Shown here: positions 1 through 64,000 of the stretch, piece by piece
Layout: the number at the start of each line of letters is the position of its first letter
Position numbering within the stretch: position 1 is the first letter of the stretch
Notes under the pieces: generated by a model
Databases searched by the model: none
The model's input: only the letters and a program-made list of their open reading frames with translations
Told to the model about the DNA's origin: nothing
From: an uncultured Ruminococcus sp.
Lineage (GTDB): Bacteria > Bacillota > Clostridia > Oscillospirales > Ruminococcaceae
Length of the DNA stretch: 64,000 nucleotides
Assembly (NCBI GenBank): GCA_902786975.1
Contig: CADAES010000009.1
Location: 59,449 to 123,448, forward strand
Direction: 5' to 3'
Translations under genes and position numbers: made by a program

Positions 1-123
1 AAGCTCCATAAATACGGAGGAAACGCACTCGTGGAGCTGCCAGTCGGCAGCCTTTTCTACGGTCGTGTCGTACTTTCGCATAAGGTCCTTTTCAAGAGCC
101 TTTTCAAATATGTTCTTATCCAT
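1..123 (-). CDS. glgP: Glycogen/starch phosphorylase, N-terminal fragment (runs off left edge)
   Basis: Only the first 41 codons are in the window, beginning MDKNIFEKALEKDLMRKYD. The ATG lies 4 bp after the malQ stop, and its ribosome site AAGGAG sits across the malQ 3' end, so the two genes are co-transcribed and probably translationally coupled. The fragment resembles the leading helices of glycogen phosphorylases (a short basic helix, then an A-D-W-Q-L-H-E-C helix), and malQ-glgP pairs are common in clostridia. The product would release glucose-1-phosphate from glycogen or maltodextrin. The catalytic body and PLP lysine lie outside the window, so the call rests on neighbourhood and a short match. 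Confidence 0.55.
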   Translation of the reverse strand, partial: MDKNIFEKALEKDLMRKYDTTVEKAADWQLHECVSSVFMEL

Positions 124-127
124 TAGC

Positions 128-1759
128 TTACTCCTTATCGGGTGATTTTTCGGGCTTTTCGGGAGCCGCATCGCTTTCATCGGGGACTGTGGCGTCCTCC
201 TGTGCGGCACTTGTTTCCTCGCTTGGAGCCTCTTTTTTCTCCTTAGCCTTTTTTCCCTCCTGCTCCTGCTTCTCCTCGGGGCATCTTGCATACAGCCTTG
301 TGAGGTCGGCGAGCCTTTGAGCAAGCTCGCTGTTCAGCTTGGAGAAGTCTGCCAGCCGCCATTTCCAGTTGTCGCCGAGAGTTGACGGCGTGTTCATTCT
401 TGCGGAGTTGTCAAGGCAAAGGATATCCTGCATCTGTGCAACAGCGGTCTGTGATATGCTCGACCAGCACAGCCTTATCATTGCCCACGGCACCTCAGCA
501 TCGGTTTTTACACCGAGATATTGCTTACAGTGCTCGGCAGTTTTTTTATCGGCATTCTTTATCCAGCCTGCAACGGTCTCGTTATCGTGCGTGCCTGTAT
601 AGCAGATGCTGTTTGTGTTTTTGAAGTTGTGCGGCAGATAGCCGTTGTCTGCACCAGAGCCGAAGGCAAATTCAAGGACCTTCATTCCCGGATAGCCGCT
701 TGCGTCGAGCATCTTTGTGACCTTCTTGGTGAGAAAGCCAAGGTCCTCTGCGATTATATCGACATTGCCAAGCTGTTTGCTGATCTCCTTAAACAGCTTC
801 ATATCCGGACCCTTGCGCCACTGACCCTTTCTTGCGTTCTTTGCGCCGTAGGGTATGCAGTAGTAGCTTTCAAAGCCTCTGAAATGGTCTATCCTCACGG
901 TGTCGTATATCTGCGATGCGGCTTGTATCCTCTCTACCCACCAGCGAAACTTTTTCTTTTCGATATAGTCCCAGCGGTAAAGCGGGTTGCCCCACAGCTG
1001 ACCGTCCTCGGAAAAGACATCGGGCGGGCAGCCTGCGACCTCGATAGGCTTTTTCTCCTTGTCCAGGTAGAACAGCTCCGGGTGCTCCCACACCTCGACG
1101 CTGTCGTATGCCACATATATAGGTATGTCGCCGATTATCCTTATGCCGTTGGAGTTTGCGTATTTTTTCAGCTTTTCCCACTGCTGATAGTATTTGTACT
1201 GTAAAAAGCACCAGAAATCGATCTTGTCGGCGTGCTCCTTGGCAGCCGCCTTGATAGCCTTGGGCTTGCACATGCGCAGAGAGTCCTCCCACTCGTACCA
1301 AGCCTTGCCGGAATGTGCGTTCTTCAAAGCCATGAACAGCCCGTAGGAGTAAAGCCAGTCCTTGTTTGCGAGGACGAATTTCCGAAAGCCCTTTTCTGTT
1401 TTCTTGCGGAAACGCTTGTGAGCCTTTCTCAGCACAGCAAAGGTGTTTTCGTAAACGGCGGAATAATCCACCTGTGTCGGGTCGCTGCCCCAGTCTATGC
1501 CGCTGAGGTCGCCGTCGTCAAGATAGCCCTCGTCTTTGAGCGCTTCAAAGTCGATGAAATACGGATTTCCTGCGTGTACGGAGAAGCTCTGGTAGGGCGA
1601 ATCGCCGTAGCTTGTAGGAGACACGGGCAGTATCTGCCAGCAGCTCTGCTTTGACTTTACAAGAAAATCCACGAAGTCGTATGCTTCCTTTCCGAGCTTG
1701 CCGATGCCGTATTTGCCCGGCAATGATGAAATGTGCATCAAAATACCGCTGTTGCGCAA
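128..1759 (-). CDS. malQ: 4-alpha-glucanotransferase (amylomaltase)
   Basis: The enzyme transfers alpha-1,4-glucan segments between maltodextrins in the cytoplasm and works with glycogen phosphorylase, whose gene follows 4 bp downstream. GH77 landmarks are visible: an S-G-I-L-M-H-I-S-S-L-P-G N-terminus, GDIPIYVAYDS, VRIDHFRGFE with the nucleophile Asp, AEDLG, and GTHDNETVAGW. A start at TTG (1759-1757) is preferred, because GGGAGGA lies 7 nt upstream and translation then opens right before the family N-terminus; the longer in-frame reading from 1780 has no such support. The last ~50 residues are a Glu/Lys/Ala/Pro-rich tail not needed by the family and possibly disordered. A SigA promoter lies at 1801-1829. 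Confidence 0.95.
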   Translation of the reverse strand: MRNSGILMHISSLPGKYGIGKLGKEAYDFVDFLVKSKQSCWQILPVSPTSYGDSPYQSFSVHAGNPYFIDFEALKDEGYLDDGDLSGIDWGSDPTQVDYSAVYENTFAVLRKAHKRFRKKTEKGFRKFVLANKDWLYSYGLFMALKNAHSGKAWYEWEDSLRMCKPKAIKAAAKEHADKIDFWCFLQYKYYQQWEKLKKYANSNGIRIIGDIPIYVAYDSVEVWEHPELFYLDKEKKPIEVAGCPPDVFSEDGQLWGNPLYRWDYIEKKKFRWWVERIQAASQIYDTVRIDHFRGFESYYCIPYGAKNARKGQWRKGPDMKLFKEISKQLGNVDIIAEDLGFLTKKVTKMLDASGYPGMKVLEFAFGSGADNGYLPHNFKNTNSICYTGTHDNETVAGWIKNADKKTAEHCKQYLGVKTDAEVPWAMIRLCWSSISQTAVAQMQDILCLDNSARMNTPSTLGDNWKWRLADFSKLNSELAQRLADLTRLYARCPEEKQEQEGKKAKEKKEAPSEETSAAQEDATVPDESDAAPEKPEKSPDKE

Positions 1760-1800
1760 TTTATGTTCCTCCCTTGCCAAGTATTGATCCGTCTGCGATA

Positions 1801-1829
1801 ATTATACTACTTTTTTTCGGTTTTGGCAA
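1801..1829 (-). promoter_or_regulatory. SigA promoter of malQ-glgP
   Basis: On the minus strand TTGCCA (1829-1824), a 17-nt spacer and TATAAT (1806-1801) lie just upstream of malQ. Confidence 0.8.
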
Positions 1830-1871
1830 TAGCGCAGGTATTATTTTTCTTTTTTATGTGCTATATTTCTA

Positions 1872-1900
1872 TTGACAAACGCTGTACAGTTGTGTAGAAT
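1872..1900 (+). promoter_or_regulatory. SigA promoter of the CBS-domain membrane protein gene
   Basis: TTGACA (1872-1877), a 17-nt spacer and TAGAAT (1895-1900), 54 bp before the start codon at 1954. It is divergent from the malQ promoter about 45 bp away. Confidence 0.75.
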
Positions 1901-1953
1901 TATATTGTATGCAGATGCAAACAGTAATATTTCGGGAGAAGGTAGGTCGTTAA

Positions 1954-3312
1954 ATGGATCAGGTTGGGCGAACGTGGCTCGTTATCGGTGTTTACGCTGT
2001 TCTTACAGCTCTTGTTGCTTTTTTTACTGCCTGTGAGAATGCGGCTGTTGAGATGACCGAGCTGCGGCTGCGAAAGCTGCTTTCGGAAAACAACAGCAAA
2101 GCCCGTGTGCTTACGGGACTGCTTGAAAGCCCCGCAAGATTCGTTTCGGCAAATGTCATCTCCCGTTCTTTTATGCTCGCCTGCGCCTGTGCGTTGAGCG
2201 TAAGGCACTTTTACCCTATGCTGAGAAAAGCCCTTATAAAGCTTTTCTATGTTGACCCGGGCAGCGGCGCGGGGTATTACGGCGTGTGCCTGCTGAGCTT
2301 TGCGGTCGTCACGCTTGCGGCTGTGGTGATACTCACCGTGGTCGGCATCACCGTTCCCAAAAGGCTTTGTACATCGGGAAAGATAGGCGAGCGCTTCATA
2401 CTTTCGGCAAGCGGAGCATACAGCGTGTGGATAGCGCTGTTCATGCCGCTGGTGTGGCTGGTAGAGGTCATCTCAAAGGGCATATTAAGACTGCTCGGCG
2501 TGAAGAAGCCTGCCGACGCAGACGCTGTGACCGAGGAGGAGATACTGCTCATGGTCGATGCGGTCAACGAAACGGGCGGCATCGAGGAGAGCCAGGCGGA
2601 GATGATAAGCAACATCTTCGAGTTCGACGATATCGAGATAAAGGACGCTATGACCCACCGTACCGAGATAGTCGGCGTGGAGGAGAACGAGGATATCCGA
2701 CAGGTCATAAGGCTCGCAATAGAAGAGGGTAAGTCGAGATTGCCCGTTTATTCGGAAAACATGGACAACATCTGCGGAGTGGTGTGCGTCAAGGACCTGC
2801 TGGGGCTGGCGCTTGAAAACGACGGAAAGTTCCACTGCGCAAGGGAGTATATGAGGGATATGATGTTCGTTCCCGAAAGCAACAAGTGCGGCGAGCTTTT
2901 TGAGGAGTTCACAAGAACAAAGACTCAGATAGCCGCAGTCGTGGACGAGTACGGCGGAACGGCGGGTATTATAACTATGGAGGACCTGCTGGAAACCATC
3001 GTCGGAAGCATACAGGACGAGTATGACGACGAGGAGGAACAGATAAAAAAGGTGTCGGAGAACACCTTTGATATGCTCGGAAATACGGACTTTGCCGACG
3101 CACTCGAAGCGCTTGGCAGGGAAGTCCCGGAGGGGATGGATTTCGATACCGTGGGCGGATTTGTGGTCGACCTGCTGGGGCATATACCCTCGCAGGACGA
3201 AAATGCAGTCGCCGTGTGGGAGGATATCGAGTTCCGTGTGCTCCAGACGGACGAAACAAGGATAGAAAAACTGAGAGCCGTGATAAAAAAAGATAAGCAG
3301 CCTCAGGCTTGA
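1954..3312 (+). CDS. CNNM/CorC-HlyC family membrane protein with CBS pair
   Basis: A 452-residue protein with the standard three-part layout. An N-terminal DUF21/CNNM transmembrane region (about 1-190, four hydrophobic segments) is followed by a CBS-domain pair (about 210-330, with AMTHRTEIVGVE and an A-V-V-D-E-Y-G-G-T-A-G-I motif) and a C-terminal CorC_HlyC domain (about 345-430). The family is associated with Mg2+/Co2+ homeostasis or efflux and is often mislabelled haemolysin; no lytic role should be assumed. Its length is normal and it has its own promoter. The next gene starts about 40 bp downstream, so the two may share a transcript. Confidence 0.9.
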   Translation: MDQVGRTWLVIGVYAVLTALVAFFTACENAAVEMTELRLRKLLSENNSKARVLTGLLESPARFVSANVISRSFMLACACALSVRHFYPMLRKALIKLFYVDPGSGAGYYGVCLLSFAVVTLAAVVILTVVGITVPKRLCTSGKIGERFILSASGAYSVWIALFMPLVWLVEVISKGILRLLGVKKPADADAVTEEEILLMVDAVNETGGIEESQAEMISNIFEFDDIEIKDAMTHRTEIVGVEENEDIRQVIRLAIEEGKSRLPVYSENMDNICGVVCVKDLLGLALENDGKFHCAREYMRDMMFVPESNKCGELFEEFTRTKTQIAAVVDEYGGTAGIITMEDLLETIVGSIQDEYDDEEEQIKKVSENTFDMLGNTDFADALEALGREVPEGMDFDTVGGFVVDLLGHIPSQDENAVAVWEDIEFRVLQTDETRIEKLRAVIKKDKQPQA

Positions 3313-3351
3313 TAGACCGAATGTGTAAAAATACGGTGCGGAGATATGGAT

Positions 3352-4668
3352 ATGGCATTGAAAAGGAAAAACAGAATAATGACCTTTGCGATGACCGCTG
3401 TCATAGCTCTGAGCCTTGCAGGAGGGCTATACAGCGGAAGCGGACGGCTGGACGAGGCTTATGACGAGCTGAAGTACTTTTTTGTGTCCGCCGACCCCGA
3501 CGTCGTTTTCTATAATGAGGCGACCAGAACGACCATCAACTACGAGGTCGAGGACAAGGAACCGTCGGATAATAAATCTGCCGACGATGTCAGCAAGGAG
3601 GAGTTCGACAAGATAAACGATGCGTATGTGTCGGAGTATTTTCTCGATTACCTCAGCGCTGCGGAGCAGAAGGTCTACCACCAGCTGTATAAGGGAATAT
3701 ACGATTTCCAGGAGAGCATACCGATAGAGAACAATGTCCTCAAGCAGGACGACGTCGGTGATTTTATCGTGCTTTTCACCTCGGCAAACCCGTACGTCAA
3801 CTACATCGGCGGGAGCTATACCATATCGCTGAACAAGAAAGGCTATGTTACTGCGGTGAACGTCGAGTATTCGATGTCAAAGCAGGAGGCGGAGGCTCAG
3901 CGTGCGGCGCTTGACAAAAGGATAGACGAGATACTCTCTGACATCACCTGGACAATGACGGACTACGAAAAGGTAAAGTATCTCCACGACAGCATCGTTC
4001 AGAACTGTACCTATGACGACAAGGCGGAGCAGCCATATTCGGCTTACGGCTGCCTTGTGCAGGGAAAATGCGTGTGCGAGGGCTATACAAAGGCTATGCT
4101 CGCACTTTGCGACAGAGCAGGCATAAACGCTATACCCGTTGTCGGACAGGCGGGCGAGACAGGCGAGGGTCAGGGTCATATCTGGAATAAGGTCATGATA
4201 GACGATCGCTGGTACAACTTCGACGTGACCTGGGACGATCCTGTGTGCGATATCAGCGACAGGTACGTCAGATACGACTATTTCGGGCTCGATGACGAGC
4301 AGTTTGAACGCAACCATCAGCCCGATAAGAACAGATATATGTATTACCCCGGCGCAAACAGCACCCGTGCGGATTATTATGTAGTCAACGGGCTTGTCTG
4401 CGATGACGGGCGTGAGGCGGATACGACGATGAAAAAAGCCGTGGATATCGCCATAAAGAGAAACGAGGGCTATGCAAGGATTAAGTGTACCGACAAGGAC
4501 GCCTATGTCCACGCCTACGAAAAGATGTTCAGCACCGACGACGGAACGAGCCATATGTTCGGGCTTCTCAACGAGGTGTTCGGCGAGACCGGCAGAGATG
4601 CCGCAGTCTCTTATTCGATAATCAAAAACGACGAGGTGTACACGATCACGGTAAGATTTGTGAAGTGA
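3352..4668 (+). CDS. Membrane-anchored transglutaminase-like (papain-fold) protein
   Basis: A 438-residue protein with an N-terminal signal anchor (about 8-26) and a transglutaminase-core domain (about 200-300). The catalytic triad is visible: Cys about 242 in C-V-C-E-G-Y, His about 276 in GQGHIWN, and Asp about 291 in YNFDVTWDD. Such domains in Firmicutes act outside the membrane as proteases, peptide ligases or wall-linked enzymes; the substrate is unknown. I chose the ATG at 3352 because GCGGAG (3338-3343) lies 8 nt before it, whereas the in-frame ATG at 3346 is only 2 nt from that site. The ~170 residues before the core have no recognised domain. Confidence 0.8.
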   Translation: MALKRKNRIMTFAMTAVIALSLAGGLYSGSGRLDEAYDELKYFFVSADPDVVFYNEATRTTINYEVEDKEPSDNKSADDVSKEEFDKINDAYVSEYFLDYLSAAEQKVYHQLYKGIYDFQESIPIENNVLKQDDVGDFIVLFTSANPYVNYIGGSYTISLNKKGYVTAVNVEYSMSKQEAEAQRAALDKRIDEILSDITWTMTDYEKVKYLHDSIVQNCTYDDKAEQPYSAYGCLVQGKCVCEGYTKAMLALCDRAGINAIPVVGQAGETGEGQGHIWNKVMIDDRWYNFDVTWDDPVCDISDRYVRYDYFGLDDEQFERNHQPDKNRYMYYPGANSTRADYYVVNGLVCDDGREADTTMKKAVDIAIKRNEGYARIKCTDKDAYVHAYEKMFSTDDGTSHMFGLLNEVFGETGRDAAVSYSIIKNDEVYTITVRFVK

Positions 4669-4691
4669 CTTTTAAATTTATAAAAAAACAG

Positions 4692-4720
4692 TTGAATTTG
4701 ATATCGGAATGTGTTATAAT
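4692..4720 (+). promoter_or_regulatory. SigA promoter of the signal-peptidase-like gene
   Basis: TTGAAT (4692-4697), a 17-nt spacer and TATAAT (4715-4720), about 100 bp before the start at 4823. Confidence 0.8.
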
Positions 4721-4822
4721 GTCTGTTGTGCAGCCGAAAGGGATCGGATTACAGTTAAAATATAACTATTGTGTAAAAATATAAAGCTTCTGAAAGAAGC
4801 CAAAGGCGAAAGGATGTTTTCA

Positions 4823-5947
4823 ATGAGTTCTAAGACCAAACGCAGAAAGTCGTCTGCGGGAAAAAATGTGCTGATATTCTTTATCGTGTTCATGATACTT
4901 GAACTGCTGATAGTCGTCGGGCTGTCGCTGCTGTTCAAGAACAAGGATTCCACGCCGGGTATTGCGGGCTATCACTTCTACGTTATGAAGTCCGACAAAA
5001 TGGGCGACGTAGTCCCCAAAGGCTCGCTGGTAGTCGCTTCAAACGGAACGCCCAGCAAGGACAAGATAAACAGTGCTATTCTCTGTACAGATGTCGAGGG
5101 TATCGGTACAAGCGTTTTCTGGCTCGATTCGATAGAGTCCAAGGAAGGTCAGGACGGCGTTGAGTACACCATCTTCCAGAAGAACGACCCCGACACCAAG
5201 TACAAGATAAAGTCTTCAAATATCGTAGGTATCGCAAACACCTACTACAAGACAGCCGGAAAGATAATCTCCTTTATCACATCGACTATCGGAATGGTCA
5301 TCTGCATCGCTATACCGCTGTTCCTGCTCATTCTTATCGAGCTTATCATCGCTATCGTTAAGCATTCGTCCGCTGACGAGTATGAGGACGACTACGATGA
5401 CGAGTATGACGATGAATACGACGACGAGTACGATGACGACTATTACGACGATGACGACAGAGACAGCAGGGACAGGGACGACAGAAACGGCAGAAGGGAC
5501 AGAAGATCCGATACACCGGAGTATGACGACGAGGATTTCCGCCGTCCTATGAGAAAACAGAGAGATACAAAGAAAAACAGCGTTCAGCTTGACGACTTCC
5601 TTTACGGAGGCGACAAGGATCCGGAGAAGATAGCCAAGCGCCACGGCCAGCAGCACAGACCTGCTCAGAACAGGCAGCAGCCGAGAAAGCGTGACGAGGC
5701 CGAGTTCTCAAAGAAGCATGACCTTGACAGCGCATATCTTGAGGAAGCCTCAAAGATAGCCGACAAGACCAAGGAAGTGCCCAAGCAGGCTCCCAAGACA
5801 AGACCCGCACCGCACAACAAGCCTGCACACAGACCCGCACCTGCACCGCAGAAGAGCACGGGCACAGCTACCTCCAATTCCATTGAAGATCTTATGAAGA
5901 TGATGGACGAGGAGCAGCAGAAGCTGAGAAACAAAATGGATAACTAA
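4823..5947 (+). CDS. SipW-like signal peptidase homologue without catalytic Ser, with acidic tail
   Basis: A 374-residue protein with a basic N-terminus, a membrane segment (about 15-37), an extracytoplasmic domain of ~110 residues, a second membrane segment (about 145-175) and a long cytoplasmic tail. The first domain carries S-D-K-M-G-D-V-V-P-K-G-S-L-V, which lines up with the S-G-S-M-x-P-x-x-P-x-G-S box of type-I (S26B/SipW) signal peptidases. The catalytic second Ser is Lys here, and no T-H-R/K partner motif follows. The tail starts with an Asp/Glu/Tyr run (about 185-215) and ends Pro/Lys-rich. The start at 4823 has AAAGGA 8 nt upstream. It is probably a non-peptidase relative; its function is unknown. 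Confidence 0.6.
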   Translation: MSSKTKRRKSSAGKNVLIFFIVFMILELLIVVGLSLLFKNKDSTPGIAGYHFYVMKSDKMGDVVPKGSLVVASNGTPSKDKINSAILCTDVEGIGTSVFWLDSIESKEGQDGVEYTIFQKNDPDTKYKIKSSNIVGIANTYYKTAGKIISFITSTIGMVICIAIPLFLLILIELIIAIVKHSSADEYEDDYDDEYDDEYDDEYDDDYYDDDDRDSRDRDDRNGRRDRRSDTPEYDDEDFRRPMRKQRDTKKNSVQLDDFLYGGDKDPEKIAKRHGQQHRPAQNRQQPRKRDEAEFSKKHDLDSAYLEEASKIADKTKEVPKQAPKTRPAPHNKPAHRPAPAPQKSTGTATSNSIEDLMKMMDEEQQKLRNKMDN

Positions 5948-5955
5948 TTACTGAA

Positions 5956-5979
5956 AGCCTCGCAAATGCGGGGCTTTTT
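5956..5979 (+). terminator. Intrinsic terminator
   Basis: An 8-bp stem AGCCTCGC/GCGGGGCT with an AAAT loop, then TTTTT, 8 bp after the preceding stop codon. Confidence 0.85.
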
Positions 5980-6019
5980 CGATTCTTTATAAAAAAATCA
6001 AAAAAAGTGAAAAAAGTGC

Positions 6020-6048
6020 TTGACAAATCGGTTTGTTTGTAGTATAAT
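6020..6048 (+). promoter_or_regulatory. Consensus SigA promoter of the tRNA operon
   Basis: Perfect TTGACA (6020-6025), a 17-nt spacer and perfect TATAAT (6043-6048), 22 bp before the first tRNA. Confidence 0.95.
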
Positions 6049-6070
6049 ATCAATGTTGCGAAAACGCAAT

Positions 6071-6146
6071 GGGGGTATAGCTCAGCTGGGAGAGCATCTG
6101 CCTTACAAGCAGAGGGTCACAGGTTCGATCCCTGTTGTCCCCACCA
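6071..6146 (+). tRNA. tRNA-Val (UAC)
   Basis: All four arms fold. The anticodon loop CTTACAA gives UAC, the T loop is TTCGATC, and CCA is encoded (6144-6146). It is the first gene of the five-tRNA transcript. Confidence 0.96.
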
Positions 6147-6250
6147 TGACAGAGGGTGCAGAAGATCGCTCAGATCTCTGCACGGCTCTGGATATCTGAT
6201 TCTTCAAATGTCGAAGCTCGGCTCGGCAGATTGAAGATATTTTTTTCAAT
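6147..6250 (+). other. Two-hairpin spacer between tRNA-Val and tRNA-Asp
   Basis: This spacer is about 100 nt, while the other gaps in the operon are 3-26 nt. It contains a strong hairpin (GTGCAGAAGATC pairing with GATCTCTGCAC around 6157-6184, one bulge) and a second, looser one (TCTTCAA with TTGAAGA) followed by TATTTTTTT. The second may be a weak terminator or an RNase processing site. Its function is not shown. Confidence 0.45.
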
Positions 6251-6324
6251 GGCCGGGTAGTTCAGCTGGTTAGAACGCTAGCCTGTCACGCTAGAGGTCG
6301 TGGGTTCGAGCCCCATTCCGGTCG
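6251..6324 (+). tRNA. tRNA-Asp (GUC)
   Basis: The cloverleaf folds with anticodon loop CTGTCAC (GUC) and T loop TTCGAGC. The discriminator is G at 6324 and CCA is not encoded. Confidence 0.95.
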
Positions 6325-6345
6325 TAGATCTCCTATGAGAGATTT

Positions 6346-6418
6346 GCCTCTGTAGCTCAGTAGGTAGAGCAGGGGACTGAAAATCCCCGTGTCGATGGTT
6401 CGATTCCGTCCGGAGGCA
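6346..6418 (+). tRNA. tRNA-Phe (GAA)
   Basis: The anticodon arm GGGGA-CTGAAAA-TCCCC gives GAA. The acceptor pairs GCCTCTG with CGGAGGC (one G-U), the discriminator is A, and CCA is not encoded. Confidence 0.96.
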
Positions 6419-6444
6419 TCGGGTAATACCCAACAATTCAATAT

Positions 6445-6517
6445 GCGGCTTTAGCTCATCTGGTAGAGCGCCACCTTGCCAAGGTGGAGGTAGCGAGTTC
6501 GAGCCTCGTAAGCCGCT
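6445..6517 (+). tRNA. tRNA-Gly (GCC)
   Basis: The anticodon arm CCACC-TTGCCAA-GGTGG gives GCC. The acceptor GCGGCTT/AAGCCGC is perfect and the T loop TTCGAGC is canonical. CCA is not encoded. Confidence 0.96.
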
Positions 6518-6520
6518 TAT

Positions 6521-6594
6521 GCGGGCTTAGTTCAACGTTAGAATACCTTTCTTCCTGAAAGGAGAAGTGAGTTTAATTCTTGCAACCCGCTCCA
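6521..6594 (+). tRNA. Non-canonical tRNA-Gly (UCC) with altered D and T loops
   Basis: A 74-nt cloverleaf with anticodon loop CTTCCTG (UCC) and an encoded CCA (6592-6594). Several normally fixed positions differ. The D loop is AACGTTA, so G19 is T. The T loop is TTTAATT, so C56 is T, and the G19-C56 elbow pair is lost on both sides. The T stem GTGAG/CTTGC has two G-U pairs, the acceptor has a C-A mismatch at pair 6-67, and position 37 is a pyrimidine. From memory, these traits resemble the non-proteogenic tRNA-Gly that feed FemX-type wall synthesis in staphylococci. It may instead be a decaying gene. Confidence 0.75.
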
Positions 6595-6600
6595 TAAGCA

Positions 6601-6633
6601 AAAGAGATGCTGTTTTCACAGCATCTCTTTTTT
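6601..6633 (+). terminator. Intrinsic terminator of the tRNA operon
   Basis: A 13-bp perfect stem (6601-6613 with 6618-6630), a TTTC-type loop and a terminal T run, directly after the last tRNA. Confidence 0.93.
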
Positions 6634-6672
6634 AGTGAATAACGAACAGTGAATAATGAAAAGTGAATAGTT
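6634..6672. repeat. Dispersed GTGAATA/TATTCAC short-repeat tract, copy 1
   Basis: An AT-rich run of variants of GTGAATAATGAA. The complementary tract TATTCACTATTCACTATTC occurs at about 62940-62972. Both lie in intergenic gaps next to small hairpins. Confidence 0.5.
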
Positions 6673-6699
6673 GTTGTATCGCCTGCGGCGATGCTATAT

Positions 6700-7185
6700 T
6701 CACAGCCGTTTTCGTGAACCTATGATGTGTATGCACCTTGCCTGCTTGAAATCGTAGTCGGAAAGCCTTTTGCCGAATGCATCGTAGGAGTGCGAGGCGA
6801 CCCTTATCCCGCCCTCGGTGTCCACGACGAACAGGCTGTGATAGAAGCTCCTGCCGCTGCCGAGCTGCACGACGTCGCCTGCCTGCGCCTCCGAGAGCTG
6901 CACAGGCTCGCCGAACGGTCCTTCCTCCTTATTCGTTGTCACAAACCTGTAAAAGAACTCCACGCCCGTCCAGGCGGCGGCTCTGTCCCTCACGGAGATA
7001 TAGTACCAGCCGAAATCGGGTGTATAATTCATCACCGCACCGCCTGCATAGATGCACTGCGAAACGAAATTGGTGCAGTCTCCGCCGAGCTCCTCAAAAT
7101 CCGTAAAGGCAGGGTTGCGCCCGAACGCCCATTTGCGGGCATAGGCAATCTCTGCGCTGATATCGAGCTTGTATTCGTAAAGCAT
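6700..7185 (-). CDS. Amidase-domain (Amidase_6-like, NlpC/P60-type fold) protein
   Basis: A 161-residue protein with no signal peptide. The motif G-G-D-C-T-N-F-V-S-Q-C (about 35-45) holds the presumed catalytic Cys, and H-S-L-F-V-V (about 115-120) the His, as in the putative amidase domain family found in Bacillus and Clostridia. The family is thought to cleave peptidoglycan-type amide bonds, but enzymatic evidence is sparse and the missing signal peptide leaves the location open. ATG 7185 is preferred because AGGTGAT (7196-7190) is placed correctly for it; the upstream GTG 7194 and ATG 7191 overlap or nearly touch that site. Confidence 0.8.
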   Translation of the reverse strand: MLYEYKLDISAEIAYARKWAFGRNPAFTDFEELGGDCTNFVSQCIYAGGAVMNYTPDFGWYYISVRDRAAAWTGVEFFYRFVTTNKEEGPFGEPVQLSEAQAGDVVQLGSGRSFYHSLFVVDTEGGIRVASHSYDAFGKRLSDYDFKQARCIHIIGSRKRL

Positions 7186-7235
7186 TTTCATCACCTATAC
7201 ATCATATGCGCAAAACTAATAAAGCGGGACCTTTC

Positions 7236-7268
7236 AGAGGTAAGATGTAAGGGGTAAGAGATAAGATC
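7236..7268. repeat. Dispersed TAAGAGATAAGAGGTAAG-type tract, copy 1
   Basis: AGGTAAGATGTAAGGGGTAA and neighbouring bases form short imperfect tandem repeats. The reverse-complement version (TTATCTCTTACATCTTACC) lies at about 49063-49100 in another intergenic gap. Confidence 0.5.
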
Positions 7269-7274
7269 TTTGGA

Positions 7275-7309
7275 AAACAAAAAAGCTGTACCCGAAAGGA
7301 TACAGCTTT
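7275..7309 (-). terminator. Intrinsic terminator of the zinc-ribbon membrane gene
   Basis: A 9-bp perfect stem AAAGCTGTA/TACAGCTTT (7282-7290, 7301-7309). Read on the minus strand it ends in a T run. Confidence 0.9.
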
Positions 7310-7329
7310 GTATTTGTATTATAATAGCC

Positions 7330-7920
7330 TTATTTCTTCTTTGCCTCAATGAAGCCCCATACGCCTGCGCCGATGATAACGAGAGATGAGATTAACAAGA
7401 ACCAGAATCCTACACTCTTTGTGATTAATGAAGAATAGTAAGCTTCCTGAGCTTTTGTTACGCCTAATGCGCTCTTAAGTGTGGCTGCACCGATTATCCA
7501 CCAGATAAATGTTAATGCGCCGCTTGCCATAACGCATATGCTTCTTTTAGAAATTGCTGAAAATACCGTAGCAAGAGCAAAGATGATAAGGAAAAACCAA
7601 TAGAAGGCACCTCTGCTAAAAAGGTTAGCTGAAACGATACCCAATGCTGAAACATATGGAAGGACCAGCGAAAGCAGAAGCAATGCTGCTCCGCCGATTG
7701 CCAAGAAATAGGGAATTCCCAGCGATTTGAAATCACCTATATTCTTCTTGAAATCATTAAACATGTTGACTGGGTTGAAATCCATCTGGTTTATTTCCCC
7801 ATTTGACTGATAGCTACCTTGATTCATTGGAACCTGCTGCTGCTGACCGAGCTGTGCTCCGCATGATGCGCAGAACGGGCTTCCGTCGGGAACTTGTGCT
7901 CCGCATTTTGGACAAAACAT
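7330..7920 (-). CDS. Zinc-ribbon membrane protein
   Basis: A 196-residue protein. An N-terminal zinc ribbon (CPKCG...CASCG, residues 3-21) is followed by a Gln/Pro/Asn-rich linker and four or five hydrophobic segments from about 75 to 190. This layout is frequent in Firmicutes proteins of unknown role. The ATG at 7920 puts the ribbon at the very N-terminus, as is usual, and has AAGGGG about 8 nt upstream; the upstream ATG at 7938 would overlap that site. It is monocistronic between its own promoter and terminator. Confidence 0.8.
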   Translation of the reverse strand: MFCPKCGAQVPDGSPFCASCGAQLGQQQQVPMNQGSYQSNGEINQMDFNPVNMFNDFKKNIGDFKSLGIPYFLAIGGAALLLLSLVLPYVSALGIVSANLFSRGAFYWFFLIIFALATVFSAISKRSICVMASGALTFIWWIIGAATLKSALGVTKAQEAYYSSLITKSVGFWFLLISSLVIIGAGVWGFIEAKKK

Positions 7921-7992
7921 AATACTACCCCTTTTCATTAGTTTGATTGACGAAAATTATGATTAATAATTGACAGACATTCGTCTAACAGC

Positions 7993-8021
7993 ATTATATC
8001 ATTAAACATTTGATTAATCAA
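7993..8021 (-). promoter_or_regulatory. SigA promoter of the zinc-ribbon gene
   Basis: Minus strand TTGATT (8021-8016), a 17-nt spacer and TATAAT (7998-7993). Confidence 0.8.
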
Positions 8022-8105
8022 CGCTAAATGGACAAAATCAGCATTTTGAACAATTTACAGCCTTGATTTTGCAAAAAAATATCAAAAGAATTAAATGTTT
8101 TTGGT

Positions 8106-8447
8106 TTATTCCCAGTTATTCCACACCTCGGGGCGGTATCCGACGGTCGCAAGCCTGCCGTTTCGCACGACGGGGGCGGCGATAATTTTTGGAAAATCAA
8201 GCAGCTTATTGAACTTTTCGTCCGTGCTGCCGAGATATTTGAAAAGTGTGGCGGCGTCGCCCTTGGCTTTGGGGTCGAGCAGCTTGTCGATGTCCTTTAC
8301 CGCTTGCAGAACGCTTGTAAGCTCGCCCTTGCTCATTCCCTTAGAGTCGAGGTCGATGTACTGGAAGCTTATGCGGCGCTCCTTGAACCAGCGCTGTGCT
8401 TTCTTTGTGTCAAACGATGACGAGCGCCCGAATATCTGAATGTTCAT
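8106..8447 (-). CDS. ArsC/Spx-family thioredoxin-fold protein lacking the active-site Cys
   Basis: A 113-residue protein with ArsC/Spx-family length and fold markers: an M-N-I-Q-I-F-G start, F-D-T-K-K-A-x-R-W-F helix, Y-I-D-L strand, G-x-x-x-K-F-N-x-L motif and A-A-P-V-V-R-N-G-R near the C-terminus. The redox Cys expected just before F-D-T-K-K is Ser, and the protein contains no Cys at all. Reductase activity is therefore unlikely, and a Spx-like binding role is possible. Its ATG overlaps the dtd stop (ATGA at 8447-8444), so it is translationally coupled to dtd. Confidence 0.8.
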
Positions 8448-8905
8448 ACAAGTATCTCTCCGTTTTTACATTCCAGCAGTATCGTGAACGGTCCCTCGTT
8501 GGTAAGCTCGACCTTCATCGAAGCGCCGAACACGCCGTTTGCGACCCTGCCGTTTATCCTTTCGGCACATTTTTCGGAAAATATCAAATACAGGCTGTTC
8601 GCCTCGTCGGGCTTGCCTGCGTAGATGAACGAGGGGCGGTTGCCGTGGTGACAGTCCGCAAGCAGGGTGAACTGCGAAACGATGAGCATATCTCCGCCGA
8701 CGTCGTTTATGGAAAGGTTGGTCTTGCCGTTCTCGTCGGGGAAGATGCGGAGCTTGGAGATCTTGTCCGCAAGCTTCTCGCAGTCCGCCTCGGTATCGCC
8801 CTGTGCGACCCCGAGAAGTATCATAAAGCCGCAGCCTATCTCGCCCGTGATCTCTCCGTCAACGGTAACGCTTGCGTGCGATACACGCTGTATTACTGCT
8901 TTCAT
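8444..8905 (-). CDS. dtd: D-aminoacyl-tRNA deacylase
   Basis: A 153-residue cytoplasmic enzyme that hydrolyses D-aminoacyl-tRNA (and Gly-tRNA-Ala), preventing D-amino-acid misincorporation. The family signatures are present: M-K-A-V-I-Q-R-V start, VSQFTL with the active-site region (about 77-82), NRPSF, and N-E-G-P-F-T, where Phe replaces the usual Val of the GPVT cis-Pro motif. The ATG at 8905 fits the family N-terminus and has AAGGAGAAT upstream; the longer in-frame reading into the upstream hairpin region is not supported. It is co-transcribed with the ArsC-like gene. Confidence 0.95.
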
Positions 8906-8956
8906 AGTATTCTCCTTTATTTGATTGATATTTGGGGGAAACCCTTTTGGAAGAAG

Positions 8957-9127
8957 CAAAAACGGCTTTGCCGTTTTTGAGAGTAACCGCAGTGGCGGTT
9001 ACTCTGTTCCCCCCCCCGAGGATACCCGTTGGGTATCCTCGCAAGCGACCACAGGTCGCTTAACCCCATTTCCTAAACCTCTTAATATGTTTCGGACATA
9101 TGGAGCAAGCCCCATATATCCGAAACA
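8957..9127. repeat. Cluster of five consecutive stem-loops
   Basis: The gap upstream of dtd (about 335 bp without a convincing gene) contains five tight hairpins: 8957-8979 (10-bp stem, TTT loop), 8980-9005 (11-bp stem), 9018-9040 (10-bp stem, GTT loop), 9043-9061 (8-bp stem, ACA loop) and 9088-9127 (16 bp, one mismatch). A run of nine C (9009-9017) separates the second and third. The stems differ in sequence, so this is not one tandem repeat. An open frame across it shows no family features. No function is assigned. Confidence 0.8.
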
Positions 9128-9239
9128 GGTCAAAAGTTCGGAAAAAAAGAGTCTGTGGAATAACTTTTTCAGAAGAATGCTCCCCAACTATCAGACAAAC
9201 AAAGCAGGATACTAAGGGAGAATTCATATTCAGCAACGA

Positions 9240-10097
9240 TCAGAAAAGTTTGATATAGTAATAATATCTGTACTCTTCGCCGGCGGGGAGCTGGATAGCG
9301 TTGGGCTTATTTTCAAGGTTGGAGAAATCGTCGTCGTAGAACGTCGGCACGGACGTCCACGGCTCGAGGCAGACAAAGCTTGCCCGGTCGTCGCCTGTGG
9401 GTGACCATATCGTGATACAATCGCTGACGGGGTACTCCAGTCTGACATAGTTATCCGACTTTTTCGATTTCAGCGAGACAGCCTTTGAGTTGGGATAGCT
9501 GAGCGGTATCGAATCGTGGTCGAACAGCGCCCTTGTCATATCCAGCGTTTTGTCGTATTCAACGAGCGTATGTGTTTCGTCGTTTATCTTCTGTGTGATA
9601 TGCTCGTCCTCATCGAACTCGACGTAGCAGTCCTCAAAGCTCTCGCCGCTGTTCAGCGGACAGTTGAATGCAGGGTGTGCGCCGAGGTAGAAATACATAT
9701 CGTCCTCGTTGGTATTGGTGACGATATTCTCGACAAGCACGCTGTTATCCTCGATAGTGTACTTTACCTCGAGGCGGAATTTGTAGGGGTACTGTGCAAG
9801 CGACTCTTCATTCTCGGTGAGCAGGAAGCTCAGAGAGTTTTCTGTCTGCCCGGTGAACTCAAACTCCATATCTCTTGCGAAGCCGTGATTGGCTTTCATC
9901 GTGTACTCCTTGCCCTTTGCGAAGTATTTTCTGTCCTTCGGGGAACAGATGAAAGGGAAAAGTATCGGGGCATAGCGCTTCCACGCATCTCCGCACTGCC
10001 ACAGGTATTGCTTCCCGCCGAGCGTGAGCGAATGAAGCTCCGCACCGAACGTGTCTGCTGACAGCTCCAGTCTGCCGTTGTTTATCGTATAAAGCAT
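9240..10097 (-). CDS. Aldose 1-epimerase family protein (LacX-type mutarotase)
   Basis: A 285-residue galactose-mutarotase-like protein of the LacX subgroup. It has an I-N-N-G start, PILFPF, a N-H-G-F-A-R-D motif with the conserved His, a LGAHPAFNCP motif with the second His, and a C-terminal C-L-E-P-W segment. It should interconvert anomers of aldoses or act on a sugar phosphate in the cytoplasm; the exact sugar cannot be read from the sequence. The ATG at 10097 is preceded by GGGAGG and a SigA promoter. The longer in-frame opening toward 10388 runs through promoter sequence and is rejected. Confidence 0.9.
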   Translation of the reverse strand: MLYTINNGRLELSADTFGAELHSLTLGGKQYLWQCGDAWKRYAPILFPFICSPKDRKYFAKGKEYTMKANHGFARDMEFEFTGQTENSLSFLLTENEESLAQYPYKFRLEVKYTIEDNSVLVENIVTNTNEDDMYFYLGAHPAFNCPLNSGESFEDCYVEFDEDEHITQKINDETHTLVEYDKTLDMTRALFDHDSIPLSYPNSKAVSLKSKKSDNYVRLEYPVSDCITIWSPTGDDRASFVCLEPWTSVPTFYDDDFSNLENKPNAIQLPAGEEYRYYYYIKLF

Positions 10098-10128
10098 TTC
10101 AAAGCCTCCCATACAATATTTACATATT

Positions 10129-10157
10129 ATGATACCACATCTTTTCACATTTTTCAA
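10129..10157 (-). promoter_or_regulatory. SigA promoter of the mutarotase gene
   Basis: Minus strand TTGAAA (10157-10152), a 17-nt spacer and TATCAT (10134-10129). Confidence 0.7.
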
Positions 10158-10288
10158 TAGCATTTTGCCTATATGTCCGAAAAAATGAAATATGCAGAAC
10201 GAGTGAGCGTGAGTGAGAAAAACGGAGAAAAGGGCACGATATATTATTTTAAATGTTCGCCTTTTGCTCCCCTTTGCTCCCCGTGACT

Positions 10289-10317
10289 TTGCAAAAATCA
10301 CGGAGTCGTGATATACT
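10289..10317 (+). promoter_or_regulatory. SigA promoter feeding the long leader of the SPFH gene
   Basis: TTGCAA (10289-10294), a 17-nt spacer and TATACT (10312-10317). Transcription would begin near 10324, about 260 nt before the SPFH start codon. An inverted repeat CGTGA/TCACG overlaps the spacer. Confidence 0.65.
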
Positions 10318-10323
10318 ATGCTA

Positions 10324-10570
10324 AACCGAAAGGATAAAGCTTTCGGCCATGCTTGCATAAAGAACGATATTTCGGATACGCCGTTCAAATGGCGTCGGGA
10401 CGAAAAGAAGCTTACCGTGTTTCGGTGGCTTTCCGATCGCCCACGTGCCCCTTCGGGTTAAATCTTAACGGAAGGGTTCTGAATTATCCGGCTTATCGGC
10501 AGGCTGACCCGAAAGGATAAGGCTTTCGGCCGGGAATGTACATTCCGAAATAGGAGAGAAGATCACAGAC
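10324..10570 (+). ncRNA. Candidate structured 5' leader RNA or cis-regulatory element
   Basis: About 250 nt between the promoter and the SPFH gene are packed with stems. Two near-identical 23-nt hairpin elements (CCGAAAG/CTTTCGG) lie at 10326-10348 and 10509-10531 and differ at one base. Between them are ACGCCG/TGGCGT, AAGC..ACCG/CGGTGGCTT, and a long hairpin CCCTTC..GTTAA/TTAAC..GAAGGG. A CTTATC loop upstream of the second copy can pair with GATAAG in its loop. No open frame and no riboswitch class I know fits. It may be a new cis-regulator, a small RNA or a small mobile hairpin element. Confidence 0.5.
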
Positions 10571-10586
10571 AGAAAGGAACAAAACC

Positions 10587-11540
10587 ATGAGTGAGGGAAA
10601 AGTTATCGACATTAAAAATGGCAGAAAGAGCAAAGCCCCTTTGATAGTGACCATAGCAGTAGTCGCTGTGCTTTTGGGTATTGCGATACTGGCGTCTATC
10701 AAGATAGTGCCTGCGGGCTGCACGGGCGTTGTGACGACCTTCGGTGAGGTATCTGACACATCGCTGACGGAGGGACTGCACTTTGTTATCCCGTTCGCAC
10801 AGAAGGTGGAGATAATCTCCAACAAGATACAGATATACGAGGCAACAGCCGATGCCGTTTCAAACGATATGCAGGCTGTGAACACCAAGATAGCTGTTAA
10901 CTACCGCATCAGGAGCGAGGCTTCGGCAAGCATTTACAGAGATATCGGTGTTGACTACAAGGACGTTATACTTATGCCGACCGTACAGGAGGGCATGAAG
11001 AGCGTGTGCGCAAAGTACAACGCAGAGCAGCTCATAACCAAGCGTGCGAGCGTTGCCGACGAGATAAAGACCGAGCTTGAAGCAAAGGTAGCAGGCTACG
11101 GCATCGAGATAGAGAAGTTCAACATCGTGAACTTCGATTTCTCCAAGGAGTTCAACGAGGCTATCGAGGCAAAGCAGGTAGCCGAGCAGAATTATCTCAA
11201 GACCAAGACCGAGCAGAACCAGGCTATCGTTGTAGCCGAGGCAGAGGCTAAGAAGAAGGTCATCGCAGCTGAGGCTGATGCAAAGGCTATCAAGGCAAGA
11301 GCTGATGCTCAGGCAGATGCGAACAAGACCATAGCTGCTTCGCTCAGTCCTACGCTTATCCAGTATCAGACCATTGAAAGATGGAACGGCGTTCTGCCCA
11401 AGGTCGCAAGCAGCGCTAACCCGCTGATATCGCTCGACCTTGACGATGAAAATACCAAGACGGAAAATCAGCAGACAACTCCGAGCACCTCGCAGACCAC
11501 TCCGAGCAGCTCGGCTCAGAAGACCGAAAAGCAGAGCTAA
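10587..11540 (+). CDS. SPFH/Band 7 (prohibitin-like) membrane protein
   Basis: A 317-residue protein with an N-terminal membrane anchor (about 18-38), an SPFH/Band-7 domain (about 45-215, beginning V-P-A-G-C-T-G-V-V-T-T-F-G), and an Ala/Glu/Lys-rich coiled coil (about 195-260, E-A-E-A-K-K-K-V-I-A-A-E-A). A low-complexity Ser/Thr/Gln tail follows. SPFH proteins form ring or cage oligomers on membranes and organise proteases or lipid domains. No NfeD or FtsH partner adjoins it. The start has AAAGGAAC upstream and expression likely depends on the structured leader before it. Confidence 0.9.
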   Translation: MSEGKVIDIKNGRKSKAPLIVTIAVVAVLLGIAILASIKIVPAGCTGVVTTFGEVSDTSLTEGLHFVIPFAQKVEIISNKIQIYEATADAVSNDMQAVNTKIAVNYRIRSEASASIYRDIGVDYKDVILMPTVQEGMKSVCAKYNAEQLITKRASVADEIKTELEAKVAGYGIEIEKFNIVNFDFSKEFNEAIEAKQVAEQNYLKTKTEQNQAIVVAEAEAKKKVIAAEADAKAIKARADAQADANKTIAASLSPTLIQYQTIERWNGVLPKVASSANPLISLDLDDENTKTENQQTTPSTSQTTPSSSAQKTEKQS

Positions 11541-11545
11541 AATGC

Positions 11546-11581
11546 AAGGGCCCCGTACCGAAGCGGTATGGGACCCTTTTT
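11546..11581 (+). terminator. Intrinsic terminator of the SPFH gene
   Basis: A GGGCCCCGTACCG stem pairs with CGGTATGGGACCC (two G-U pairs) around an AAG loop, followed by TTTTT. Confidence 0.92.
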
Positions 11582-11758
11582 GGCGTGTATGAAAAGCTGT
11601 AAGGATATGCACTTCCCCGGGGCTGTACAGCTTAACGGCACCGGGCGCTTTGGGAGGTATAGAAAAAGACGGATATCTGTCTATGGCAATAACATAGCAC
11701 GGCAGGCGCAAAATGTCAATACGAAAAGCCGAATTTTATCCGAATTGTAAATCGACTG

Positions 11759-11787
11759 TTGCATTTTTGAAATCACTGTGTTATAAT
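11759..11787 (+). promoter_or_regulatory. SigA promoter of the DUF3592-like gene
   Basis: TTGCAT (11759-11764), a 17-nt spacer and TATAAT (11782-11787). The ~150-nt leader that follows contains an inverted repeat GCGCAGATT/GATCTGCGC. Bases 11582-11758 show no gene. Confidence 0.75.
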
Positions 11788-11943
11788 TAATGTGGATTCA
11801 ATGACCGCTGTAATGCGGCTGTTGCCACGAACTTCGTTCGGGAAGCGCAGATTTTTTATGAAACAGAGGATCTGCGCATCACATTTTTTAGCTGCTGAGC
11901 AGGCGTGGATCATTACAAACAAAGCATGAAAGGGGCGGTCTTT

Positions 11944-12348
11944 ATGGGCGTCAAGGGAGTTATGCTTATCGTATCCGGACTGATGTGTCTGGTCGGATTT
12001 CTGGTCGTGTTTCTCGGGTATAAGAAAAAGAAACGATGCACCGAGCCGGCTGTCGCTGAGATCGTCGATATCAAAAGGTCGGAGGAGACAGATGACAAGG
12101 GCGGAAAATCGTTCAGCTACCGTCCTGTGCTGGAATTCAAAGTCGGAGTTGAAACCGTGCGCAAGCAGGCCGGCGTTTCGTCAAACAAGCGAAAGGCGTA
12201 CAAGATAGGCGACAGGGTCAATATCAGATTCAATCCCCTGAAGCCCAAGGAGTTTATGACCACCAAGCAGAAAACGGGTGCATTCACAGGCGTAGTACTT
12301 ATGATATTTGCCGCCGTCATAGCAGGCGTTACACTTTATTTAGGATAG
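11944..12348 (+). CDS. DUF3592-like membrane protein
   Basis: A 134-residue protein with a membrane segment (about 5-25), a basic stop-transfer KKKKR, an extramembrane beta domain (about 35-105: AEIVDIKRSEE, SYRPVLEFKVG, K-I-G-D-R-V-N-I-R-F-N-P) and a C-terminal membrane segment (about 110-132). This matches the DUF3592 layout; the role is unknown. ATG 11944 is chosen because GAAAGGGG lies about 9 nt upstream. The gene at 23507 encodes a similarly built protein. Confidence 0.75.
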   Translation: MGVKGVMLIVSGLMCLVGFLVVFLGYKKKKRCTEPAVAEIVDIKRSEETDDKGGKSFSYRPVLEFKVGVETVRKQAGVSSNKRKAYKIGDRVNIRFNPLKPKEFMTTKQKTGAFTGVVLMIFAAVIAGVTLYLG

Positions 12349-12351
12349 CAC

Positions 12352-12390
12352 AAAGCTCTTTGCCGGGACAGCCGGCAGAGAGCTTTTTTT
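12352..12390 (+). terminator. Intrinsic terminator
   Basis: A 15-bp stem with one mismatch (12352-12366 with 12372-12386) and a T run. Confidence 0.92.
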
Positions 12391-12455
12391 GCGTAAGTTG
12401 TAAAAATGTACAGAAATTTGGTCTTCAAAAGCTGAAAGGTTGAATTGATTGCACG

Positions 12456-12484
12456 TTGACGGGAAAGAATAATTGTGATATAAT
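12456..12484 (+). promoter_or_regulatory. SigA promoter of the C39-type peptidase gene
   Basis: TTGACG (12456-12461), a 17-nt spacer and TATAAT (12479-12484). Confidence 0.85.
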
Positions 12485-12555
12485 GATAAAATCAGTAAAT
12501 TGTACACAGATATACGCATAAGATTATAGATACAGCGAAAAAGAGGGACAGGATA

Positions 12556-14001
12556 ATGAGTAAAAGAAAAAGTCACAGCTCCCACCATCACCACTCTAAA
12601 GCCAGGGTCAAGAGATCCAAAGCCAAGGTAGTAGGGCTGATACTTGCTGCATTCGTTACAGTCGTTGCGCTGAGCGCTTTCGTATGGCTTGCTGTGGAGA
12701 AATTCGATGTCGGCGGCTCGTCCGATTCGGTGGTTCTCAAAAAGAAGGACAGCTCCTCGCAGGCTCAGACTACACAGATAACCAACGAGAGCAGGGCGGC
12801 TTCGAGCACCGAAGCGACCAGCGAGCAGACGGCTGCACAGACCACCGCAGAAACTACCACGGCTCCGGCCGAAACAACACAGGCTAAGAAGCCGGCACCC
12901 GCACAGGTGAAAATTGCGTCGGAGGCAGTAGTTTCCGACAACGCTGTCACGGTAAAGTGGGAAAAGACCGACGGCGCAGACGGATATGACGTATACCGCC
13001 TGTCAGCGCCCCTGTACGATGTACAGATAGGCGACAGCAAGGCCGATGCCAAGGATAATACCGGCTTTGACTGGCAGCTAGCCGTAAGCATACCGGGCGC
13101 AGATAATATCGTATACGACGATACCGATATCAAGCCCGAGATGAAATATATCTATAAGGTAGCCGCTTATGTGATGAACGGCGGGGATAAGCTTTCGGGC
13201 AAGGAAAGCAAGACCGTGTCCGCACAGACACCTATAAAGGCTGACGTCGATTATTCCGAGCTTTACCTGCTTTCAAAGGGCACGCCGTGTTACAGCGACA
13301 AGCTCGCTGTGACCTCGTATATCCCCAAGGAGGGATATTACACAGGCAAGCCCGACCCCAAGCAAAAGGGCTATGTAAGGATAAACTATATGTTTACCAC
13401 AAGGCTGGTAAAGAGCGCCTCGGCAAAGAAGGTCAAGGATGCTGTTGCGCTGCCTACGGGCGCTATCGGACAGGAGGGCGGACAGATATACGGAAGCTCT
13501 GCCTGCGGTCCGACAACGGCTGCGATAGTCGTTAAGTACGACAAGGACATCGAGTGGAACAAGGACGACCTTATCAGATACACTGAAAAGAACAAGCTCG
13601 CCGACCAGGGAAGCATGATGGGCGGTGTCGGAAAGGGCGGAATGAGTGCGCCGATGGTCGTCAAGCTCATAAACAGCTACTCAAAGGGCGAGGTCAAGGC
13701 GACAAACATCTATAAGGACGGTATGGACGTTGCGCAGACGCTCAAGTACCTTATTGACCACGGCAAGCACAGCGTTCTGTCGGTAAGGTATGCGTGGGAT
13801 ATCGTTCACCACCCGTATTCGATAATCCACTTTGTCGTTCCGAGCGCATACTCGGTAGAAAAGGGCAAACTGTATTTCTACTATGTTGACACTGCGTTCA
13901 GCAACGGCCCCGCAGGTCTGAGAAAGATAGAGGGCGACGAGATAAACCGTTCAGTTGCGACGGTAAATTCAGAGCCTAAGTGCATAATCACCGTTGAGTA
14001 A
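12556..14001 (+). CDS. Membrane-anchored C39-like cysteine peptidase with fibronectin-III-like domain
   Basis: A 481-residue protein. The cytoplasmic N-terminus is His/Lys/Ser-rich with a five-His run, followed by a membrane anchor (about 25-46), a Ser/Thr/Ala linker (about 60-115), an Fn3-like domain (about 118-225), and a C39_2-like papain fold (about 240-480). The likely nucleophile is Cys 317 in S-S-A-C-G-P-T-T-A-A, and the His near 427 lies in S-I-I-H-F-V-V. Such proteins act on the outer face of the membrane; the substrate is unknown, and no ABC transporter is attached, so a bacteriocin-leader role is not supported. Its 3' end overlaps the convergent lipoprotein gene by 14 bp. Confidence 0.82.
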   Translation: MSKRKSHSSHHHHSKARVKRSKAKVVGLILAAFVTVVALSAFVWLAVEKFDVGGSSDSVVLKKKDSSSQAQTTQITNESRAASSTEATSEQTAAQTTAETTTAPAETTQAKKPAPAQVKIASEAVVSDNAVTVKWEKTDGADGYDVYRLSAPLYDVQIGDSKADAKDNTGFDWQLAVSIPGADNIVYDDTDIKPEMKYIYKVAAYVMNGGDKLSGKESKTVSAQTPIKADVDYSELYLLSKGTPCYSDKLAVTSYIPKEGYYTGKPDPKQKGYVRINYMFTTRLVKSASAKKVKDAVALPTGAIGQEGGQIYGSSACGPTTAAIVVKYDKDIEWNKDDLIRYTEKNKLADQGSMMGGVGKGGMSAPMVVKLINSYSKGEVKATNIYKDGMDVAQTLKYLIDHGKHSVLSVRYAWDIVHHPYSIIHFVVPSAYSVEKGKLYFYYVDTAFSNGPAGLRKIEGDEINRSVATVNSEPKCIITVE

Positions 14002-14482
14002 ATTCAAATCGGAGCTGGTCTGAAAAGGTCAGCTCCTTTAATTTTTCGTCCTCAAACTCGGCGGTGAAATCCTGCCCGCTGACGGTGCCCTGCTCGATGA
14101 GCCTGCCGTCTTCCTTTTTGCAGGTTATGCCGTCCTTTGAGATGAGCTTTTCCACCGCACCGCAGCCGAGGGATACGAGCGAATACTGCGAAAGCTCGCT
14201 GCGGTCTGTGCGGTATGTAAGCCCTGAGAACCGGGCGGACAGGCTCGGTCCGTCGAGGTTTATCTTCAGACCCTTTACCGTGTCGGGCTTTGAAAATTCA
14301 AGCTCCCAGATGTCCGCAGCGCCTCGTGTCATCACTGCGCTGAACTGTTTTCCGTTCTGGGTGACGGTGACATCGCAGGAGTATTTCTCGCCGATATCGC
14401 AGGGCTTGGCTTCGGAGCTGTGCGAGCAGGCGCACAGGCAAAGCGCCGCTGCCGTGATAAGTATAGATTTTTTCAGATACAT
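13988..14482 (-). CDS. Small lipoprotein of unknown function
   Basis: A 164-residue protein with a signal peptide and a lipobox around C-L-C-A-C-S (lipidated Cys about 18), followed by a beta-rich domain without recognised family features. ATG 14482 is preferred over the in-frame ATG at 14494 because GGAGGT lies 4 nt before it and overlaps the upstream ATG. It sits downstream of the NAD(P)HX repair gene but is separated from it by a terminator. Confidence 0.75.
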   Translation of the reverse strand: MYLKKSILITAAALCLCACSHSSEAKPCDIGEKYSCDVTVTQNGKQFSAVMTRGAADIWELEFSKPDTVKGLKINLDGPSLSARFSGLTYRTDRSELSQYSLVSLGCGAVEKLISKDGITCKKEDGRLIEQGTVSGQDFTAEFEDEKLKELTFSDQLRFEFTQR

Positions 14483-14497
14483 ATTTACCTCCATATC

Positions 14498-14533
14498 AAA
14501 AAAGACTTTCTCCGATAACAGAAGAAAGTCTTT
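14498..14533 (-). terminator. Intrinsic terminator of the nnr operon
   Basis: An 11-bp perfect stem AAAGACTTTCT/AGAAAGTCTTT. Read on the minus strand it ends in a T run after the nnr stop. Confidence 0.88.
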
Positions 14534-14545
14534 GTTTATTTGTGT

Positions 14546-16066
14546 TCAGTTGTCCTCAAGAGCCTTCAGATACTGCGGCAGAGCCGTGACAATGTCGCTT
14601 GCCAGCAGACCTCTCGGAGAAGCTCCTTCGCACAGCAGCTCTGCCGTGCCGCCGAGGATATCGCTCGCAGCGATGCAGGCTTCAAACGGCTTGCAGCCCT
14701 GAGCTGTAAGCGAGGCGGTGATCCCCGCAAGAACGTCTCCCGAGCCTCCCTTTGAAAGTGCGGTGTTACCGCTTCTTATCACAGCACAGCCGTCCGGACT
14801 GACCGCAAGGCTCTCGCTGCTTTTGGCAAGCACCGTTACGCCGTATTTCTGTGAAAGCTGCTGCGCACAGCCCAGCGGGTCGTCAAGCACCTTTGAAAGC
14901 TCACAGCCGCACAGCCTTGAAAGCTCCTTTAAATGAGGAGTGAGTATCACATCAGACTTTTTCTTCTGCAATACATCTATATTCGCAGCAAGCGAATTTA
15001 TGCCGTCGGCGTCGATAACAACAGGGCAGTTCGAGCTCTCGGCGAGCTCAGCCACGAGCCTTTCCGTTTCGGCGGTGTGACCCAGCCCGCAGCCTATCAG
15101 CAGGCATTGGGAGGTCTTTGTCTTTTCAATTATCCTCTGTGCGTTTGAAGCGAGCAGAAAGCCGTTTTCGTCGGCTTCGAGCGGAGTGTAGATGCACTCG
15201 GGGAGTGCAGTGCAGGTCAGGTCTGTGACCTTCTGAACGCTCAAAAGCTCGCAAAGTCCCACACCAGTTCTCAAAGCGCCCGAAACGCTCAGCCTTGCTG
15301 CACCGAGGTAGCTTTCGCTGCCGCAGACAGCGGTGAGCCTGCCAAACGTGCCCTTGTGTCCGTAGGGGATACGTTCGGGAAGCAGAGTGCCTGCGATACC
15401 CTTGGGACAGAGCGTGACGGGGAAGTCCGTTTCGCCGCCGGTCAGCTCTGGTATACCGATATCGGCAGTGTGTATCTCCCCGCAGTGATATCTTGAGGGC
15501 GAAAGCAGCATGCCGAGTTTTTTTCTGTGGAACGTCACCGTAGCATCTGCTTTGAATGAATCGGGGTCGGCCTGTCCGCTTTGCGCATTGCAGCCCGAGG
15601 GTATGTCACAGGCTATACGCACAGCCTCACAGGAGTTGGCTCTTTTGAACAAAGCCTTTATCCCGTCTCCGAGAGCGCCGTGAAAGCCCGTCCCGAAAAC
15701 GCAGTCAACGATGATACCGGTGTTTTCAAGCGCAGCATTGATGTCCTGTGTGACGAGGACGCTTTTGTCAAGCCGTGAATATGCGTTCTTTGCAAGCTCC
15801 GTTCCCGGTTCACCGCAGCAAAGCAGTACAGTTGTCTTTACGCCAGAGGCGGCAAGAAACCTCGCTGCGACAAAGCCGTCGCCTCCGTTGTTGCCCTTGC
15901 CTGTGAGTATCAGACAGCTGTGTATACCGTTTGAGATACAGCATTTCAGCACATATCTTCCCAGTGCCTCGCCCGCATTGTCCATAAGCTTTGCAAGGCT
16001 GACGCCCAGCTCGTCCGAACGCTTCTCGGCATATCTCATCTGCCCGACAGTAAGTATCTGCTCCAT
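14546..16066 (-). CDS. nnr: Bifunctional NAD(P)H-hydrate epimerase / ADP-dependent dehydratase
   Basis: A 506-residue fusion that repairs damaged NAD(P)HX in the cytoplasm. The N-terminal YjeF_N epimerase domain (about 1-210) shows GKGNNGGDGFVAARFL. The C-terminal ribokinase-fold dehydratase (about 225-500) shows VIDADGIN and a G-S-G-D-V-L-A-G motif with the catalytic Asp. Fusion of the two halves is standard in bacteria. The gene follows the DUF6106 gene by 29 bp and shares its promoter. Confidence 0.95.
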   Translation of the reverse strand: MEQILTVGQMRYAEKRSDELGVSLAKLMDNAGEALGRYVLKCCISNGIHSCLILTGKGNNGGDGFVAARFLAASGVKTTVLLCCGEPGTELAKNAYSRLDKSVLVTQDINAALENTGIIVDCVFGTGFHGALGDGIKALFKRANSCEAVRIACDIPSGCNAQSGQADPDSFKADATVTFHRKKLGMLLSPSRYHCGEIHTADIGIPELTGGETDFPVTLCPKGIAGTLLPERIPYGHKGTFGRLTAVCGSESYLGAARLSVSGALRTGVGLCELLSVQKVTDLTCTALPECIYTPLEADENGFLLASNAQRIIEKTKTSQCLLIGCGLGHTAETERLVAELAESSNCPVVIDADGINSLAANIDVLQKKKSDVILTPHLKELSRLCGCELSKVLDDPLGCAQQLSQKYGVTVLAKSSESLAVSPDGCAVIRSGNTALSKGGSGDVLAGITASLTAQGCKPFEACIAASDILGGTAELLCEGASPRGLLASDIVTALPQYLKALEDN

Positions 16067-16095
16067 GCTCTCACCTCGTTTTCATCGGTACAGGC

Positions 16096-16629
16096 TCAGT
16101 GTATAAGGTCCTGAAAGTCCTTTCTGAGCTCTCTTGGGATATACGGCATCATAAGGTCTATCATCTCTCTGTCGGGAGAGAAGAAAAGAATGGTGTTGCC
16201 ATAGTCCTTGTATACAAATTCCATATAGTATTCCGGCACGCCGAGTCTGTTGTCGGAGGCAAGGACTATCGTTCTGTCCGCATCGACCTCCATATCGTCG
16301 TTCCAGATGCCTATCGAGGTTATGTTGTTGATGTGTACCGAGCAAAGCCTTTTGCGCTTGCTCTTGGCGATTATCTTGTCAACGTCCAGCTCGCCGTTGG
16401 TAAAAGCGTATTCATACTCGATGTTGAGGTTCTTTGCGAGCCTGAACGACAGCCATACAGCCGCACCCCCGAGGAACACCGCAAGAGGCGAGGTCTTCGG
16501 CAGAAATGCGAGCGACCCGAGTATAAGAGAGAATGCGAGGGCGAATGCCGAGAATTTCACCAGAGCGTCCAGCATCTTGTCACGCTTGGTCGGCTCCTTT
16601 TCAACGACCTGTTCTTTGAAAACGTCCAT
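16096..16629 (-). CDS. DUF6106-like membrane protein
   Basis: A 177-residue protein with a short charged N-terminus (MDVFKEQVVEKEPTKRD), two membrane segments (about 25-45 and 48-66) and a soluble domain with E-Y-A-F-T-N-G-E-L-D-V-D-K-I-I-A-K-S, a stretch I associate with DUF6106 proteins of Oscillospiraceae. The role is unknown. ATG 16629 matches that N-terminus; the longer in-frame opening would cross the promoter and is rejected. It is first in an operon with nnr. Confidence 0.75.
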   Translation of the reverse strand: MDVFKEQVVEKEPTKRDKMLDALVKFSAFALAFSLILGSLAFLPKTSPLAVFLGGAAVWLSFRLAKNLNIEYEYAFTNGELDVDKIIAKSKRKRLCSVHINNITSIGIWNDDMEVDADRTIVLASDNRLGVPEYYMEFVYKDYGNTILFFSPDREMIDLMMPYIPRELRKDFQDLIH

Positions 16630-16660
16630 TATTGATATCAGTCCTTTCCGAATTGTAATC

Positions 16661-16689
16661 ATTGTACCACAAGCCGTGCTTTTTTTCAA
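16661..16689 (-). promoter_or_regulatory. SigA promoter of the DUF6106-nnr operon
   Basis: Minus strand TTGAAA (16689-16684), a 17-nt spacer and TACAAT (16666-16661), back to back with the plus-strand promoter at 16728. Confidence 0.8.
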
Positions 16690-16727
16690 GAGTTTTGTTG
16701 CAATTACTGAAAATGCGCCTGTGCTTG

Positions 16728-16756
16728 TTGAAAACGGTGCGCAAATGTGATATAAT
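16728..16756 (+). promoter_or_regulatory. SigA promoter of the amidohydrolase-birA operon
   Basis: TTGAAA (16728-16733), a 17-nt spacer and TATAAT (16751-16756). Confidence 0.85.
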
Positions 16757-16793
16757 CGTAATGATACGAAAACAGATGAGGAAAGTGATAAAA

Positions 16794-17588
16794 ATGACGA
16801 TAGATATGCACGTTCACGCATTTGCCGACAAGATAGCCGAAAGGGCGGTCAGCGTACTCGAACAAAGAGCCGGCATCGAGCCTCTTACAAGGGGGTTGAT
16901 AAGCCAGACGCTCGAACGTATGGACGAGTGGGGGATAGACCGTTCGGCAATACTGCCGATAGCGACAAAGCCATCTCAGCAGGAGGTCATAAACAACTGG
17001 GCGAAGCAGACGGACGGCGGGAGATTTATCTGCTTCGGAAGCGTACACCCCGATTCGCCCGACGCTCTTGACGAGCTTGAAAGGATAACCCGGCTCGGTC
17101 TGCACGGCATAAAGCTCCACCCCGACTATCAGGGCTTTATGATAGACGACCCAAAGCTCGACACGCTTCTTGATGCGATCGCACAGACGGGTCTGCCGGT
17201 GGTTTTCCACGCAGGCTTCGACGTCGTTTCGCCCGAGCTCGTACACTGTCCGCCCGATGCGGCGCTGAGAATGTTCAAGCGCCACAAGGGTCTGAAAGCG
17301 ATACTTGCACATCTCGGCGGCAACGACCGCTGGGACGAGGTGTACGACACGCTTGCGGGCGTTGACGGGGAGCTGTATTTCGACACGGCGTTCACCTCTC
17401 ACCGCTGTCCCGACGAGATCATGTACAAGATAATCGACCGTCACGGCGCCGAGAGGATACTGTTCGCAAGCGATATGCCGTGGGACAGCCCGGACAGGAT
17501 AAGGCGTAAGATACTCGGGCTGAAGCTTTCGGACGACGCAAAGGAAAAGATACTCGGACTCAATGCACAAAGGCTTCTGGGTCTGTGA
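16794..17588 (+). CDS. Amidohydrolase_2 family metal-dependent hydrolase
   Basis: A 264-residue TIM-barrel hydrolase. Metal-site motifs are visible: D-M-H-V-H-A-F at the start, G-I-K-L-H-P-D, V-V-F-H-A-G, I-L-A-H-L-G-G and F-A-S-D-M-P-W-D near the end, as in Amidohydrolase_2 proteins. Members include decarboxylases and amidohydrolases, and the substrate cannot be told here. ATG 16794 begins just before the first metal motif and has GAGGAAAGTGAT upstream. birA follows by 16 bp and should be co-transcribed. Confidence 0.88.
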   Translation: MTIDMHVHAFADKIAERAVSVLEQRAGIEPLTRGLISQTLERMDEWGIDRSAILPIATKPSQQEVINNWAKQTDGGRFICFGSVHPDSPDALDELERITRLGLHGIKLHPDYQGFMIDDPKLDTLLDAIAQTGLPVVFHAGFDVVSPELVHCPPDAALRMFKRHKGLKAILAHLGGNDRWDEVYDTLAGVDGELYFDTAFTSHRCPDEIMYKIIDRHGAERILFASDMPWDSPDRIRRKILGLKLSDDAKEKILGLNAQRLLGL

Positions 17589-17604
17589 AAAGGCGGTGAG
17601 GAAA

Positions 17605-18591
17605 ATGTCGGTAAAGGAAGACCTGACAAGCTTGCTTGAACAAAGCAGGGGAGAGTTCGTTTCGGGTGAGGAGATAGCGCAGAGGCTCGGCTGTACAAGA
17701 GGCGCAGTCTGGAAGGCTGTGCGCAGTCTGCAGGACAGGGGCTTTTCGATAGAGGCTGTTAAAAACAGGGGATACCGCCTTGCGTCCGACTGTGACCTGC
17801 TCACCGCAGAGGGCGTAAAAAAGTACCTTGAAAGCGGCGTCGGCGCAGATGTCGAGGTGTTTGACTGTGTGGATTCGACGAACAACGTCGTTCGCAGATA
17901 CGCTTCAGAGGGAGCGCAGGAGGGAAAGGTCATCATCGCCCAGCGCCAGACAGGCGGAAAGGGCAGGCTCGGAAGGTCGTTCTATTCTCCGCCGCAGACG
18001 GGGCTTTATATGAGCTTTCTTCTGAAGCCCGATATGCAGGTCTCGCAGGCGGTGAGGATAACTACCTGCGCCGCGCTTGCGGTATGCGACGCCGTGGAGC
18101 AGACCACGGGTCAGAAGCCTGCCATTAAATGGGTCAACGATGTCTATCTGAACGGAAAAAAGATATGCGGGATACTTACCGAGGCTTCGCTGTCGCTGGA
18201 AAACGGCGGTGTAGACTATGCGGTGCTCGGTATCGGAGTGAACGTCTACGAGCCCGAGGAGGGCTTTCCTGCCGAGATAAGGGACATTGCGGGTGCTGCC
18301 TGCGCAAACAGGCAGGCAGACCTCAGAAATAAGCTCGCAGCGGGCATTATAAACAGCTTTTCGCACTATTACAGCGATATCCGCAGCGGCGGCTTCCGTG
18401 ACGAGTACAGCCGCAGACTGATGTGGAAGGGCGAGAGGATACTGATGATAAACGGCAGCAGAAAAACGCCCTGTACCCTCGTCGATGTCGATGACGAGTG
18501 CAGGCTGGAAGTCGTGCTTGAAAACGGCGAGCATAAGCTGATATCCAGCGGAGAGATAAGCATCAGACGGAACAGCTCATCCGAAGTGTGA
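17605..18591 (+). CDS. birA: Biotin-[acetyl-CoA-carboxylase] ligase / biotin repressor
   Basis: A 328-residue BirA of the bifunctional type. It has an N-terminal winged helix (about 1-65, S-G-E-E-I-A-Q-R-L-G-C-T-R-G-A-V-W-K), a central ligase domain with T-G-G-K-G-R-L-G-R-S-F for biotinyl-AMP and KWVNDVYLNGKKICGIL, and a C-terminal SH3-like domain. It activates biotin and attaches it to carboxylase carrier proteins, and the helix-turn-helix suggests it also represses biotin genes; no biotin operon is in the window. The ATG at 17605 follows GGTGAGG closely. The upstream in-frame ATG at 17563 would overlap the previous gene. Confidence 0.95.
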   Translation: MSVKEDLTSLLEQSRGEFVSGEEIAQRLGCTRGAVWKAVRSLQDRGFSIEAVKNRGYRLASDCDLLTAEGVKKYLESGVGADVEVFDCVDSTNNVVRRYASEGAQEGKVIIAQRQTGGKGRLGRSFYSPPQTGLYMSFLLKPDMQVSQAVRITTCAALAVCDAVEQTTGQKPAIKWVNDVYLNGKKICGILTEASLSLENGGVDYAVLGIGVNVYEPEEGFPAEIRDIAGAACANRQADLRNKLAAGIINSFSHYYSDIRSGGFRDEYSRRLMWKGERILMINGSRKTPCTLVDVDDECRLEVVLENGEHKLISSGEISIRRNSSSEV

Positions 18592-18620
18592 GAAAAAGTA
18601 GAAAAATGACCACTTACCTA

Positions 18621-18649
18621 TTGAAAAAACGAAAAAAATATGTTATAAT
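18621..18649 (+). promoter_or_regulatory. SigA promoter of the pyridoxal kinase gene
   Basis: TTGAAA (18621-18626), a 17-nt spacer and TATAAT (18644-18649). Confidence 0.85.
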
Positions 18650-18684
18650 TACGTGATAAGACGAGTTGTGAAGGCAGTGTTGTT

Positions 18685-19542
18685 ATGAAAGAGATAAAAA
18701 AGGTCGCTGCGATACAGGATCTGTCGGGTATCGGCAGGTGTTCGCTGACGGTCATAATACCCGTGCTCAGCGCTATGGGCGTGCAGGTCTGTCCTGTGCC
18801 TACGGCGGTGCTTTCGGCACATACCGGCTACGGTGAATTTGTGATGCACGACCTTACCGATTTCATGATGCCTGTGCTGGAGCATTACAAAAAGCTCGGC
18901 GTCAGCTTCGACTGCGTTTACAGCGGCTTTCTCGCATCGAGCGAGCAGATAGACCACTGCCTTGAGTTTTTCAAAGCGTTCCCGAATGCGCTGAAGCTCG
19001 TCGATCCCGTTATGGGCGACGACGGAAAGGCGTATGCGACCTATACCGATGAGCTTTGCGCAAGAATGAGCGAGCTTGTTGCGGTCGCAGATATCATCAC
19101 GCCGAACCTTACCGAGGCGGCGATACTGCTGGGGGAGGATTACCCGAGCGAGCCGCTGAGCAAGCAGAAGGCAAAGAGCTGGCTCGTGAGGCTGTCGGAT
19201 ATGGGTGCAAAGATAGTCGTTATGACAAGCGTTCCATTTGAGGGCGGAAGGATAGCGACCGTCGGCTACGATAAGAACAGCGGCGCTTTCTGGAAGCTTA
19301 ATAACGAGTATGTCCCCGCACAGTATTCGGGTACGGGAGATATGTTCGCAAGCCTGCTCGTCGGAGGACTGCTGTGCGGCGATGACCTCTCGGTGTCTAT
19401 TAACAGGGCTTCCCAGTTCACCGAGCACGTCGTAAGGATAACCTACGAGTGCGGCAGACCGTGGACGGAGGGACTTATGTTTGAAAGCGAACTGACACAG
19501 CTAAGCCGTCCCGTGAAGATCGACAGATGCAAGAAAATGTGA
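18685..19542 (+). CDS. pdxY: Pyridoxal/pyridoxamine kinase (PdxK/PdxY type)
   Basis: A 285-residue ribokinase-fold enzyme that phosphorylates the B6 vitamers pyridoxal or pyridoxamine. Family marks are A-I-Q-D-L-S-G-I-G-R-C-S at the start, C-P-V-P-T-A-V-L-S-A-H-T, L-V-D-P-V-M-G-D-D-G, T-P-N-L-T-E-A-A, and the catalytic G-T-G-D-M-F-A-S near 217. Length is normal. It heads a run with trmL (16 bp gap) and degV (8 bp overlap), consistent with one transcript from the promoter at 18621. Confidence 0.92.
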   Translation: MKEIKKVAAIQDLSGIGRCSLTVIIPVLSAMGVQVCPVPTAVLSAHTGYGEFVMHDLTDFMMPVLEHYKKLGVSFDCVYSGFLASSEQIDHCLEFFKAFPNALKLVDPVMGDDGKAYATYTDELCARMSELVAVADIITPNLTEAAILLGEDYPSEPLSKQKAKSWLVRLSDMGAKIVVMTSVPFEGGRIATVGYDKNSGAFWKLNNEYVPAQYSGTGDMFASLLVGGLLCGDDLSVSINRASQFTEHVVRITYECGRPWTEGLMFESELTQLSRPVKIDRCKKM

Positions 19543-19558
19543 ACGGCGGACTGTGACG

Positions 19559-20104
19559 ATGGATAGTGCGAAAAAACCAAGACTGCATATCGTTCTGGTC
19601 GAGCCGAGGATACCGCAGAACACGGGCAACATCTCAAGGACCTGCGCTGTTACGGGTGCTGTGCTTCACCTTGTGAAGCCGTATGGTTTTACGATCACCG
19701 ACAGTCAGCTAAAGCGTGCGGGACTGGATTACTGGGATAAGCTCGAGATATACGAATATGACAGCATAGACGACTTCTTTGCGCAAAACGACGGAGACTT
19801 CTTCTATTTCACCACTAAGGGAAGAAGGGTCCATTCGGACGCCATGTACGATATCAGCAGGGATACCTACCTCATCTTCGGCAGGGAGGACAAGGGCTTG
19901 CCCGAAAGCCTGCTTTTTGAAAAGCCGCAAAGATGCGTCAGGATACCGATGAGGCAGACGCTCAGGAGCCTCAACCTCTCAAATTCCGTTGCAATAGCGG
20001 TCTATGAGGTATTAAGACAGTGGGATTACCCGGAGCTTGACACAAAGGGTCAGCTCACACAATATAAATGGGAAGACAGTGGGGAGGAGCAGCTCAATGG
20101 CTAA
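19559..20104 (+). CDS. trmL: tRNA (cytidine/uridine-2'-O-)-methyltransferase TrmL
   Basis: A 181-residue SPOUT methyltransferase that 2'-O-methylates the wobble base of leucine tRNAs. Signature segments are H-I-V-L-V-E-P-R-I-P-Q-N-T-G-N, Y-L-I-F-G-R-E-D-K-G-L-P, and R-S-L-N-L-S-N-S-V-A, which form the knotted SAM site. ATG 19559 is preferred to GTG 19553 because GGCGGA lies about 9 nt upstream of the ATG. The gene overlaps degV by 8 bp. Confidence 0.93.
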   Translation: MDSAKKPRLHIVLVEPRIPQNTGNISRTCAVTGAVLHLVKPYGFTITDSQLKRAGLDYWDKLEIYEYDSIDDFFAQNDGDFFYFTTKGRRVHSDAMYDISRDTYLIFGREDKGLPESLLFEKPQRCVRIPMRQTLRSLNLSNSVAIAVYEVLRQWDYPELDTKGQLTQYKWEDSGEEQLNG

Positions 20105-20966
20105 GATTAAATTTGTAACCGATTCTGCCAGCGATATTTCAGATGTCTACGAAAAGAAGTACGATATCCTTATCCTTAATTTCAAGGTCGCTATGGGGGA
20201 TAAAAGCTATACCAGCCGTGTTGACTTTGACAATAAGAAATTCTATAAGATGCTGGACGCCTACGACGGCGTTCCCGTTACCTCGCAGATAACTGCGCTG
20301 GAGTTCCTCGAGGTCTACAAAAAGCTTTTCAAACAAGGCTATACCGATATAATCTTTACCTCTATAAACAGCAAGGGCTCAGCTACATACGACAACTCGA
20401 TAATGGCTGTCAGCATGTTCTACGATGAAGTGCCCGAGGCTCAGGGAAAGATAAATATCTATAATATCGACGGCAGAGGCTATACGGGCGGCTACGGCTA
20501 TCCCGTTATCCAGGGCGCAAAGAAAGCAAGAAAAGGCATGGCTCCCAAGGATATCGTAGCCTATATGAAGGATTGGATAGATAACTGTGTCATCTTCTTT
20601 GCACCGTATACCCTCAAATATGCAAAGAAATCGGGAAGGATACCCTCGGCTGCGGCGTTCGTCGGCGAGGTCATGGGTCTGAAGCCGATAATGAGGATAC
20701 AGGACAACAAGATAGTCACCGAAACTAAGGTGAGGGGCGAAAGGTCGGTAATACCGAAGATACTCGACCTTACCGTTGAAAATATGATACCCAAGACGCC
20801 TTACTGCATCGTCTACGGTAACGATGAGGCGGTAATGGAGGAAATGGCACAGTCTATGATAAAAAAGGTCGGCTACCCGCCCGAAAAGTATTTCCAGATA
20901 GGTGCGGCAATAGCCATTAATGCAGGTCCCCGTGTGGTAGGAGTTATTTTTAAAGCGCATCGTTGA
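20097..20966 (+). CDS. DegV family fatty-acid-binding protein
   Basis: A 289-residue two-domain DegV/FakB-type protein. F-V-T-D-S-A-S-D-I is the usual N-terminal strand, V-T-S-Q-I-T-A is the lipid head-group site, and K-S-G-R-I-P-S-A-A-A-F-V-G-E appears in the second half. FakB proteins bind a fatty acid and present it to the kinase FakA for phosphorylation; FakA is not in the window. ATG 20097 has GGGGAGGAG upstream, located inside the trmL 3' end, which implies coupling. Confidence 0.92.
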   Translation: MAKIKFVTDSASDISDVYEKKYDILILNFKVAMGDKSYTSRVDFDNKKFYKMLDAYDGVPVTSQITALEFLEVYKKLFKQGYTDIIFTSINSKGSATYDNSIMAVSMFYDEVPEAQGKINIYNIDGRGYTGGYGYPVIQGAKKARKGMAPKDIVAYMKDWIDNCVIFFAPYTLKYAKKSGRIPSAAAFVGEVMGLKPIMRIQDNKIVTETKVRGERSVIPKILDLTVENMIPKTPYCIVYGNDEAVMEEMAQSMIKKVGYPPEKYFQIGAAIAINAGPRVVGVIFKAHR

Positions 20967-20997
20967 CAGAAATTTAGCATATTCGGAGGAATATGGT

Positions 20998-21183
20998 ATG
21001 GGCGATAAACTATCCTGGATCTTAATGGGCGGAGGTGCCGCCATAGTATTGGTAAGCTGCTGGTGCAGAGTCCTGCTGGATATACCCAGACTCTGGTTCA
21101 TCGTAGCTATCGTGCTCGGACTGGGCATGATAGTTGTCGGGAAGGTATTGCAGTCCCGACACAAAGACGGCAAAAATGAATGA
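20998..21183 (+). CDS. Small two-helix membrane protein
   Basis: A 61-residue protein with two hydrophobic helices (about 6-26 and 30-52) and a charged C-terminus. GGAGGAAT lies about 7 nt before the ATG, so translation is likely. It follows degV by 31 bp. No family is recognised. Confidence 0.7.
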   Translation: MGDKLSWILMGGGAAIVLVSCWCRVLLDIPRLWFIVAIVLGLGMIVVGKVLQSRHKDGKNE

Positions 21184-21241
21184 CCTCCTCACGGCCAGGA
21201 TCCGGATTTGTTAAACGGCGGTGAACAATCAGCGAAATCCC

Positions 21242-21270
21242 TTGATTTTTTTGCGGCGATATCATATAAT
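21242..21270 (+). promoter_or_regulatory. SigA promoter of pgk
   Basis: TTGATT (21242-21247), a 17-nt spacer and TATAAT (21265-21270). Confidence 0.8.
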
Positions 21271-21334
21271 AAGAATGTTAAGGTAAACAATGGGGACTTT
21301 CCCCAAATTTAATAAAGAGAGGATGTCTGTAATT

Positions 21335-22555
21335 ATGGCAGGTCTAAACAAAGTCAGTGTTGATGACATTAATGTAAAGGGTAAGAAGGTCCTCGTAAGA
21401 GTTGACTTCAACGTTCCGCTCAAAGACGGCGTTATTACCAACGATAACAGAATAACAGCTGCACTTCCTACTATCAAGAAGCTCGTGGCTGACGGCGGAA
21501 AGGTCGTTCTGTGCTCACATCTGGGCAAGCCCAAGAACGGTCCGGAGGCTAAGTTCTCACTCGCTCCCGCTGCTGCAAGACTCGCAGAGCTGGTAGATAC
21601 CAAGGTAACTTTCGCAGCTGACGATACAGTAGTCGGCGACAACGCTAAGAAGGCTGTTGCTGAGATGAACGACGGCGAGATCGTTGTTCTTGAAAACACA
21701 AGATTCAGAGGCAATGAGGAGACAAAGAACGGCGAGGAGTTCGCTAAGGAGCTTGCAGACCTCGTTGACGGACAGGTATTCGTTATGGACGCTTTCGGCT
21801 CTGCTCACAGAGCTCACGCTTCCACAGCAGGCGTTACAAAGTTCGTTAAGGAAACAGCAGTAGGCTACCTGATGCAGAAGGAGATAACCTTCCTCGGCAA
21901 CGCTGTTGAAGACCCTGTAAGACCTTTCGTTGCTATCCTCGGCGGCGCTAAGGTAGCTGATAAGCTCAACGTTATCAACAACCTGCTTGAAAAGTGCGAT
22001 ACACTTATCATCGGCGGCGGTATGGCTTATACATTCCTCAAGGCTCAGGGCAAGGAAGTTGGTCTGTCACTGGTCGATGACACTAAGATCGACTACTGCA
22101 AGGAAATGATGGAGAAGGCTGAGAAGCTCGGCAAGAAGCTGCTTCTTCCTATCGACACCACTATCGCAGCAGGCTTCCCTGATCCTATCGACGCTCAGAT
22201 CGATGTCAAGGTCGTTGACACTGACAAGATCCCTGCTGATATGGAGGGTCTGGACATCGGCGACAAGACAGCTGCTCTGTTCGGCGATGCTGTAAAGAGC
22301 GCAAAGACAGTTGTATGGAACGGTCCTATGGGCGTATTTGAGAACCCTGTTCTTGCAAAGGGCACTATCGCAGTTGCTAAGGCTCTTGCAGAGACAGATG
22401 CTACAACTATCATCGGCGGCGGCGATTCCGCAGCTGCTGTTATCCAGCTCGGCTTTGCTGACAAGATGAGCCACATCTCAACAGGCGGCGGAGCTTCTCT
22501 TGAATACCTCGAGGGCAAGGTGCTCCCGGGTATCGACGTTATAGCTGACAAGTAA
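21335..22555 (+). CDS. pgk: Phosphoglycerate kinase
   Basis: A 406-residue glycolytic enzyme that makes ATP from 1,3-bisphosphoglycerate. Motifs are [10 protein letters not shown] (about 19-28), [39 protein letters not shown] and the C-terminal G-G-G-D-S-A-A-A. Codon use is strongly biased, as for a highly expressed gene. ATG 21335 gives the family N-terminus; the in-frame ATG at 21323 touches the ribosome site GAGAGG and is less likely. No gapA is adjacent. Confidence 0.97.
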
Positions 22556-22562
22556 TTAGCTT

Positions 22563-22593
22563 GGGGCAGGCAGGATAATTGCCTGCCCCTTTG
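22563..22593 (+). terminator. Intrinsic terminator of pgk
   Basis: A 10-bp perfect stem GGGGCAGGCA/TGCCTGCCCC with a 7-nt loop and a short TTT tail. Confidence 0.8.
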
Positions 22594-22639
22594 ATTATCC
22601 AGACGCAGATCAAAAGATAAGAACATATGGGGTAAACAT

Positions 22640-23488
22640 ATGAAATACTACCGATTTTATCTGAAAGCAAACAGAAAGCTTTTGCTGTGTATGCTGGGGA
22701 TAATACTCAGCATCGACCTTCTCATATTCGCAGCGGATCTTGAGAACATGGGCGTTGACGGATACTGGAAGCCTTTGCTGATAAGCCTTGGCTTTACTGT
22801 GCTGACGATGCTCATTCTGATAGGCTTGATAGTATTCAAGGTCAGAAAGGATAGGGACTTCCTCAAGCTTTACGACAGGCTCGGTCCGTGTCAGGAGACG
22901 ATAGAGCTTTACAGAAGAAAGCACCCGAAAATGCGTGTGATAGACCACCTTGTCATCTGCACATACTACAAGGCGATGGGCGACCTTGACGAAGCCGAAA
23001 GGATAATCAGCTTTGTCAGCTCGTGCGTTATGCCCGATATCAGGACAAGGGCGTACTATTCCGAGATCCTTCTCGGTCTGAGGATACATCAGAGGCGATT
23101 TCAGGAAGCAGCTGTTATTTTCAATAACTATAACAGCATGATGTCGGTCTATTGCCGTTCAAACCCGGGAGCGATAGCTGTTGAACACTATTCGCACGCC
23201 GCTTTGATGTACGCAATGAGCGGCAACATCAATGCTGCACTCGATGCGATAAGCCTTATGGATAAGTCTATAAGAAGGGAAAGACAGCTCGCCTTTTCAA
23301 GAAACACTGCCCTTATGGGCGTGTACCTTATCGGCGGGGACTACCGCAAGGCTGACGAGCTGAAAGCGCTGATGCTGCGTGACGTAAAGGACTTTGACGG
23401 GTTCCTGTTCGAGTCAAACAGAGGGATAGTTCTGAAGGATATCGAGTCGATAGAGACTTTGTTTGACCCCAGAGCGAAGGCTCACTAA
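22640..23488 (+). CDS. Membrane-anchored helical-repeat protein
   Basis: A 282-residue protein with two N-terminal membrane segments (about 13-32 and 46-67) and an alpha-helical cytoplasmic part whose pattern suggests TPR-like repeats (A-M-G-D-L-D-E-A-E-R, H-Q-R-R-F-Q-E-A-A, M-S-G-N-I-N-A-A-L-D, G-G-D-Y-R-K-A-D-E). It probably mediates protein contacts at the membrane; no function is known. It is followed by the DUF3592-like gene after 18 bp. Confidence 0.7.
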   Translation: MKYYRFYLKANRKLLLCMLGIILSIDLLIFAADLENMGVDGYWKPLLISLGFTVLTMLILIGLIVFKVRKDRDFLKLYDRLGPCQETIELYRRKHPKMRVIDHLVICTYYKAMGDLDEAERIISFVSSCVMPDIRTRAYYSEILLGLRIHQRRFQEAAVIFNNYNSMMSVYCRSNPGAIAVEHYSHAALMYAMSGNINAALDAISLMDKSIRRERQLAFSRNTALMGVYLIGGDYRKADELKALMLRDVKDFDGFLFESNRGIVLKDIESIETLFDPRAKAH

Positions 23489-23506
23489 AGTAAGGAGATA
23501 AAGAAA

Positions 23507-24058
23507 ATGGAGTTAATGAACATTTTTGCCGACGACTCGGAGGGAGGAGCTTTAAAGGGCATCTTCTCGGGATGGCAGAGCATCGTCGGGGTAATACTCG
23601 CAGTTCTGGCTGTGGGTATGGTCTATGTCGGGATAAAGGTCTATAACGGCTTCAAGATAGATTTCGGCACAAAGGCGAATATCCCGCAGGAGGACACCCA
23701 CGTTCCGACCACCGCAAAGATACAGAACAAGGTCAAGACCACAATGCCCGATTTCAACGGCAGAGGCGAAAGAGAGATAATCGAGTGGACTATGGTTTAC
23801 GAGGTGGACGGAGAAAAATACAAGCAGACTATCCCTGACGATGGCTACGAAAAGGGACAGATCATCGACATAAAGTACGAGCCAAGTGACCCGAACGATT
23901 TTTATGTTTATGACAAGCAGGCTGAGGAGGCTCAAAGGCTTGCACAGCTCAGCGGCGAGACAGAGCCGGAACCTGTCGAAAAGAACAAGCTCGGCCTTGG
24001 AATGGTCGCTCTTGCGTGCCTTCTTATGGGCATAGGGATAATGATGATACTCAGCTGA
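23507..24058 (+). CDS. DUF3592-like membrane protein
   Basis: A 183-residue protein with a membrane segment (about 22-44), an extramembrane beta domain (about 60-135: T-T-A-K-I-Q-N-K-V-K, W-T-M-V-Y-E-V-D-G-E-K-Y, K-G-Q-I-I-D-I-K-Y-E-P-S-D-P) and a C-terminal membrane segment (about 163-182). The layout matches the protein at 11944. It is likely co-transcribed with the preceding helical-repeat protein gene. The function is unknown. Confidence 0.7.
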   Translation: MELMNIFADDSEGGALKGIFSGWQSIVGVILAVLAVGMVYVGIKVYNGFKIDFGTKANIPQEDTHVPTTAKIQNKVKTTMPDFNGRGEREIIEWTMVYEVDGEKYKQTIPDDGYEKGQIIDIKYEPSDPNDFYVYDKQAEEAQRLAQLSGETEPEPVEKNKLGLGMVALACLLMGIGIMMILS

Positions 24059-24074
24059 CAGCGGCGAACGGTCG

Positions 24075-24103
24075 TTGACAAAAGCAGATGTATGCTGTAT
24101 AAT
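24075..24103 (+). promoter_or_regulatory. Consensus SigA promoter of tpiA
   Basis: Perfect TTGACA (24075-24080), a 17-nt spacer and perfect TATAAT (24098-24103). Confidence 0.95.
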
Positions 24104-24177
24104 AAAAAGGCTGAAAAACGAAGAAATACGTTAATAATAGGGCGCAAGCCCGAATCAATAGAAAAGGAGTTTTAAAA

Positions 24178-24954
24178 ATGAAAAAATCAGTAAGAAAGGC
24201 TATCATCGCAGGAAACTGGAAAATGAACAAGACAAGACCCGAGGCTAAGGAGCTTCTCGAAGCTATCAAGCCGCTGGTCGCAAACGCTGAGGGCAAGGTC
24301 GAGGTCATCGCTTGTGTTCCTTTCACAAACCTTGAAACAGCTGTCAATGCAACAGCAGGTTCAAATGTCAAGGTCGGCGCAGAGAACTGCCACTTTGAAA
24401 AAAGCGGAGCTTTCACAGGAGAGATCTCTGCTGATATGCTCGTTGAGGTAGGCGTTGAGTACGTCGTTCTCGGTCACTCCGAGAGAAGACAGTATTTCGG
24501 CGAGACAGACGAGACTGTTAACAAGAGAACAAAGGCTGCACTCGCAGCAGGTCTGAAGCCTATCGTTTGCGTAGGCGAGCTTCTGTGGGAGCGTGAGTGC
24601 GACATCACAGAGGAAGTTATCGCTAAGCAGATCAAGCTCGATTTCTTCGGCGTATCCGCTGAGGATATCAAAAAGTGCGTTATCGCTTACGAGCCTGTAT
24701 GGGCTATCGGCACAGGCAAGACCGCAACAGCTGACCAGGCTGAAGAGGTATGCGCATTCATCAGAAAGACTCTCGCAAAGCTGTATGATGAGGGTACCGC
24801 AGAGGCAGTTACTATCCAGTACGGCGGATCTATGAACGCTGGAAACGCTGCAGAACTGCTGAGCAAGGAAAACGTTGACGGCGGACTCATCGGTGGCGCT
24901 TCACTCAAGGCAAATGACTTCAACACAATCGTACAGGCAGCTGTCGAGGGATAA
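24178..24954 (+). CDS. tpiA: Triosephosphate isomerase
   Basis: A 258-residue TIM-barrel enzyme that interconverts dihydroxyacetone phosphate and glyceraldehyde-3-phosphate. Active-site pieces are G-N-W-K-M-N near the N-terminus, L-G-H-S-E-R-R with the electrophilic His, A-Y-E-P-V-W-A-I-G-T-G with the catalytic Glu and loop 6, and Y-G-G-S-M-N. AAAAGGAG precedes the ATG. The stop codon is followed directly by a lipoprotein ATG. A diverged second copy of the last 14 codons lies at 26110-26154. Confidence 0.97.
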   Translation: MKKSVRKAIIAGNWKMNKTRPEAKELLEAIKPLVANAEGKVEVIACVPFTNLETAVNATAGSNVKVGAENCHFEKSGAFTGEISADMLVEVGVEYVVLGHSERRQYFGETDETVNKRTKAALAAGLKPIVCVGELLWERECDITEEVIAKQIKLDFFGVSAEDIKKCVIAYEPVWAIGTGKTATADQAEEVCAFIRKTLAKLYDEGTAEAVTIQYGGSMNAGNAAELLSKENVDGGLIGGASLKANDFNTIVQAAVEG

Positions 24955-24955
24955 A

Positions 24956-26098
24956 ATGAAGATCAGAACAGGCATTGTTGCTGCGGTGCTCGCTTTTGCT
25001 TCGATAATGGCGTGCGGCTGCTCGGAAGGAGCATCGTCCGATACGGACAGCAGCAAAACGGAAAGCTCGTCTGTGAGCGTTTCGGACAGCTCCTCAAGCG
25101 ACGATACATCTTCGGACAAGGACAGCAGTTCGTCCGATGACTCTGATGACAGCTCGTCGGACAGCAGCAGTAAAGCCAAGAAAAAGAAATCAAAAAAGAA
25201 GAAAAGCTCCGATTCAAGCTCGAAAGCTGACGATTCGAGCGCGGCAACGACCGAGAAAACCGAATCGTCTGCTAAAGAGACGACCTCAAAAGCTTCCACG
25301 ACCACAGCGGCAGAGACCACGACCAAGGTTACCGTTAAGACAACTGCTGCGACTACGGCTAAAAAGCCGTCCGAACAGGCTCTTGTATGGAACTATAACG
25401 GGCAGTGCAAGGTGACGTTCCCCGCTTCGTGGAAGGGCAGATATGTTGTTGAGGGAAATGCTGTTTTCTGCAAAAAGGCACATTCAAAAGAAACGGTCAT
25501 GGGCGAGCTTTTCAGGATAGTCTTTGCTGCCAAACCGGACGATTCCGCAGAGTATAGTTATGTTCTTGGATCTGATAAAAAGAATAATTATTATTTTGCT
25601 ATCATCAACACGGGACTTGTTGTTGATTATACCGATAAAGCGGCTGTCAGTGAAATGAAAACCATGTATTCCCAGATCGAAAGCGTGATAAAGAATATCC
25701 GCTGTGCAGGCACTCCGGCGAGCGAGCCTGTAAAGTACTACGGTCATGCCAATTTTAATTTCAGAACCGGTATGGCAATAGAAGGCTTTGAACCGTCCCT
25801 TGACCAGACTCTTACCGAGATCAATTCAAAAAATAAGGGTCTGAAAGTCACTGGTCGATTTAATTCAAAGGATCATAGCTTTACCTATACGGACAGCAAG
25901 GGTAAGTCATACAAAGGCTGGTATGTCAAGAAGATCGATGAGAACAATTCGAGCAAGGCTATCCCATTCGGCTTGGTCTTTTTGAACGGCTGTGTTTATG
26001 AATACAGTTTCACAATAACTGTGGGCGGTGTTTCTATAGGCAGGCTTATAAGCAACGGAAGCGTTGACGCTTGGGGCTATTATAAGCAAGTGGCTTAA
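24956..26098 (+). CDS. Ser/Asp-rich lipoprotein
   Basis: A 380-residue exported lipoprotein. A signal peptide with a lipobox near S-I-M-A-C (lipidated Cys about 20) is followed by about 120 residues of Ser/Asp/Lys and Thr/Lys/Ala low-complexity linker, then a folded C-terminal domain (about 140-380, starting L-V-W-N-Y-N-G, with F-P-A-S-W-K-G-R-Y-V-V). The next gene encodes a relative of the same design. The ATG lies 1 bp after the tpiA stop and shares its transcript. The domain is not recognised; surface display via a flexible stalk is an inference. Confidence 0.8.
   Translation: MKIRTGIVAAVLAFASIMACGCSEGASSDTDSSKTESSSVSVSDSSSSDDTSSDKDSSSSDDSDDSSSDSSSKAKKKKSKKKKSSDSSSKADDSSAATTEKTESSAKETTSKASTTTAAETTTKVTVKTTAATTAKKPSEQALVWNYNGQCKVTFPASWKGRYVVEGNAVFCKKAHSKETVMGELFRIVFAAKPDDSAEYSYVLGSDKKNNYYFAIINTGLVVDYTDKAAVSEMKTMYSQIESVIKNIRCAGTPASEPVKYYGHANFNFRTGMAIEGFEPSLDQTLTEINSKNKGLKVTGRFNSKDHSFTYTDSKGKSYKGWYVKKIDENNSSKAIPFGLVFLNGCVYEYSFTITVGGVSIGRLISNGSVDAWGYYKQVA
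25043..25142 (+). repeat. 100-bp direct repeat, copy 1 (in lipoprotein stalk)
   Basis: Base-for-base identical to 26247-26346 in the neighbouring lipoprotein gene. High similarity continues further downstream on both sides, through the Lys-rich segment. Confidence 0.95.
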
Positions 26099-26109
26099 AT
26101 CAGTATTAG

Positions 26110-26154
26110 GCAAACGACTTCAACACTATCGTTCAGGCTGCGGTTGAAGGCTGA
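26110..26154 (+). pseudogene. tpiA: Remnant of a second tpiA 3' end
   Basis: The 14 codons plus stop read A-N-D-F-N-T-I-V-Q-A-A-V-E-G, exactly the C-terminus of the intact TpiA, but more than half of the codons differ at synonymous positions and the stop is TGA instead of TAA. No more of the gene remains upstream. It lies in the same relation to the following lipoprotein gene as intact tpiA does to its lipoprotein gene. Confidence 0.9.
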
Positions 26155-26246
26155 TCCTTTAACGGGAGGAGAATATAATGAAAAAAGCTTTGTTGATCTG
26201 TATTGCTGCATTGATGCTCGCAAGCTGTGATGCCGATGCAAGCGTG

Positions 26247-26346
26247 ACGGACAGCAGCAAAACGGAAAGCTCGTCTGTGAGCGTTTCGGACAGCTCCTCA
26301 AGCGACGATACATCTTCGGACAAGGACAGCAGTTCGTCCGATGACT
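26247..26346 (+). repeat. 100-bp direct repeat, copy 2
   Basis: Identical to 25043-25142. It ends exactly where the 13-bp duplication junction begins. Confidence 0.95.
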
Positions 26347-26358
26347 TCGTCCGATGAC
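26333..26358 (+). repeat. Tandem 13-bp duplication
   Basis: Two perfect head-to-tail copies of TTCGTCCGATGAC. The unit is not a multiple of three, so it breaks the lipoprotein frame. Confidence 0.97.
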
Positions 26359-27378
26359 AGCAGCTCGTCCGAGGACAGCTCTGCGGACAGCAGCAGTAAA
26401 GCTAAGAAAAAGAAGCGCAAAAAGAAGAAAAGCTCCGATTCAAGCTCGGAAGCTGACGATTCGAGCAGCAAAAAGTCCTCAGACGATTCAAGCAAAAAGG
26501 AAAAGTCCTCGGACGATTCAAGCAGCAAAAAATCTTCCGACGACTCGAGCAAGACCGATAAGACCAAGACAAAGCAGCAGAAAAAATCCTATGTCTGGAA
26601 ATACGGCGACCTCAGCCTCACTATTCCCGCAAGCTGGAACGGTCGGTATGTCATAAAGGACAGCACGATCTACTGCAAGAAGTGCTACGACGATAAAAAC
26701 GGCAGCGGTGCTTTGTTCCATATCTATACGGCAAAGACGCCTAATCTCTATACACCGTACGGATATCTGCTCGGCATAAGCAGGGACAAGACCTATTATT
26801 TCAGCTATGTTGATCAGGGCGTGAACTATAATATCGATAAGCCGAAGCTTGTCAAGGAACACTCGGCAATGAGCAAGGACGTCGGCAGCATACTGAGTTC
26901 GGCGAAATCGCCTGCGGGAGGAAAGGCTCTTAATATCGGAAGCTACATAAACAATTTTGATAACCCTTATCTCAGAGGAATGTGGACTGACGCCGACCCT
27001 GCTTCAAAGGGCGCACAGCTTGAGCCTACGCTCATTTTCGACGCACGCAAGAACCGTGTTAAGTTTATGGGCTATGCAGGACTGAACGACAGTATGGAAG
27101 GTATCTTCATGTATAACAGCAATGCGGCTAAATACAAGTGGAACACCTCAAACTGGGGCGACCACGGGCTTGTGTTCATCAACGGCGGCGTGTATAAGGT
27201 CACCTGCTATCTTACAGCGCCCAAGACGCTCAGCTTCAAGCATGTAATGGGAAAAAGGACAGCCGCACTCGAAGGTAAGACATTCGGCTTTGAAAAGGAT
27301 TACGAGGCTTTGTATCAGTACTGGTAACGGTCTGGTATTGTGTATTTAAAGAATACAGGTTTTAGAAAGGAAATTTAT

Positions 27379-28962
27379 ATGTCAAACAAAAAAACAGTTG
27401 TACTTGTTGTAATGGACGGTGTGGGCATTTCGCAGACACACCTTGGCGATGCCGTAACAGAGGCTAACACTCCTACTCTGGACAGGCTGTGGAAAGAAGT
27501 GCCGCACACGACACTCAAGGCTCACGGCGACGCTGTGGGACTCCCTTCGGACGACGATATGGGTAACTCCGAGGTAGGTCACAACGCACTCGGCTGCGGT
27601 CAGATCTATTCTCAGGGCGCTAAGCTCGTCAACGAATCTATCGCAAGCGGAAAGATGTTTGAGTCCGCAACATGGAAAAAACTCGTTGCCAACGTTAAGG
27701 AAAACGGCTCGGTATTCCACTTCCTCGGCCTGCTTTCCGACGGAAACGTTCATTCAAACATAGCTCACCTCAAAACGATGCTCGCACAGTGCAAGAAAGA
27801 GGGCGTTGCAAAGGTAAGATGCCATATCCTGCTTGACGGACGTGACGTTCCTGCAACAAGTGCTCCTATCTATATCGAGGATCTTGAAAAGTGCATCGCA
27901 GAGCTCAATGATGCTTCGTTTGACGCACAGATAGCTTCCGGCGGCGGAAGAATGAAGATCACCATGGACAGATACCAGGCTGACTGGGGCATGGTAAAGC
28001 TCGGCTGGGACACACACGTTCACGGCATCGGCAGACAGTTTGCTACGGCTCTTGAAGCTGTTGAGACTCTCAGAGCCGAGACAGAGGCTATCGACCAGGA
28101 TCTGCCTCCTTTCGTTATCGCAAAGGACGGCGAGCCTGTGGGCAAGGTAAACGACAACGACAGCGTAGTGCTTTTCAATTTCAGAGGCGACAGAGCGCTG
28201 GAGATATCTATGGCTTTCGACGGCAAGGACGATTTCAAGTTCTTTGACAGAGGAACAGTTCCAAGCGTTATCTACGCCGGAATGCTCGAGTACGACGGCG
28301 ACCTGAAGATACCTCACAACTATCTTGTAAATCCGCCCGAGATAAAGAACACTCTCTCCGAGGTGCTCGTAAACGCAGGGCTCAATTCCTACGCAGTTTC
28401 CGAGACACAGAAGTACGGCCACGTTACATATTTCTGGAACGGCAACCGTTCCGAGAAATTCTCCGAGGAGCTGGAGACCTGGAAGGAGATACCCTCTGAC
28501 AACGTTTCCTTCGACCAGAGACCGTGGATGAAGTCCGCAGAGATAACCGACGATATGATCGAGGCTATCAAGTCTCAGAAATACGATTTCATCAGATGCA
28601 ACTATCCTAACGGCGATATGGTAGGTCACACAGGCTCTATGGACGCAACTCTCGTTGCTGTCGAGGCAGTTGATCTGGGCCTTACAAGACTTCTCAAAGT
28701 CGCTGAGGAGTATGACTGCACAGTTCTCATCACAGCTGACCACGGCAACGCTGATGAGATGCTCGAAAAGAACAAGAAGGGCGAGATCAACGTAAGAACA
28801 GCTCACTCACTCAACAGAGTGCCGTTCTTTATCGTAAGCAAGGACAAGTACGAGATAATCGATGCTGAAAGCACCAAGTACGGTCTTGCAAATGTCGCTC
28901 CGACTGTGCTGAAAATATTCGGTATCAAAGCTCCCGACTGCTGGGAAGCTTCAATGATCTGA
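27379..28962 (+). CDS. gpmI: 2,3-bisphosphoglycerate-independent phosphoglycerate mutase
   Basis: A 527-residue di-manganese enzyme converting 3- to 2-phosphoglycerate. Motifs are V-V-M-D-G-V-G at the start, D-D-M-G-N-S-E-V-G-H-N with the phosphorylated Ser, L-L-D-G-R-D-V-P, N-F-R-G-D-R-A, Y-P-N-G-D-M-V-G-H-T-G and I-T-A-D-H-G-N-A-D. It is the third glycolytic gene in this region after pgk and tpiA, and codon bias suggests strong expression. ATG 27379 has AAAGGAAAT upstream and fits the family N-terminus. Confidence 0.97.
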   Translation: MSNKKTVVLVVMDGVGISQTHLGDAVTEANTPTLDRLWKEVPHTTLKAHGDAVGLPSDDDMGNSEVGHNALGCGQIYSQGAKLVNESIASGKMFESATWKKLVANVKENGSVFHFLGLLSDGNVHSNIAHLKTMLAQCKKEGVAKVRCHILLDGRDVPATSAPIYIEDLEKCIAELNDASFDAQIASGGGRMKITMDRYQADWGMVKLGWDTHVHGIGRQFATALEAVETLRAETEAIDQDLPPFVIAKDGEPVGKVNDNDSVVLFNFRGDRALEISMAFDGKDDFKFFDRGTVPSVIYAGMLEYDGDLKIPHNYLVNPPEIKNTLSEVLVNAGLNSYAVSETQKYGHVTYFWNGNRSEKFSEELETWKEIPSDNVSFDQRPWMKSAEITDDMIEAIKSQKYDFIRCNYPNGDMVGHTGSMDATLVAVEAVDLGLTRLLKVAEEYDCTVLITADHGNADEMLEKNKKGEINVRTAHSLNRVPFFIVSKDKYEIIDAESTKYGLANVAPTVLKIFGIKAPDCWEASMI

Positions 28963-28995
28963 TGTTTTATTGAGGAAAGTTAGGTTGGCGTTTTG

Positions 28996-29031
28996 TTGGG
29001 GAAAACTCTTTTGGAGAAGAGTTTTCCCCAA
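28996..29031. other. Perfect 15-bp hairpin after gpmI
   Basis: The arms at 28996-29010 and 29017-29031 pair perfectly around a 6-nt loop. No T run follows on either strand, so this is not a classic terminator. The flanking GGAAAACTCTTTTGG resembles bases 8937-8950 next to the five-hairpin cluster, hinting at a dispersed element. Confidence 0.6.
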
Positions 29032-29082
29032 GCCCCGTATGATAGTTTTAAGGTAGTAAACCAAAACAACCGAATAGGACAG

Positions 29083-29117
29083 ATAAAGCTCCCTTGCGTT
29101 GTGCAAAGGAGCTTTAT
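29083..29117. terminator. Likely terminator between gpmI and the lipoprotein gene
   Basis: A 15-bp stem with one mismatch (29083-29097, 29103-29117). The T run is weak. It lies between convergent genes and could serve both. Confidence 0.5.
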
Positions 29118-29171
29118 GTATTATATCGAGTCTTTGTTGTCTCTACTAAAGATGACAGAGATTGATTTTGG

Positions 29172-29558
29172 CTATTTGTCAAGATAAACTACCATTCTGT
29201 GATCATCGCCTCTGATAGATATTACAAGTAAGCCGTTATCATCGAATCGAGCAGTTGCATTATCTACCTCACTGTTGTTGAAATCCAGCACATAGTAGTC
29301 CTCTTGCTTTTTCCAGTCGAACTTCAGTGACTTTTTATCATTGCGGTTCAATACACCAAGACCGTCACTTGTAATGGTTGCAGTAATGAATTTGTCAAGA
29401 CCATAACCGAGGTTTTCTTTGCACATCTCATCGGTGATTATCTCATCATCTTCTACGTACTTCACACAGTGCCACTCGCCTTCGATAGACTTACTGCACC
29501 CTGTAAAAAGCATAAGCGATAAAACGATAGTCATAATGATAATAATTGTCTTTTTCAT
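29172..29558 (-). CDS. Small lipoprotein, lipocalin-like
   Basis: A 128-residue protein with a signal peptide and lipobox L-F-T-G-C (Cys about 21). The body opens with I-E-G-E-W-H-C-V and continues with alternating strands, the pattern of small lipocalin-like bacterial lipoproteins. It is AT-rich, like its upstream neighbours, and lies 20 bp downstream of the subtilase gene, so it may be the last gene of that unit. The function is unknown. Confidence 0.75.
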   Translation of the reverse strand: MKKTIIIIMTIVLSLMLFTGCSKSIEGEWHCVKYVEDDEIITDEMCKENLGYGLDKFITATITSDGLGVLNRNDKKSLKFDWKKQEDYYVLDFNNSEVDNATARFDDNGLLVISIRGDDHRMVVYLDK

Positions 29559-29578
29559 AGTATCCGTCCTTTTTGTTA

Positions 29579-32500
29579 TTATTTGTATTCCGAAAAAAGT
29601 TTGATATTAAATGTTTTTGAATTATTTGTCCACTTATTTACGATGCTTTGAAATTCACTGCCGCTGATTGTTTTCTTGTTTCCGCCTATGCTATAAGTAT
29701 AGGGAGATGTCTCTGAATAAATGTCGTGATCAATTATTTCTTCTGGTTTTTCTGAAGATAATAGTGTGTTTAAAGAATTGTACTTGTCGTACCAACAACT
29801 AAATGCTGAAAAGCGATTATACAGAACAATTGAATTATCCTGAGCTATACTAATAGATGAACCTACAAATGTTTTGCTGAGCAGCAATTTGGGTTTATTG
29901 TCTACTATTGAGTACAATTCTGAAATTGCTCCGCTGTTCTTTTTTCCATATGATATAATTATCAACAGTTCTTTGATTCCATCATCATTGAGGTCATAAA
30001 AAGCATATCCGATTTCATTAGATTTTATTTGTTCACCGAATAATCCATAATGCTGTTCATGTTCAGTATACTGATCAAGTATTTCTTTGTATAATTGTTC
30101 ATCGGTGGCTTCTTTTATACCGGAATCATCATCCCATTCACAGATAAATGCCATTCCCCCATTATCAGTCTGTTTACCAAAATCTCCATCATTCCATGTT
30201 CCATCCGAGAACTTATAATAGAACATGGCATAATCCTCATCACCATTCTCATTATTTGGTTCACCACTGTGCCAGTTCGTATATGATGATGTCTCGCCGT
30301 TGATCCATTTCCAATTTCCTTCTTCATCTCTATCTGTAAATCCAAAATATGCAGATTGATAACCTTTTGACTGCATCAGTTTAAAAATCTTATCATTTTC
30401 TTCTTTTGATGAAATAGTTGCTAAATGTCCTCCCAGAGTTTCGCAGTATTTCTCAGCTTCGTCAAATGAAGTTATATTTGCAGACTCAATTATCTCATAG
30501 ATGTGATCTGAATCAACCTTGCTGCTTGATTTTAGTTTCATCTCTGTCAATCCAAACGATGTTCCACCCGATACAGCAATATTATCATAAGCATATATCT
30601 TTAGCTCGTCAATGTTATTAACATCTACATCAATATCAAACGGAACAGAATCAGGAGTAAGGCTGTATTTTTTTATTAGTTTTCCATCTCCGTAGAACTC
30701 CAATGTTGTATTAAAATTATTTGTGTTGTAACTGTTTATCAGAACGCATTTCCCTGATATATTGCGATATTCTTTGTTCAATTTAAAAACACTATATGCC
30801 CATGATTTTTCTTCGGTGTAATTCCATCGGGCTATCCACACTTCAATTCCATGTTTGTATTCTTTTCCGGAAATATCTGTTCTTCCTCTGGAGAACTTGT
30901 GTTTCCCTATAGGATATACAAAACTATCTCCCTCATTATCATTGTATTGATCAGATTCAATGATAGATATTTCATCTAAATACTTTGGCGTGATCGCATT
31001 CTCCAAAGGCTTATCTTTATTGCTATCTTTTTTTACGGTTTTTGCAAGTTTTATCGTTTCACTTTCGCCGTCATTGTAATAATATACCCCACCATTTATT
31101 ACTGTTACCGGCTCTTTGCTTCTCCATTCATTATATTCGTTACCCTTACTTACTACAATAGTGTACTTTCCGCCGGGAACGATCAGTTCAAAGTGACCGT
31201 ACTTATCGGTTGTCACAGTATAAACCTGCTCACCATTTTGGGCAGTCACTTTTGCACCCTCTATTGGTGTTTTCCCGTCCGTTTCATATACCCAGCCAAG
31301 AACAGCGCCATTGCTTACATTCTTTGCAATAGTGCTGTCTTTGTTTTTTGCTCCGTCAAAAGCTTTTTCAACCGCTTTCAGACAATCGACTACTCCCCTG
31401 TCCTGCTTAGTGTCAGGCGTTTTATATACACTTTTGTTATCAACCCAAGCATTGCAGACGATTTTCTTGACCTCTTCACCGCAGAGAGAATTATCAATGC
31501 TCCAGATGTTAGCACATACGCCTGCAACATGAGGTGCAGCCATCGAAGTGCCTTGTGAATATCCATACTTATTTTTAGGAATAGTTGAATAGATTTTTTC
31601 TCCCGGAGCAAATATATCAATACGTTCTCCTGCGTTAGAGAAATCACTTATTTTATTTCCTACTGAACCTACAACTATTATTCGATTATACACTTTTTCA
31701 TACTCTTTTTCATTTGGTATGGCATTCAAAAAAGATGCATATTTAGACTCAAGGTGACCATCTCTATAATCACGGTTGGCAATAAAAGTTTGTTTATCAT
31801 AGTCTTTAATTCCTATCACTTCATATTTTTCATTTTTGGATTTTTGATAATATAGCTTTCCGTTTTCTTTTTCAACGATTGTCGGAGAGCCTTTTTCATC
31901 AAATTCAACGGTATTGTTATTAATTATCGGATATGTCTTTCCATTGTTGTCTTTTTGGCTTTTTAGTTTAACAACAATATCATCAGACTCGTTTCCAGCT
32001 GCTGAAACAATTAAAAAATCATAACCATTTTTTAATGTTCGGTTTAAGAAGTCACCGAGTATTTTGCTTTCATTTGTCAAAAAGATTAAAGATGACTCAT
32101 CATCGTAGTAAGTTGAAAGATTAAAACCGTATGAGCAGTTGATAACCTTAACATTTCTGAAAATCAGCTCAGAAAAGCAGCATTTTTCCGACATTATTGA
32201 TGCCATTTTATATTGACTTGCTCCTTCCCATGAAGCGCCATACAATTTTCCGTCTGCATAGGGATAAACGCCACAAATACCCTCTTTGTTATTTCCTTTT
32301 GCAGCCATTGTCCCTGCTACATGGGCCCCATGAGTCTTGTCGGATACATTAACTCGGTTGTTATAGTTTTCATAGAACATCTCTGCAAATCCAAGATCAT
32401 TGTGATTAAAAAAGCCGCTATCGATCAGTCCTACATTTACAGGGTTGATCTTGTCTTTGATAAGGTTCATAGCTGTCCATGCTTGCGGTGCTCTGATCGC

Positions 32501-33064
32501 CGTAACTCCCCATGTTTTTATCTTCTGAGCAACTGCTTCAGCAACCGAAACGTTTTTTTCATATATATTCCATTCTTTGCCCGGATCAACATCGTAATCA
32601 ACAGACTGTGTTGAAACAGTAAATACAAAATTCTTATCAGCAGATATTATCTTGTCGTTCTTTTTAAGATCACCAATGACATTATCAAACTCGCTCTCGG
32701 ACATTGCCTTTGAAAAATGCAGCTGATAGTCTCCTGTTTGCTCAATAAAGCCGACGATCTGTGCGTCAATGTCCTTTGCAAGCTGCTCTATGTCAGACTT
32801 TGATACTCCGTCTGCGGCAACGATAAGGATCTCATTATCTATGTAGCTTATTCCGTTATCGCTGCCAGCAATATGATTTTCTTCAATCCCCGCACAATAC
32901 ACTTCACCGATATTGTTTTCGTCAAATTTCTTATTTGCATCACTTTTATCTTCACTCGTTTTTCTGTTAACGACAATAAATATAACTGCTGCTATTGCGC
33001 AAAGAAAAGCTGCTATGGATGAAAACAATAGAATCTTTTTTGTCTTGCTTTTCACAGAAATCAT
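29579..33064 (-). CDS. Large multi-domain subtilisin-like protease with NPCBM and C-type-lectin modules
   Basis: A 1161-residue membrane-anchored S8 protease (anchor about 10-32). A likely prodomain (about 75-150) precedes the catalytic domain (about 165-570) with Asp 215 (V-G-L-I-D-S-G), His 245 (T-H-G-A-H-V-A-G-T), Asn 358 and Ser 507 (Q-G-T-S-M-A-A-P-H-V). Then come a carboxypeptidase-regulatory-like beta domain (about 587-672), an NPCBM-type carbohydrate-binding module (about 710-845), a C-type-lectin-like domain (about 855-977, ending W-N-D-G..F-I-C-E-W) and a C-terminal domain of ~170 residues. A role in binding and cutting glycoproteins is inferred. The gene is strikingly AT-rich. Confidence 0.88.
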   Translation of the reverse strand: MISVKSKTKKILLFSSIAAFLCAIAAVIFIVVNRKTSEDKSDANKKFDENNIGEVYCAGIEENHIAGSDNGISYIDNEILIVAADGVSKSDIEQLAKDIDAQIVGFIEQTGDYQLHFSKAMSESEFDNVIGDLKKNDKIISADKNFVFTVSTQSVDYDVDPGKEWNIYEKNVSVAEAVAQKIKTWGVTAIRAPQAWTAMNLIKDKINPVNVGLIDSGFFNHNDLGFAEMFYENYNNRVNVSDKTHGAHVAGTMAAKGNNKEGICGVYPYADGKLYGASWEGASQYKMASIMSEKCCFSELIFRNVKVINCSYGFNLSTYYDDESSLIFLTNESKILGDFLNRTLKNGYDFLIVSAAGNESDDIVVKLKSQKDNNGKTYPIINNNTVEFDEKGSPTIVEKENGKLYYQKSKNEKYEVIGIKDYDKQTFIANRDYRDGHLESKYASFLNAIPNEKEYEKVYNRIIVVGSVGNKISDFSNAGERIDIFAPGEKIYSTIPKNKYGYSQGTSMAAPHVAGVCANIWSIDNSLCGEEVKKIVCNAWVDNKSVYKTPDTKQDRGVVDCLKAVEKAFDGAKNKDSTIAKNVSNGAVLGWVYETDGKTPIEGAKVTAQNGEQVYTVTTDKYGHFELIVPGGKYTIVVSKGNEYNEWRSKEPVTVINGGVYYYNDGESETIKLAKTVKKDSNKDKPLENAITPKYLDEISIIESDQYNDNEGDSFVYPIGKHKFSRGRTDISGKEYKHGIEVWIARWNYTEEKSWAYSVFKLNKEYRNISGKCVLINSYNTNNFNTTLEFYGDGKLIKKYSLTPDSVPFDIDVDVNNIDELKIYAYDNIAVSGGTSFGLTEMKLKSSSKVDSDHIYEIIESANITSFDEAEKYCETLGGHLATISSKEENDKIFKLMQSKGYQSAYFGFTDRDEEGNWKWINGETSSYTNWHSGEPNNENGDEDYAMFYYKFSDGTWNDGDFGKQTDNGGMAFICEWDDDSGIKEATDEQLYKEILDQYTEHEQHYGLFGEQIKSNEIGYAFYDLNDDGIKELLIIISYGKKNSGAISELYSIVDNKPKLLLSKTFVGSSISIAQDNSIVLYNRFSAFSCWYDKYNSLNTLLSSEKPEEIIDHDIYSETSPYTYSIGGNKKTISGSEFQSIVNKWTNNSKTFNIKLFSEYK

Positions 33065-33117
33065 CCTTTCAACAATGATAAATAAACCTCACTTTATTGT
33101 TTAACACTAACCAATAA

Positions 33118-34041
33118 TCACTTTTCATAGCCGCAGTCTTTACATACTCTTATTGAGTTCGGATTCATCTTCCCGCATTTGCTGCAAGTCCATGTTGTTG
33201 CAGTGCTCTTTTCGGTCTTCACTCTTGATGCTGGTCGCCTTTCGCCGCATTTCCTGCAAAACTTTGCATCGGGTTTATTCCAGTTGCCGCAGATGCATTG
33301 CCAATTATTCTGGTTGTTTTCCTTGCCGCAATTCAAGCATTTCTCGGCACTATTCGGATTGCGCTTACCGCAGGTACAGACCCAGGAATCCTTAGGCGCA
33401 TGTGAGCTAGCAGCTCCGAGCGGTCTGCTTGCCATAGCCTTTCCGCATCTTATGCAAAACCGAGCACCTATCATATTATGTTCTCCGCATGAACATATCC
33501 ACGAGCCGTCTGTTGGCTGTTTGATCACTCTTTTTTTACCACAGCTTATGCAGAACAGGGAACTGTCTGAATTAAGTGTTCCGCAGCTGCACTCCCATGA
33601 ACATTGTTTTGACCTTGCGCCTGTATAGGTCTTTGATGCATCTGTACCCCGTATCGCAAATACTAAGTTCAGAACAAAGCAAACCAGCACAACCCATGTA
33701 CCAAACGCTACACTTGATTCTTTAGCATCAAACACCACAGAAGAACCGTTTTGATCTATTATTTTTATGAAGACAATCCCAATTCCTGTTATTCCGCACA
33801 AAGAGGATATTATTGAAAGTACTCGTTTTTGCGCAAAAGCAGATATTACAAGAACAATCGCAGGTACAAAAGAATAAACATACAGTTTCGACGGAAATGT
33901 TTTGAGAAAATATTCTCCATCCTTAAACATATCCCAGAAATGATACGGATAATCTCCGCCAAAGAATCCTCCCCATGTTCCCCACATCGGGAGCAGTATA
34001 ATACTAACGATTATTATTATCGAAAATACCTTGTTTTTCAA
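33118..34041 (-). CDS. Membrane protein with five tandem zinc ribbons
   Basis: A 307-residue protein. Four hydrophobic segments (about 5-24, 52-70, 74-96, 110-130) are followed by five repeats of a W-x-C-x-C-G-x-x-N...C-x-x-C-G motif, at about 149-168, 182-201, 220-239, 248-267 and 285-305. The spacing and the W..N pattern resemble RanBP2-type or double-zinc-ribbon fingers. These usually bind protein or RNA rather than act as enzymes. Linkers between repeats are Ser/Lys/Pro-rich. It is transcribed in line with the lipoprotein genes of the AT-rich block. Confidence 0.8.
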   Translation of the reverse strand: MKNKVFSIIIIVSIILLPMWGTWGGFFGGDYPYHFWDMFKDGEYFLKTFPSKLYVYSFVPAIVLVISAFAQKRVLSIISSLCGITGIGIVFIKIIDQNGSSVVFDAKESSVAFGTWVVLVCFVLNLVFAIRGTDASKTYTGARSKQCSWECSCGTLNSDSSLFCISCGKKRVIKQPTDGSWICSCGEHNMIGARFCIRCGKAMASRPLGAASSHAPKDSWVCTCGKRNPNSAEKCLNCGKENNQNNWQCICGNWNKPDAKFCRKCGERRPASRVKTEKSTATTWTCSKCGKMNPNSIRVCKDCGYEK

Positions 34042-34112
34042 GATTATTCCTCCTTGTATATCTTTATGTTGTATATAGCTGCCAAGTTGCTGCTTCTACT
34101 ATAATAGCATAA

Positions 34113-34910
34113 TTAATTGTATGGAGGATAATGTCCCAACACTGTTCCTTCCCGGCGTTTGGACCAGATAACAAAATTCTCGTCATTTGGATCTTCTAAA
34201 GAATAAGATATATATACATAACCGCTGTTGTTTACGAGTTTCTTGATTTGAGCATATATTTTATCTTTGAAAGGATCGCCTCCACCTGATAATGATTCTA
34301 CCGATACAACTTCAGTTTTAATATCACTTACCTTTTCACCATCTGCATTTAGATCTGCAATCATATTGGTAATTGTGGTATAAATCATTTTAGCATTGGC
34401 ATTGGCTGTATTCTCATTATTATCTTCTCTATCTTGCTCACTTGGCTCTCTTCGTTCCAAGGCTATTTGTTTCTTATTACCCTCATACTCATATTCTAAT
34501 TGAATTCTATCAAAGGTTATCTCAACTATATCATATGTTCCGCCGTCAATCTTAAATGTATTGTTTTCAATAGAATACTCCCCGTAGTTTTCTCCTGTAA
34601 ATGGGTTGATAAGCTTTCCTGCTTCACCAAATTGAATATATCCTAAATCATGTGTGAAAACACCTTGTGTTTCTTTCCAGCAGCCAATTATCAATTCATT
34701 ATAATTATTACTGTCACTCGTTTGTTTACTTTTACTAGTTGTTTGTGTTGCTTTAGTGGTCGTATTTTCAGATACGGTTGTGATTTCTTTTGAGGTTGTA
34801 GTAGTATTTGGTGCTGAATCATTACTTTTCTCTGAGATCGAATTATCGCTTTCGCTGCAGCCAGTAATTATAAACGAAATAACAAGTACAATGACACAGA
34901 GCTTTCTCAT
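34113..34910 (-). CDS. Thr/Ser-rich lipoprotein
   Basis: A 265-residue protein with a signal peptide, lipobox I-I-T-G-C (Cys 18) and a Thr/Ser/Lys stalk (about 20-70). A beta domain (about 75-150, I-I-G-C-W-K-E-T) and a second domain (about 170-265, A-N-A-K-M-I-Y-T-T-I-T-N-M-I-A-D-L) follow. The second domain is reminiscent of the soluble part of clostridial pilin-like proteins. No function is known. It is AT-rich and 14 bp downstream of the leucine-rich-repeat lipoprotein gene, so they are probably co-transcribed. Confidence 0.72.
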   Translation of the reverse strand: MRKLCVIVLVISFIITGCSESDNSISEKSNDSAPNTTTTSKEITTVSENTTTKATQTTSKSKQTSDSNNYNELIIGCWKETQGVFTHDLGYIQFGEAGKLINPFTGENYGEYSIENNTFKIDGGTYDIVEITFDRIQLEYEYEGNKKQIALERREPSEQDREDNNENTANANAKMIYTTITNMIADLNADGEKVSDIKTEVVSVESLSGGGDPFKDKIYAQIKKLVNNSGYVYISYSLEDPNDENFVIWSKRREGTVLGHYPPYN

Positions 34911-34924
34911 AATGTTGATCTCCT

Positions 34925-36079
34925 TTAACCTATCAATTCATATTTAATTTTATGTTCTTTTGCATATTCTTCAGCATAAGAACCAGATGTACATTTTATC
35001 TTCAGCTTTTCACAACCTTCAAATGCAAACATGCCAATAGCTGTAACACTGCTTGGAATGGTAACAAACTCAAGATTTTTACAGATATCAAATGCACCCA
35101 TGCCTATGTTTGTCACCCCATCAGGAATCACTATATCAGTAAGATTTGTACAATTACTAAATGTATGACTATTAATAGTTTTAACTTTTTCAGGTATATC
35201 AAAAGTTGTAAACTTGATACACCCTGCAAATGCATGCGCACCGATATCTTCCACAGATTCAGGAAAATCAATCTTTTCCAATGACTCACAACCACTAAAA
35301 GCATACGATCTGATTCTTTTCACGCTATCCGGAATTTTTATTTCTCTTTTTTGTGGTGGGCAACACAAAAGCTCGGTCTGATCTTTATTATACAGTACAC
35401 CGTCAATCGAACTAAAGTATTCATTATCCTCGTCAACATCAATATACTCTAATCCTCTCTGACCATACAATATTGGATATTCATCTACTTCATTTGGAGC
35501 ATCTTCTACTATATTCCTAATGCTTTTTGACAGCTTAATCGTTTTTAGTGTTTCACAATTTACTAAAGAAAAAAAGTTAAAGCTATCCAAACCATTTGGT
35601 AATACCAATGATTCAATATTTGTATTAGAAAATGATCCCTGTCCTAAATGTATAACACCATCTGATACAACAACACTTTTAATCTTTTCATTATAATCTC
35701 TCCATGGAGTTGTATCCACGTTATTTTTTTCAGAATTTCCCCATCCACCACCGATAGCACCTCGATCAATAGGATAATCTTTCATCTTTCCGCTGCCTTC
35801 GATAACAAGGAGTCCATCTTCATGCAGCTTCCATTTTACATTATCACCGTTTTCACCGCAATCACCTGAAGCGATCACTTTGCTATTGTTTAATTGCGGT
35901 TCATTATCCCTTGAAGTCTCTTCTTCACTGGAAGTATCCAATACAGCTTCGCTATCTGATGAAGTTTTACTATTTTCAATTCTTGAATTATCAACTTCAC
36001 TTGATAATTTAGCCTCGCTGCAACCTGTAGAAGACAAAGCCATTACAAGTGCCACGATGCCAATAATTATTCTTTTCAT
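34925..36079 (-). CDS. BspA-type leucine-rich-repeat lipoprotein
   Basis: A 384-residue protein with a lipobox (L-S-S-T-G-C, Cys about 20), a Ser/Glu/Asp stalk, then tandem BspA-type LRR_5 repeats (about 90-380). Typical lines are I-R-S-Y-A-F-S-G-C-E-S-L-E-K-I-D-F-P and V-T-N-I-G-M-G-A-F-D-I-C-K-N-L-E-F-V-T-I-P. Such surface proteins often bind host or bacterial partners. It forms an operon with the neighbouring lipoprotein genes. Confidence 0.88.
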   Translation of the reverse strand: MKRIIIGIVALVMALSSTGCSEAKLSSEVDNSRIENSKTSSDSEAVLDTSSEEETSRDNEPQLNNSKVIASGDCGENGDNVKWKLHEDGLLVIEGSGKMKDYPIDRGAIGGGWGNSEKNNVDTTPWRDYNEKIKSVVVSDGVIHLGQGSFSNTNIESLVLPNGLDSFNFFSLVNCETLKTIKLSKSIRNIVEDAPNEVDEYPILYGQRGLEYIDVDEDNEYFSSIDGVLYNKDQTELLCCPPQKREIKIPDSVKRIRSYAFSGCESLEKIDFPESVEDIGAHAFAGCIKFTTFDIPEKVKTINSHTFSNCTNLTDIVIPDGVTNIGMGAFDICKNLEFVTIPSSVTAIGMFAFEGCEKLKIKCTSGSYAEEYAKEHKIKYELIG

Positions 36080-36106
36080 AATATTATCCTCCTTGTATTG
36101 CCAATC

Positions 36107-36979
36107 TTACAGTGCCGCCTTGATTTCACTTATACAGGTGTCGCTGTATTTACTTCCGGGGTATGTGCTCAGAATAGTCAATTTAATGTATGTCGTGACC
36201 ATGCTGCTGTTAAATCTTATGATAGTTGGCTGTTCACTAAACTCACCGCTTAGCGTGTATTCAAATGATGTTCCGTCAGAAAGAGTAATGCGGCACTCTT
36301 TGACTCTACTGTTTTTGTAAAACGATTCTCTGTCCGAGCAAAGACCGTTGGTTATCATTATTTTACCGACATTCTGCGGGTTTACTGCTGTAATCGTAAT
36401 AGATTGTCCCACACCGGTTCCATCAACGCTCTCGCACCAACAAGTCTTGTTATTATTGTCCAGGACATTATTTGCATCATATGTATAGATTGTTCCGTTA
36501 GAAGATATAGGTTTCAATGTGCTACTTGCATATGCTGAACTAAATACCGGTTCAAAAGATTCTCTTACAGGCACCGTTTCACTTGTTGTGATTTCACTAA
36601 TTGAGGTAGTCGTAGTTACGGGTTCTTGCGATGTAGATGTAGTCTCATGAGTAGTTATGTCAATTTCTGAATTATTGCTTCGTGTTTTGGCTGTACTCTT
36701 TGCTTTCTCAAGAGTTTCTATTTCTCTGAGTATTCTTTGCGCCTCATCATAGTTATTATCCTTTGGTATCACCTTTGACAGCTTTTCCTTTGCAGCGGTA
36801 TAATCTCCCTTGTTGTAATAACTAATACCCAACTCATAGTTTGCATGAGAAGCATCAAGTTCTGAACTCTCAGATGATGAACTGCTGCTTGAGTTTTCTA
36901 TTGAAGTATCTTGCTCTGTGCAGCTACAAAATGATATTGTCATAGAAATTGCTAAAAGAGCGATAAGTATCCTTTTCAT
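36107..36979 (-). CDS. Lipoprotein with TPR-like segment and NADase-type/discoidin-like glycan-binding domain
   Basis: A 290-residue protein. The lipobox (I-S-F-C-S-C, Cys about 20) and a Ser/Glu stalk precede a TPR-like helical segment (about 45-95, N-Y-E-L-G-I-S-Y-Y-N-K-G-D-Y-T-A-A-K), a Thr-rich linker (about 105-145), and a jelly-roll-like domain (about 150-290). The domain has V-L-D-N-N-N-K-T-C-W-C-E, G-V-G-Q-S-I-T-I and L-S-T-Y-P-G-S-K-Y-S-D-T-C-I-S-E-I, the pattern of the NADase-type glycan-binding domain. A SigA promoter lies just upstream, so this is the first gene of the lipoprotein run. Confidence 0.8.
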   Translation of the reverse strand: MKRILIALLAISMTISFCSCTEQDTSIENSSSSSSSESSELDASHANYELGISYYNKGDYTAAKEKLSKVIPKDNNYDEAQRILREIETLEKAKSTAKTRSNNSEIDITTHETTSTSQEPVTTTTSISEITTSETVPVRESFEPVFSSAYASSTLKPISSNGTIYTYDANNVLDNNNKTCWCESVDGTGVGQSITITAVNPQNVGKIMITNGLCSDRESFYKNSRVKECRITLSDGTSFEYTLSGEFSEQPTIIRFNSSMVTTYIKLTILSTYPGSKYSDTCISEIKAAL

Positions 36980-37029
36980 ATTTTAAACCTCTTACCTTTA
37001 TTGTAGAAATCTTACAGTATTTATCTTAT

Positions 37030-37058
37030 ATTATATCATTAAATGACATATTTTTCAA
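37030..37058 (-). promoter_or_regulatory. SigA promoter of the lipoprotein run
   Basis: Minus strand TTGAAA (37058-37053), a 17-nt spacer and TATAAT (37035-37030). Confidence 0.85.
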
Positions 37059-37076
37059 TCGGCGTTTTTGATAGTA

Positions 37077-37098
37077 TTGCACAAACAACATTGTGCAA
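37077..37098. promoter_or_regulatory. Inverted repeat TTGCACAA/TTGTGCAA between the accessory block and the integrase
   Basis: A perfect 8-bp inverted repeat with a 6-nt spacer. A second imperfect one (TTTAGT/ACTAAA) follows at about 37111-37134. Either may bind a regulator or the integrase. The position also fits an element boundary, but no matching att copy was found. Confidence 0.4.
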
Positions 37099-37244
37099 TA
37101 TGTACTTTAGTTTGTGAAATTGACTAAACTTTAATGCCGTTACACCCATTTTAGCTGCATTTCTGATGCTGTTTCAACTCGATTATGGTCAAAAATATGG
37201 TCGCTGCGATATACTTGAATCATCAAATTTGAGGAGGTAATTCT

Positions 37245-38354
37245 ATGTCAAGACGAGGAGATAACATTCACAAACGCAGTGATGGGCGCTGAGAAGGGCG
37301 CTACATTTCGGGCAGGAACGAGTTCGGAAAGGCAGTTTACAAATCGGTCTACGCCCGTAGCTACGCCGATTGCTCGGAGAAGCTAAAGCTCGCTCGGTGC
37401 AAATTGCTGCCTGTCAGCAATCCGATGACCGTTGACGAGCTGTTTGCAGTTTGGCACTTGAGCCGAAAAAACAAGGTCAAGCAGTCGACCTATGCCAACT
37501 ACAAGACCTTGTACGAGAACTATTTGCGTGAGCGTTTCGGCTCGATGAAAGCTGAAAATCTCAACGCTTTTATGCTCAACCGCTATGTCGACGATATGCT
37601 CACAAACGGTGGAAAAAGAGGGCTTGGGCTGTCTGCCGTCACGGTGCAGACGGTGATGATACTTTTAAAATCTGTGCTTGAATACGGCGAGGTCGAGTTT
37701 GAACTGCCCAATGCCGCAAAGCATATTTCAATGCCCAAAACGCACGCCGCAGAAATATCGGTGTTCAGCGAGTTTGAAATTCGCAAGATACGAAGCTGCG
37801 CAGACACGGGCAATAGCATTGAGCTTGGTTTCCTTCTTGTGCTGTTCACGGGCTTGCGTATTGGCGAGCTGTGCGCGCTGACTTGGGCGGACATTGACAC
37901 CGCCGAGCAGCTTATCCGTGTACGGAAAACGCTGCTTCGCATCTCAAATCAAGGCAATTCTGCACAGAAAACCTCGATAGTTATTGACACGCCGAAAAGC
38001 AAGACCTCGCTGCGTGATGTGCCGATACCGACCTTTCTGCTTGGACCTATTGCAAAATTGAAAGCAAATCAAAATGACACAAACTACTTTCTGACCTGTT
38101 CGCCAAGACCGACCGAGCCACGCACCTACACATTGCGTTTCAAGTCGTTCCTCAAACGGATCGGCGTGCCCTACCGCAACTTTCACGCACTGCGGCACAC
38201 CTTTGCGACCGAGTGCATCAAAAGCGGTGTCGATGTGAAAACGCTCAGCGAGCTTCTCGGACATTCGAGTGTCAAGATAACGCTGGACAGGTATGTTCAT
38301 TCGGATATGCAGCTCAAACGCAGGCAGCTTGAAAAGCTCTATTCCAGCCTCTGA
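37245..38354 (+). pseudogene. Tyrosine recombinase/integrase interrupted by an in-frame TGA
   Basis: The ATG at 37245 follows a perfect GAGGAGGT site. Codon 16 is TGA (37290-37292), in the context S-D-G-R-stop-E-G-R-Y, where related integrases have Trp. Beyond it the frame is open for 353 codons. The SAM-like arm-binding domain and the catalytic domain are intact: Arg in T-G-L-R-I-G-E-L, H-A-L-R-H-T-F-A-T with His/Arg, L-L-G-H-S, and the final Tyr in L-D-R-Y-V-H. A shortened product could start at ATG 37422 (M-T-V-D-E-L-F) without the N-terminal DNA-binding part. It is a probable relic of an integrated element. Confidence 0.85.
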
Positions 38355-38366
38355 TAATGGTCAGAT

Positions 38367-38431
38367 AAATGGTCAAAAGCCTCTCTGGATCGGCGTAGAT
38401 ACGCTGATTTCGGGAGGCTTTTCTTGTGTTG
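38367..38431 (+). terminator. Possible terminator of the integrase gene
   Basis: AAAAGCCTC pairs with GAGGCTTTT across a long, partly paired loop, followed by CTTG rather than a clean T run. The call is weak. Confidence 0.4.
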
Positions 38432-38618
38432 ATATATTATACGAAACCTGCCGCTGCTTTGATGTTGTATTTTACTCTTGTCGGCGGCAAAGTCAACATC
38501 TGAAATGATAACAAAGTCAGTCTGAACTGCAAACAGCATATACAGTTTCATATTCCTTGTCTTCGTCACCTTATAATAATCGTACCTTTTGAAACACTTG
38601 TCATAACTTCTGTTTTTC

Positions 38619-38777
38619 GGGTGACGGTAAGTCTGGTGTTCTGCTGTACAGCGAAGTCGAGGACTCTACCGGCACCCAAAATCTCACAAAGGCTTTACCT
38701 ATGGTGATTTTGCAAAAAAGTGGCGAGCAAACGGGTGACGGTAACTGCCCGAATGGGTGACGGTAGGGTGCCGGTAA
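38619..38777. repeat. Iteron-like repeats GGGTGACGGTAA
   Basis: Copies lie at 38619-38630, 38733-38744, 38755-38765 and (GGGTGCCGGTAA) 38766-38777. An inverted copy lies at 38667-38677. The spacing of 22 and 11 bp between the last three is one and two helical turns, as in replication or transfer origins. The open frame across this stretch shows no family features. Confidence 0.65.
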
Positions 38778-38909
38778 CTCTCACATTGTGAGGCGATATT
38801 TGTCCGCCCTCTCTCTCGGCAGACAAACAACCCGAGCCGCAGCAACACAACGCCACACAGGGCATTGTAGCGCAAGTGTGCGCATAAGTGCAGGGTATAT
38901 CTCAAATTT

Positions 38910-39140
38910 CGCCGAACAACCGAACAAGGTGTTCCAAACGCCGTAGGTATGTCGTTTTTGCTGTTCGTTGACTGTTCGTTTTGCCTCTGCTGTTCGCCGA
39001 ACCATTCTGCACAGAGAATCTTTGCAATCAGCATTTGCTGTTCGTTATTGTTCGGCGTTGTTCGTTCTGTGTTCGTTTTGAAAAGCTCTTTGAAAGTCCG
39101 AAGATGCGCTGAAATCTGTACTTGTTCGTTCTGTTCGGCG
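38910..39140. repeat. Cluster of TGTTCG motifs
   Basis: Nine TGTTCG copies, several extended as CTGTTCGTT, lie between 38962 and 39140, preceded by two inverted copies (CGAACA) near 38913-38926. No convincing gene covers them. Confidence 0.6.
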
Positions 39141-39302
39141 AAAAATAAAGATACCCTCTGACATATGTAATTCAGCAGAAAAATGTGGTCGGAGGGATTT
39201 TTAAATGTGGTCAAAAACTATACACTTGCCGTTTTACTTCCCATAATATATATAGGACAAGCAAACCTGTGTAGAAACTTTTGGCTCTCTTCTTTTCAAA
39301 AA

Positions 39303-39497
39303 TGCTAACATGCTACCAAACCTTTTGAAAAGTCGTAACAGCGTTGTCTGCGCCGTTAGCATTTTGTTAGCACGATTTCAAACAGACCTTTGTTGTTAGC
39401 ATTCTGGTATACTTTTGGTATCGTTTTGGTAGCATTTCTGGAAACCTCAAAAGTACGCACCAGCGCTGTTAGAGCTTGCTTGGTTGCAAGTTAGCAA
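39303..39497. repeat. Cluster of GTTAGCA motifs
   Basis: Copies at 39355-39361, 39366-39372, 39395-39401 and near 39490-39496, an inverted TGCTAACA at 39303-39310, and variants GGTAGCA. It is the third short-repeat family in the same gene-poor stretch. The rest of 39500-39950 shows no supported gene. Confidence 0.55.
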
Positions 39498-40006
39498 AAT
39501 TTCAGAGGACAGAGCAATTTCTTTTTTGCCATATATTTATTGTAACCACTGTCGTGAACTCGGCGGTGGTTTTTACTTTTCCAAACAGCATAGCTGTCAT
39601 AAGGTATCAGCCAATGAATACTGCTCCCACTTTTACAGTGAGAGCAGATTTTTCATCAAAGCGCCGCGCAAGGTTCTTGTGACTGACGCGCAGAGAATTT
39701 AGAATAGGAGTGAGTCCGATGTAAAAGTCAACGAACAAAGCAGGAGAGCAGAACCAACAATATCTCTTTCTGCCATGATAACAGAAAGGCAAAGCAGTCA
39801 TTTTGAGGAGGTCAGATGGCAGTCTGAAAACCGCTCAATTCTCGGAATGCCAGCATCGCAGGCGGCAGTCCGCCACCCACAAAATGCTGGCTCGGGGAGA
39901 ACCCCGGCCCCCCTCATGACAAAAGAAAAAATCTTCAGAAAGGATTGATTAAAATGCTTAAAACAGATCAGGCGAGAAGCAACAAAGCGACAACGAGGAG
40001 GAGAAT

Positions 40007-40195
40007 ATGGCGAAAACAAAAGAAGAAAGATGGCAGTATACCGATAAAAGAATAACTATCGAGGGACAGACCTTTGATGTGACATTGGCTTTTCCTGTCC
40101 CGATGAAACGACAGAAACAGCCGCAGACAAGATAAAACATCTTATCTGCGGAGAAAAAGTTGGCTGAAATGCTGGATAATCAAGCCGAAAAGTGA
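40007..40195 (+). pseudogene. Small mobile-element ORF with two frameshifts
   Basis: The ATG at 40007 follows GAGGAGAAT and encodes 42 residues beginning MAKTKEERWQYTDKRIT before a stop at 40133. Inserting one base near 40111 (C-C-C-A-A-T-G-A-A) would continue as P-N-E-T-T-E-T-A-A-D-K-I-K-H-L-I, and a second shift near 40155 gives K-K-L-A-E-M-L-D-N-Q-A-E-K ending at 40195. Small proteins with a W-Q-Y-T-D-K-R-I-T motif commonly precede serine recombinase genes in clostridial elements, which fits the next gene. The original role is unknown. Confidence 0.6.
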
Positions 40196-40358
40196 TATGA
40201 TGTATTCTAAACGCAACAGCAAAATTCGCAATAAACTCGCAGGAGCCGTGATTATTGCGAGTGCGAGATTTAGGGTGATAGTTTTGCGGCAGCGTTTAGA
40301 AATACAGTCCTATTCGGTTTGACTCTGTTAAAGCAGCAGCTTCGGAACAGGAGGAAAA

Positions 40359-41935
40359 ATGAAAGAATCAAATACCGAACAGATAACAGCACTCTATTGT
40401 CGCTTATCACAGGAGGATATGCGTGCAGGTGAGTCGCTGTCAATAGAAAACCAAAGGAAAATGCTTCAGGAATATGCAGACAGGAACGGTTTCAGAAACT
40501 GCAGATTCTATGTCGACGACGGTTTCAGCTCATCGTCAAAGACCAAAGCCGTCTCGGTCGTGACCATCTGGAAACAGACAAGCTGATGGAGCTTGTGTTC
40601 CCTGCATATGATGTGCGCTTCATAGCAATCACCGACGGAGTTGACAGTGCAAACGGCTTCAATGAAATGTCGGGCATCAGAAATCTGTTCAACGACATGT
40701 ATGCCCGTGACACATCAAAAAAGATACGAGCTGTTCAGCGTGCAAAGGGCGAAAGAGGCGAACGAGTAGGAACAACGACGCCTTATGGGTATATGAAGGA
40801 CTCCGAAAAACACCTTGTACCCGACCCCGAGACAGCACCTGTCGTCAAACGCATCTTTGAAATGAGTGCCGATGGCAAAGGCTCACGCAAGATATGCGAT
40901 ATACTGTCTGCCGAAAGGATACTTACACCAAGTATGTATTCATTCTCAAAAAGCGGCAGCAGAGCAGGCAATCCGAACATCAGCTCACCATACCGCTGGT
41001 CGGTCAAGACCGTGCGAAGTATGCTTAAAAACCGAATCTACTGTGGAGACACTGTCAACTTCAGCACATACACCAAGTCATACAAGCTGAAAAAAACATT
41101 AAAGAACGACCCCGAAAACATCCTCATCTTTGAGAATACTCATGAGGCTATCGTCAGCCGAAAGCTGTTTGATCTTGTGCAAAAGCGATATGATGGCAGA
41201 AAGAAAGCAGACAGCCTCGGAGACACCGACAAGTTTGCAGGGTATCTTTACTGCGCAGACTGCGGTGCAAGAATGTATCTGCGCAGACGCGAGATTAACA
41301 ACTACTCGTGCAGCGGTCACAGCAAGCGAGGGACAGACTGCACCTCGGCACACTACATCAGAGCGACAGAGATTGAAAGAGTCGTACTTGCGGCACTTAG
41401 GCAGGTCACACAATATGCAAGAGAAAACAGTGACATATTTTATGAGCAGGCGATGCAGCGCGGCGAGGAAGAATCGAAAAGGCAGTTGCGTGACACCCAA
41501 AAGCAGCAAAACGAGCTGAATGCACGGATAAATCAGCTCGATAACATCATAGCCACGCTGTATGAGGACAGTGTCATCGGCAGGATAACGCCCGAGAGGT
41601 ACGATCAATTATCTGCGAAATATGAGCGGGAACAGGCTGAAATCAAGGCAAAGCTTGAAAAAATAACCGAACAAATTGAAAGTCAAAAGCTCTGTGAAAG
41701 CTGTGTCCATAAATTCATACAAAACGCATGGAGATTTATTGAGATGCCAAAGCTGACACCAGAGCTGCTGCGGACATTTATCAAACGCATTGAGATCCAC
41801 GAGAAAGAGCATAAATTTTCACGCTCCTGCGGAAACAGGATAGACATCTACTTTACATTTTCTCTCGAAAGTGGTATGATAATAGACGGAACAGCAAGCA
41901 ATGAGCAGACCGAGACCACATTGCTTGCAAGCTAA
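40359..41935 (+). pseudogene. Large serine recombinase with internal deletion and frameshift
   Basis: The first frame (40359-40586) encodes the resolvase start with the catalytic Ser in Y-C-R-L-S-Q-E-D and Y-V-D-D-G-F-S-S. It then shifts. The continuation, in the frame ending at 41935, reads I-V-K-D-Q-S-R-L-G-R-D-H-L-E-T, then G-V-D-S-A-N-G, the recombinase domain (about 150-300), a zinc ribbon (C-A-D-C-G..C-S-G-H) and a coiled coil with the E-K-Y-E-R-E-Q type pattern. The ~25 residues normally between G-F-S-G and V-K-D are missing. The protein is therefore most likely inactive, a decayed transposon or ICE recombinase. Confidence 0.85.
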
Positions 41936-41940
41936 GAACA

Positions 41941-41966
41941 CCCGAAAGTCTAAAAAACCTTTCGGG
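41941..41966 (+). terminator. Hairpin after the recombinase relic
   Basis: An 8-bp perfect stem CCCGAAAG/CTTTCGGG, 5 bp after the stop, without a clear T run. Confidence 0.5.
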
Positions 41967-42185
41967 ATACATACAGTCAGTTTTTCTACCCTAACGATAA
42001 CTGACACCCTTTTCAGAAACCTTTTATAGAAATTCGGCGGATAGAGCACACGGCTCTACCCGCCGAATTTGTGTAAGAGCCCTAAAGAGAGATTCAAGGA
42101 AAGATTCTTTCCAAGAGGATCTCACCAATAAATCACCAATAGAATTTCTCTTAACAGGACATCAATGTATTAAGCCCAACAAAAC

Positions 42186-42215
42186 AGCTGAGGTTTTTAC
42201 ACCTCAGCTTTTTTC
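42186..42215. terminator. Terminator overlapping the 3' end of the AAC(3)-like gene
   Basis: A 9-bp stem AGCTGAGGT/ACCTCAGCT (42186-42194, 42201-42209). T-rich runs follow on both strands. The stop codon of the minus-strand gene (42199-42197) lies in the loop. Confidence 0.85.
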
Positions 42216-42946
42216 ATGCCCCAGAGTCCGTAGGGGTCGGTTTTCAGTGCGTTTTCATAGATCGAAACGACATTCCATATGTCAAAGAACATCACCTTGC
42301 AGCTGCCGATATTCGTTTCACTGATAAGTCCTTTTTCATATGCCATCGCCTGTATCGTATACCACGCCTTGACGGGCGGATGACCAGCCTCGATGAACCA
42401 TTCGCTCGGCGGATAGATGCGGTTTATCTCGTCTGTCGGCGCAAACTGCGCATTGATGTCCTTTGGAGTTATGCCCTCAACGTAGTGCATCGCAGTCAGC
42501 TTGTAGATATCCACGCCGAACAGCAGAGCCTTGCCGCCGTTATGCAAAGCGTAGTCGAGCCCGCCTTTGAGCGCTTCGTCAGCGTGTTTTCCCCAGCCGC
42601 TTGTACTTATAGTGTCACGTCCCGTTAAGGTGTCGGGCAGCTGTCTGAACGTGTCGGCGACAGCACCCATAGCGGTATGGGGAGCGTTGGGGCTAAGCTT
42701 TTTTATCTTGACGGTTATGCCGAGCTTTTTGTCCTCGTCGGTCAGTTCAAACTCCCGGCTGAGTCTGAGTGCAGGCATAAAGATGCTCCCCTGCGGCGTG
42801 ACTATCTCTTTGAGTGTATCTATCAGCGTCATTTCCCCGCCTTCGAGCCTGCCGAAGCTGCGCAGCGACGAGTGTACCTCCAAAGTCATCCCTTGTTCAA
42901 CGCCGAGGTCGGTAAGTGCCTGCCTTAGTTGCTGCTTAGTGACCAT
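42197..42946 (-). CDS. AAC(3) family N-acetyltransferase
   Basis: A 249-residue member of the Antibiotic_NAT family. It has L-E-V-H-S-S-L-R-S-F-G at about 22-32, P-Q-G-S-I-F-M-P-A, an N-A-P-H-T-A-M-G-A segment and the acetyl-CoA-side D-T-I-S-T-S-G-W-G. Characterised members acetylate aminoglycosides at the 3-amino group. Chromosomal homologues in gut Firmicutes often have unknown physiological substrates, so resistance cannot be claimed. It overlaps folC by 11 bp with AAGGAG inside folC, so it is the last gene of that operon. Confidence 0.85.
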   Translation of the reverse strand: MVTKQQLRQALTDLGVEQGMTLEVHSSLRSFGRLEGGEMTLIDTLKEIVTPQGSIFMPALRLSREFELTDEDKKLGITVKIKKLSPNAPHTAMGAVADTFRQLPDTLTGRDTISTSGWGKHADEALKGGLDYALHNGGKALLFGVDIYKLTAMHYVEGITPKDINAQFAPTDEINRIYPPSEWFIEAGHPPVKAWYTIQAMAYEKGLISETNIGSCKVMFFDIWNVVSIYENALKTDPYGLWGMKKAEV

Positions 42947-44228
42947 TTTCTGCTCCTTTTGTTTGTTCTGCCTTGACCTGTGCCGCTAAGTAAAGAGAGC
43001 CGCACACAAGTATCATTTCGTCGGGGAAAGTCGTCTGCAAAGCCTTTATCTGCTCGTTCAGCGGCAACTCGCAGGGATGTGCGCTGCCGCCGAGGGTGAT
43101 GAGCTTTATGGCAAGCTCCTTTGCGCCTATCGCTCTCTCGGAGAAGCCGTCAACGGTGTAAAACTTCTCGACATGCGGAATGAGCTTTTGCACCGCACCG
43201 TCGATATTCTTGTCCCTGCACATTCCAATTATCGCACGGCATTTTTTACCGCAGCCTGAAATAACTCTTGCCAGCGCACCGATACCGTCGGGGTTGTGCG
43301 CACCGTCGAGCACGGTCAGAGGCTCTGTGCAGAGTATCTCGACTCTTGCGGGAAGAACGGCTTTGGTGATACCGCTTGTGATAGCCTCGCATTTAAGCCC
43401 GAGCTGATCTTTGAGAAGCTCACAGCCCTCGATAACGCTCAGCGCGTTGGTTATCTGGTGAAGCCCGCCCATTGACAGCGAATAGCTTTTTCCGCAGTAA
43501 ACGAACTCCGACCCATCAAGCCCGCACCGCTTGATGCTAAGCCTGCTTGTGTCGGGAATAACGAGCCTGCTGTGCTTTTGGCGTGCGGTGTCCGAAACAA
43601 CATTTACGGCTTCCTGCGAGTTGTACGCACTCAGCACGCAGGGCACACCGGGCTTGATTATGCCTGCTTTCTGTGCGGCTATCTCGGCAACGGTGTTTCC
43701 GAGTATCGCTGTGTGGTCGAGGTCAACGGTCATAATGACTGTGAGCAGGGGAGCGGCTATGACGTTGGTGCAGTCGAGCAGTCCGCCCAGCCCCGTTTCG
43801 AGCACGACGATATCGCATTTTTGCTGTGCAAAGTAAAGAAAAGCTATCGCCTGAGTTATCTCAAACTGTGAAAGCTCCATGCTTTCGGGGAAAGTTTCAA
43901 GCGCCGTTCTTACCCTTTGTGCAAGCTGTGAAAGCTCGCTGTCGGGAATATCGCAGCCGTTGATGCGGATACGGTCGTTGTAGCGGACGATGTAGGGCGA
44001 GGTGAAGCAGCCTGTTTTCAAGCCCGCCTCGATGAACACCCTGTTGAACATTTCTGCCGCAGAGCCTTTGCCGTTCGTGCCTGCGATGTGGACAAAGCGA
44101 AGGCTGTCCTGCGGGTCGCCGAGCAAAGCGAGGAGCCGTTTTATCCTGCCTAAGTCCTTTACCGGCTTTCCCGAGTGGGAGAAGGTATTTATAAAGTCTA
44201 TCCCCGATCTTTCAGATGAATTTTCCAT
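42936..44228 (-). CDS. folC: Folylpolyglutamate synthase / dihydrofolate synthase
   Basis: A 430-residue Mur-ligase-like enzyme that adds glutamate to folates. The P-loop H-I-A-G-T-N-G-K-G-S (about 46-55), the T-S-P-Y-I-V-R-Y-N-D-R-I motif and V-L-D-G-A-H-N-P-D-G in the C-terminal domain are clear. Length is typical. AAAAGGAAA precedes the ATG. It lies between the VOC-family gene (18 bp) and the acetyltransferase gene (11-bp overlap), within a long minus-strand run from the two-component system. Confidence 0.95.
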   Translation of the reverse strand: MENSSERSGIDFINTFSHSGKPVKDLGRIKRLLALLGDPQDSLRFVHIAGTNGKGSAAEMFNRVFIEAGLKTGCFTSPYIVRYNDRIRINGCDIPDSELSQLAQRVRTALETFPESMELSQFEITQAIAFLYFAQQKCDIVVLETGLGGLLDCTNVIAAPLLTVIMTVDLDHTAILGNTVAEIAAQKAGIIKPGVPCVLSAYNSQEAVNVVSDTARQKHSRLVIPDTSRLSIKRCGLDGSEFVYCGKSYSLSMGGLHQITNALSVIEGCELLKDQLGLKCEAITSGITKAVLPARVEILCTEPLTVLDGAHNPDGIGALARVISGCGKKCRAIIGMCRDKNIDGAVQKLIPHVEKFYTVDGFSERAIGAKELAIKLITLGGSAHPCELPLNEQIKALQTTFPDEMILVCGSLYLAAQVKAEQTKGAENGH

Positions 44229-44246
44229 TGTTATTTTCCTTTTCGA

Positions 44247-44624
44247 TCATAATTCGCAGAAGAATTCTATTTCCTCGCCGAGCGGTCCGTAACAGAACGC
44301 CATTCGCAGACGGTACTCCGGGTCGGAGGGAATGACCCTGTCGTTGGGCTTGATGAACACCTCGTAGCCTGCGTTTTCGATACGTTCGGCTATGCCGTCA
44401 ACATCGTCCGTTTCAAACGCAGTGTGGCGTATCGCACCCTTGCTGCGAACTCCGTCATCACCGATGAAGACCTCTATCAGACCGCTGCCGCTGTCTATCA
44501 TTATACCTCCGTCCCATTGGCGTTTGAGCTTCATTCCGAGCAGCCCGATGTAAAACTCCTTCACCCGTTCAAGCTCCCCGACCGAGGCGCATTTCATTGA
44601 GATATGGTGTATGCCTTTTATCAT
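44247..44624 (-). CDS. VOC (glyoxalase/bleomycin-resistance fold) family protein
   Basis: A 125-residue protein with the vicinal-oxygen-chelate pattern: I-H-H-I-S-M-K-C-A at the start with a metal-ligand His, F-Y-I-G-L-L-G-M, I-R-H-T-A-F-E-T-D-D with a second His, and G-E-E-I-E-F-F at the end. It may be a lyase, isomerase or binding protein; the substrate cannot be told. AGGAG for this gene overlaps the uvrC stop (gap 10 bp). Confidence 0.85.
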   Translation of the reverse strand: MIKGIHHISMKCASVGELERVKEFYIGLLGMKLKRQWDGGIMIDSGSGLIEVFIGDDGVRSKGAIRHTAFETDDVDGIAERIENAGYEVFIKPNDRVIPSDPEYRLRMAFCYGPLGEEIEFFCEL

Positions 44625-44634
44625 TTCTACTCTC

Positions 44635-46476
44635 CTACATTTCGTCGATTATATCTTTGAGCTTCTGCGCTGTCTCGGCGTTCACGCCGGCTGTGGCTGC
44701 TATCTGCTCAACGGTCGCCGCTTTCATCGCTTCCTTTGTTTTGAAGGTGGTGATGAGCTTTGCCGCCTTTTTGTCACCCACGCCCCTGACCTTTGTAAGC
44801 TCCAGCTGATAGGCGTTCCTGCGGTGCTTGTTTGCCTGATAGGTTATTGCGAAGCGGTGTACCTCGTCCTGTATCGCTGTGGCGAGGTTGAACGCACTGC
44901 GGCTTTTGGCAATGCTTATCTCGCCGTCGTCGGTCGCAACGGCTCTTGTGCGGTGACGCTCATCCTTGACCAGTCCGAACACGGGGCAGGTTATCCCCAT
45001 TTCCCTCAGCATCGGTTCGACTGCGTTGACATGACCCTTTCCGCCGTCGAGCAGTATTAGGTCGGGCATCGTCGAAAAGCCCTCGTCGGTCTTGTTAAAG
45101 TAATTCTCAAACCGTCTGCGGAGCACCTCTTTCATACATTCGTAGTCGTTTTGCTCCTGTACGGTCTTGATAGAAAAGCGCTTGTAGAATTTTTTGAACG
45201 GTCTGCCGTTTCTGAACACGACCATACCTGCGACCATATTCGACGAGGCAAGGTTTGAAATATCGTAGCACTCGATGAACTCGGGCGGTTTTGAAAGCCC
45301 CAGCGCCTTTGAAAGCTCCTCGAGCGCAGCGACCTCGTGCCTTGTCCTGCCGACTTTGTTGGAGATGAACTCGGTGGCATTTGACTTTGCAAGCTCGACC
45401 AGCTTTGCGAGGCTGCCCCTTTGCGGAACGAACAGCTTGACGCTGTGCCCCGCCTTGCTTGTGAGGTACTGTTCAACGATGTCCATATCCTCAAAGCTTT
45501 CCTCTATCAGTATCTCTTTTACTATCTTCTCCCTGCCGGAATAGTACTGCATAAGGAACTGCTCAAGCATATGCGAACTGTCCGTTTTTTCACCCAGAAA
45601 GTGGTCGGACTTGTCAAACAGCCTGCCGCCACGGTACATCAGAACGCTTGCGCACGCCATTTCGGAGTTCTGCGAAACAGCGACGATGTCCATATCCTTT
45701 ATCCTCTCGTCAACTATCTTCTGACTCTGCGCAGCCTTGTTTATCGCATTTATCCTGTCACGCAGCTTTGCCGCCTTTTCAAATTCAAGATTTTCCGCAG
45801 CCTCGTTCATTTCCTGCGTGAGCCGCTTTACAGAGTCCTCCGAGCCGCTTCTGATAAACTCGACAGCCTGCTCGATGAGTGCGTTGTATTCCTGCTTTGA
45901 GATGCGTCCTGTGCAGACGCCCATACACAGCTTGATGTGCGAATTGAGGCACGGCCGCTGTTTTCTGAAATCCTGCGGGAATCGTCTTGTGCAGGTCGGC
46001 AGCATGAAAACTCTGTTCGCCTCGGTGACAGCCTGCTTCACAGCGAACGAGCTTACAAACGGTCCGATGTATCTTGCGCCGTCCTCCTCCTTCTGAAGCG
46101 CTGCCTGCAAACGTGGATACTCCTCGTTGGTGACCTTGATGTAGCTGTACCCCTTGTCGTCCTTCAGAAGGATATTGTACTTGGGTTTGTACTGCTTTAT
46201 CAGTGAGCATTCCAGCACCAGCGCCTCAAATTCCGAGTCGGTAACGATGAATTCGTAATCGTATACGTTCGACACCATTTTCCATACCTTCGGCAGATGG
46301 TCCTGCCCTGCACGGAAATACGAGCTGACACGGTTTTTGAGGTTCTTTGCCTTGCCGATGTAGATTATCTCATGCGACTTGTTTTTCATGATGTAGCACC
46401 CCGGCGAAACGGTCAGCCTGTGCGTCTTGTCACGCAGATATTCTATCCGCGGGTTGTCATTTTCGGTAATGTACAA
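44635..46476 (-). CDS. uvrC: Excinuclease ABC subunit C
   Basis: A 613-residue nuclease that makes both incisions around DNA damage with UvrA and UvrB. Domains are the GIY-YIG nuclease (about 25-105, P-G-C-Y-I-M-K ... I-I-Y-I-G-K-A-K-N-L), a UVR motif (about 205-240), the RNase H-like endonuclease (about 385-540, F-E-C-Y-D-I-S-N and L-I-L-L-D-G-G-K-G), and C-terminal helix-hairpin-helix repeats (about 560-610). Length is normal. uvrA and uvrB are not in the window. Confidence 0.97.
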   Translation of the reverse strand: MYITENDNPRIEYLRDKTHRLTVSPGCYIMKNKSHEIIYIGKAKNLKNRVSSYFRAGQDHLPKVWKMVSNVYDYEFIVTDSEFEALVLECSLIKQYKPKYNILLKDDKGYSYIKVTNEEYPRLQAALQKEEDGARYIGPFVSSFAVKQAVTEANRVFMLPTCTRRFPQDFRKQRPCLNSHIKLCMGVCTGRISKQEYNALIEQAVEFIRSGSEDSVKRLTQEMNEAAENLEFEKAAKLRDRINAINKAAQSQKIVDERIKDMDIVAVSQNSEMACASVLMYRGGRLFDKSDHFLGEKTDSSHMLEQFLMQYYSGREKIVKEILIEESFEDMDIVEQYLTSKAGHSVKLFVPQRGSLAKLVELAKSNATEFISNKVGRTRHEVAALEELSKALGLSKPPEFIECYDISNLASSNMVAGMVVFRNGRPFKKFYKRFSIKTVQEQNDYECMKEVLRRRFENYFNKTDEGFSTMPDLILLDGGKGHVNAVEPMLREMGITCPVFGLVKDERHRTRAVATDDGEISIAKSRSAFNLATAIQDEVHRFAITYQANKHRRNAYQLELTKVRGVGDKKAAKLITTFKTKEAMKAATVEQIAATAGVNAETAQKLKDIIDEM

Positions 46477-46510
46477 TGTCTATACTCCTTGTGATAATGG
46501 ATTTATCCTG

Positions 46511-46975
46511 TCAGATCCGAATATGTCGATCCAATTCTTTTTGGTAGTAAACAAACTCCTTATCTCGTTTGACTTCACAATAACCCAGCTTTGTATAAAA
46601 AGCATTCGTTCTTATATTCCAAAGGGGTGTATCAAGTTTGATCCTCTTGATGCCGGGATAGAAGCTTTCCACCATTTTCATCAAGGAAAGACCATACCCC
46701 TTGCGATAGTGAAGCGGGTCTATAAATATTCTGCCGATGTACAATGTTTCACCGTCTTTGTCCACAAATAGAATTGCACCACCAACGATTTCTCCATCCA
46801 CGACTGCCTGCAGCAAATGTCCTTCATTTTTCATCTGAATATGCCATGCAACAGAATCATAATCAGGAGGTCCGCCTGCATCGGAAGCACCAACATTAAT
46901 ATCGCTATCAAACGCAGCCTTTGATATAGCCACGATCCTTTCAATATTTTTCAATTCTGCATTTTCTAATTTCAT
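46511..46975 (-). CDS. GNAT family N-acetyltransferase
   Basis: A 154-residue protein with the GNAT core: a G-A-I-L-F-V-D-K strand, L-Y-I-G-R-I-F-I-D-P, and the acetyl-CoA loop Y-R-K-G-Y-G-L-S-L-M-K (about 91-101), followed by N-A-F-Y-T-K-L-G-Y. The substrate is unknown. It lies 34 bp upstream of uvrC and 30 bp downstream of the kinase gene, and is richer in AT than its neighbours. Confidence 0.85.
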   Translation of the reverse strand: MKLENAELKNIERIVAISKAAFDSDINVGASDAGGPPDYDSVAWHIQMKNEGHLLQAVVDGEIVGGAILFVDKDGETLYIGRIFIDPLHYRKGYGLSLMKMVESFYPGIKRIKLDTPLWNIRTNAFYTKLGYCEVKRDKEFVYYQKELDRHIRI

Positions 46976-47005
46976 TAATTCTTATCCTCGTCAGGTTCCG
47001 TTTTG

Positions 47006-48232
47006 TCATGCTTTGGGGAATACAGCTGTTATCCTCATCTCTCCGTCTTTTTGCTCGGCAAAGACCTCGCCGCCCATTTTGAGCATCAGCTGGCGGCAGA
47101 TGTAAAGCCCAAGTCCGCTTCCGGGCTTGCCGGAGCTGTTCGAGCCTCTCCAGAAGCTGTCGAAAATGTGTATCATTTCGTTCTCGGGAAGCGAGCAGCC
47201 GCTGTTTGCGACGCTTATCAGCATACAGTCCTCCTCGCGGGAAAAGCTTATGCGTATATATCTTCCGTCGCCGTACTTTATCGCATTCTCCACAAGATTC
47301 TGAAGCACCTCAACACCTCGCTCGGGTTCGCCTTTCAGGATACAGTTTCCGTAACTGCCGACGGTGAACTCGGTCATACTTTCCGTGAATCTTTCAGTGT
47401 AGTTTGCCTTTATAACGTCTATTATCTCGTTTGCGTAAAACTCGGAGTTCTGCACATCCAGCTTAAGGAGATCCTCGCTTGCCGAGCGTGTGAGCTGTGT
47501 AACGAAACTGTCGATATCGTCGGCGTTTGAATCGATGTGTGCCGCCGCATTCTTTATCTTCTCGCTGTCGTTGTAAATGCCCTTGGAAAGCCCGCTTGCG
47601 TAAAGCTTTATCGCTGAAAGCGGAGTGCGGATATCGTGGGAAATGGACAGTATCAGCGTCTGTTTTTCCTTCATAAGCTCCAGCTCGTGCTCACGCCTGT
47701 CTATGATGTTGTCACGCAGCATATTCACGCCCCATACGAATTTTCCGAAATAGCGGTTCCTGCTTTCCTCGACGGGCGTGGAAAGGTTGCCCTTTGAAAG
47801 CTCGTAGGGGACTTTGGAGAGCCTGTTGAACGGCTTTATGACCCTTAACCTTATGTACACAACGACGAGCAGTGCGGCTGCTCCTATAACGCCTATGGCG
47901 ATGTTCATTACCGTCCGCCCGCTGCTTTGGGGCAGTGTGGGTCTGTACTCGAATCGGTAAAGCTTCTGACTTACGCTTCTGATGATACAGTCCTTGTCAG
48001 ACAGGTAGAAATCCTCCGTGCCGTCGTACTCCGTCACCGAGGTCACATATTCACATGAACTGATATCGGGTATCTCCCCGCTTTGCTCAATGCTTTTGCA
48101 AAGCCTGAGTATCTCGACACGGTAGGGTCTGCCGCTTTTATTTTCCCCGTCGTCGAAAAAGATATTTGCAAAAATAAATGTGCCTGCTGTAAGTGCTGCT
48201 ACAAGCACTATCATTAGTAAGGACCTTTTCAT
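47006..48232 (-). CDS. Sensor histidine kinase
   Basis: A 408-residue membrane kinase. A first membrane segment (about 5-24), an extracytoplasmic sensor of ~80 residues, a second membrane segment (about 108-128) and a HAMP-like linker lead to the HisKA box S-I-S-H-D-I-R-T-P-L with phospho-acceptor His 199. The ATPase domain shows N-L-V-E-N-A-I-K-Y-G and a G-S-G-L-G-L-Y box. The start overlaps the response-regulator stop (ATGA at 48232-48229), so they are coupled. The nearby FtsX-type ABC exporter suggests a peptide- or envelope-stress sensor. Confidence 0.92.
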   Translation of the reverse strand: MKRSLLMIVLVAALTAGTFIFANIFFDDGENKSGRPYRVEILRLCKSIEQSGEIPDISSCEYVTSVTEYDGTEDFYLSDKDCIIRSVSQKLYRFEYRPTLPQSSGRTVMNIAIGVIGAAALLVVVYIRLRVIKPFNRLSKVPYELSKGNLSTPVEESRNRYFGKFVWGVNMLRDNIIDRREHELELMKEKQTLILSISHDIRTPLSAIKLYASGLSKGIYNDSEKIKNAAAHIDSNADDIDSFVTQLTRSASEDLLKLDVQNSEFYANEIIDVIKANYTERFTESMTEFTVGSYGNCILKGEPERGVEVLQNLVENAIKYGDGRYIRISFSREEDCMLISVANSGCSLPENEMIHIFDSFWRGSNSSGKPGSGLGLYICRQLMLKMGGEVFAEQKDGEMRITAVFPKA

Positions 48233-48891
48233 ACGAATTTATACCCCACTCCCCAGACGGTCTGTATGCGTGCAGGCTTTTTCGGCTCGTCCTCTATCTT
48301 CTCACGCAGCCATTTGATGTGAACGGTCAGCGTCTGCTGCTCCGAAATGCTGTCGCTGCCCCATATCTTGTTGAAAAGATATTCCTTTGTGAGCGTCTTT
48401 CCCGGGTTCTCGACAAGCAGCTGCAAAAGCTCGAACTCCTTGTTTGTCATCTCTATCGGAACGTCGTTTTTGTAGGCTGTCTTTTCTGCCTTGTTGAGGC
48501 GCAGATTTCCGCTTGTCACCTCGTCAAGGGAGTACCTGCGCTTGAATATACCTGCGATCTTGGCGATAAGAATGTCGATGTCGTACGGCTTTTCGATATA
48601 GTCGTCCGCACCGAGGATAAGCCCGTTGAGCTTGTCGTTTTTCTCGCCCTTTGCGCTGATTATAAATATCGGCGTGTCGCTTGTCTTTCTGATGCTCTTG
48701 CAGACGGAAAAGCCGTCCATTCCCGGCAGCATTATATCTAAAAGCACAAGTCTTGCGCCGTATTTTTCAAAAATGGTCACAGCCTTTTCGCCGCTGTCCG
48801 CCCAGGTGACGGTGTAGCCCTCGGCACGCAGAAAATCGCACAAAGGCTCGGCAAGCTCCATGTTGTCCTCGGTAATAAGTATATCTATCAT
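48229..48891 (-). CDS. OmpR/PhoB-family response regulator
   Basis: A 220-residue regulator. The receiver domain (about 1-115) has the acidic pair E-D near 8-9, phospho-acceptor Asp 52 in L-L-D-I-M-L-P-G and Lys near 102 in I-E-K-P-Y. A winged-helix DNA-binding domain (about 125-220) ends V-Q-T-V-W-G-V-G-Y-K-F-V. It is translationally coupled to the kinase gene. Confidence 0.94.
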   Translation of the reverse strand: MIDILITEDNMELAEPLCDFLRAEGYTVTWADSGEKAVTIFEKYGARLVLLDIMLPGMDGFSVCKSIRKTSDTPIFIISAKGEKNDKLNGLILGADDYIEKPYDIDILIAKIAGIFKRRYSLDEVTSGNLRLNKAEKTAYKNDVPIEMTNKEFELLQLLVENPGKTLTKEYLFNKIWGSDSISEQQTLTVHIKWLREKIEDEPKKPARIQTVWGVGYKFV

Positions 48892-48968
48892 ATCGGTTCA
48901 CCCCAGAGATCGTATTTGTCCTATTTAAGAATATCATAGCAGCAAAAGCTTGTCAAGCGAAAGCGCAC

Positions 48969-49013
48969 AAAACCCGACAATGACATCTGATGTCATTATC
49001 GGGGGTATTTTTT
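48969..49013. terminator. Bidirectional terminator between ABC operon and two-component genes
   Basis: A 14-bp stem with one mismatch (48973-48986, 48990-49003), loop CTG, with T-rich tails on both strands. Confidence 0.85.
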
Positions 49014-49030
49014 ATTAGTATTTACGCAAT

Positions 49031-49105
49031 AAGGCGGAGCAAAGCTCCGCCCCCCCTGACTTCTTATCTCTTACATCTTACCTCTTATCTCTTACCTCTA
49101 ATTAC
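49031..49105. repeat. Hairpin plus dispersed TTATCTCTTAC tract, copy 2
   Basis: A perfect hairpin GGCGGAGC-AAA-GCTCCGCC (about 49032-49050) is followed by short imperfect tandem repeats of TCTTATCTCTTACATC, complementary to the tract at 7236-7268. Confidence 0.55.
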
Positions 49106-49875
49106 CAGCCCATTTCCATAAGCCAGTTGTTGAGAGTTCTTTCTCTGTCTCTGATGTTTGATCCGTCAGTGAACTCTCCGAGATGCTTTTCGCCCTTTAT
49201 CTCACCATCAACGATGAACATTACCCTTGTGCACTTTGCGGCGATCCTCGAATCGTGCGTTACCATCATTATCGTCGTGCCCTCTCTGTTCAGTCCGCAC
49301 AGCATCTCCATTACCTCGTCGGAGGACGACCTGTTCAGAGCGCCCGTCGGCTCGTCTGCAAAGATTATCTGCGGGTCGTTTATCATGCAGCGGCAGATGC
49401 AGGCTCTCTGGAGCTGACCGCCCGACACCTCGTTGATGTCCTTGCCTGCGATCTCGCTGATGCCCATTTTCTTCATAAGCATCTGACCCTGCTCGGCGAT
49501 CTCCTTGCGTGAGCGCTTCTTTGACTTAGCCTCGGTAGCGGGCAGGATTATGTTGTCAAGAATGGTGAGGTTCTTGAGCATATGCATCTGCTGGAAGATG
49601 AAGCCCATTTTTTCGAGCCTTACGTTTGCGAGCCTCTTCTTTGGCAGGGTTGCGATGTTCTCGCCGTCGAGCATGACCTCTCCCGAGGTAGCGGTGTCCA
49701 TTCCCGATGCGGTGTAAAGCAGGGTAGACTTGCCAGAGCCGGAGGGTCCCATTATTGCGACCATTTCGCCCTTGTCAACGTTGAAGCTGACATTTCGCAG
49801 AGCGTTTGTGGGTTTTTTGTTGGTGATATATGTTTTGCAAAGGTCTGTAACGTGAAGTATTGTCTGAGCTGCCAT
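49102..49875 (-). CDS. ABC transporter ATP-binding protein (MacB/LolD type)
   Basis: A 257-residue ATPase with Walker A G-P-S-G-S-G-K-S-T (about 45), Q-loop Q-Q-M-H-M, signature S-G-G-Q-L-Q-R-A, Walker B I-I-F-A-D-E-P and an H-loop His in M-M-V-T-H-D. The Walker B and signature context and the FtsX-type permease upstream (19 bp gap) place it in the MacB/BceA-like group, used for peptide or lipoprotein export or for relieving antimicrobial peptides. Confidence 0.94.
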   Translation of the reverse strand: MAAQTILHVTDLCKTYITNKKPTNALRNVSFNVDKGEMVAIMGPSGSGKSTLLYTASGMDTATSGEVMLDGENIATLPKKRLANVRLEKMGFIFQQMHMLKNLTILDNIILPATEAKSKKRSRKEIAEQGQMLMKKMGISEIAGKDINEVSGGQLQRACICRCMINDPQIIFADEPTGALNRSSSDEVMEMLCGLNREGTTIMMVTHDSRIAAKCTRVMFIVDGEIKGEKHLGEFTDGSNIRDRERTLNNWLMEMGW

Positions 49876-49894
49876 GATGCTTTCTCCTTTTCTC

Positions 49895-52276
49895 TTACTC
49901 TATGCTTGATGTCTGCTGTGCGGTTATCCTCTTGGTGTAGGCTGCCGTAATCCAAACGCTTATCGCCATAAGTGTCATTATCAGTACGGGGTAAGCGACT
50001 GCAACTCTGAGTGTGTTCATTGAATACTTGACACCCTGCTTAACGCCCATGAAGCTGAATATCGGATTTCCTATCAGCGTCGAAAGCGGCTTTGCAAGCA
50101 CGCCTGCGATAACTGCGGATATAACTGCGGTGATGATGAATCTCTTAGTGTGCCACTTGATTATCTTGTTGTCCTTGAAGCCGATAGCCTTCATAGTTGC
50201 TATCTCGCTCGTTTCCTTGATGACCATTGACCTTTCCATAAGCACTGCTACCATTATTACAATAGCTGCGGAGAGGATAAGGAAGAATACCTTTATCGTA
50301 TCGAATACAGGTCCTACGCCCGTGATATCGGTCGCCTGCTGTGCGCCTGTCTTGAAATCGGAGAGCTCGGGGAAAATATCCTTGAGCTTTTCGATGCGGT
50401 CTTCAACTTCCTTGTCGCTCGGATCGTCTGTGAACAGTATCTGTCCGGCGAATGTGCCGTTTGAGAAGTTGTAGTCGATGTCCAGATCCTCGTGGAATCT
50501 GATGCCCTGTCCCATATTGGTCATAGCCTCGTAGTAGCCCGTGATGGTAAGCTCGTATTTCTTATTGCCTACCGTTACGGTGATAGTGTCGCCTATCTCT
50601 GCGCCGAGATCCTTTGCAGTGTTAGGCTGGATAGCTATCTCGTCCTTGTTCTGCGGTGCGCTGCCTTTGGTGTATCTGTGCTCGCTTGCCTTATTGTTGA
50701 TGCCCTGCAGTGCAAGCTGCTTGGTGGTCTTGCCGTTGAACTCCTGCTTGCAGGATATGAACTCCTCGGCAAACACTCTTGCGGGCATTGCGTTGTCGGC
50801 GAGCTTTTTCTCCATTTCCTTAAACTTGTCTGTCTTTATCTGTCTGCCGCTGCCGTCCTGTGTGAATGTGTATGAGTAGTCTTTATCGCTGAATGACGCA
50901 TCTGCGGGAACGCAGCCCAGAAGTGAGAGCATTTCCTTGTTGTTGAGCGTATCCGAGCAGATGTCGAGGAACTGTATCGGGAGCATCGTCAGAGCGAATA
51001 CCACGATGATTATAAGAAATCTCTTGGGTGCGCTCATTACGTCGTTTGCTGCCATGAATGATGTTGTGCCGAGCTTTGACTTTGAAAGTCTGAGGAAGCC
51101 CTTTCTCTTGAACCTTTCGCCTGTCTGACCGTTTCTTATAGCGTCAACAGGGGAGAGCTTGTTGGCTTTTCTTGTGCAAAGCAGTGCGAACAGCATTATT
51201 ACCGCTACTACTGCGATACCGCAGATGATGTTTATTATAACGCTGCTGTTTGACTCTACCATTATCGAGCTTGACGAGATCTCTGTGAGCAGGTCGCCGA
51301 ACGGGAAGCTGAGTGCTGTTCCGATAACTGCGCCGACGATCGAGATAGCGAGGTACTTTACAAGGTACTGGCTGCGTATCTTCAGATTGCCAAGACCGAT
51401 AGCCTTCATAACGCCTATCTCTCTGAACTCCGAGGAGATAGTGAACGAGATCGTGAATCTCAAAACGATAAGTGCAACGATTATCAGTATCGCACTTACT
51501 GCCAGAAGCAACAGGGAAACTATCATATCAAAGATGTACGATGACTTTATGAAATCAGCCGTTCCGTTGAACGCAAAGCTTAGCTCCGATTCGTTGAGGG
51601 TGTTGAGCAGGTCGTCTGTGTGATCGGTGTGGATAAAGTAGAACTTGCCGGTCAGACCCTGCTTTGCAGCCTCCTCAAAGAACGGCTTTGCGTCCTCGCC
51701 GTTGAAAAGTATCCTTCCGTTGCCCATAAGAGCCGAGCCCATTACTGCGTCGTAGAATGTATCCTTTACCTTGAACTCCTTAACGACATTGCCCAGCTTG
51801 AATGTCAGCGTGTCGCCTACCTTTATATCCGACAGGCTGAGGAATTTCTGTGCGATGTATATCTCGCCTTCTTTGATATCTTTTATCTCGTTCTTGTTTG
51901 AGTCAAAGTAGGTAAGTCTGGCGTTTGAGAAATCCATTACGTCTATGGTCGCCTTGAAGCCGTTTTCCTTGTTTCCGGGAAGTGTGATGTTCTTGGAATC
52001 CATAAAGAAAGCTGTTTCGTATTCTATCTTTGAATACTTGTCTTTATCCTTTTCAAGCACCTGCTCGACGGTCTGTGTCTCGACCTTGTCGTAGGTCGCA
52101 CACATAATATCGGCTACGCCCGCTTTTTCAAAGTATTTATCCAGCGAAGATGTCGAAGCTATCATGCTGTTTACGGATCCCGATATGAACATTACCGAGA
52201 TCGTGATGAACAGAAGGATTATCGTGTTCATCGTTCTGCCTCTTTTGAGGTCTTTTTTCAAGATAGTGAAAAACAT
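49895..52276 (-). CDS. FtsX-like ABC transporter permease
   Basis: A 793-residue permease. A first membrane segment (about 15-35), a large extracytoplasmic domain (about 40-245), three segments forming the first FtsX domain (about 250-375), a further pair with a second extracytoplasmic domain (about 430-655), and three C-terminal segments (about 660-790) are visible. This duplicated-FtsX form is common in Firmicutes exporters next to two-component systems. AAGGAGAAT for this gene lies in the 3' end of the preceding small gene, implying coupling. The substrate is unknown. Confidence 0.92.
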   Translation of the reverse strand: MFFTILKKDLKRGRTMNTIILLFITISVMFISGSVNSMIASTSSLDKYFEKAGVADIMCATYDKVETQTVEQVLEKDKDKYSKIEYETAFFMDSKNITLPGNKENGFKATIDVMDFSNARLTYFDSNKNEIKDIKEGEIYIAQKFLSLSDIKVGDTLTFKLGNVVKEFKVKDTFYDAVMGSALMGNGRILFNGEDAKPFFEEAAKQGLTGKFYFIHTDHTDDLLNTLNESELSFAFNGTADFIKSSYIFDMIVSLLLLAVSAILIIVALIVLRFTISFTISSEFREIGVMKAIGLGNLKIRSQYLVKYLAISIVGAVIGTALSFPFGDLLTEISSSSIMVESNSSVIINIICGIAVVAVIMLFALLCTRKANKLSPVDAIRNGQTGERFKRKGFLRLSKSKLGTTSFMAANDVMSAPKRFLIIIVVFALTMLPIQFLDICSDTLNNKEMLSLLGCVPADASFSDKDYSYTFTQDGSGRQIKTDKFKEMEKKLADNAMPARVFAEEFISCKQEFNGKTTKQLALQGINNKASEHRYTKGSAPQNKDEIAIQPNTAKDLGAEIGDTITVTVGNKKYELTITGYYEAMTNMGQGIRFHEDLDIDYNFSNGTFAGQILFTDDPSDKEVEDRIEKLKDIFPELSDFKTGAQQATDITGVGPVFDTIKVFFLILSAAIVIMVAVLMERSMVIKETSEIATMKAIGFKDNKIIKWHTKRFIITAVISAVIAGVLAKPLSTLIGNPIFSFMGVKQGVKYSMNTLRVAVAYPVLIMTLMAISVWITAAYTKRITAQQTSSIE

Positions 52277-52277
52277 C

Positions 52278-52601
52278 TTAATTCTCCTTTTCCTTTGCTC
52301 CCTTTTTGCTTGCCTTTCTCAGTACTATGATGCCTGCGATAACGACAGCGGCTGTTCCTGCTATCCATACCACCGACTTGTGCTTTATCTCTGAGAAGAT
52401 GATCTCCCTTGCGCTGTCGTATATTTCCTGCGCATTGTCAAGGCTGCAATCGAGTGCCTTTGCTATGTCGTCTACGATGAAGTCCTCCTGCGAAGAGCTG
52501 AAAACGTTTCTGTCGTCGAGAATGTCAACGGCGATGCTGCTTTGTGTCTGTGTGATGTTTGCCTGTTCTGAAAGCTTCTTTATAAACTGTGTCTTATTCA
52601 T
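52278..52601 (-). CDS. Small membrane protein with HU-like N-terminus, in the ABC operon
   Basis: A 107-residue protein. The N-terminal ~28 residues (M-N-K-T-Q-F-I-K-K-L-S-E-Q-A) resemble the first helices of HU-type DNA-binding proteins, but the rest of the HU fold is not evident. A single membrane segment (about 77-94) and a Lys-rich tail follow. It ends 1 bp before the permease start, so it is the first gene of the operon and probably a partner or modulator of the transporter. The HU likeness may be superficial. Confidence 0.7.
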   Translation of the reverse strand: MNKTQFIKKLSEQANITQTQSSIAVDILDDRNVFSSSQEDFIVDDIAKALDCSLDNAQEIYDSAREIIFSEIKHKSVVWIAGTAAVVIAGIIVLRKASKKGAKEKEN

Positions 52602-52884
52602 TTTGTTTTCTCCTTTCGTTTATTCCTGTGCGACTCCTGTTCTCTTACTGTGACTACAGTATAACACAGCATTTATTAAATAATCCTTAAATGCGAAAAC
52701 AGACAGAAAAACAGCGTATCTGCGCTGCTTTTGCGAGCTTGAAAAATAAAACAGCCGACAGTTTATTAAAAAACTGCCGACTTTATTAAATAGCATTTTC
52801 AATAAGGGCATCGCCCCGTCATTCAAGTCACGACAAACCAAGCTTCGCTTGCTACAGCGTTAGTCATAGGTCGTGGTTATATTT
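52602..52884. other. Intergenic region with small palindromes
   Basis: No gene is seen. It holds the likely promoter area of the ABC operon (TATACT on the minus strand near 52660), a CAGTTT/AAACTG hairpin near 52757, and a palindrome-rich stretch (GGGCATCGCCCC, CAAGCTTCGCTTG, CACGAC/GTCGTG) at about 52805-52878. Confidence 0.4.
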
Positions 52885-53742
52885 TCACTCGTGCATTTTC
52901 TTTGCTGTCTGTTCGTTGGAAAGCTCTTTAAGCTCTCTGCCCTTTTTGAGCAGCTCGTGCAATGTCTCACTGTCGTTTGAAGCGATAGCGTCACGGTATT
53001 CGCTGAGGTGCCCGATAATGCAGTCAAGCTCGCTGACAAGCGCCTTTGCGTTCATAAGAAACAGCGGCGTCCACATATCCTCGTTGAGCTTTGCAACTCT
53101 GGTGAGGTCCTTGAACGAGCCTGCGGAGAATCCCGCCTGCCGCAGAAGGCTCGGGCTTTTTACATAGCTGCTCGAAACGACGTGCGCAAGCTGTGAGGTG
53201 TAGGCGATTATCTCGTCGTGTTCCTGTGTGTTTGAAACAACGACTTTTGCAAAGCCCGTCTCCACAGCAAAGTCCGAAACAGTCTTTATGACCTGCGGGG
53301 AAGTGTCGCTTGTCGGGGTCATTATAAAGCTCGCCTTTTCAAAAAGGTTGTCCACCGAGTAGTCAAAGCCCGAGAACTCACGTCCCGCCATCGGGTGACA
53401 CCCCAGAAAGCTGACTCCCGCCTCTGCAAGCGGCTTTTGCACCGTATCGACTATTGCACCCTTTACTCCGCAGGTGTCGATAACGATACCGCCCTTTTTG
53501 AAGAAGTCCTTGTTCTCAAGAAGAAAATCCACCGTCTGAACAGGGTGCAGACTGACTATGACGATGTCGCAGGTGTTCAGTTTGTCAGCTGTTATCTCTG
53601 CGTCGATAGCCTCCTGCTCCAGTGCGGCGTTGACAGCGTGAGAGCTTATGTCCAGACCGAAGCAGCTGTGAGAGGTGTTCTTTTTTATCGCCTTTGCAAG
53701 AGAACCTCCGATAAGTCCGAGACCGACTATTGCAATTTTCAT
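52885..53742 (-). CDS. tyrA: Prephenate dehydrogenase
   Basis: A 285-residue NAD-dependent enzyme of tyrosine synthesis. The Rossmann motif V-G-L-G-L-I-G-G-S-L (about 6-15), the V-D-T-C-G-V-K segment, the G-C-H-P-M-A-G-R-E motif with the substrate His, and an all-alpha dimerisation domain (about 165-285) are present. There is no ACT or chorismate-mutase fusion. It lies about 115 bp downstream of the dipeptidase gene, so it may be a separate unit. Confidence 0.95.
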   Translation of the reverse strand: MKIAIVGLGLIGGSLAKAIKKNTSHSCFGLDISSHAVNAALEQEAIDAEITADKLNTCDIVIVSLHPVQTVDFLLENKDFFKKGGIVIDTCGVKGAIVDTVQKPLAEAGVSFLGCHPMAGREFSGFDYSVDNLFEKASFIMTPTSDTSPQVIKTVSDFAVETGFAKVVVSNTQEHDEIIAYTSQLAHVVSSSYVKSPSLLRQAGFSAGSFKDLTRVAKLNEDMWTPLFLMNAKALVSELDCIIGHLSEYRDAIASNDSETLHELLKKGRELKELSNEQTAKKMHE

Positions 53743-53857
53743 ATACGTCCTCCGTTCACTTTTGCGCTTTTATCTATTAAAGGATAGCATATCCGCCCTG
53801 TGTTGTCAAGTCCAGAGCTGAAAGGTCACCTGTCAGACTTACCGGCAGATGTCCGGC

Positions 53858-55231
53858 TCACTTTGTCAGCTCGACTATTGCGTTGGCGTACATATTGAGA
53901 TTTATCCTGAAAGTTTCAAGGCTGATATGTTCGTCTGCGCCGTGCATATTGTTGTTCTCCCACGGGAACTCTGCGCCGAAGGCAACAGCCCCGGGAGTGC
54001 CGTGAACGTAGGTAACACCGCCCTCGGCGATGCACTCGCCCTTTTTGCCGCTGACTCCCTCGTACACCTTTAAAAGCTTCTGCACAAGCTCGCTTTGCTC
54101 GTCAACGTAGTGCGGCTCCATACTCTCGACACCCGTGACCTCGAAGCCCGAGGCTTGCAGTGCGTCGGAGATTATGCCTACTATCTCTTTGCTCGTGCGG
54201 TCGATAGGGAAGCGTATGTCTACTCCGCCTGTAAGACTTGATTTGTCAATGTTCAGCTGTGTCAGCACGCAGGTCATCTCGCCCGACACCTTGTCGGAGA
54301 AGCCCAGCCCGATAGCCTTTCCGCTGTGATCGCCGTGGACAAATACTTTTGAAAGCCTGTCAAATCCCTTGATACCGAGCTTTGCAAATGCCGCTGCAAG
54401 TGCGGTAGCCGTGTTCGAGCCGTTCTCGGGGCGTGAGCCGTGCGCCGACTTTCCGACAAGCACACCGCTGAGCAAACCCTGCTGCGGCTCGGTATTGAGT
54501 CTGAATTCGTCAAGCCCCTCAAGTGCCTTTGAAAGCTCCTCGCCCGTGACGTTTGAAAGCACAAATCCCGCCTTGCCGGGGACGGCATTTATGACCGTGC
54601 CCGCTTTGAGGTACGGCACGCTCTTTTCGCCCTGCTTAAGCTCGCCCTTGAAGGTAAGGTGAACCAGTCCCTTTTCGCAGTTGAGCACGGGGAAACTCCC
54701 GTCGGGCGTGAACACCATTTTCGGGAACGGGAATTTCTGCTGATAGTATTTTATATCCTCGCAGCCGCCCTCCTCAAAGCCGCCGAACACAACTCTGAAA
54801 CTGCGGTTTATCGGTATGTTCAGCTCCTTTATCGCCTTTACTGCGTAAAGCACCGCAACGCTCGGTCCTTTGTCGTCGATAGTGCCCCTGCCGTAGAGGT
54901 TTGAGTCCTTCTGTGTCAGGGTGAACGGGTCAAAGCTCCAGCCCTCGCCTGCGGGGACTGTGTCAAGATGCGACAGCACAGCGAGCACAGGCTCGCCCTG
55001 TCCGTAATCGCCGTGTACAGCGTAGTTGTCAGCGTTGCAGATCGCCATGCCCAGCTTTTTCATAAAGCTCTCGCCCCACGCAAGCGCTTTTGCCGAGCCC
55101 TCGCCAAAAGGCTTTACCTCGCTGTCGGTCGAAGCGACGCTCTGTATCGAGATTATCTCCGAAAGGCTCGCAAGTATCTCGTCCATATGTTCATCAAAGT
55201 ATTTTTCAAAAGCCTGCTTGTATTCAAGCAT
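53858..55231 (-). CDS. pepV: M20 family dipeptidase (PepV/Sapep type)
   Basis: A 457-residue zinc or manganese dipeptidase. The metal-site motifs are L-S-H-L-D-T-V-P-A-G, G-R-G-T-I-D-D-K-G-P, G-F-E-E-G-G-C-E-D with the catalytic Glu, and a late V-H-G-T-P-G motif; the lid domain lies between about 190 and 350. It acts in the cytoplasm on dipeptides. ATG 55231 is preferred to GTG 55240 because GAGGAA sits 9 nt before the ATG. The gene follows the metallophosphatase by 5 bp. Confidence 0.92.
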   Translation of the reverse strand: MLEYKQAFEKYFDEHMDEILASLSEIISIQSVASTDSEVKPFGEGSAKALAWGESFMKKLGMAICNADNYAVHGDYGQGEPVLAVLSHLDTVPAGEGWSFDPFTLTQKDSNLYGRGTIDDKGPSVAVLYAVKAIKELNIPINRSFRVVFGGFEEGGCEDIKYYQQKFPFPKMVFTPDGSFPVLNCEKGLVHLTFKGELKQGEKSVPYLKAGTVINAVPGKAGFVLSNVTGEELSKALEGLDEFRLNTEPQQGLLSGVLVGKSAHGSRPENGSNTATALAAAFAKLGIKGFDRLSKVFVHGDHSGKAIGLGFSDKVSGEMTCVLTQLNIDKSSLTGGVDIRFPIDRTSKEIVGIISDALQASGFEVTGVESMEPHYVDEQSELVQKLLKVYEGVSGKKGECIAEGGVTYVHGTPGAVAFGAEFPWENNNMHGADEHISLETFRINLNMYANAIVELTK

Positions 55232-55236
55232 CGTTT

Positions 55237-56097
55237 TCACTTCCTCTGTTTAAGTGTGCAGACCAGTATCTCCGAGGGGTTATTGAGCCTGAATTTGCCA
55301 AGCCCTGCGGTAACGACGAGCCTGCGGTCGGTGCCGAAAGTACGGCTGTTGTATATCCCCTTTGTGTAGCGTGGGAAAAACCTTCTTTCGGGGGAGAGCA
55401 GTCCGCCTATCAGCGGCAGTCTTATCACTCCGCCGTGGCAGTGCCCCGAGAACGTCACGCTTGCGCCCCAGCGGGCATAGCTCTCAAAGAAGAACGGGTC
55501 GTGTGCAAGAAGCAGACTGCACCGCTTCGGGTCGGGCTTTCCCAGACACTTTTGCAGGTATTCGTCCGAGGGCACAGGCAGATGCCGGTAGCTCCAGTCG
55601 CTGTTGACGTAATATCTCAGCGGGAGCTGCAAGCCGTAAAGGTCGATGCTGTCTTTGCCCTGAATAAGTGTGGTTTTGCTGTTCCTCAGCACCGTCACGC
55701 CGAGGCTTTCAAGCTTCATGCACAGCGCCTGCAGACATTCCGGCTGGAACAGCTCGTGATTGCCGACGATGTAGTAGGTCGGTGCGATGCTTTGAAGCCT
55801 TGCCATAAAAGCGGCCTTTGGCTTCATGTCCGTTTCGTCACGGCTGAAAAGGTCGCCGAGAAAGAACACATAGTCGGGCGACTGCGCCCTGCAAAAGCCC
55901 ATTATATTGTTGAAGTTGTCACCGTAGCGCTTTTTGTGCAGGTCCGACAGCACAAGTATCTTCTTCCCGTCGAAGCTGTCGGGGAGCTTTGCACATTCGA
56001 GGTCTTTCTTTGTGAGTGTTATCTCACGATTGTTGACAAGAAAATAGCCTGCTGCGACAAATGCCGCAAGCAGACCGCCAAATGATTTCAAAGACAT
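55237..56097 (-). CDS. Membrane-anchored metallophosphoesterase (YkuE/YaeI type)
   Basis: A 286-residue calcineurin-like phosphoesterase with an N-terminal membrane anchor (about 5-22). Metal-ligand motifs are L-V-L-S-D-L-H, F-F-L-G-D-L-F, V-G-N-H-E, and C-terminal H-D-P-F with F-S-G-H-C-H-G-G. Related proteins hydrolyse lipid-A precursors or other phospholipid-linked substrates, which fits a position 4 bp after a patatin-type lipase. The true substrate is unknown. Confidence 0.9.
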   Translation of the reverse strand: MSLKSFGGLLAAFVAAGYFLVNNREITLTKKDLECAKLPDSFDGKKILVLSDLHKKRYGDNFNNIMGFCRAQSPDYVFFLGDLFSRDETDMKPKAAFMARLQSIAPTYYIVGNHELFQPECLQALCMKLESLGVTVLRNSKTTLIQGKDSIDLYGLQLPLRYYVNSDWSYRHLPVPSDEYLQKCLGKPDPKRCSLLLAHDPFFFESYARWGASVTFSGHCHGGVIRLPLIGGLLSPERRFFPRYTKGIYNSRTFGTDRRLVVTAGLGKFRLNNPSEILVCTLKQRK

Positions 56098-56101
56098 TTT
56101 A

Positions 56102-56950
56102 TCACCTGTTAAGATATTCTTTCAGTTCGTTCATCGCCCATTTTGCGTGTTTATAACCGTGCTGATAGAGTCTGTCGAGCTTTTTCGGGTCGTTTTCTAT
56201 CCTGCCGACGCCGAAGGTCGAGTGCGGAGTGAAAACGAATAGTTTTCCCTGCTTTTTAAGCTGCATCACCTCGCTCAGCGTCTGATTGTAGCGCTGCGCT
56301 CTTGTGAGCATAGCCTTGCAAAGCTGCGGGTATCTGCGGTAACACTTTGCGGTGAGCTTTGTCACCGTGTCTGTCTGCTTGACGTAGCCCAGAGGTCTTG
56401 TGAGAACGACGATGTTTTTGTCGCAGCCGTCCTTTATCGTCTGCTTGTAAGGGATACTGTCTGCGAGCCCGCCGTCCATATACTTTTTGCCGTTTATCTC
56501 TATCATCGGGAACAACAGCGGCAGTGCGCAGGTCGCCCGAAGCAGCGTCCACTCCGTGTCGTCGCCCGTTTCCTGCATATACTCCGCCTTACCTGTTTCG
56601 ACGTTTGTAACAACAGCATAGAACTTGCCCGGGTTGCTCTTATATGCCTTGTAGTCAAACGGGAGCAGCTCGTTGGGGACTGTCTCGTAGGCGTATTTCA
56701 GACCGTAGTAGCATCTGTTTCTGGGGTTTATGAGGTTTTTCGGGCCCATATACTCACTGCGGTTCATTATCTGCGTTGCGAGAGTGTGGTTCCTGCCGAA
56801 CTGCTTTGAAAAATAGCTGACTCCGAAGGCAGCGCCTGCCGAAACGCCGTAGCCGATATCAGCCATGATGCCTTCCTCAAGAAGAGCATCCATGACTCCG
56901 CAGCTGTAAACGGTCCTGCTCGCACCGCCTTCAAAGATTATACCTAACAT
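56102..56950 (-). CDS. Patatin-like phospholipase
   Basis: A 282-residue lipid acyl hydrolase. The oxyanion motif F-E-G-G-A-S-R-T (about 6-13), the nucleophile elbow G-V-S-A-G (Ser about 38) and the dyad Asp in Y-M-D-G-G-L-A-D are all present. No signal peptide is seen, so it should act on the inner face of the membrane. It lies in a tight run with ExbB/ExbD-like genes upstream and the metallophosphatase downstream, suggesting a shared envelope or phospholipid function (inference). Confidence 0.92.
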   Translation of the reverse strand: MLGIIFEGGASRTVYSCGVMDALLEEGIMADIGYGVSAGAAFGVSYFSKQFGRNHTLATQIMNRSEYMGPKNLINPRNRCYYGLKYAYETVPNELLPFDYKAYKSNPGKFYAVVTNVETGKAEYMQETGDDTEWTLLRATCALPLLFPMIEINGKKYMDGGLADSIPYKQTIKDGCDKNIVVLTRPLGYVKQTDTVTKLTAKCYRRYPQLCKAMLTRAQRYNQTLSEVMQLKKQGKLFVFTPHSTFGVGRIENDPKKLDRLYQHGYKHAKWAMNELKEYLNR

Positions 56951-56981
56951 AATTATATGTCCTTTCGGTTGGAAATATACC

Positions 56982-57539
56982 TTACTCTTTTTCCGAAGAC
57001 GACTCCTCGGAGGTCGCTAAGGTCTTGAACGTTTCTGCACGCATGAGCGAGCTGTCCTCGGCTTTGCTTCCCGAGGTCTCCACAGCCTCAAAAGTTCTGT
57101 TGGAATCGGTGAGCATGCTCTTTAAGTTGTCCATAGCATTTTTGGTAGCGTTGTCGTCGGTAATGCGAACAACTACGTTGTCCTTCATCGTGGTAATGGT
57201 GGACTTGACTTCCTCGAGAGTCTTTACCGTGCCCTCGTAGATATAGCTGCTGCCGCTTACCTTTATATCGACGTAGATAGTTGGCTCGGCCTCGGTCGTT
57301 GTGGTCGTTTCAGCGGCCGATGACGAAGCGGTGCCTGAAGAAGCGCTGTCGCTGCCGGAGGAACTGTCACCGAAGCCGGGGAGCAGTCCGAACATACCCA
57401 TCAGCAGTCCGCCGCCGCCGAGCAGCAGCAAAAGAAGAAGCAGAAGCAGCAAACGTCTTTTCTTTTTCTTTTTCAGCTTTTTATTCTTTCTTTCAAGCTC
57501 GTCGATATACTTTTTTTCGACATCTTTTTCGATACTCAT
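56982..57539 (-). CDS. ExbD/TolR-like single-pass protein with poly-Leu anchor
   Basis: A 185-residue protein. A charged N-terminus with a K-K-K-K-K-R-R run is followed by an 11-Leu tract and four Gly forming the membrane segment (about 30-55). A Ser/Thr/Ala linker precedes a domain (about 85-150, Y-V-D-I-K-V-S-G-S-S-Y-I-Y) patterned like the periplasmic domain of ExbD/TolR. The tail is Ser/Glu-rich. It is 22 bp downstream of the other ExbD-like gene. The family call is tentative. Confidence 0.6.
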   Translation of the reverse strand: MSIEKDVEKKYIDELERKNKKLKKKKKRRLLLLLLLLLLLGGGGLLMGMFGLLPGFGDSSSGSDSASSGTASSSAAETTTTTEAEPTIYVDIKVSGSSYIYEGTVKTLEEVKSTITTMKDNVVVRITDDNATKNAMDNLKSMLTDSNRTFEAVETSGSKAEDSSLMRAETFKTLATSEESSSEKE

Positions 57540-57561
57540 GTTTTTTCTCTCCTTTAATGAT

Positions 57562-58158
57562 TTATTTTGTTGTATTGATCTGAGTGAAATATATATTCCT
57601 GTAATTGCCCTTTATGTTAACCAGCACATTCTGCACGGTGTTCACGTCACGGTACAAAACGGTATTGCCGTCGTACATAAATGCGGCAAGGATTATCGAG
57701 TCCTTGTCAAGGCCGAACGAGTTGAGCGCCTTTGTTAGATTTTCAGCAAGCTTGTCGTCAACAGCTACCGTCTGCGGCGTGCTGTTGTTCTGCGAAACGT
57801 AGATAACGTCACGGTTGTCGGAGAACTTCATTTCGACGGTCACCATTTTGCCGCTGCTGAAGCCGTCAAGTGCATTGTGCATATTCTCATTATCCTGACG
57901 CATCTCCTTGTTCTGCTCGTTGATCTTGTCTATCTGCTTTTTGGCATCGTCCTGAGCTTGCTGCACTTTTTTGTCTGCATCTTCTTGCACCTGACTTACC
58001 TTGGCGTTAGCCTTGTCTATTTTCTCCTGAGCCTTTTTTTCTATTTCGGAAGCGGAGTTTGAGATATTGAGCATCAGCCAGAAAAGCATTATCAGGATAA
58101 TATCCAGCAGGCTCGTCAGCTCGATGATTATGCCCTTGTTCTTGCGAAATCCGTTCAT
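57562..58158 (-). CDS. ExbD/MotB-like membrane protein with coiled coil
   Basis: A 198-residue protein. The N-terminal membrane helix (about 10-32, I-I-I-E-L-T-S-L-L-D-I-I-L-I-M-L-F) carries an Asp in the position of the proton-carrying Asp of ExbD/MotB. It is followed by a long coiled coil (about 35-95, Lys/Glu/Gln/Asp-rich) and a C-terminal alpha/beta domain (about 100-198). It partners the ExbB-like gene 3 bp upstream. The coiled coil replaces the short linker of classic ExbD. Confidence 0.72.
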   Translation of the reverse strand: MNGFRKNKGIIIELTSLLDIILIMLFWLMLNISNSASEIEKKAQEKIDKANAKVSQVQEDADKKVQQAQDDAKKQIDKINEQNKEMRQDNENMHNALDGFSSGKMVTVEMKFSDNRDVIYVSQNNSTPQTVAVDDKLAENLTKALNSFGLDKDSIILAAFMYDGNTVLYRDVNTVQNVLVNIKGNYRNIYFTQINTTK

Positions 58159-58161
58159 GGC

Positions 58162-58677
58162 TCACTCCCTGTTCTCGGGCGATGCATTCGGGGAATTACG
58201 CTCCAGAAAGAGCTGGACATTTTTCTCGTTGTCCTCTATCTTTGAGCAGATAACGCCGTCGAACATCTTGAAGATAATAGAGAATACCAGTCCCCAGAAA
58301 GTCGAAGTCAGCGCACCGTAGAAGTTGCCCTGAACGTTAGTCATATCGCTCACCATACCCAGAAGCGAGATGACCGTACCCAGTATTCCCAGAAGCGGGA
58401 ATATTCCCGTAAGGTTCACAAACAGCGAATAAAGCTTGCCCGTGTGATTTCGCATCTCCACAACATCTGTTTCCTTTAGCTTTGAGACCTCCTGACCTGC
58501 CTCCATAGAGGAGGACCTTGCGTCGGGAACGAACACCGTGAGGTGCAGCTTTCTGTAAAGCCTGTCCGCAGAATTTTTGGTAGAATAGTAAACGAACCCT
58601 GTAAAGACAGCGACGAGGAATATGATAAGGTCAAAGCCCCACAGGTTCATAAAGATAACCGAGAAAAAATCCTTCAT
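58162..58677 (-). CDS. MotA/TolQ/ExbB-type proton-channel family protein
   Basis: A 171-residue protein with three membrane segments (about 10-30, 85-108, 120-142). The third region reads G-A-L-T-S-T-F-W-G-L-V-F-S-I-I-F, and the second G-I-F-P-L-L-G-I-L-G-T-V-I-S-L, both diagnostic of the MotA/TolQ/ExbB family. Translation from ATG 58677 is favoured by GGGGGTGA upstream; the in-frame start at 58710 lacks such a site. With the two ExbD-like genes it would form a proton-driven motor complex; the driven partner is unknown. Confidence 0.85.
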   Translation of the reverse strand: MKDFFSVIFMNLWGFDLIIFLVAVFTGFVYYSTKNSADRLYRKLHLTVFVPDARSSSMEAGQEVSKLKETDVVEMRNHTGKLYSLFVNLTGIFPLLGILGTVISLLGMVSDMTNVQGNFYGALTSTFWGLVFSIIFKMFDGVICSKIEDNEKNVQLFLERNSPNASPENRE

Positions 58678-58762
58678 CAGGCAATTCACCCCCAAACTAC
58701 ATAATAGCACATATTTCCCTAAAAATCAAGTCAAAAAGCGCTGTTCGCAGATTTTTTGGCAG

Positions 58763-58795
58763 CAAAAAAGAGCGCCGCAGCAAAAACTGCGGTGC
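58763..58795 (-). terminator. Intrinsic terminator of the ROK regulator gene
   Basis: A 9-bp stem GCGCCGCAG/CTGCGGTGC with one G-U pair; on the minus strand it ends in a T run. Confidence 0.88.
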
Positions 58796-58810
58796 CCGTG
58801 TGGTCTTTAT

Positions 58811-60052
58811 TCAGTTTCTTGACGATTCAAAGCCGCCTCTGTTGAAGAACAGATCTCTTATCGCAAGCGCACAGCCCGAAAGGAACCTGTGCTTGTCCTC
58901 GATGATAGAAAGCTCTATCTTGCTTGCGACGAACGAGCCGCCGACCTCGGTGACAGCGTTCTTGAGCTTGATGAACTCCGACTCGTCACGGAAGTTGAAG
59001 TTGTGAAGAACTATCTTCTGCGGGTTTGTGGAGAAGTAAAGGTTGTTGAGCAATACGGCAGTAAGTCTGTAACGCTCGTCGATTATCTCCATAACGCTCT
59101 TTTCGCCCTTGTCGTAAGCCATATAGATCATTTCCTTGGTGACGTTGGCGAAATTGCCCCTCGCAGCCTCGTAGAGGAACGGGGTCTTTTCAGCGGAAAA
59201 GATATCTTTTATCTTGCGCCTTGTAGCGTTCGGTGTCAGCTCGTTCTCAACGCAGCCCCTTCTTCCGCACTGACAAACTGTGCTTGCGTTGGGGTTGATT
59301 ATCATTTTATCGACAAAGTTGGTTCTGTTGTCGTAGGATATGATAGGCTCGTTGAGGTTGGTGACAACAAAGTGCATGGTATTTCCGTAGTGCAGGAAGG
59401 CGATGTTGTGGCGGTTGAGGTCCTTTGTTTTCTGGAAGTCGATATTCGCCATAGCCGTACCCTTTACGGAGTTGTCCAGCACCAGCGGGAGCTGTGTATA
59501 CTCTCTCAGCTTTGCGATAAGAGTCGAATAGTCAGGCTCCTGGTCCACTACCTTTATGCCGAGCTTTTCGTACATCGGCGGGAAAATGCCGATGCCTATG
59601 CCAAGGATATTATCCTGTGTCAGACAGTTGTCCGACAGTATCTCCTTGACAGAGTCCAGTGAAAACTTTTCGATGTCCGCATAAGGCGTTTCGGTGGTTA
59701 TCTCGAGGTTGCGCTTGTCGAGCACCGCACCGGAAAGTGTCGAAAGACCGATGCTGATGAGGTTTTCCTCGATGCTCATGCCGATAACGAACTTATAGTG
59801 GTGGTTTATGTCGATAAGTATTTTTTTCCTGCCTCGGGGAGCTTTCTCGGTAACGTGTCTGTACTCACCTATCTCCTGAATGATGCCCTGTTCGATCATC
59901 TCGTTGGTGATTATGGTGACAGCCGCCCTTGTAAGCTCAAGAGTGCCGGCAATGTCTATTCTCGATGTAGGTCCTCTGGTCTTGAGTATCTTCAGGACCT
60001 GCATACGGTTTCTTCTTTTAAGGTCAAGCTTGCTAATGCCGTGTTGTTCCAT
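58811..60052 (-). CDS. ROK family transcriptional regulator (NagC/XylR type)
   Basis: A 413-residue repressor. The winged helix (about 12-65, T-S-R-I-D-I-A-G-T-L-E-L-T-R-A-A-V-T) precedes a ROK sugar-binding domain with the zinc motif C-Q-C-G-R-R-G-C-V-E (about 253-262). The position corresponding to the catalytic Asp of ROK kinases (N-D-A) reads D-N-S-V-K, so it should not phosphorylate sugars and probably only senses them. A perfect 9-bp inverted repeat overlaps its own promoter, suggesting autoregulation. No sugar-uptake genes adjoin it. Confidence 0.9.
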   Translation of the reverse strand: MEQHGISKLDLKRRNRMQVLKILKTRGPTSRIDIAGTLELTRAAVTIITNEMIEQGIIQEIGEYRHVTEKAPRGRKKILIDINHHYKFVIGMSIEENLISIGLSTLSGAVLDKRNLEITTETPYADIEKFSLDSVKEILSDNCLTQDNILGIGIGIFPPMYEKLGIKVVDQEPDYSTLIAKLREYTQLPLVLDNSVKGTAMANIDFQKTKDLNRHNIAFLHYGNTMHFVVTNLNEPIISYDNRTNFVDKMIINPNASTVCQCGRRGCVENELTPNATRRKIKDIFSAEKTPFLYEAARGNFANVTKEMIYMAYDKGEKSVMEIIDERYRLTAVLLNNLYFSTNPQKIVLHNFNFRDESEFIKLKNAVTEVGGSFVASKIELSIIEDKHRFLSGCALAIRDLFFNRGGFESSRN

Positions 60053-60092
60053 ATTTTAGCCTCCGCTTTTTCATCTATGCATAAATACAACG

Positions 60093-60119
60093 TAATTTGT
60101 TTATCCATACAACAAATTA
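60093..60119. promoter_or_regulatory. Likely ROK-repressor operator
   Basis: TAATTTGTT (60093-60101), a 9-nt spacer and AACAAATTA (60111-60119) form a perfect inverted repeat overlapping the -10 box of the ROK gene. The half-site resembles the TTTGTTT...AAACAAA sites of Firmicutes XylR. Confidence 0.7.
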
Positions 60120-60143
60120 TAACAGGCATTTGTGAACTGGCAA
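60116..60143 (-). promoter_or_regulatory. SigA promoter of the ROK regulator gene
   Basis: Minus strand TTGCCA (60143-60138), a 16-nt spacer and TATAAT (60121-60116). Confidence 0.8.
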
Positions 60144-60197
60144 TTAACATTTAATTATGTTTTGTTAACATATTACAGTTTACAATTTCTTAACATA

Positions 60198-60449
60198 TCA
60201 AAGGATCTTGTCCTCGTCGATATCGTCCTCGATCTCCTCGCCGTTGATAAGCTTTTTGAGGATATCGAATTCCTCGTTTGTGAGTGTGACTCCCTTGCCC
60301 ATTCTTGTATGGTCGGGGCTCCACTCTCTGATGTCGTACTTAGGCTCTCTTTCGTTCCAGCTGACGAGATTGAGCTCCTTTGTCCAGCCCTTTGCGTTTT
60401 CGGAAAGGACACCTATCGTCTGTGTGATATCAAATTTGAGTTCTGCCAT
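60198..60449 (-). CDS. YdbC-like (PC4-type) ssDNA-binding protein
   Basis: An 83-residue protein of the YdbC/PC4-coactivator-like family: M-A-E-L-K-F-D-I start, S-W-N-E-R-E-P-K-Y-D-I-R-E-W-S-P-D-H, and M-G-K-G-V-T-L-T-N-E-E-F. Structural work on the family shows PC4-like single-strand DNA binding. ATG 60449 follows GGAGG by 8 nt. It lies 43 bp downstream of the flippase gene and may share its transcript. Confidence 0.88.
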   Translation of the reverse strand: MAELKFDITQTIGVLSENAKGWTKELNLVSWNEREPKYDIREWSPDHTRMGKGVTLTNEEFDILKKLINGEEIEDDIDEDKIL

Positions 60450-60492
60450 TTTAAAAACCTCCAAAATTTATTTGAGCAGCAGCGCTGCCTGG

Positions 60493-62433
60493 TCATCTTA
60501 TTATCTTGCGCATAAGCCTGCCTATATCGCTGTGGTAAGCGATAACGAACGACGGCACGCTCAGAGCAATAACGAACACCGCAAACAGCGGCGAGTAATA
60601 GTATCCCGTGACAGCTGCCATAACGGCGACAGCTATCAGCATATCGGGAAGCTTCTTTCTTATCAGCAGCCTTGGCAGTATCATCAGCGTCACAGCGACA
60701 GCACCTGCGAACAAGCCCTGCTCCAGCACGACGAACAGCGTAATAGCGCCAAGCATTATATAGCCTATCAAAGGTTTTTTGATGACTGTCAGCGAAGCGG
60801 CGAGCCCGATAACCAGAGCTATAGCTTCTTTTATGCCAAACAGCTTCAGATAGAAATTGACCGCAATTATTATAAGCACTATCATCACGGCGCAGAAGCC
60901 GAAAACGTCCTTTACGACCGAAGCGTTGTCGAAATGGTCCGCAAGCTTTTTGGGCAGGAACCTGTGAAGCATCTCGCTGAGCGCCTTTGCGTTGAACACG
61001 AAAACTATCGCATACAGCGCAAGCAGAGCCATAACTATCGCAAGGTCGTGGAAGTCAAGCTCTCTGAGGAAGTCCCTTGCGCCGACGTTTATAATGGTCA
61101 TCATCACAAGGATAATGTTGTTGAAAATGAGCTTGTGCCAGTCTATGCGAAACGGTATCAGCGCACGGGAGTCGAAAACTCTGACGATAAAGACGGTGAA
61201 ATACGCTGCGACCGTCGAGATAGCAGGTCCGTAAAGACCTATCCTCGGTATCAGCAGAAGATTCAGCCCGACGTTCACGACGCCCGATATAAGGCTCGTG
61301 AACAGCGAACGCTTCGAGCGCTTTGTCGCAATATATATCGACCCCATAAAGGTCGTGAAGCAGGAAAACACCGTCGAGTAGATAAGTATCGGGGAATAGC
61401 GGATACTGTCGTGAAACTCCTTACCGATAAGTACGTTGGTAAGGGGCTGTATCACGAGCAGACAACCGCCTGCAAGAATGTAGATAAGGCTCTGGTTGAA
61501 GTCGAACACCTTTTCGTAGAACCTGTCTCTGTCCTTTGAATCGTTCTCGGTGATCGCCGACATGTTCCACGCCTGCCCGAACACAAGATACACCGTTGCA
61601 ACGATGTTCGGTATCTTGTACGAGGCGGTGAGGATACCGTTATAGCCGTCGCCGAGAATGCCGGCGGTCATGAACGAGTCGGAGCTGTTGGTTATCAGCC
61701 ACAGCAGCTGTGCGGGTATCAGCGGTACCGAATACTGCATCATCGTCCGCAGAAGATCCCTGTTCATGTGCTTCATGTCAAAGTGCTGCCACAGCTTTGC
61801 GGCGAATATCAGAAAGATTATCGAGATGAAGTCCGACAGAAGCACCGCAAGCAGGTATTTTGCAACAGGCGATGCGAACACTCCGCCGATGCCGAAAAAT
61901 GCGTGGTCTTTTGGGAATACCATATAAAACAGCACATTGAAAAGCAGAGTGAAAAACGTCGTGATGATGCCGTTCAGGGCAAACAGACGCACCTTTTCTA
62001 TCGCTCGCACATAGGTCGAATAAAGCGTTTTCATGCTCGACATGAAAATATACAGATACAGTATCAGACTGTAGCTGCCAAGGTACTTTTTCGCCACGCC
62101 CGCCACCGTGACGACGAACATTATCACACCGAATATCGCAAGACCGCTCAGACAAACGACGTTTCCTATCGTGAAAACGGCTTTTTTATCGTATGCCTTG
62201 TCCAGCCCGAAGCGAATGACCGCCTCGGCGATAGTTACCGAGGCGATAGGTATCGCCCAGTTGGCTATCTGTGTGAGTATGTCGGTGATGCCCATTTCCG
62301 TATCGGAAAGAGCGTTTGTGTATATAGGTATTAAAAGTACGACAAGTATTTTTGAGCTGAAGGACCCTATAGCGAAGGTAAGCGTGTTGGAGAACAGCTT
62401 ACGGTAGCTGCTAGGAGCTTTTGTCTTGGACAT
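60493..62433 (-). CDS. Polysaccharide/oligosaccharide flippase (Wzx/MOP superfamily)
   Basis: A 646-residue multi-pass protein. The first ~440 residues show about 12 membrane segments in the pattern of Wzx/PST transporters (F-S-N-T-L-T-F-A-I-G-S-F-S-S-K, V-L-L-I-P-I-Y-T-N-A-L-S). About 200 extra residues with six or more further hydrophobic segments follow, making it longer than typical Wzx (~450 residues). It should flip lipid-linked glycans for capsule or wall polymers. ATG 62433 has GAGGTAACGAT upstream. No glycosyltransferases are adjacent. Confidence 0.88.
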   Translation of the reverse strand: MSKTKAPSSYRKLFSNTLTFAIGSFSSKILVVLLIPIYTNALSDTEMGITDILTQIANWAIPIASVTIAEAVIRFGLDKAYDKKAVFTIGNVVCLSGLAIFGVIMFVVTVAGVAKKYLGSYSLILYLYIFMSSMKTLYSTYVRAIEKVRLFALNGIITTFFTLLFNVLFYMVFPKDHAFFGIGGVFASPVAKYLLAVLLSDFISIIFLIFAAKLWQHFDMKHMNRDLLRTMMQYSVPLIPAQLLWLITNSSDSFMTAGILGDGYNGILTASYKIPNIVATVYLVFGQAWNMSAITENDSKDRDRFYEKVFDFNQSLIYILAGGCLLVIQPLTNVLIGKEFHDSIRYSPILIYSTVFSCFTTFMGSIYIATKRSKRSLFTSLISGVVNVGLNLLLIPRIGLYGPAISTVAAYFTVFIVRVFDSRALIPFRIDWHKLIFNNIILVMMTIINVGARDFLRELDFHDLAIVMALLALYAIVFVFNAKALSEMLHRFLPKKLADHFDNASVVKDVFGFCAVMIVLIIIAVNFYLKLFGIKEAIALVIGLAASLTVIKKPLIGYIMLGAITLFVVLEQGLFAGAVAVTLMILPRLLIRKKLPDMLIAVAVMAAVTGYYYSPLFAVFVIALSVPSFVIAYHSDIGRLMRKIIR

Positions 62434-62574
62434 ATCGTTACCTCGTTCCGAAATATATGAACTCATAGTGTGAAGTTTACAAACATCTGTCTGACTATTA
62501 TATCACAATCCGAACGATTTTGCAATTACTTTTTTTCTTACACGGATATTTCGGAAAAATCACACCGAAAGGGC

Positions 62575-62603
62575 TTGAAAAATGAGCAGAAATAGTTTAT
62601 ACT
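62575..62603 (+). promoter_or_regulatory. SigA promoter of a small membrane-protein gene
   Basis: TTGAAA (62575-62580), a 17-nt spacer and TATACT (62598-62603). Confidence 0.75.
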
Positions 62604-62677
62604 ATATAAAAGAGGGAACACAGGATCCTTTTTTTGAGATCGGGCAGCGTTTATTAGACCTTATAGGGAAGGAGTAG

Positions 62678-62830
62678 GTGACCGCACAGACGGGCACGGT
62701 GACAGCTATGGGAAGAAAGATAAAGGTTTGTTTTATTATTTTTGCAGCAGTGTTTGCGGCAGTATTCGCAGCGAATATCATAACGGAGATATTCAAGACG
62801 AAGCTGAATAAGTACTATTCGGTAAATTAA
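62678..62830 (+). CDS. Small single-pass membrane protein
   Basis: A 50-codon frame from GTG 62678 with AAGGAG 3 nt upstream, or 40 codons from ATG 62708, whose ribosome site is unclear. The product has a basic start, one hydrophobic helix (V-C-F-I-I-F-A-A-V-F-A-A-V-F-A-A-N) and a short Lys-rich tail. A good promoter precedes it and an intrinsic terminator follows, so it is a complete small transcription unit. No family is recognised. Confidence 0.6.
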   Translation: MTAQTGTVTAMGRKIKVCFIIFAAVFAAVFAANIITEIFKTKLNKYYSVN

Positions 62831-62841
62831 CGTCAAACAGC

Positions 62842-62877
62842 AAAGGCAGGAACGAAAGCCCTGCCTTAATTTTTTTC
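62842..62877 (+). terminator. Intrinsic terminator of the small membrane-protein gene
   Basis: An 8-bp stem AAGGCAGG/CCTGCCTT followed by a T run. Confidence 0.88.
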
Positions 62878-62889
62878 TTCAAATCAAAT

Positions 62890-63030
62890 CAGCTTTGTGC
62901 CCGAATGGGCATTAGTCGGCGTTAGCCGACACCTCTATTATTTATTATTCACTATTCACTATTCTCTATTCATTGAGCCGCTGACAAGCGGCGCTCCTGC
63001 CTCTTGCTTCTGAAAGCGAAGCGTTCCTGC
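62890..63030. repeat. Palindromes plus dispersed TATTCAC tract, copy 2
   Basis: CGGCGTTAGCCG, then TTATTATTCACTATTCACTA and further variants, then GCCGCTGACAAGCGGC and a CCTGCCTC...GAGGCAG stem. The central tract is the complement of the one at 6634-6672. Confidence 0.5.
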
Positions 63031-63032
63031 TT

Positions 63033-63722
63033 CTAGAGGCAGAACCTATGGCTCCCGATCACGGTCACGACCTGCCGTGAGCGTATGAACTTGTTGCTGG
63101 TCTTTGCGGGGTTGTAATAGTAAATGCAGCCGCCTGTCGGGTCCCAGCCGTTAAGTGCATCACGTGCGGCGTTGTATGCCGAGCTTGCAACAGGCTGGTT
63201 GAACTGCCCGTCGGTGACCGCCGTAAATGCGCCGTTCTGATAAATTACCCCCGAAAGCGTGTCGGGGAACGACGGATGCTCGATGCGGTTGAGGATAACT
63301 GCGCCGACCGCTACCTGCCCGACGTACGGCTCGCCCCTCGCCTCCGCCGATATTATCCTCGCAAGCAGAGAAATGTTTGCCTGCGTCGCCGCCGGTACAG
63401 TGCCGATGCTTATTCCGAGAGCCTTTAGCGTTATCGGTCCCGCAATGCCTGTCTGCGAAATGCCCTTTTGCTTCTGAAATGCAAGCACTGCCTTTCGGGT
63501 TATCTCGCCGTAGTAGCCCGTGATGTCCGACTTGAATAAGCCCCTCTCTTTGAGCTTTTGCTGTATCGCACGTACCTCTGCGCCCCTCGAACCGACTTGC
63601 GATATGGCTTCGATCTCGCCGCCACCCGTGCCGATCGTCCCGAAGCAAGCCATTATTGTCGCTAAAACAACGAAAAGTGCGTTCCTCAGATGTACCTTTT
63701 TACTTTTACGATGCTTGTTCAT
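63033..63722 (-). CDS. SleB-type cell-wall hydrolase with peptidoglycan-binding domain
   Basis: A 229-residue exported protein. A signal peptide (about 12-30), a PG_binding_1 domain (about 43-100, G-A-E-V-R-A-I-Q-Q-K-L-K and I-T-R-K-A-V-L-A-F-Q) and a Hydrolase_2/SleB domain (about 115-229, I-I-S-A-E-A-R-G-E-P-Y-V-G-Q with the catalytic Glu) are present. SleB lyses spore cortex; shorter relatives act in vegetative wall turnover, so sporulation should not be inferred from this gene alone. AAGGAGG precedes the ATG. Confidence 0.92.
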   Translation of the reverse strand: MNKHRKSKKVHLRNALFVVLATIMACFGTIGTGGGEIEAISQVGSRGAEVRAIQQKLKERGLFKSDITGYYGEITRKAVLAFQKQKGISQTGIAGPITLKALGISIGTVPAATQANISLLARIISAEARGEPYVGQVAVGAVILNRIEHPSFPDTLSGVIYQNGAFTAVTDGQFNQPVASSAYNAARDALNGWDPTGGCIYYYNPAKTSNKFIRSRQVVTVIGSHRFCL

Positions 63723-63888
63723 TTTGCTGCCTCCTTGAAAGTGGTAATAGTAATTTTCGCAAAATCAGCTGAAATATACGCTCAGAACGTGAAAAGCGGC
63801 GAACAGTTTGTGCTTTTGAACAAATTAGTAAAATCTAACGGGCTGTAATTGTGACTTGTGACAAAATGAAAAAATGTCAAAAAATCTG

Positions 63889-63917
63889 TTGACAAAGCGG
63901 AGGTGTCGTGATATAAT
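63889..63917 (+). promoter_or_regulatory. Strong SigA promoter, probably of an rRNA operon
   Basis: Perfect TTGACA (63889-63894), a 17-nt spacer and perfect TATAAT (63912-63917). It is followed by a hairpin ACTCTCC/GGGGAGT and by CTTGAAAATTGAACAATAAA, a stretch typical of leaders just before 16S rRNA in Firmicutes. The rRNA itself lies beyond the right edge. Confidence 0.75.
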
Positions 63918-64000
63918 AATTAGGCACTCTCCGAGAGGGGAGTTCGGTATCTTGAAAATTGAACAATAAACGAAACGAAACCCTTGTAAATACTTTGAGT

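Follow-up and report, generated by a model that had tools for sequence, protein, structure and literature searches.

The window, i.e., the whole stretch of 64,000 nucleotides analysed here, contains a glycine tRNA gene which keeps its anticodon and an encoded CCA and has lost bases of the elbow between the D and T loops. The question is whether such a gene is decaying, serves the ribosome in some special way, or provides a tRNA for another purpose. We consider it probable, on sequence comparisons, that it specifies a functional glycine tRNA dedicated to non-ribosomal use, which would be charged by GlyRS, passed by EF-Tu and the ribosome, and used by a FemX-type transferase in a cell wall of the diaminopimelate type.

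The gene and its cluster

A first-pass annotation had described a tRNA-Gly(UCC) with an encoded CCA, and the coordinates as well as the CCA are present in the sequence (Table 1). The gene is the last one of a cluster in the order Val-Asp-Phe-Gly(GCC)-Gly(UCC), where the normal tRNA-Gly(GCC) mentioned in the same annotation was also found. Its Rfam tRNA score was 41 bits, compared with 64–69 bits for the four neighbours; ARAGORN called these neighbours and made no call at 6521–6594. Promoter-like sites were scored by consensus match, with two in the region versus an average of 1.0 in shuffles. The standard terminator scan gave no report of the hairpin at 6599–6633.

Table 1. Positions of the odd tRNA gene and of neighbouring features in the window.
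Feature	Position	Strand	Basis
Promoter-like site TTGACA-17-TATAAT, 12/12 consensus matches, upstream of the tRNA cluster	6020..6048	+	
tRNA-Val(UAC)	6071..6146	+	ARAGORN, Rfam
tRNA-Asp(GUC)	6250..6325	+	ARAGORN, Rfam
tRNA-Phe(GAA)	6345..6420	+	ARAGORN, Rfam
Canonical tRNA-Gly(GCC), without encoded CCA	6445..6517	+	ARAGORN, Rfam
Odd tRNA-Gly(UCC), proposed to be non-proteogenic, CCA encoded	6521..6594	+	Sequence, Rfam, relatives
Anticodon loop CTTCCTG of the odd tRNA: C32, U34C35C36, U37, G38; C32-G38 pairing possible	6551..6557	+	Sequence, predicted fold
Terminator-like hairpin and T run, directly 3' of the odd tRNA	6599..6633	+	Simple hairpin finder without shuffle control

In standard numbering the odd tRNA has C6.A67, G10.U25, A14-A15, G18-U19-U20, the anticodon loop CUUCCUG and a variable loop of four bases with A48 as the last one, which we take to be a poor fit to the usual 15-48 pair. 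The T stem consists of G49-C65, U50.G64, G51.U63, A52-U62 and G53-C61; it carries the loop UUUAAUU, which contains U56 and A57, and the 3' end is formed by U73, followed by the encoded CCA. The acceptor C-A mismatch and the two G-U pairs of the T stem which had been pointed out previously can be read directly as C6.A67, U50.G64 and G51.U63, while Y37, G38, A57 and A48 had gone without mention. Identical sequences were found at loci L040, L041 and L043, and also at L161, L175 and L190.

Bacterial glycine identity resides in G1-C72, C2-G71, C35, C36 and U73, as described in a passage of PMC9976931. Charging of the odd tRNA by GlyRS would be expected, because all of these bases are kept.

The genome to which the window belongs (2.37 Mb in 56 contigs, 90% complete) yielded 38 tRNA matches, 37 of them over the cut-off. 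It had been suggested to look for a second, canonical tRNA-Gly(UCC) elsewhere in the genome, and one is present at C19:78341–78411, with G18-G19, TTCGATT and CTTCCAA; a tRNA-Gly(CCC) was found as well, besides the tRNA-Gly(GCC) adjoining the odd gene. CCA is encoded by the odd gene and not by the canonical tRNA-Gly(UCC) (L003:1501–1571). It is likewise encoded in all 12 distinct odd sequences from Ruminococcus, and in the canonical tRNA-Gly(UCC) of some relatives.

Two minor observations concern the same genome. A weak tRNA-like stretch (L036, G000:C24:22718–22767) scored 24.5 bits, which is under the Rfam cut-off. A D-aminoacyl-tRNA deacylase gene (PF02580, 197 bits) is located at 8444–8959 on the minus strand, 1.85 kb from the odd tRNA; this closeness is probably a coincidence.

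Conservation, elbow and anticodon loop in Ruminococcus

Related genomes were searched for the altered tRNA, as had been proposed, with a model (R1) built from nine distinct copies. The odd gene turned up, at 82–100 bits and as a single copy each time, in 22 of the 29 Ruminococcus genomes and in 18 of the 20 good ones among them (completeness of 90% or more, contamination of 5% or less). The next-best matches within the genus reached 62–74 bits and were canonical wherever inspected. No match was obtained in seven genomes (G004, G006, G007, G010, G018, G019, G025). In G004 a contig ends just before the expected place; G010, G019 and G025 are 70–80% complete, and a Thr-Pro stretch was the only one inspected in G018. 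An intact odd tRNA was not found in G006 and G007, both of which are good genomes with FemX present. In G007 one cluster lies close to a contig end, and another has a Cys gene at the odd tRNA's place; in G006 (L252, G006:C58:14800–15900, after position 651) the first 18 bases of the odd tRNA are joined to the terminator, which could be due either to an assembly collapse or to a real deletion. A Phe tRNA near this remnant is truncated, too.

In the nine distinct odd sequences, which leave out the L176/L215 type, the cloverleaf is paired in 94.7% of cells and the T stem in 45/45 cells, four of its five pairs being altered on both sides. The covariation score of the T stem was 0.323, a value reached by 0 of 500 shuffles; since the nine sequences are related to each other, this count does not equal a probability. 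When the partners were slid by 1–3 columns, the score was at most 0.12. In the L176/L215 type (G028) the T arm is not paired as 5+7+5, and a bulge may be present. A terminator-like hairpin of varying sequence follows 17 of 18 copies of relatives, the 18th (L045) being masked, according to a simple finder without a shuffle control. Judged from these comparisons, the odd tRNA is under selection as an RNA.

A decaying tRNA pseudogene might be thought of in view of the low Rfam score, the lack of an ARAGORN call, the broken elbow and the 18 bases left in G006. This candidate was rejected because of the conservation in the genus (22/29) and the compensatory changes in the T stem, and the retention of CCA and of a terminator-like hairpin speaks against it as well; we regard it as scarcely credible. 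Together with the second, canonical tRNA-Gly(UCC) and the identity bases, the same observations bear out the earlier opinion that the changes are not the result of random decay.

The elbow was compared in 12 distinct Ruminococcus types. Position 19 is U or C in these, or G18-G19 is wholly gone: nine types, among them the window's own copy, have kept G18 and lost G19, and three (the R. bicirculans type) have lost both. U56 occurs in six of the 12. Going by these sequences, the change at G19 is fixed, C56 is often lost in addition, and the double loss is typical of part of the genus. Thus, the loss of both G19 and C56, as originally noticed, is correct for the window's copy and does not hold as a rule for the genus. 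C6.A67 was found in two of the 12 sequences (the own type and the L131 type), G51-C63 is lost in all of them, and A57 is present in 11, compared with G57 in all 17 canonical sequences; the canonical sets of this comparison were pulled by A37-A38 and are informative for other positions only.

The anticodon loop C32-UUCC-Y37-G38, with Y37 in place of A37, was found in 22/22 odd copies, 18 of which were read without presupposing the loop and four by way of a regular expression demanding it. Canonical-type genes, likewise read without presupposing these bases, have A37-A38, in 25/25 loci of the family and in 8/9 loci of the genus, the ninth being without such a gene. Predicted folds of three odd tRNAs showed C32-G38 closed and a loop of five bases, versus the usual seven in the canonical UCC tRNA; the prediction should be taken with reserve, as no cloverleaf was obtained for the ordinary tRNA-Gly(GCC). 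Decoding is expected to suffer when 32 pairs with 38 and position 37 is a pyrimidine.

These loops bear on the possibility that the odd tRNA still serves the translation of GGA and GGG codons, as an isoacceptor that is slow or used under stress. Its anticodon UCC, the CCA and the identity elements are intact, and one promoter-like site precedes the cluster, which otherwise consists of ordinary tRNAs. Such a role is nevertheless improbable, considering the consistent difference at positions 37 and 38, the canonical tRNA-Gly(UCC) in the genome and the description of staphylococcal counterparts as non-proteinogenic in parts of PMC4052509.

In a tRNA dedicated to non-ribosomal use, which is the reading preferred here, avoidance of EF-Tu and of decoding would follow from three changes, namely the T stem without G51-C63, the disrupted 19-56 elbow pair and an anticodon loop which is reduced to five bases by C32-G38 and has Y37. 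The T-stem pairs 49-65, 50-64 and 51-63 matter most for EF-Tu affinity, as stated in excerpts from PMC4499158 and PMC8219837. U73 may shield the free Gly-tRNA from D-aminoacyl-tRNA deacylase (DTD); a section of PMC6097841 describes that DTD can act on Gly-tRNA and that U73 protects.

Comparison with staphylococcal glycine tRNAs

One genome per species from 84,980 bacterial and archaeal species was scanned with a pattern (GCGG start, TANTTCAA, free D loop, AGAAY, CTTCCYG), and relatives outside this pattern would be missed by the scan. The 78 stretches obtained comprised 57 from Staphylococcaceae, which were titled Staphylococcus, Mammaliicoccus, Macrococcus or Macrococcoides, and 20 of the Ruminococcus type, of which 16 were titled Ruminococcus (R. 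albus and R. bicirculans among them) and four uncultured Clostridiales or Clostridia. The remaining one, from an Erysipelotrichaceae MAG, was a false match: the gene is truncated and has GG in its D loop. S. aureus was absent from the titles of the 78 matches. In the family outside the genus, 0/292 genomes had a match over 78.2 bits to the odd model, and 0/397 other genomes of the phylum had a match to R1 at E 3e-19, in both cases among 12–16 scored candidates per genome; a more divergent odd tRNA could escape these searches. The best 25 matches in the family outside the genus were all canonical. Four IMG/VR contigs (L197–L200) were found to carry staphylococcal-type odd tRNA-Gly genes, perhaps as host DNA beside prophages.

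Staphylococcal non-proteinogenic tRNA-Gly are reportedly treated in Giannouli 2009. Three tRNA-Gly of S. aureus have been described as non-proteinogenic; in these, GG18-19 has given way to other bases and the T-stem pairs are weak for EF-Tu (PMC4052509, PMC9976931, in excerpts), and according to a passage of the former paper they could supply wall synthesis. Leaving out L158, which is truncated, and an L193 copy that lacks the expected 3' end, we compared the 12 distinct Ruminococcus sequences by position with 99 distinct sequences of the staphylococcal type, two of which come from viral contigs. D-loop GG occurs in 0/12 and 0/99 of these, respectively, and its loss was not demanded by the pattern. 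A57 is common to both groups, with 96/99 on the staphylococcal side and the 11/12 given above. Also shared are the UCC anticodon, the loss of G19, an altered T stem, the encoded CCA and the anticodon loop CUUCC-Y-G, although Y37-G38 is present in the staphylococcal-type sequences by construction, being part of the search pattern. A FemX-type transferase is found in the genomes of both, in Ruminococcus by the FemAB profile and in staphylococci as described in part of PMC4052509.

Unlike the staphylococcal genes, the odd tRNA has its host in Clostridia and not in Bacilli, and there is one copy in each of the 22 Ruminococcus genomes, versus up to four per staphylococcal stretch. The window's T loop is UUUAAUU, compared with UGYAA in staphylococci. 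In S. aureus, A49-U65 and A51-U63 replace G49-U65 and G51-C63, whereas the window's copy has G49-C65 and G51.U63; its T stem (G49-C65, U50.G64, G51.U63) is outside the weak set described there, which argues against a wall role as in S. aureus. Within the genus A49-U65 was found in three of the 12 sequences and A51-U63 in three others, and both together never; the genes of the R. bicirculans type (3/12) share U54-G55-C56 and A51-U63 with staphylococci. The staphylococcal likeness suggested in the first-pass annotation was found, against the 99 distinct sequences, to hold for the D loop and A57; it did not extend to the window's own T-stem pairs, which differ from A49-U65 and A51-U63. We file the odd tRNA, as far as its sequence indicates, as a variant of the staphylococcal non-proteinogenic kind, which differs from strict members in the T-stem pairs and is mixed at G18-G19.

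In tRNA trees (three groups, no outgroup, 53–75 columns) the canonical genes were on one side of a branch. A constraint which grouped the odd genes of Ruminococcus with the canonical ones of the genus could not be rejected, with p-AU values of 0.106 and 0.159; the trees are compatible with transfer as well as with convergence.

A tentative proposal, in which our confidence is limited, is that in two distant lineages, Staphylococcaceae and Ruminococcus, the glycine tRNA set aside for wall synthesis has the same anticodon-loop lock (a closed C32-G38 pair and Y37), which either arose convergently or came with a transferred tRNA. The lock, and not the T stem alone, would then bar decoding and could perhaps serve to recognise tRNAs dedicated to the wall by their sequence alone; a glycine cross-bridge on diaminopimelate would be predicted for Ruminococcus.

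FemX and the cell wall

FemABX-type transferase genes had been suggested as possible partners of the odd tRNA, and a FemAB-family ORF was indeed found once per genome in 29/29 genomes of the genus; the 20 ORFs which were fetched are strongly alike. The protein from the window's genome scored 193.7 bits with the FemAB profile (cut-off 24) and is without profile positions 235–297, which presumably represent the helical arm. Its best PDB match was "Lipid II:glycine glycyltransferase" (6snr, 1.6e-42), followed by FemX entries, over residues 1–333; we assume that 6snr is from S. aureus and that the FemX entries are from Weissella. With the NCBI lysine N6-alanyltransferase model 138 bits were obtained, far under the cut-off of 500. 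The gene adjoins a VanY-type carboxypeptidase gene. It is on contig C8 and the odd tRNA on contig C9, i.e., they are not neighbours. This separation speaks against the proposed wall role, as do the good genomes G006 and G007, which have FemX and in which no intact odd tRNA was found, and the T arm of the L176/L215 type. MurE has the motif DNPR, which we take to indicate the diaminopimelate type. This motif and a FemX without profile positions 235–297 distinguish the present system from the staphylococcal one.

FemX of Weissella viridescens is a similarly short protein, and the alignment covers residues 1–333. Its preferred substrate is Ala-tRNA, for which G2-C71 is the identity element, according to a passage of PMC4052509; the odd tRNA has C2-G71.

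The single FemX-type transferase of the genus would draw on the Gly-tRNA pool and would attach glycine to a stem peptide with diaminopimelate in the peptidoglycan precursor. Charging, avoidance of EF-Tu and of the ribosome, use by FemX and glycine in the wall are all steps which we infer. Measured wall chemistry for these Ruminococcus species was not found in the literature, and, among the papers listed from the open-licence PMC literature, none dealt by its title or abstract start with a tRNA of this type or with Ruminococcus FemX. If the proposal is true, the division of labour among tRNAs which has so far been described for staphylococci would also exist in Ruminococcus of rumen and gut, with a different wall chemistry. 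A peptidoglycan feature would be predicted for a genus for which excerpts of a 2024 review of gut peptidoglycan give no type (PMC11382707). Other tRNAs no longer available for translation could be recognised by a simple signature in their sequence, and with the two systems as a natural pair one could ask if it is the avoidance of EF-Tu, that of the ribosome, or both, on which selection acts.

FemAB was also found in 124 of the 292 family genomes outside the genus, none of which had the odd tRNA at a match over 78.2 bits. FemAB and the odd tRNA are thus not tied to each other, because FemAB is common in family genomes where the odd tRNA was not seen; the latter would be a refinement of a FemAB system able to run without it. 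This distribution would also suit a tRNA which is dedicated and non-proteogenic and has as its client another user of Gly-tRNA (lipid glycylation, peptide or protein modification), instead of FemX. An MprF-like domain (PF09924) is present in 15/29 genomes of the genus, but was not found in the window's genome and 13 others of the 29, and several of the negative genomes carry the odd tRNA (G008, G009, G016, G021, G026). Searches for lanthipeptide dehydratase and CDPS had no match in the 29 genomes, but the controls were likewise without any match, so that these negatives carry no weight. Another client than FemX would appear to be rather unlikely.

A regulatory RNA, acting as T-box effector or decoy and not as amino acid donor, is very improbable in our judgement. 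The two-codon T-box which binds two tRNAs, presumably the glyS T-box of S. aureus, speaks for such a function; it is known from work cited in the reference list of PMC4052509. Against it, a decoy needs neither GlyRS identity nor CCA, both of which are present. In the genome 12 T-box matches were obtained, five of them over the cut-off, and no glycine gene was recognised behind them; the frames behind eight of the 12 resemble, by eye, genes of Ala, Trp, Leu, Cys, Phe and Ile metabolism, those behind four were left unassigned, and short Gly T-boxes could be missed by the search. With respect to the wall reading, it counts against the staphylococcal parallel that no Gly T-box was recognised among these 12 matches with frames judged by eye, unlike in staphylococci.

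A further parallel to the proposed tRNA for non-ribosomal use is the pseudo-tRNA tRNAOther of Bacillus cereus, which is a tRNA-like gene outside translation and whose deletion changes the wall, as described in part of PMC3399842.
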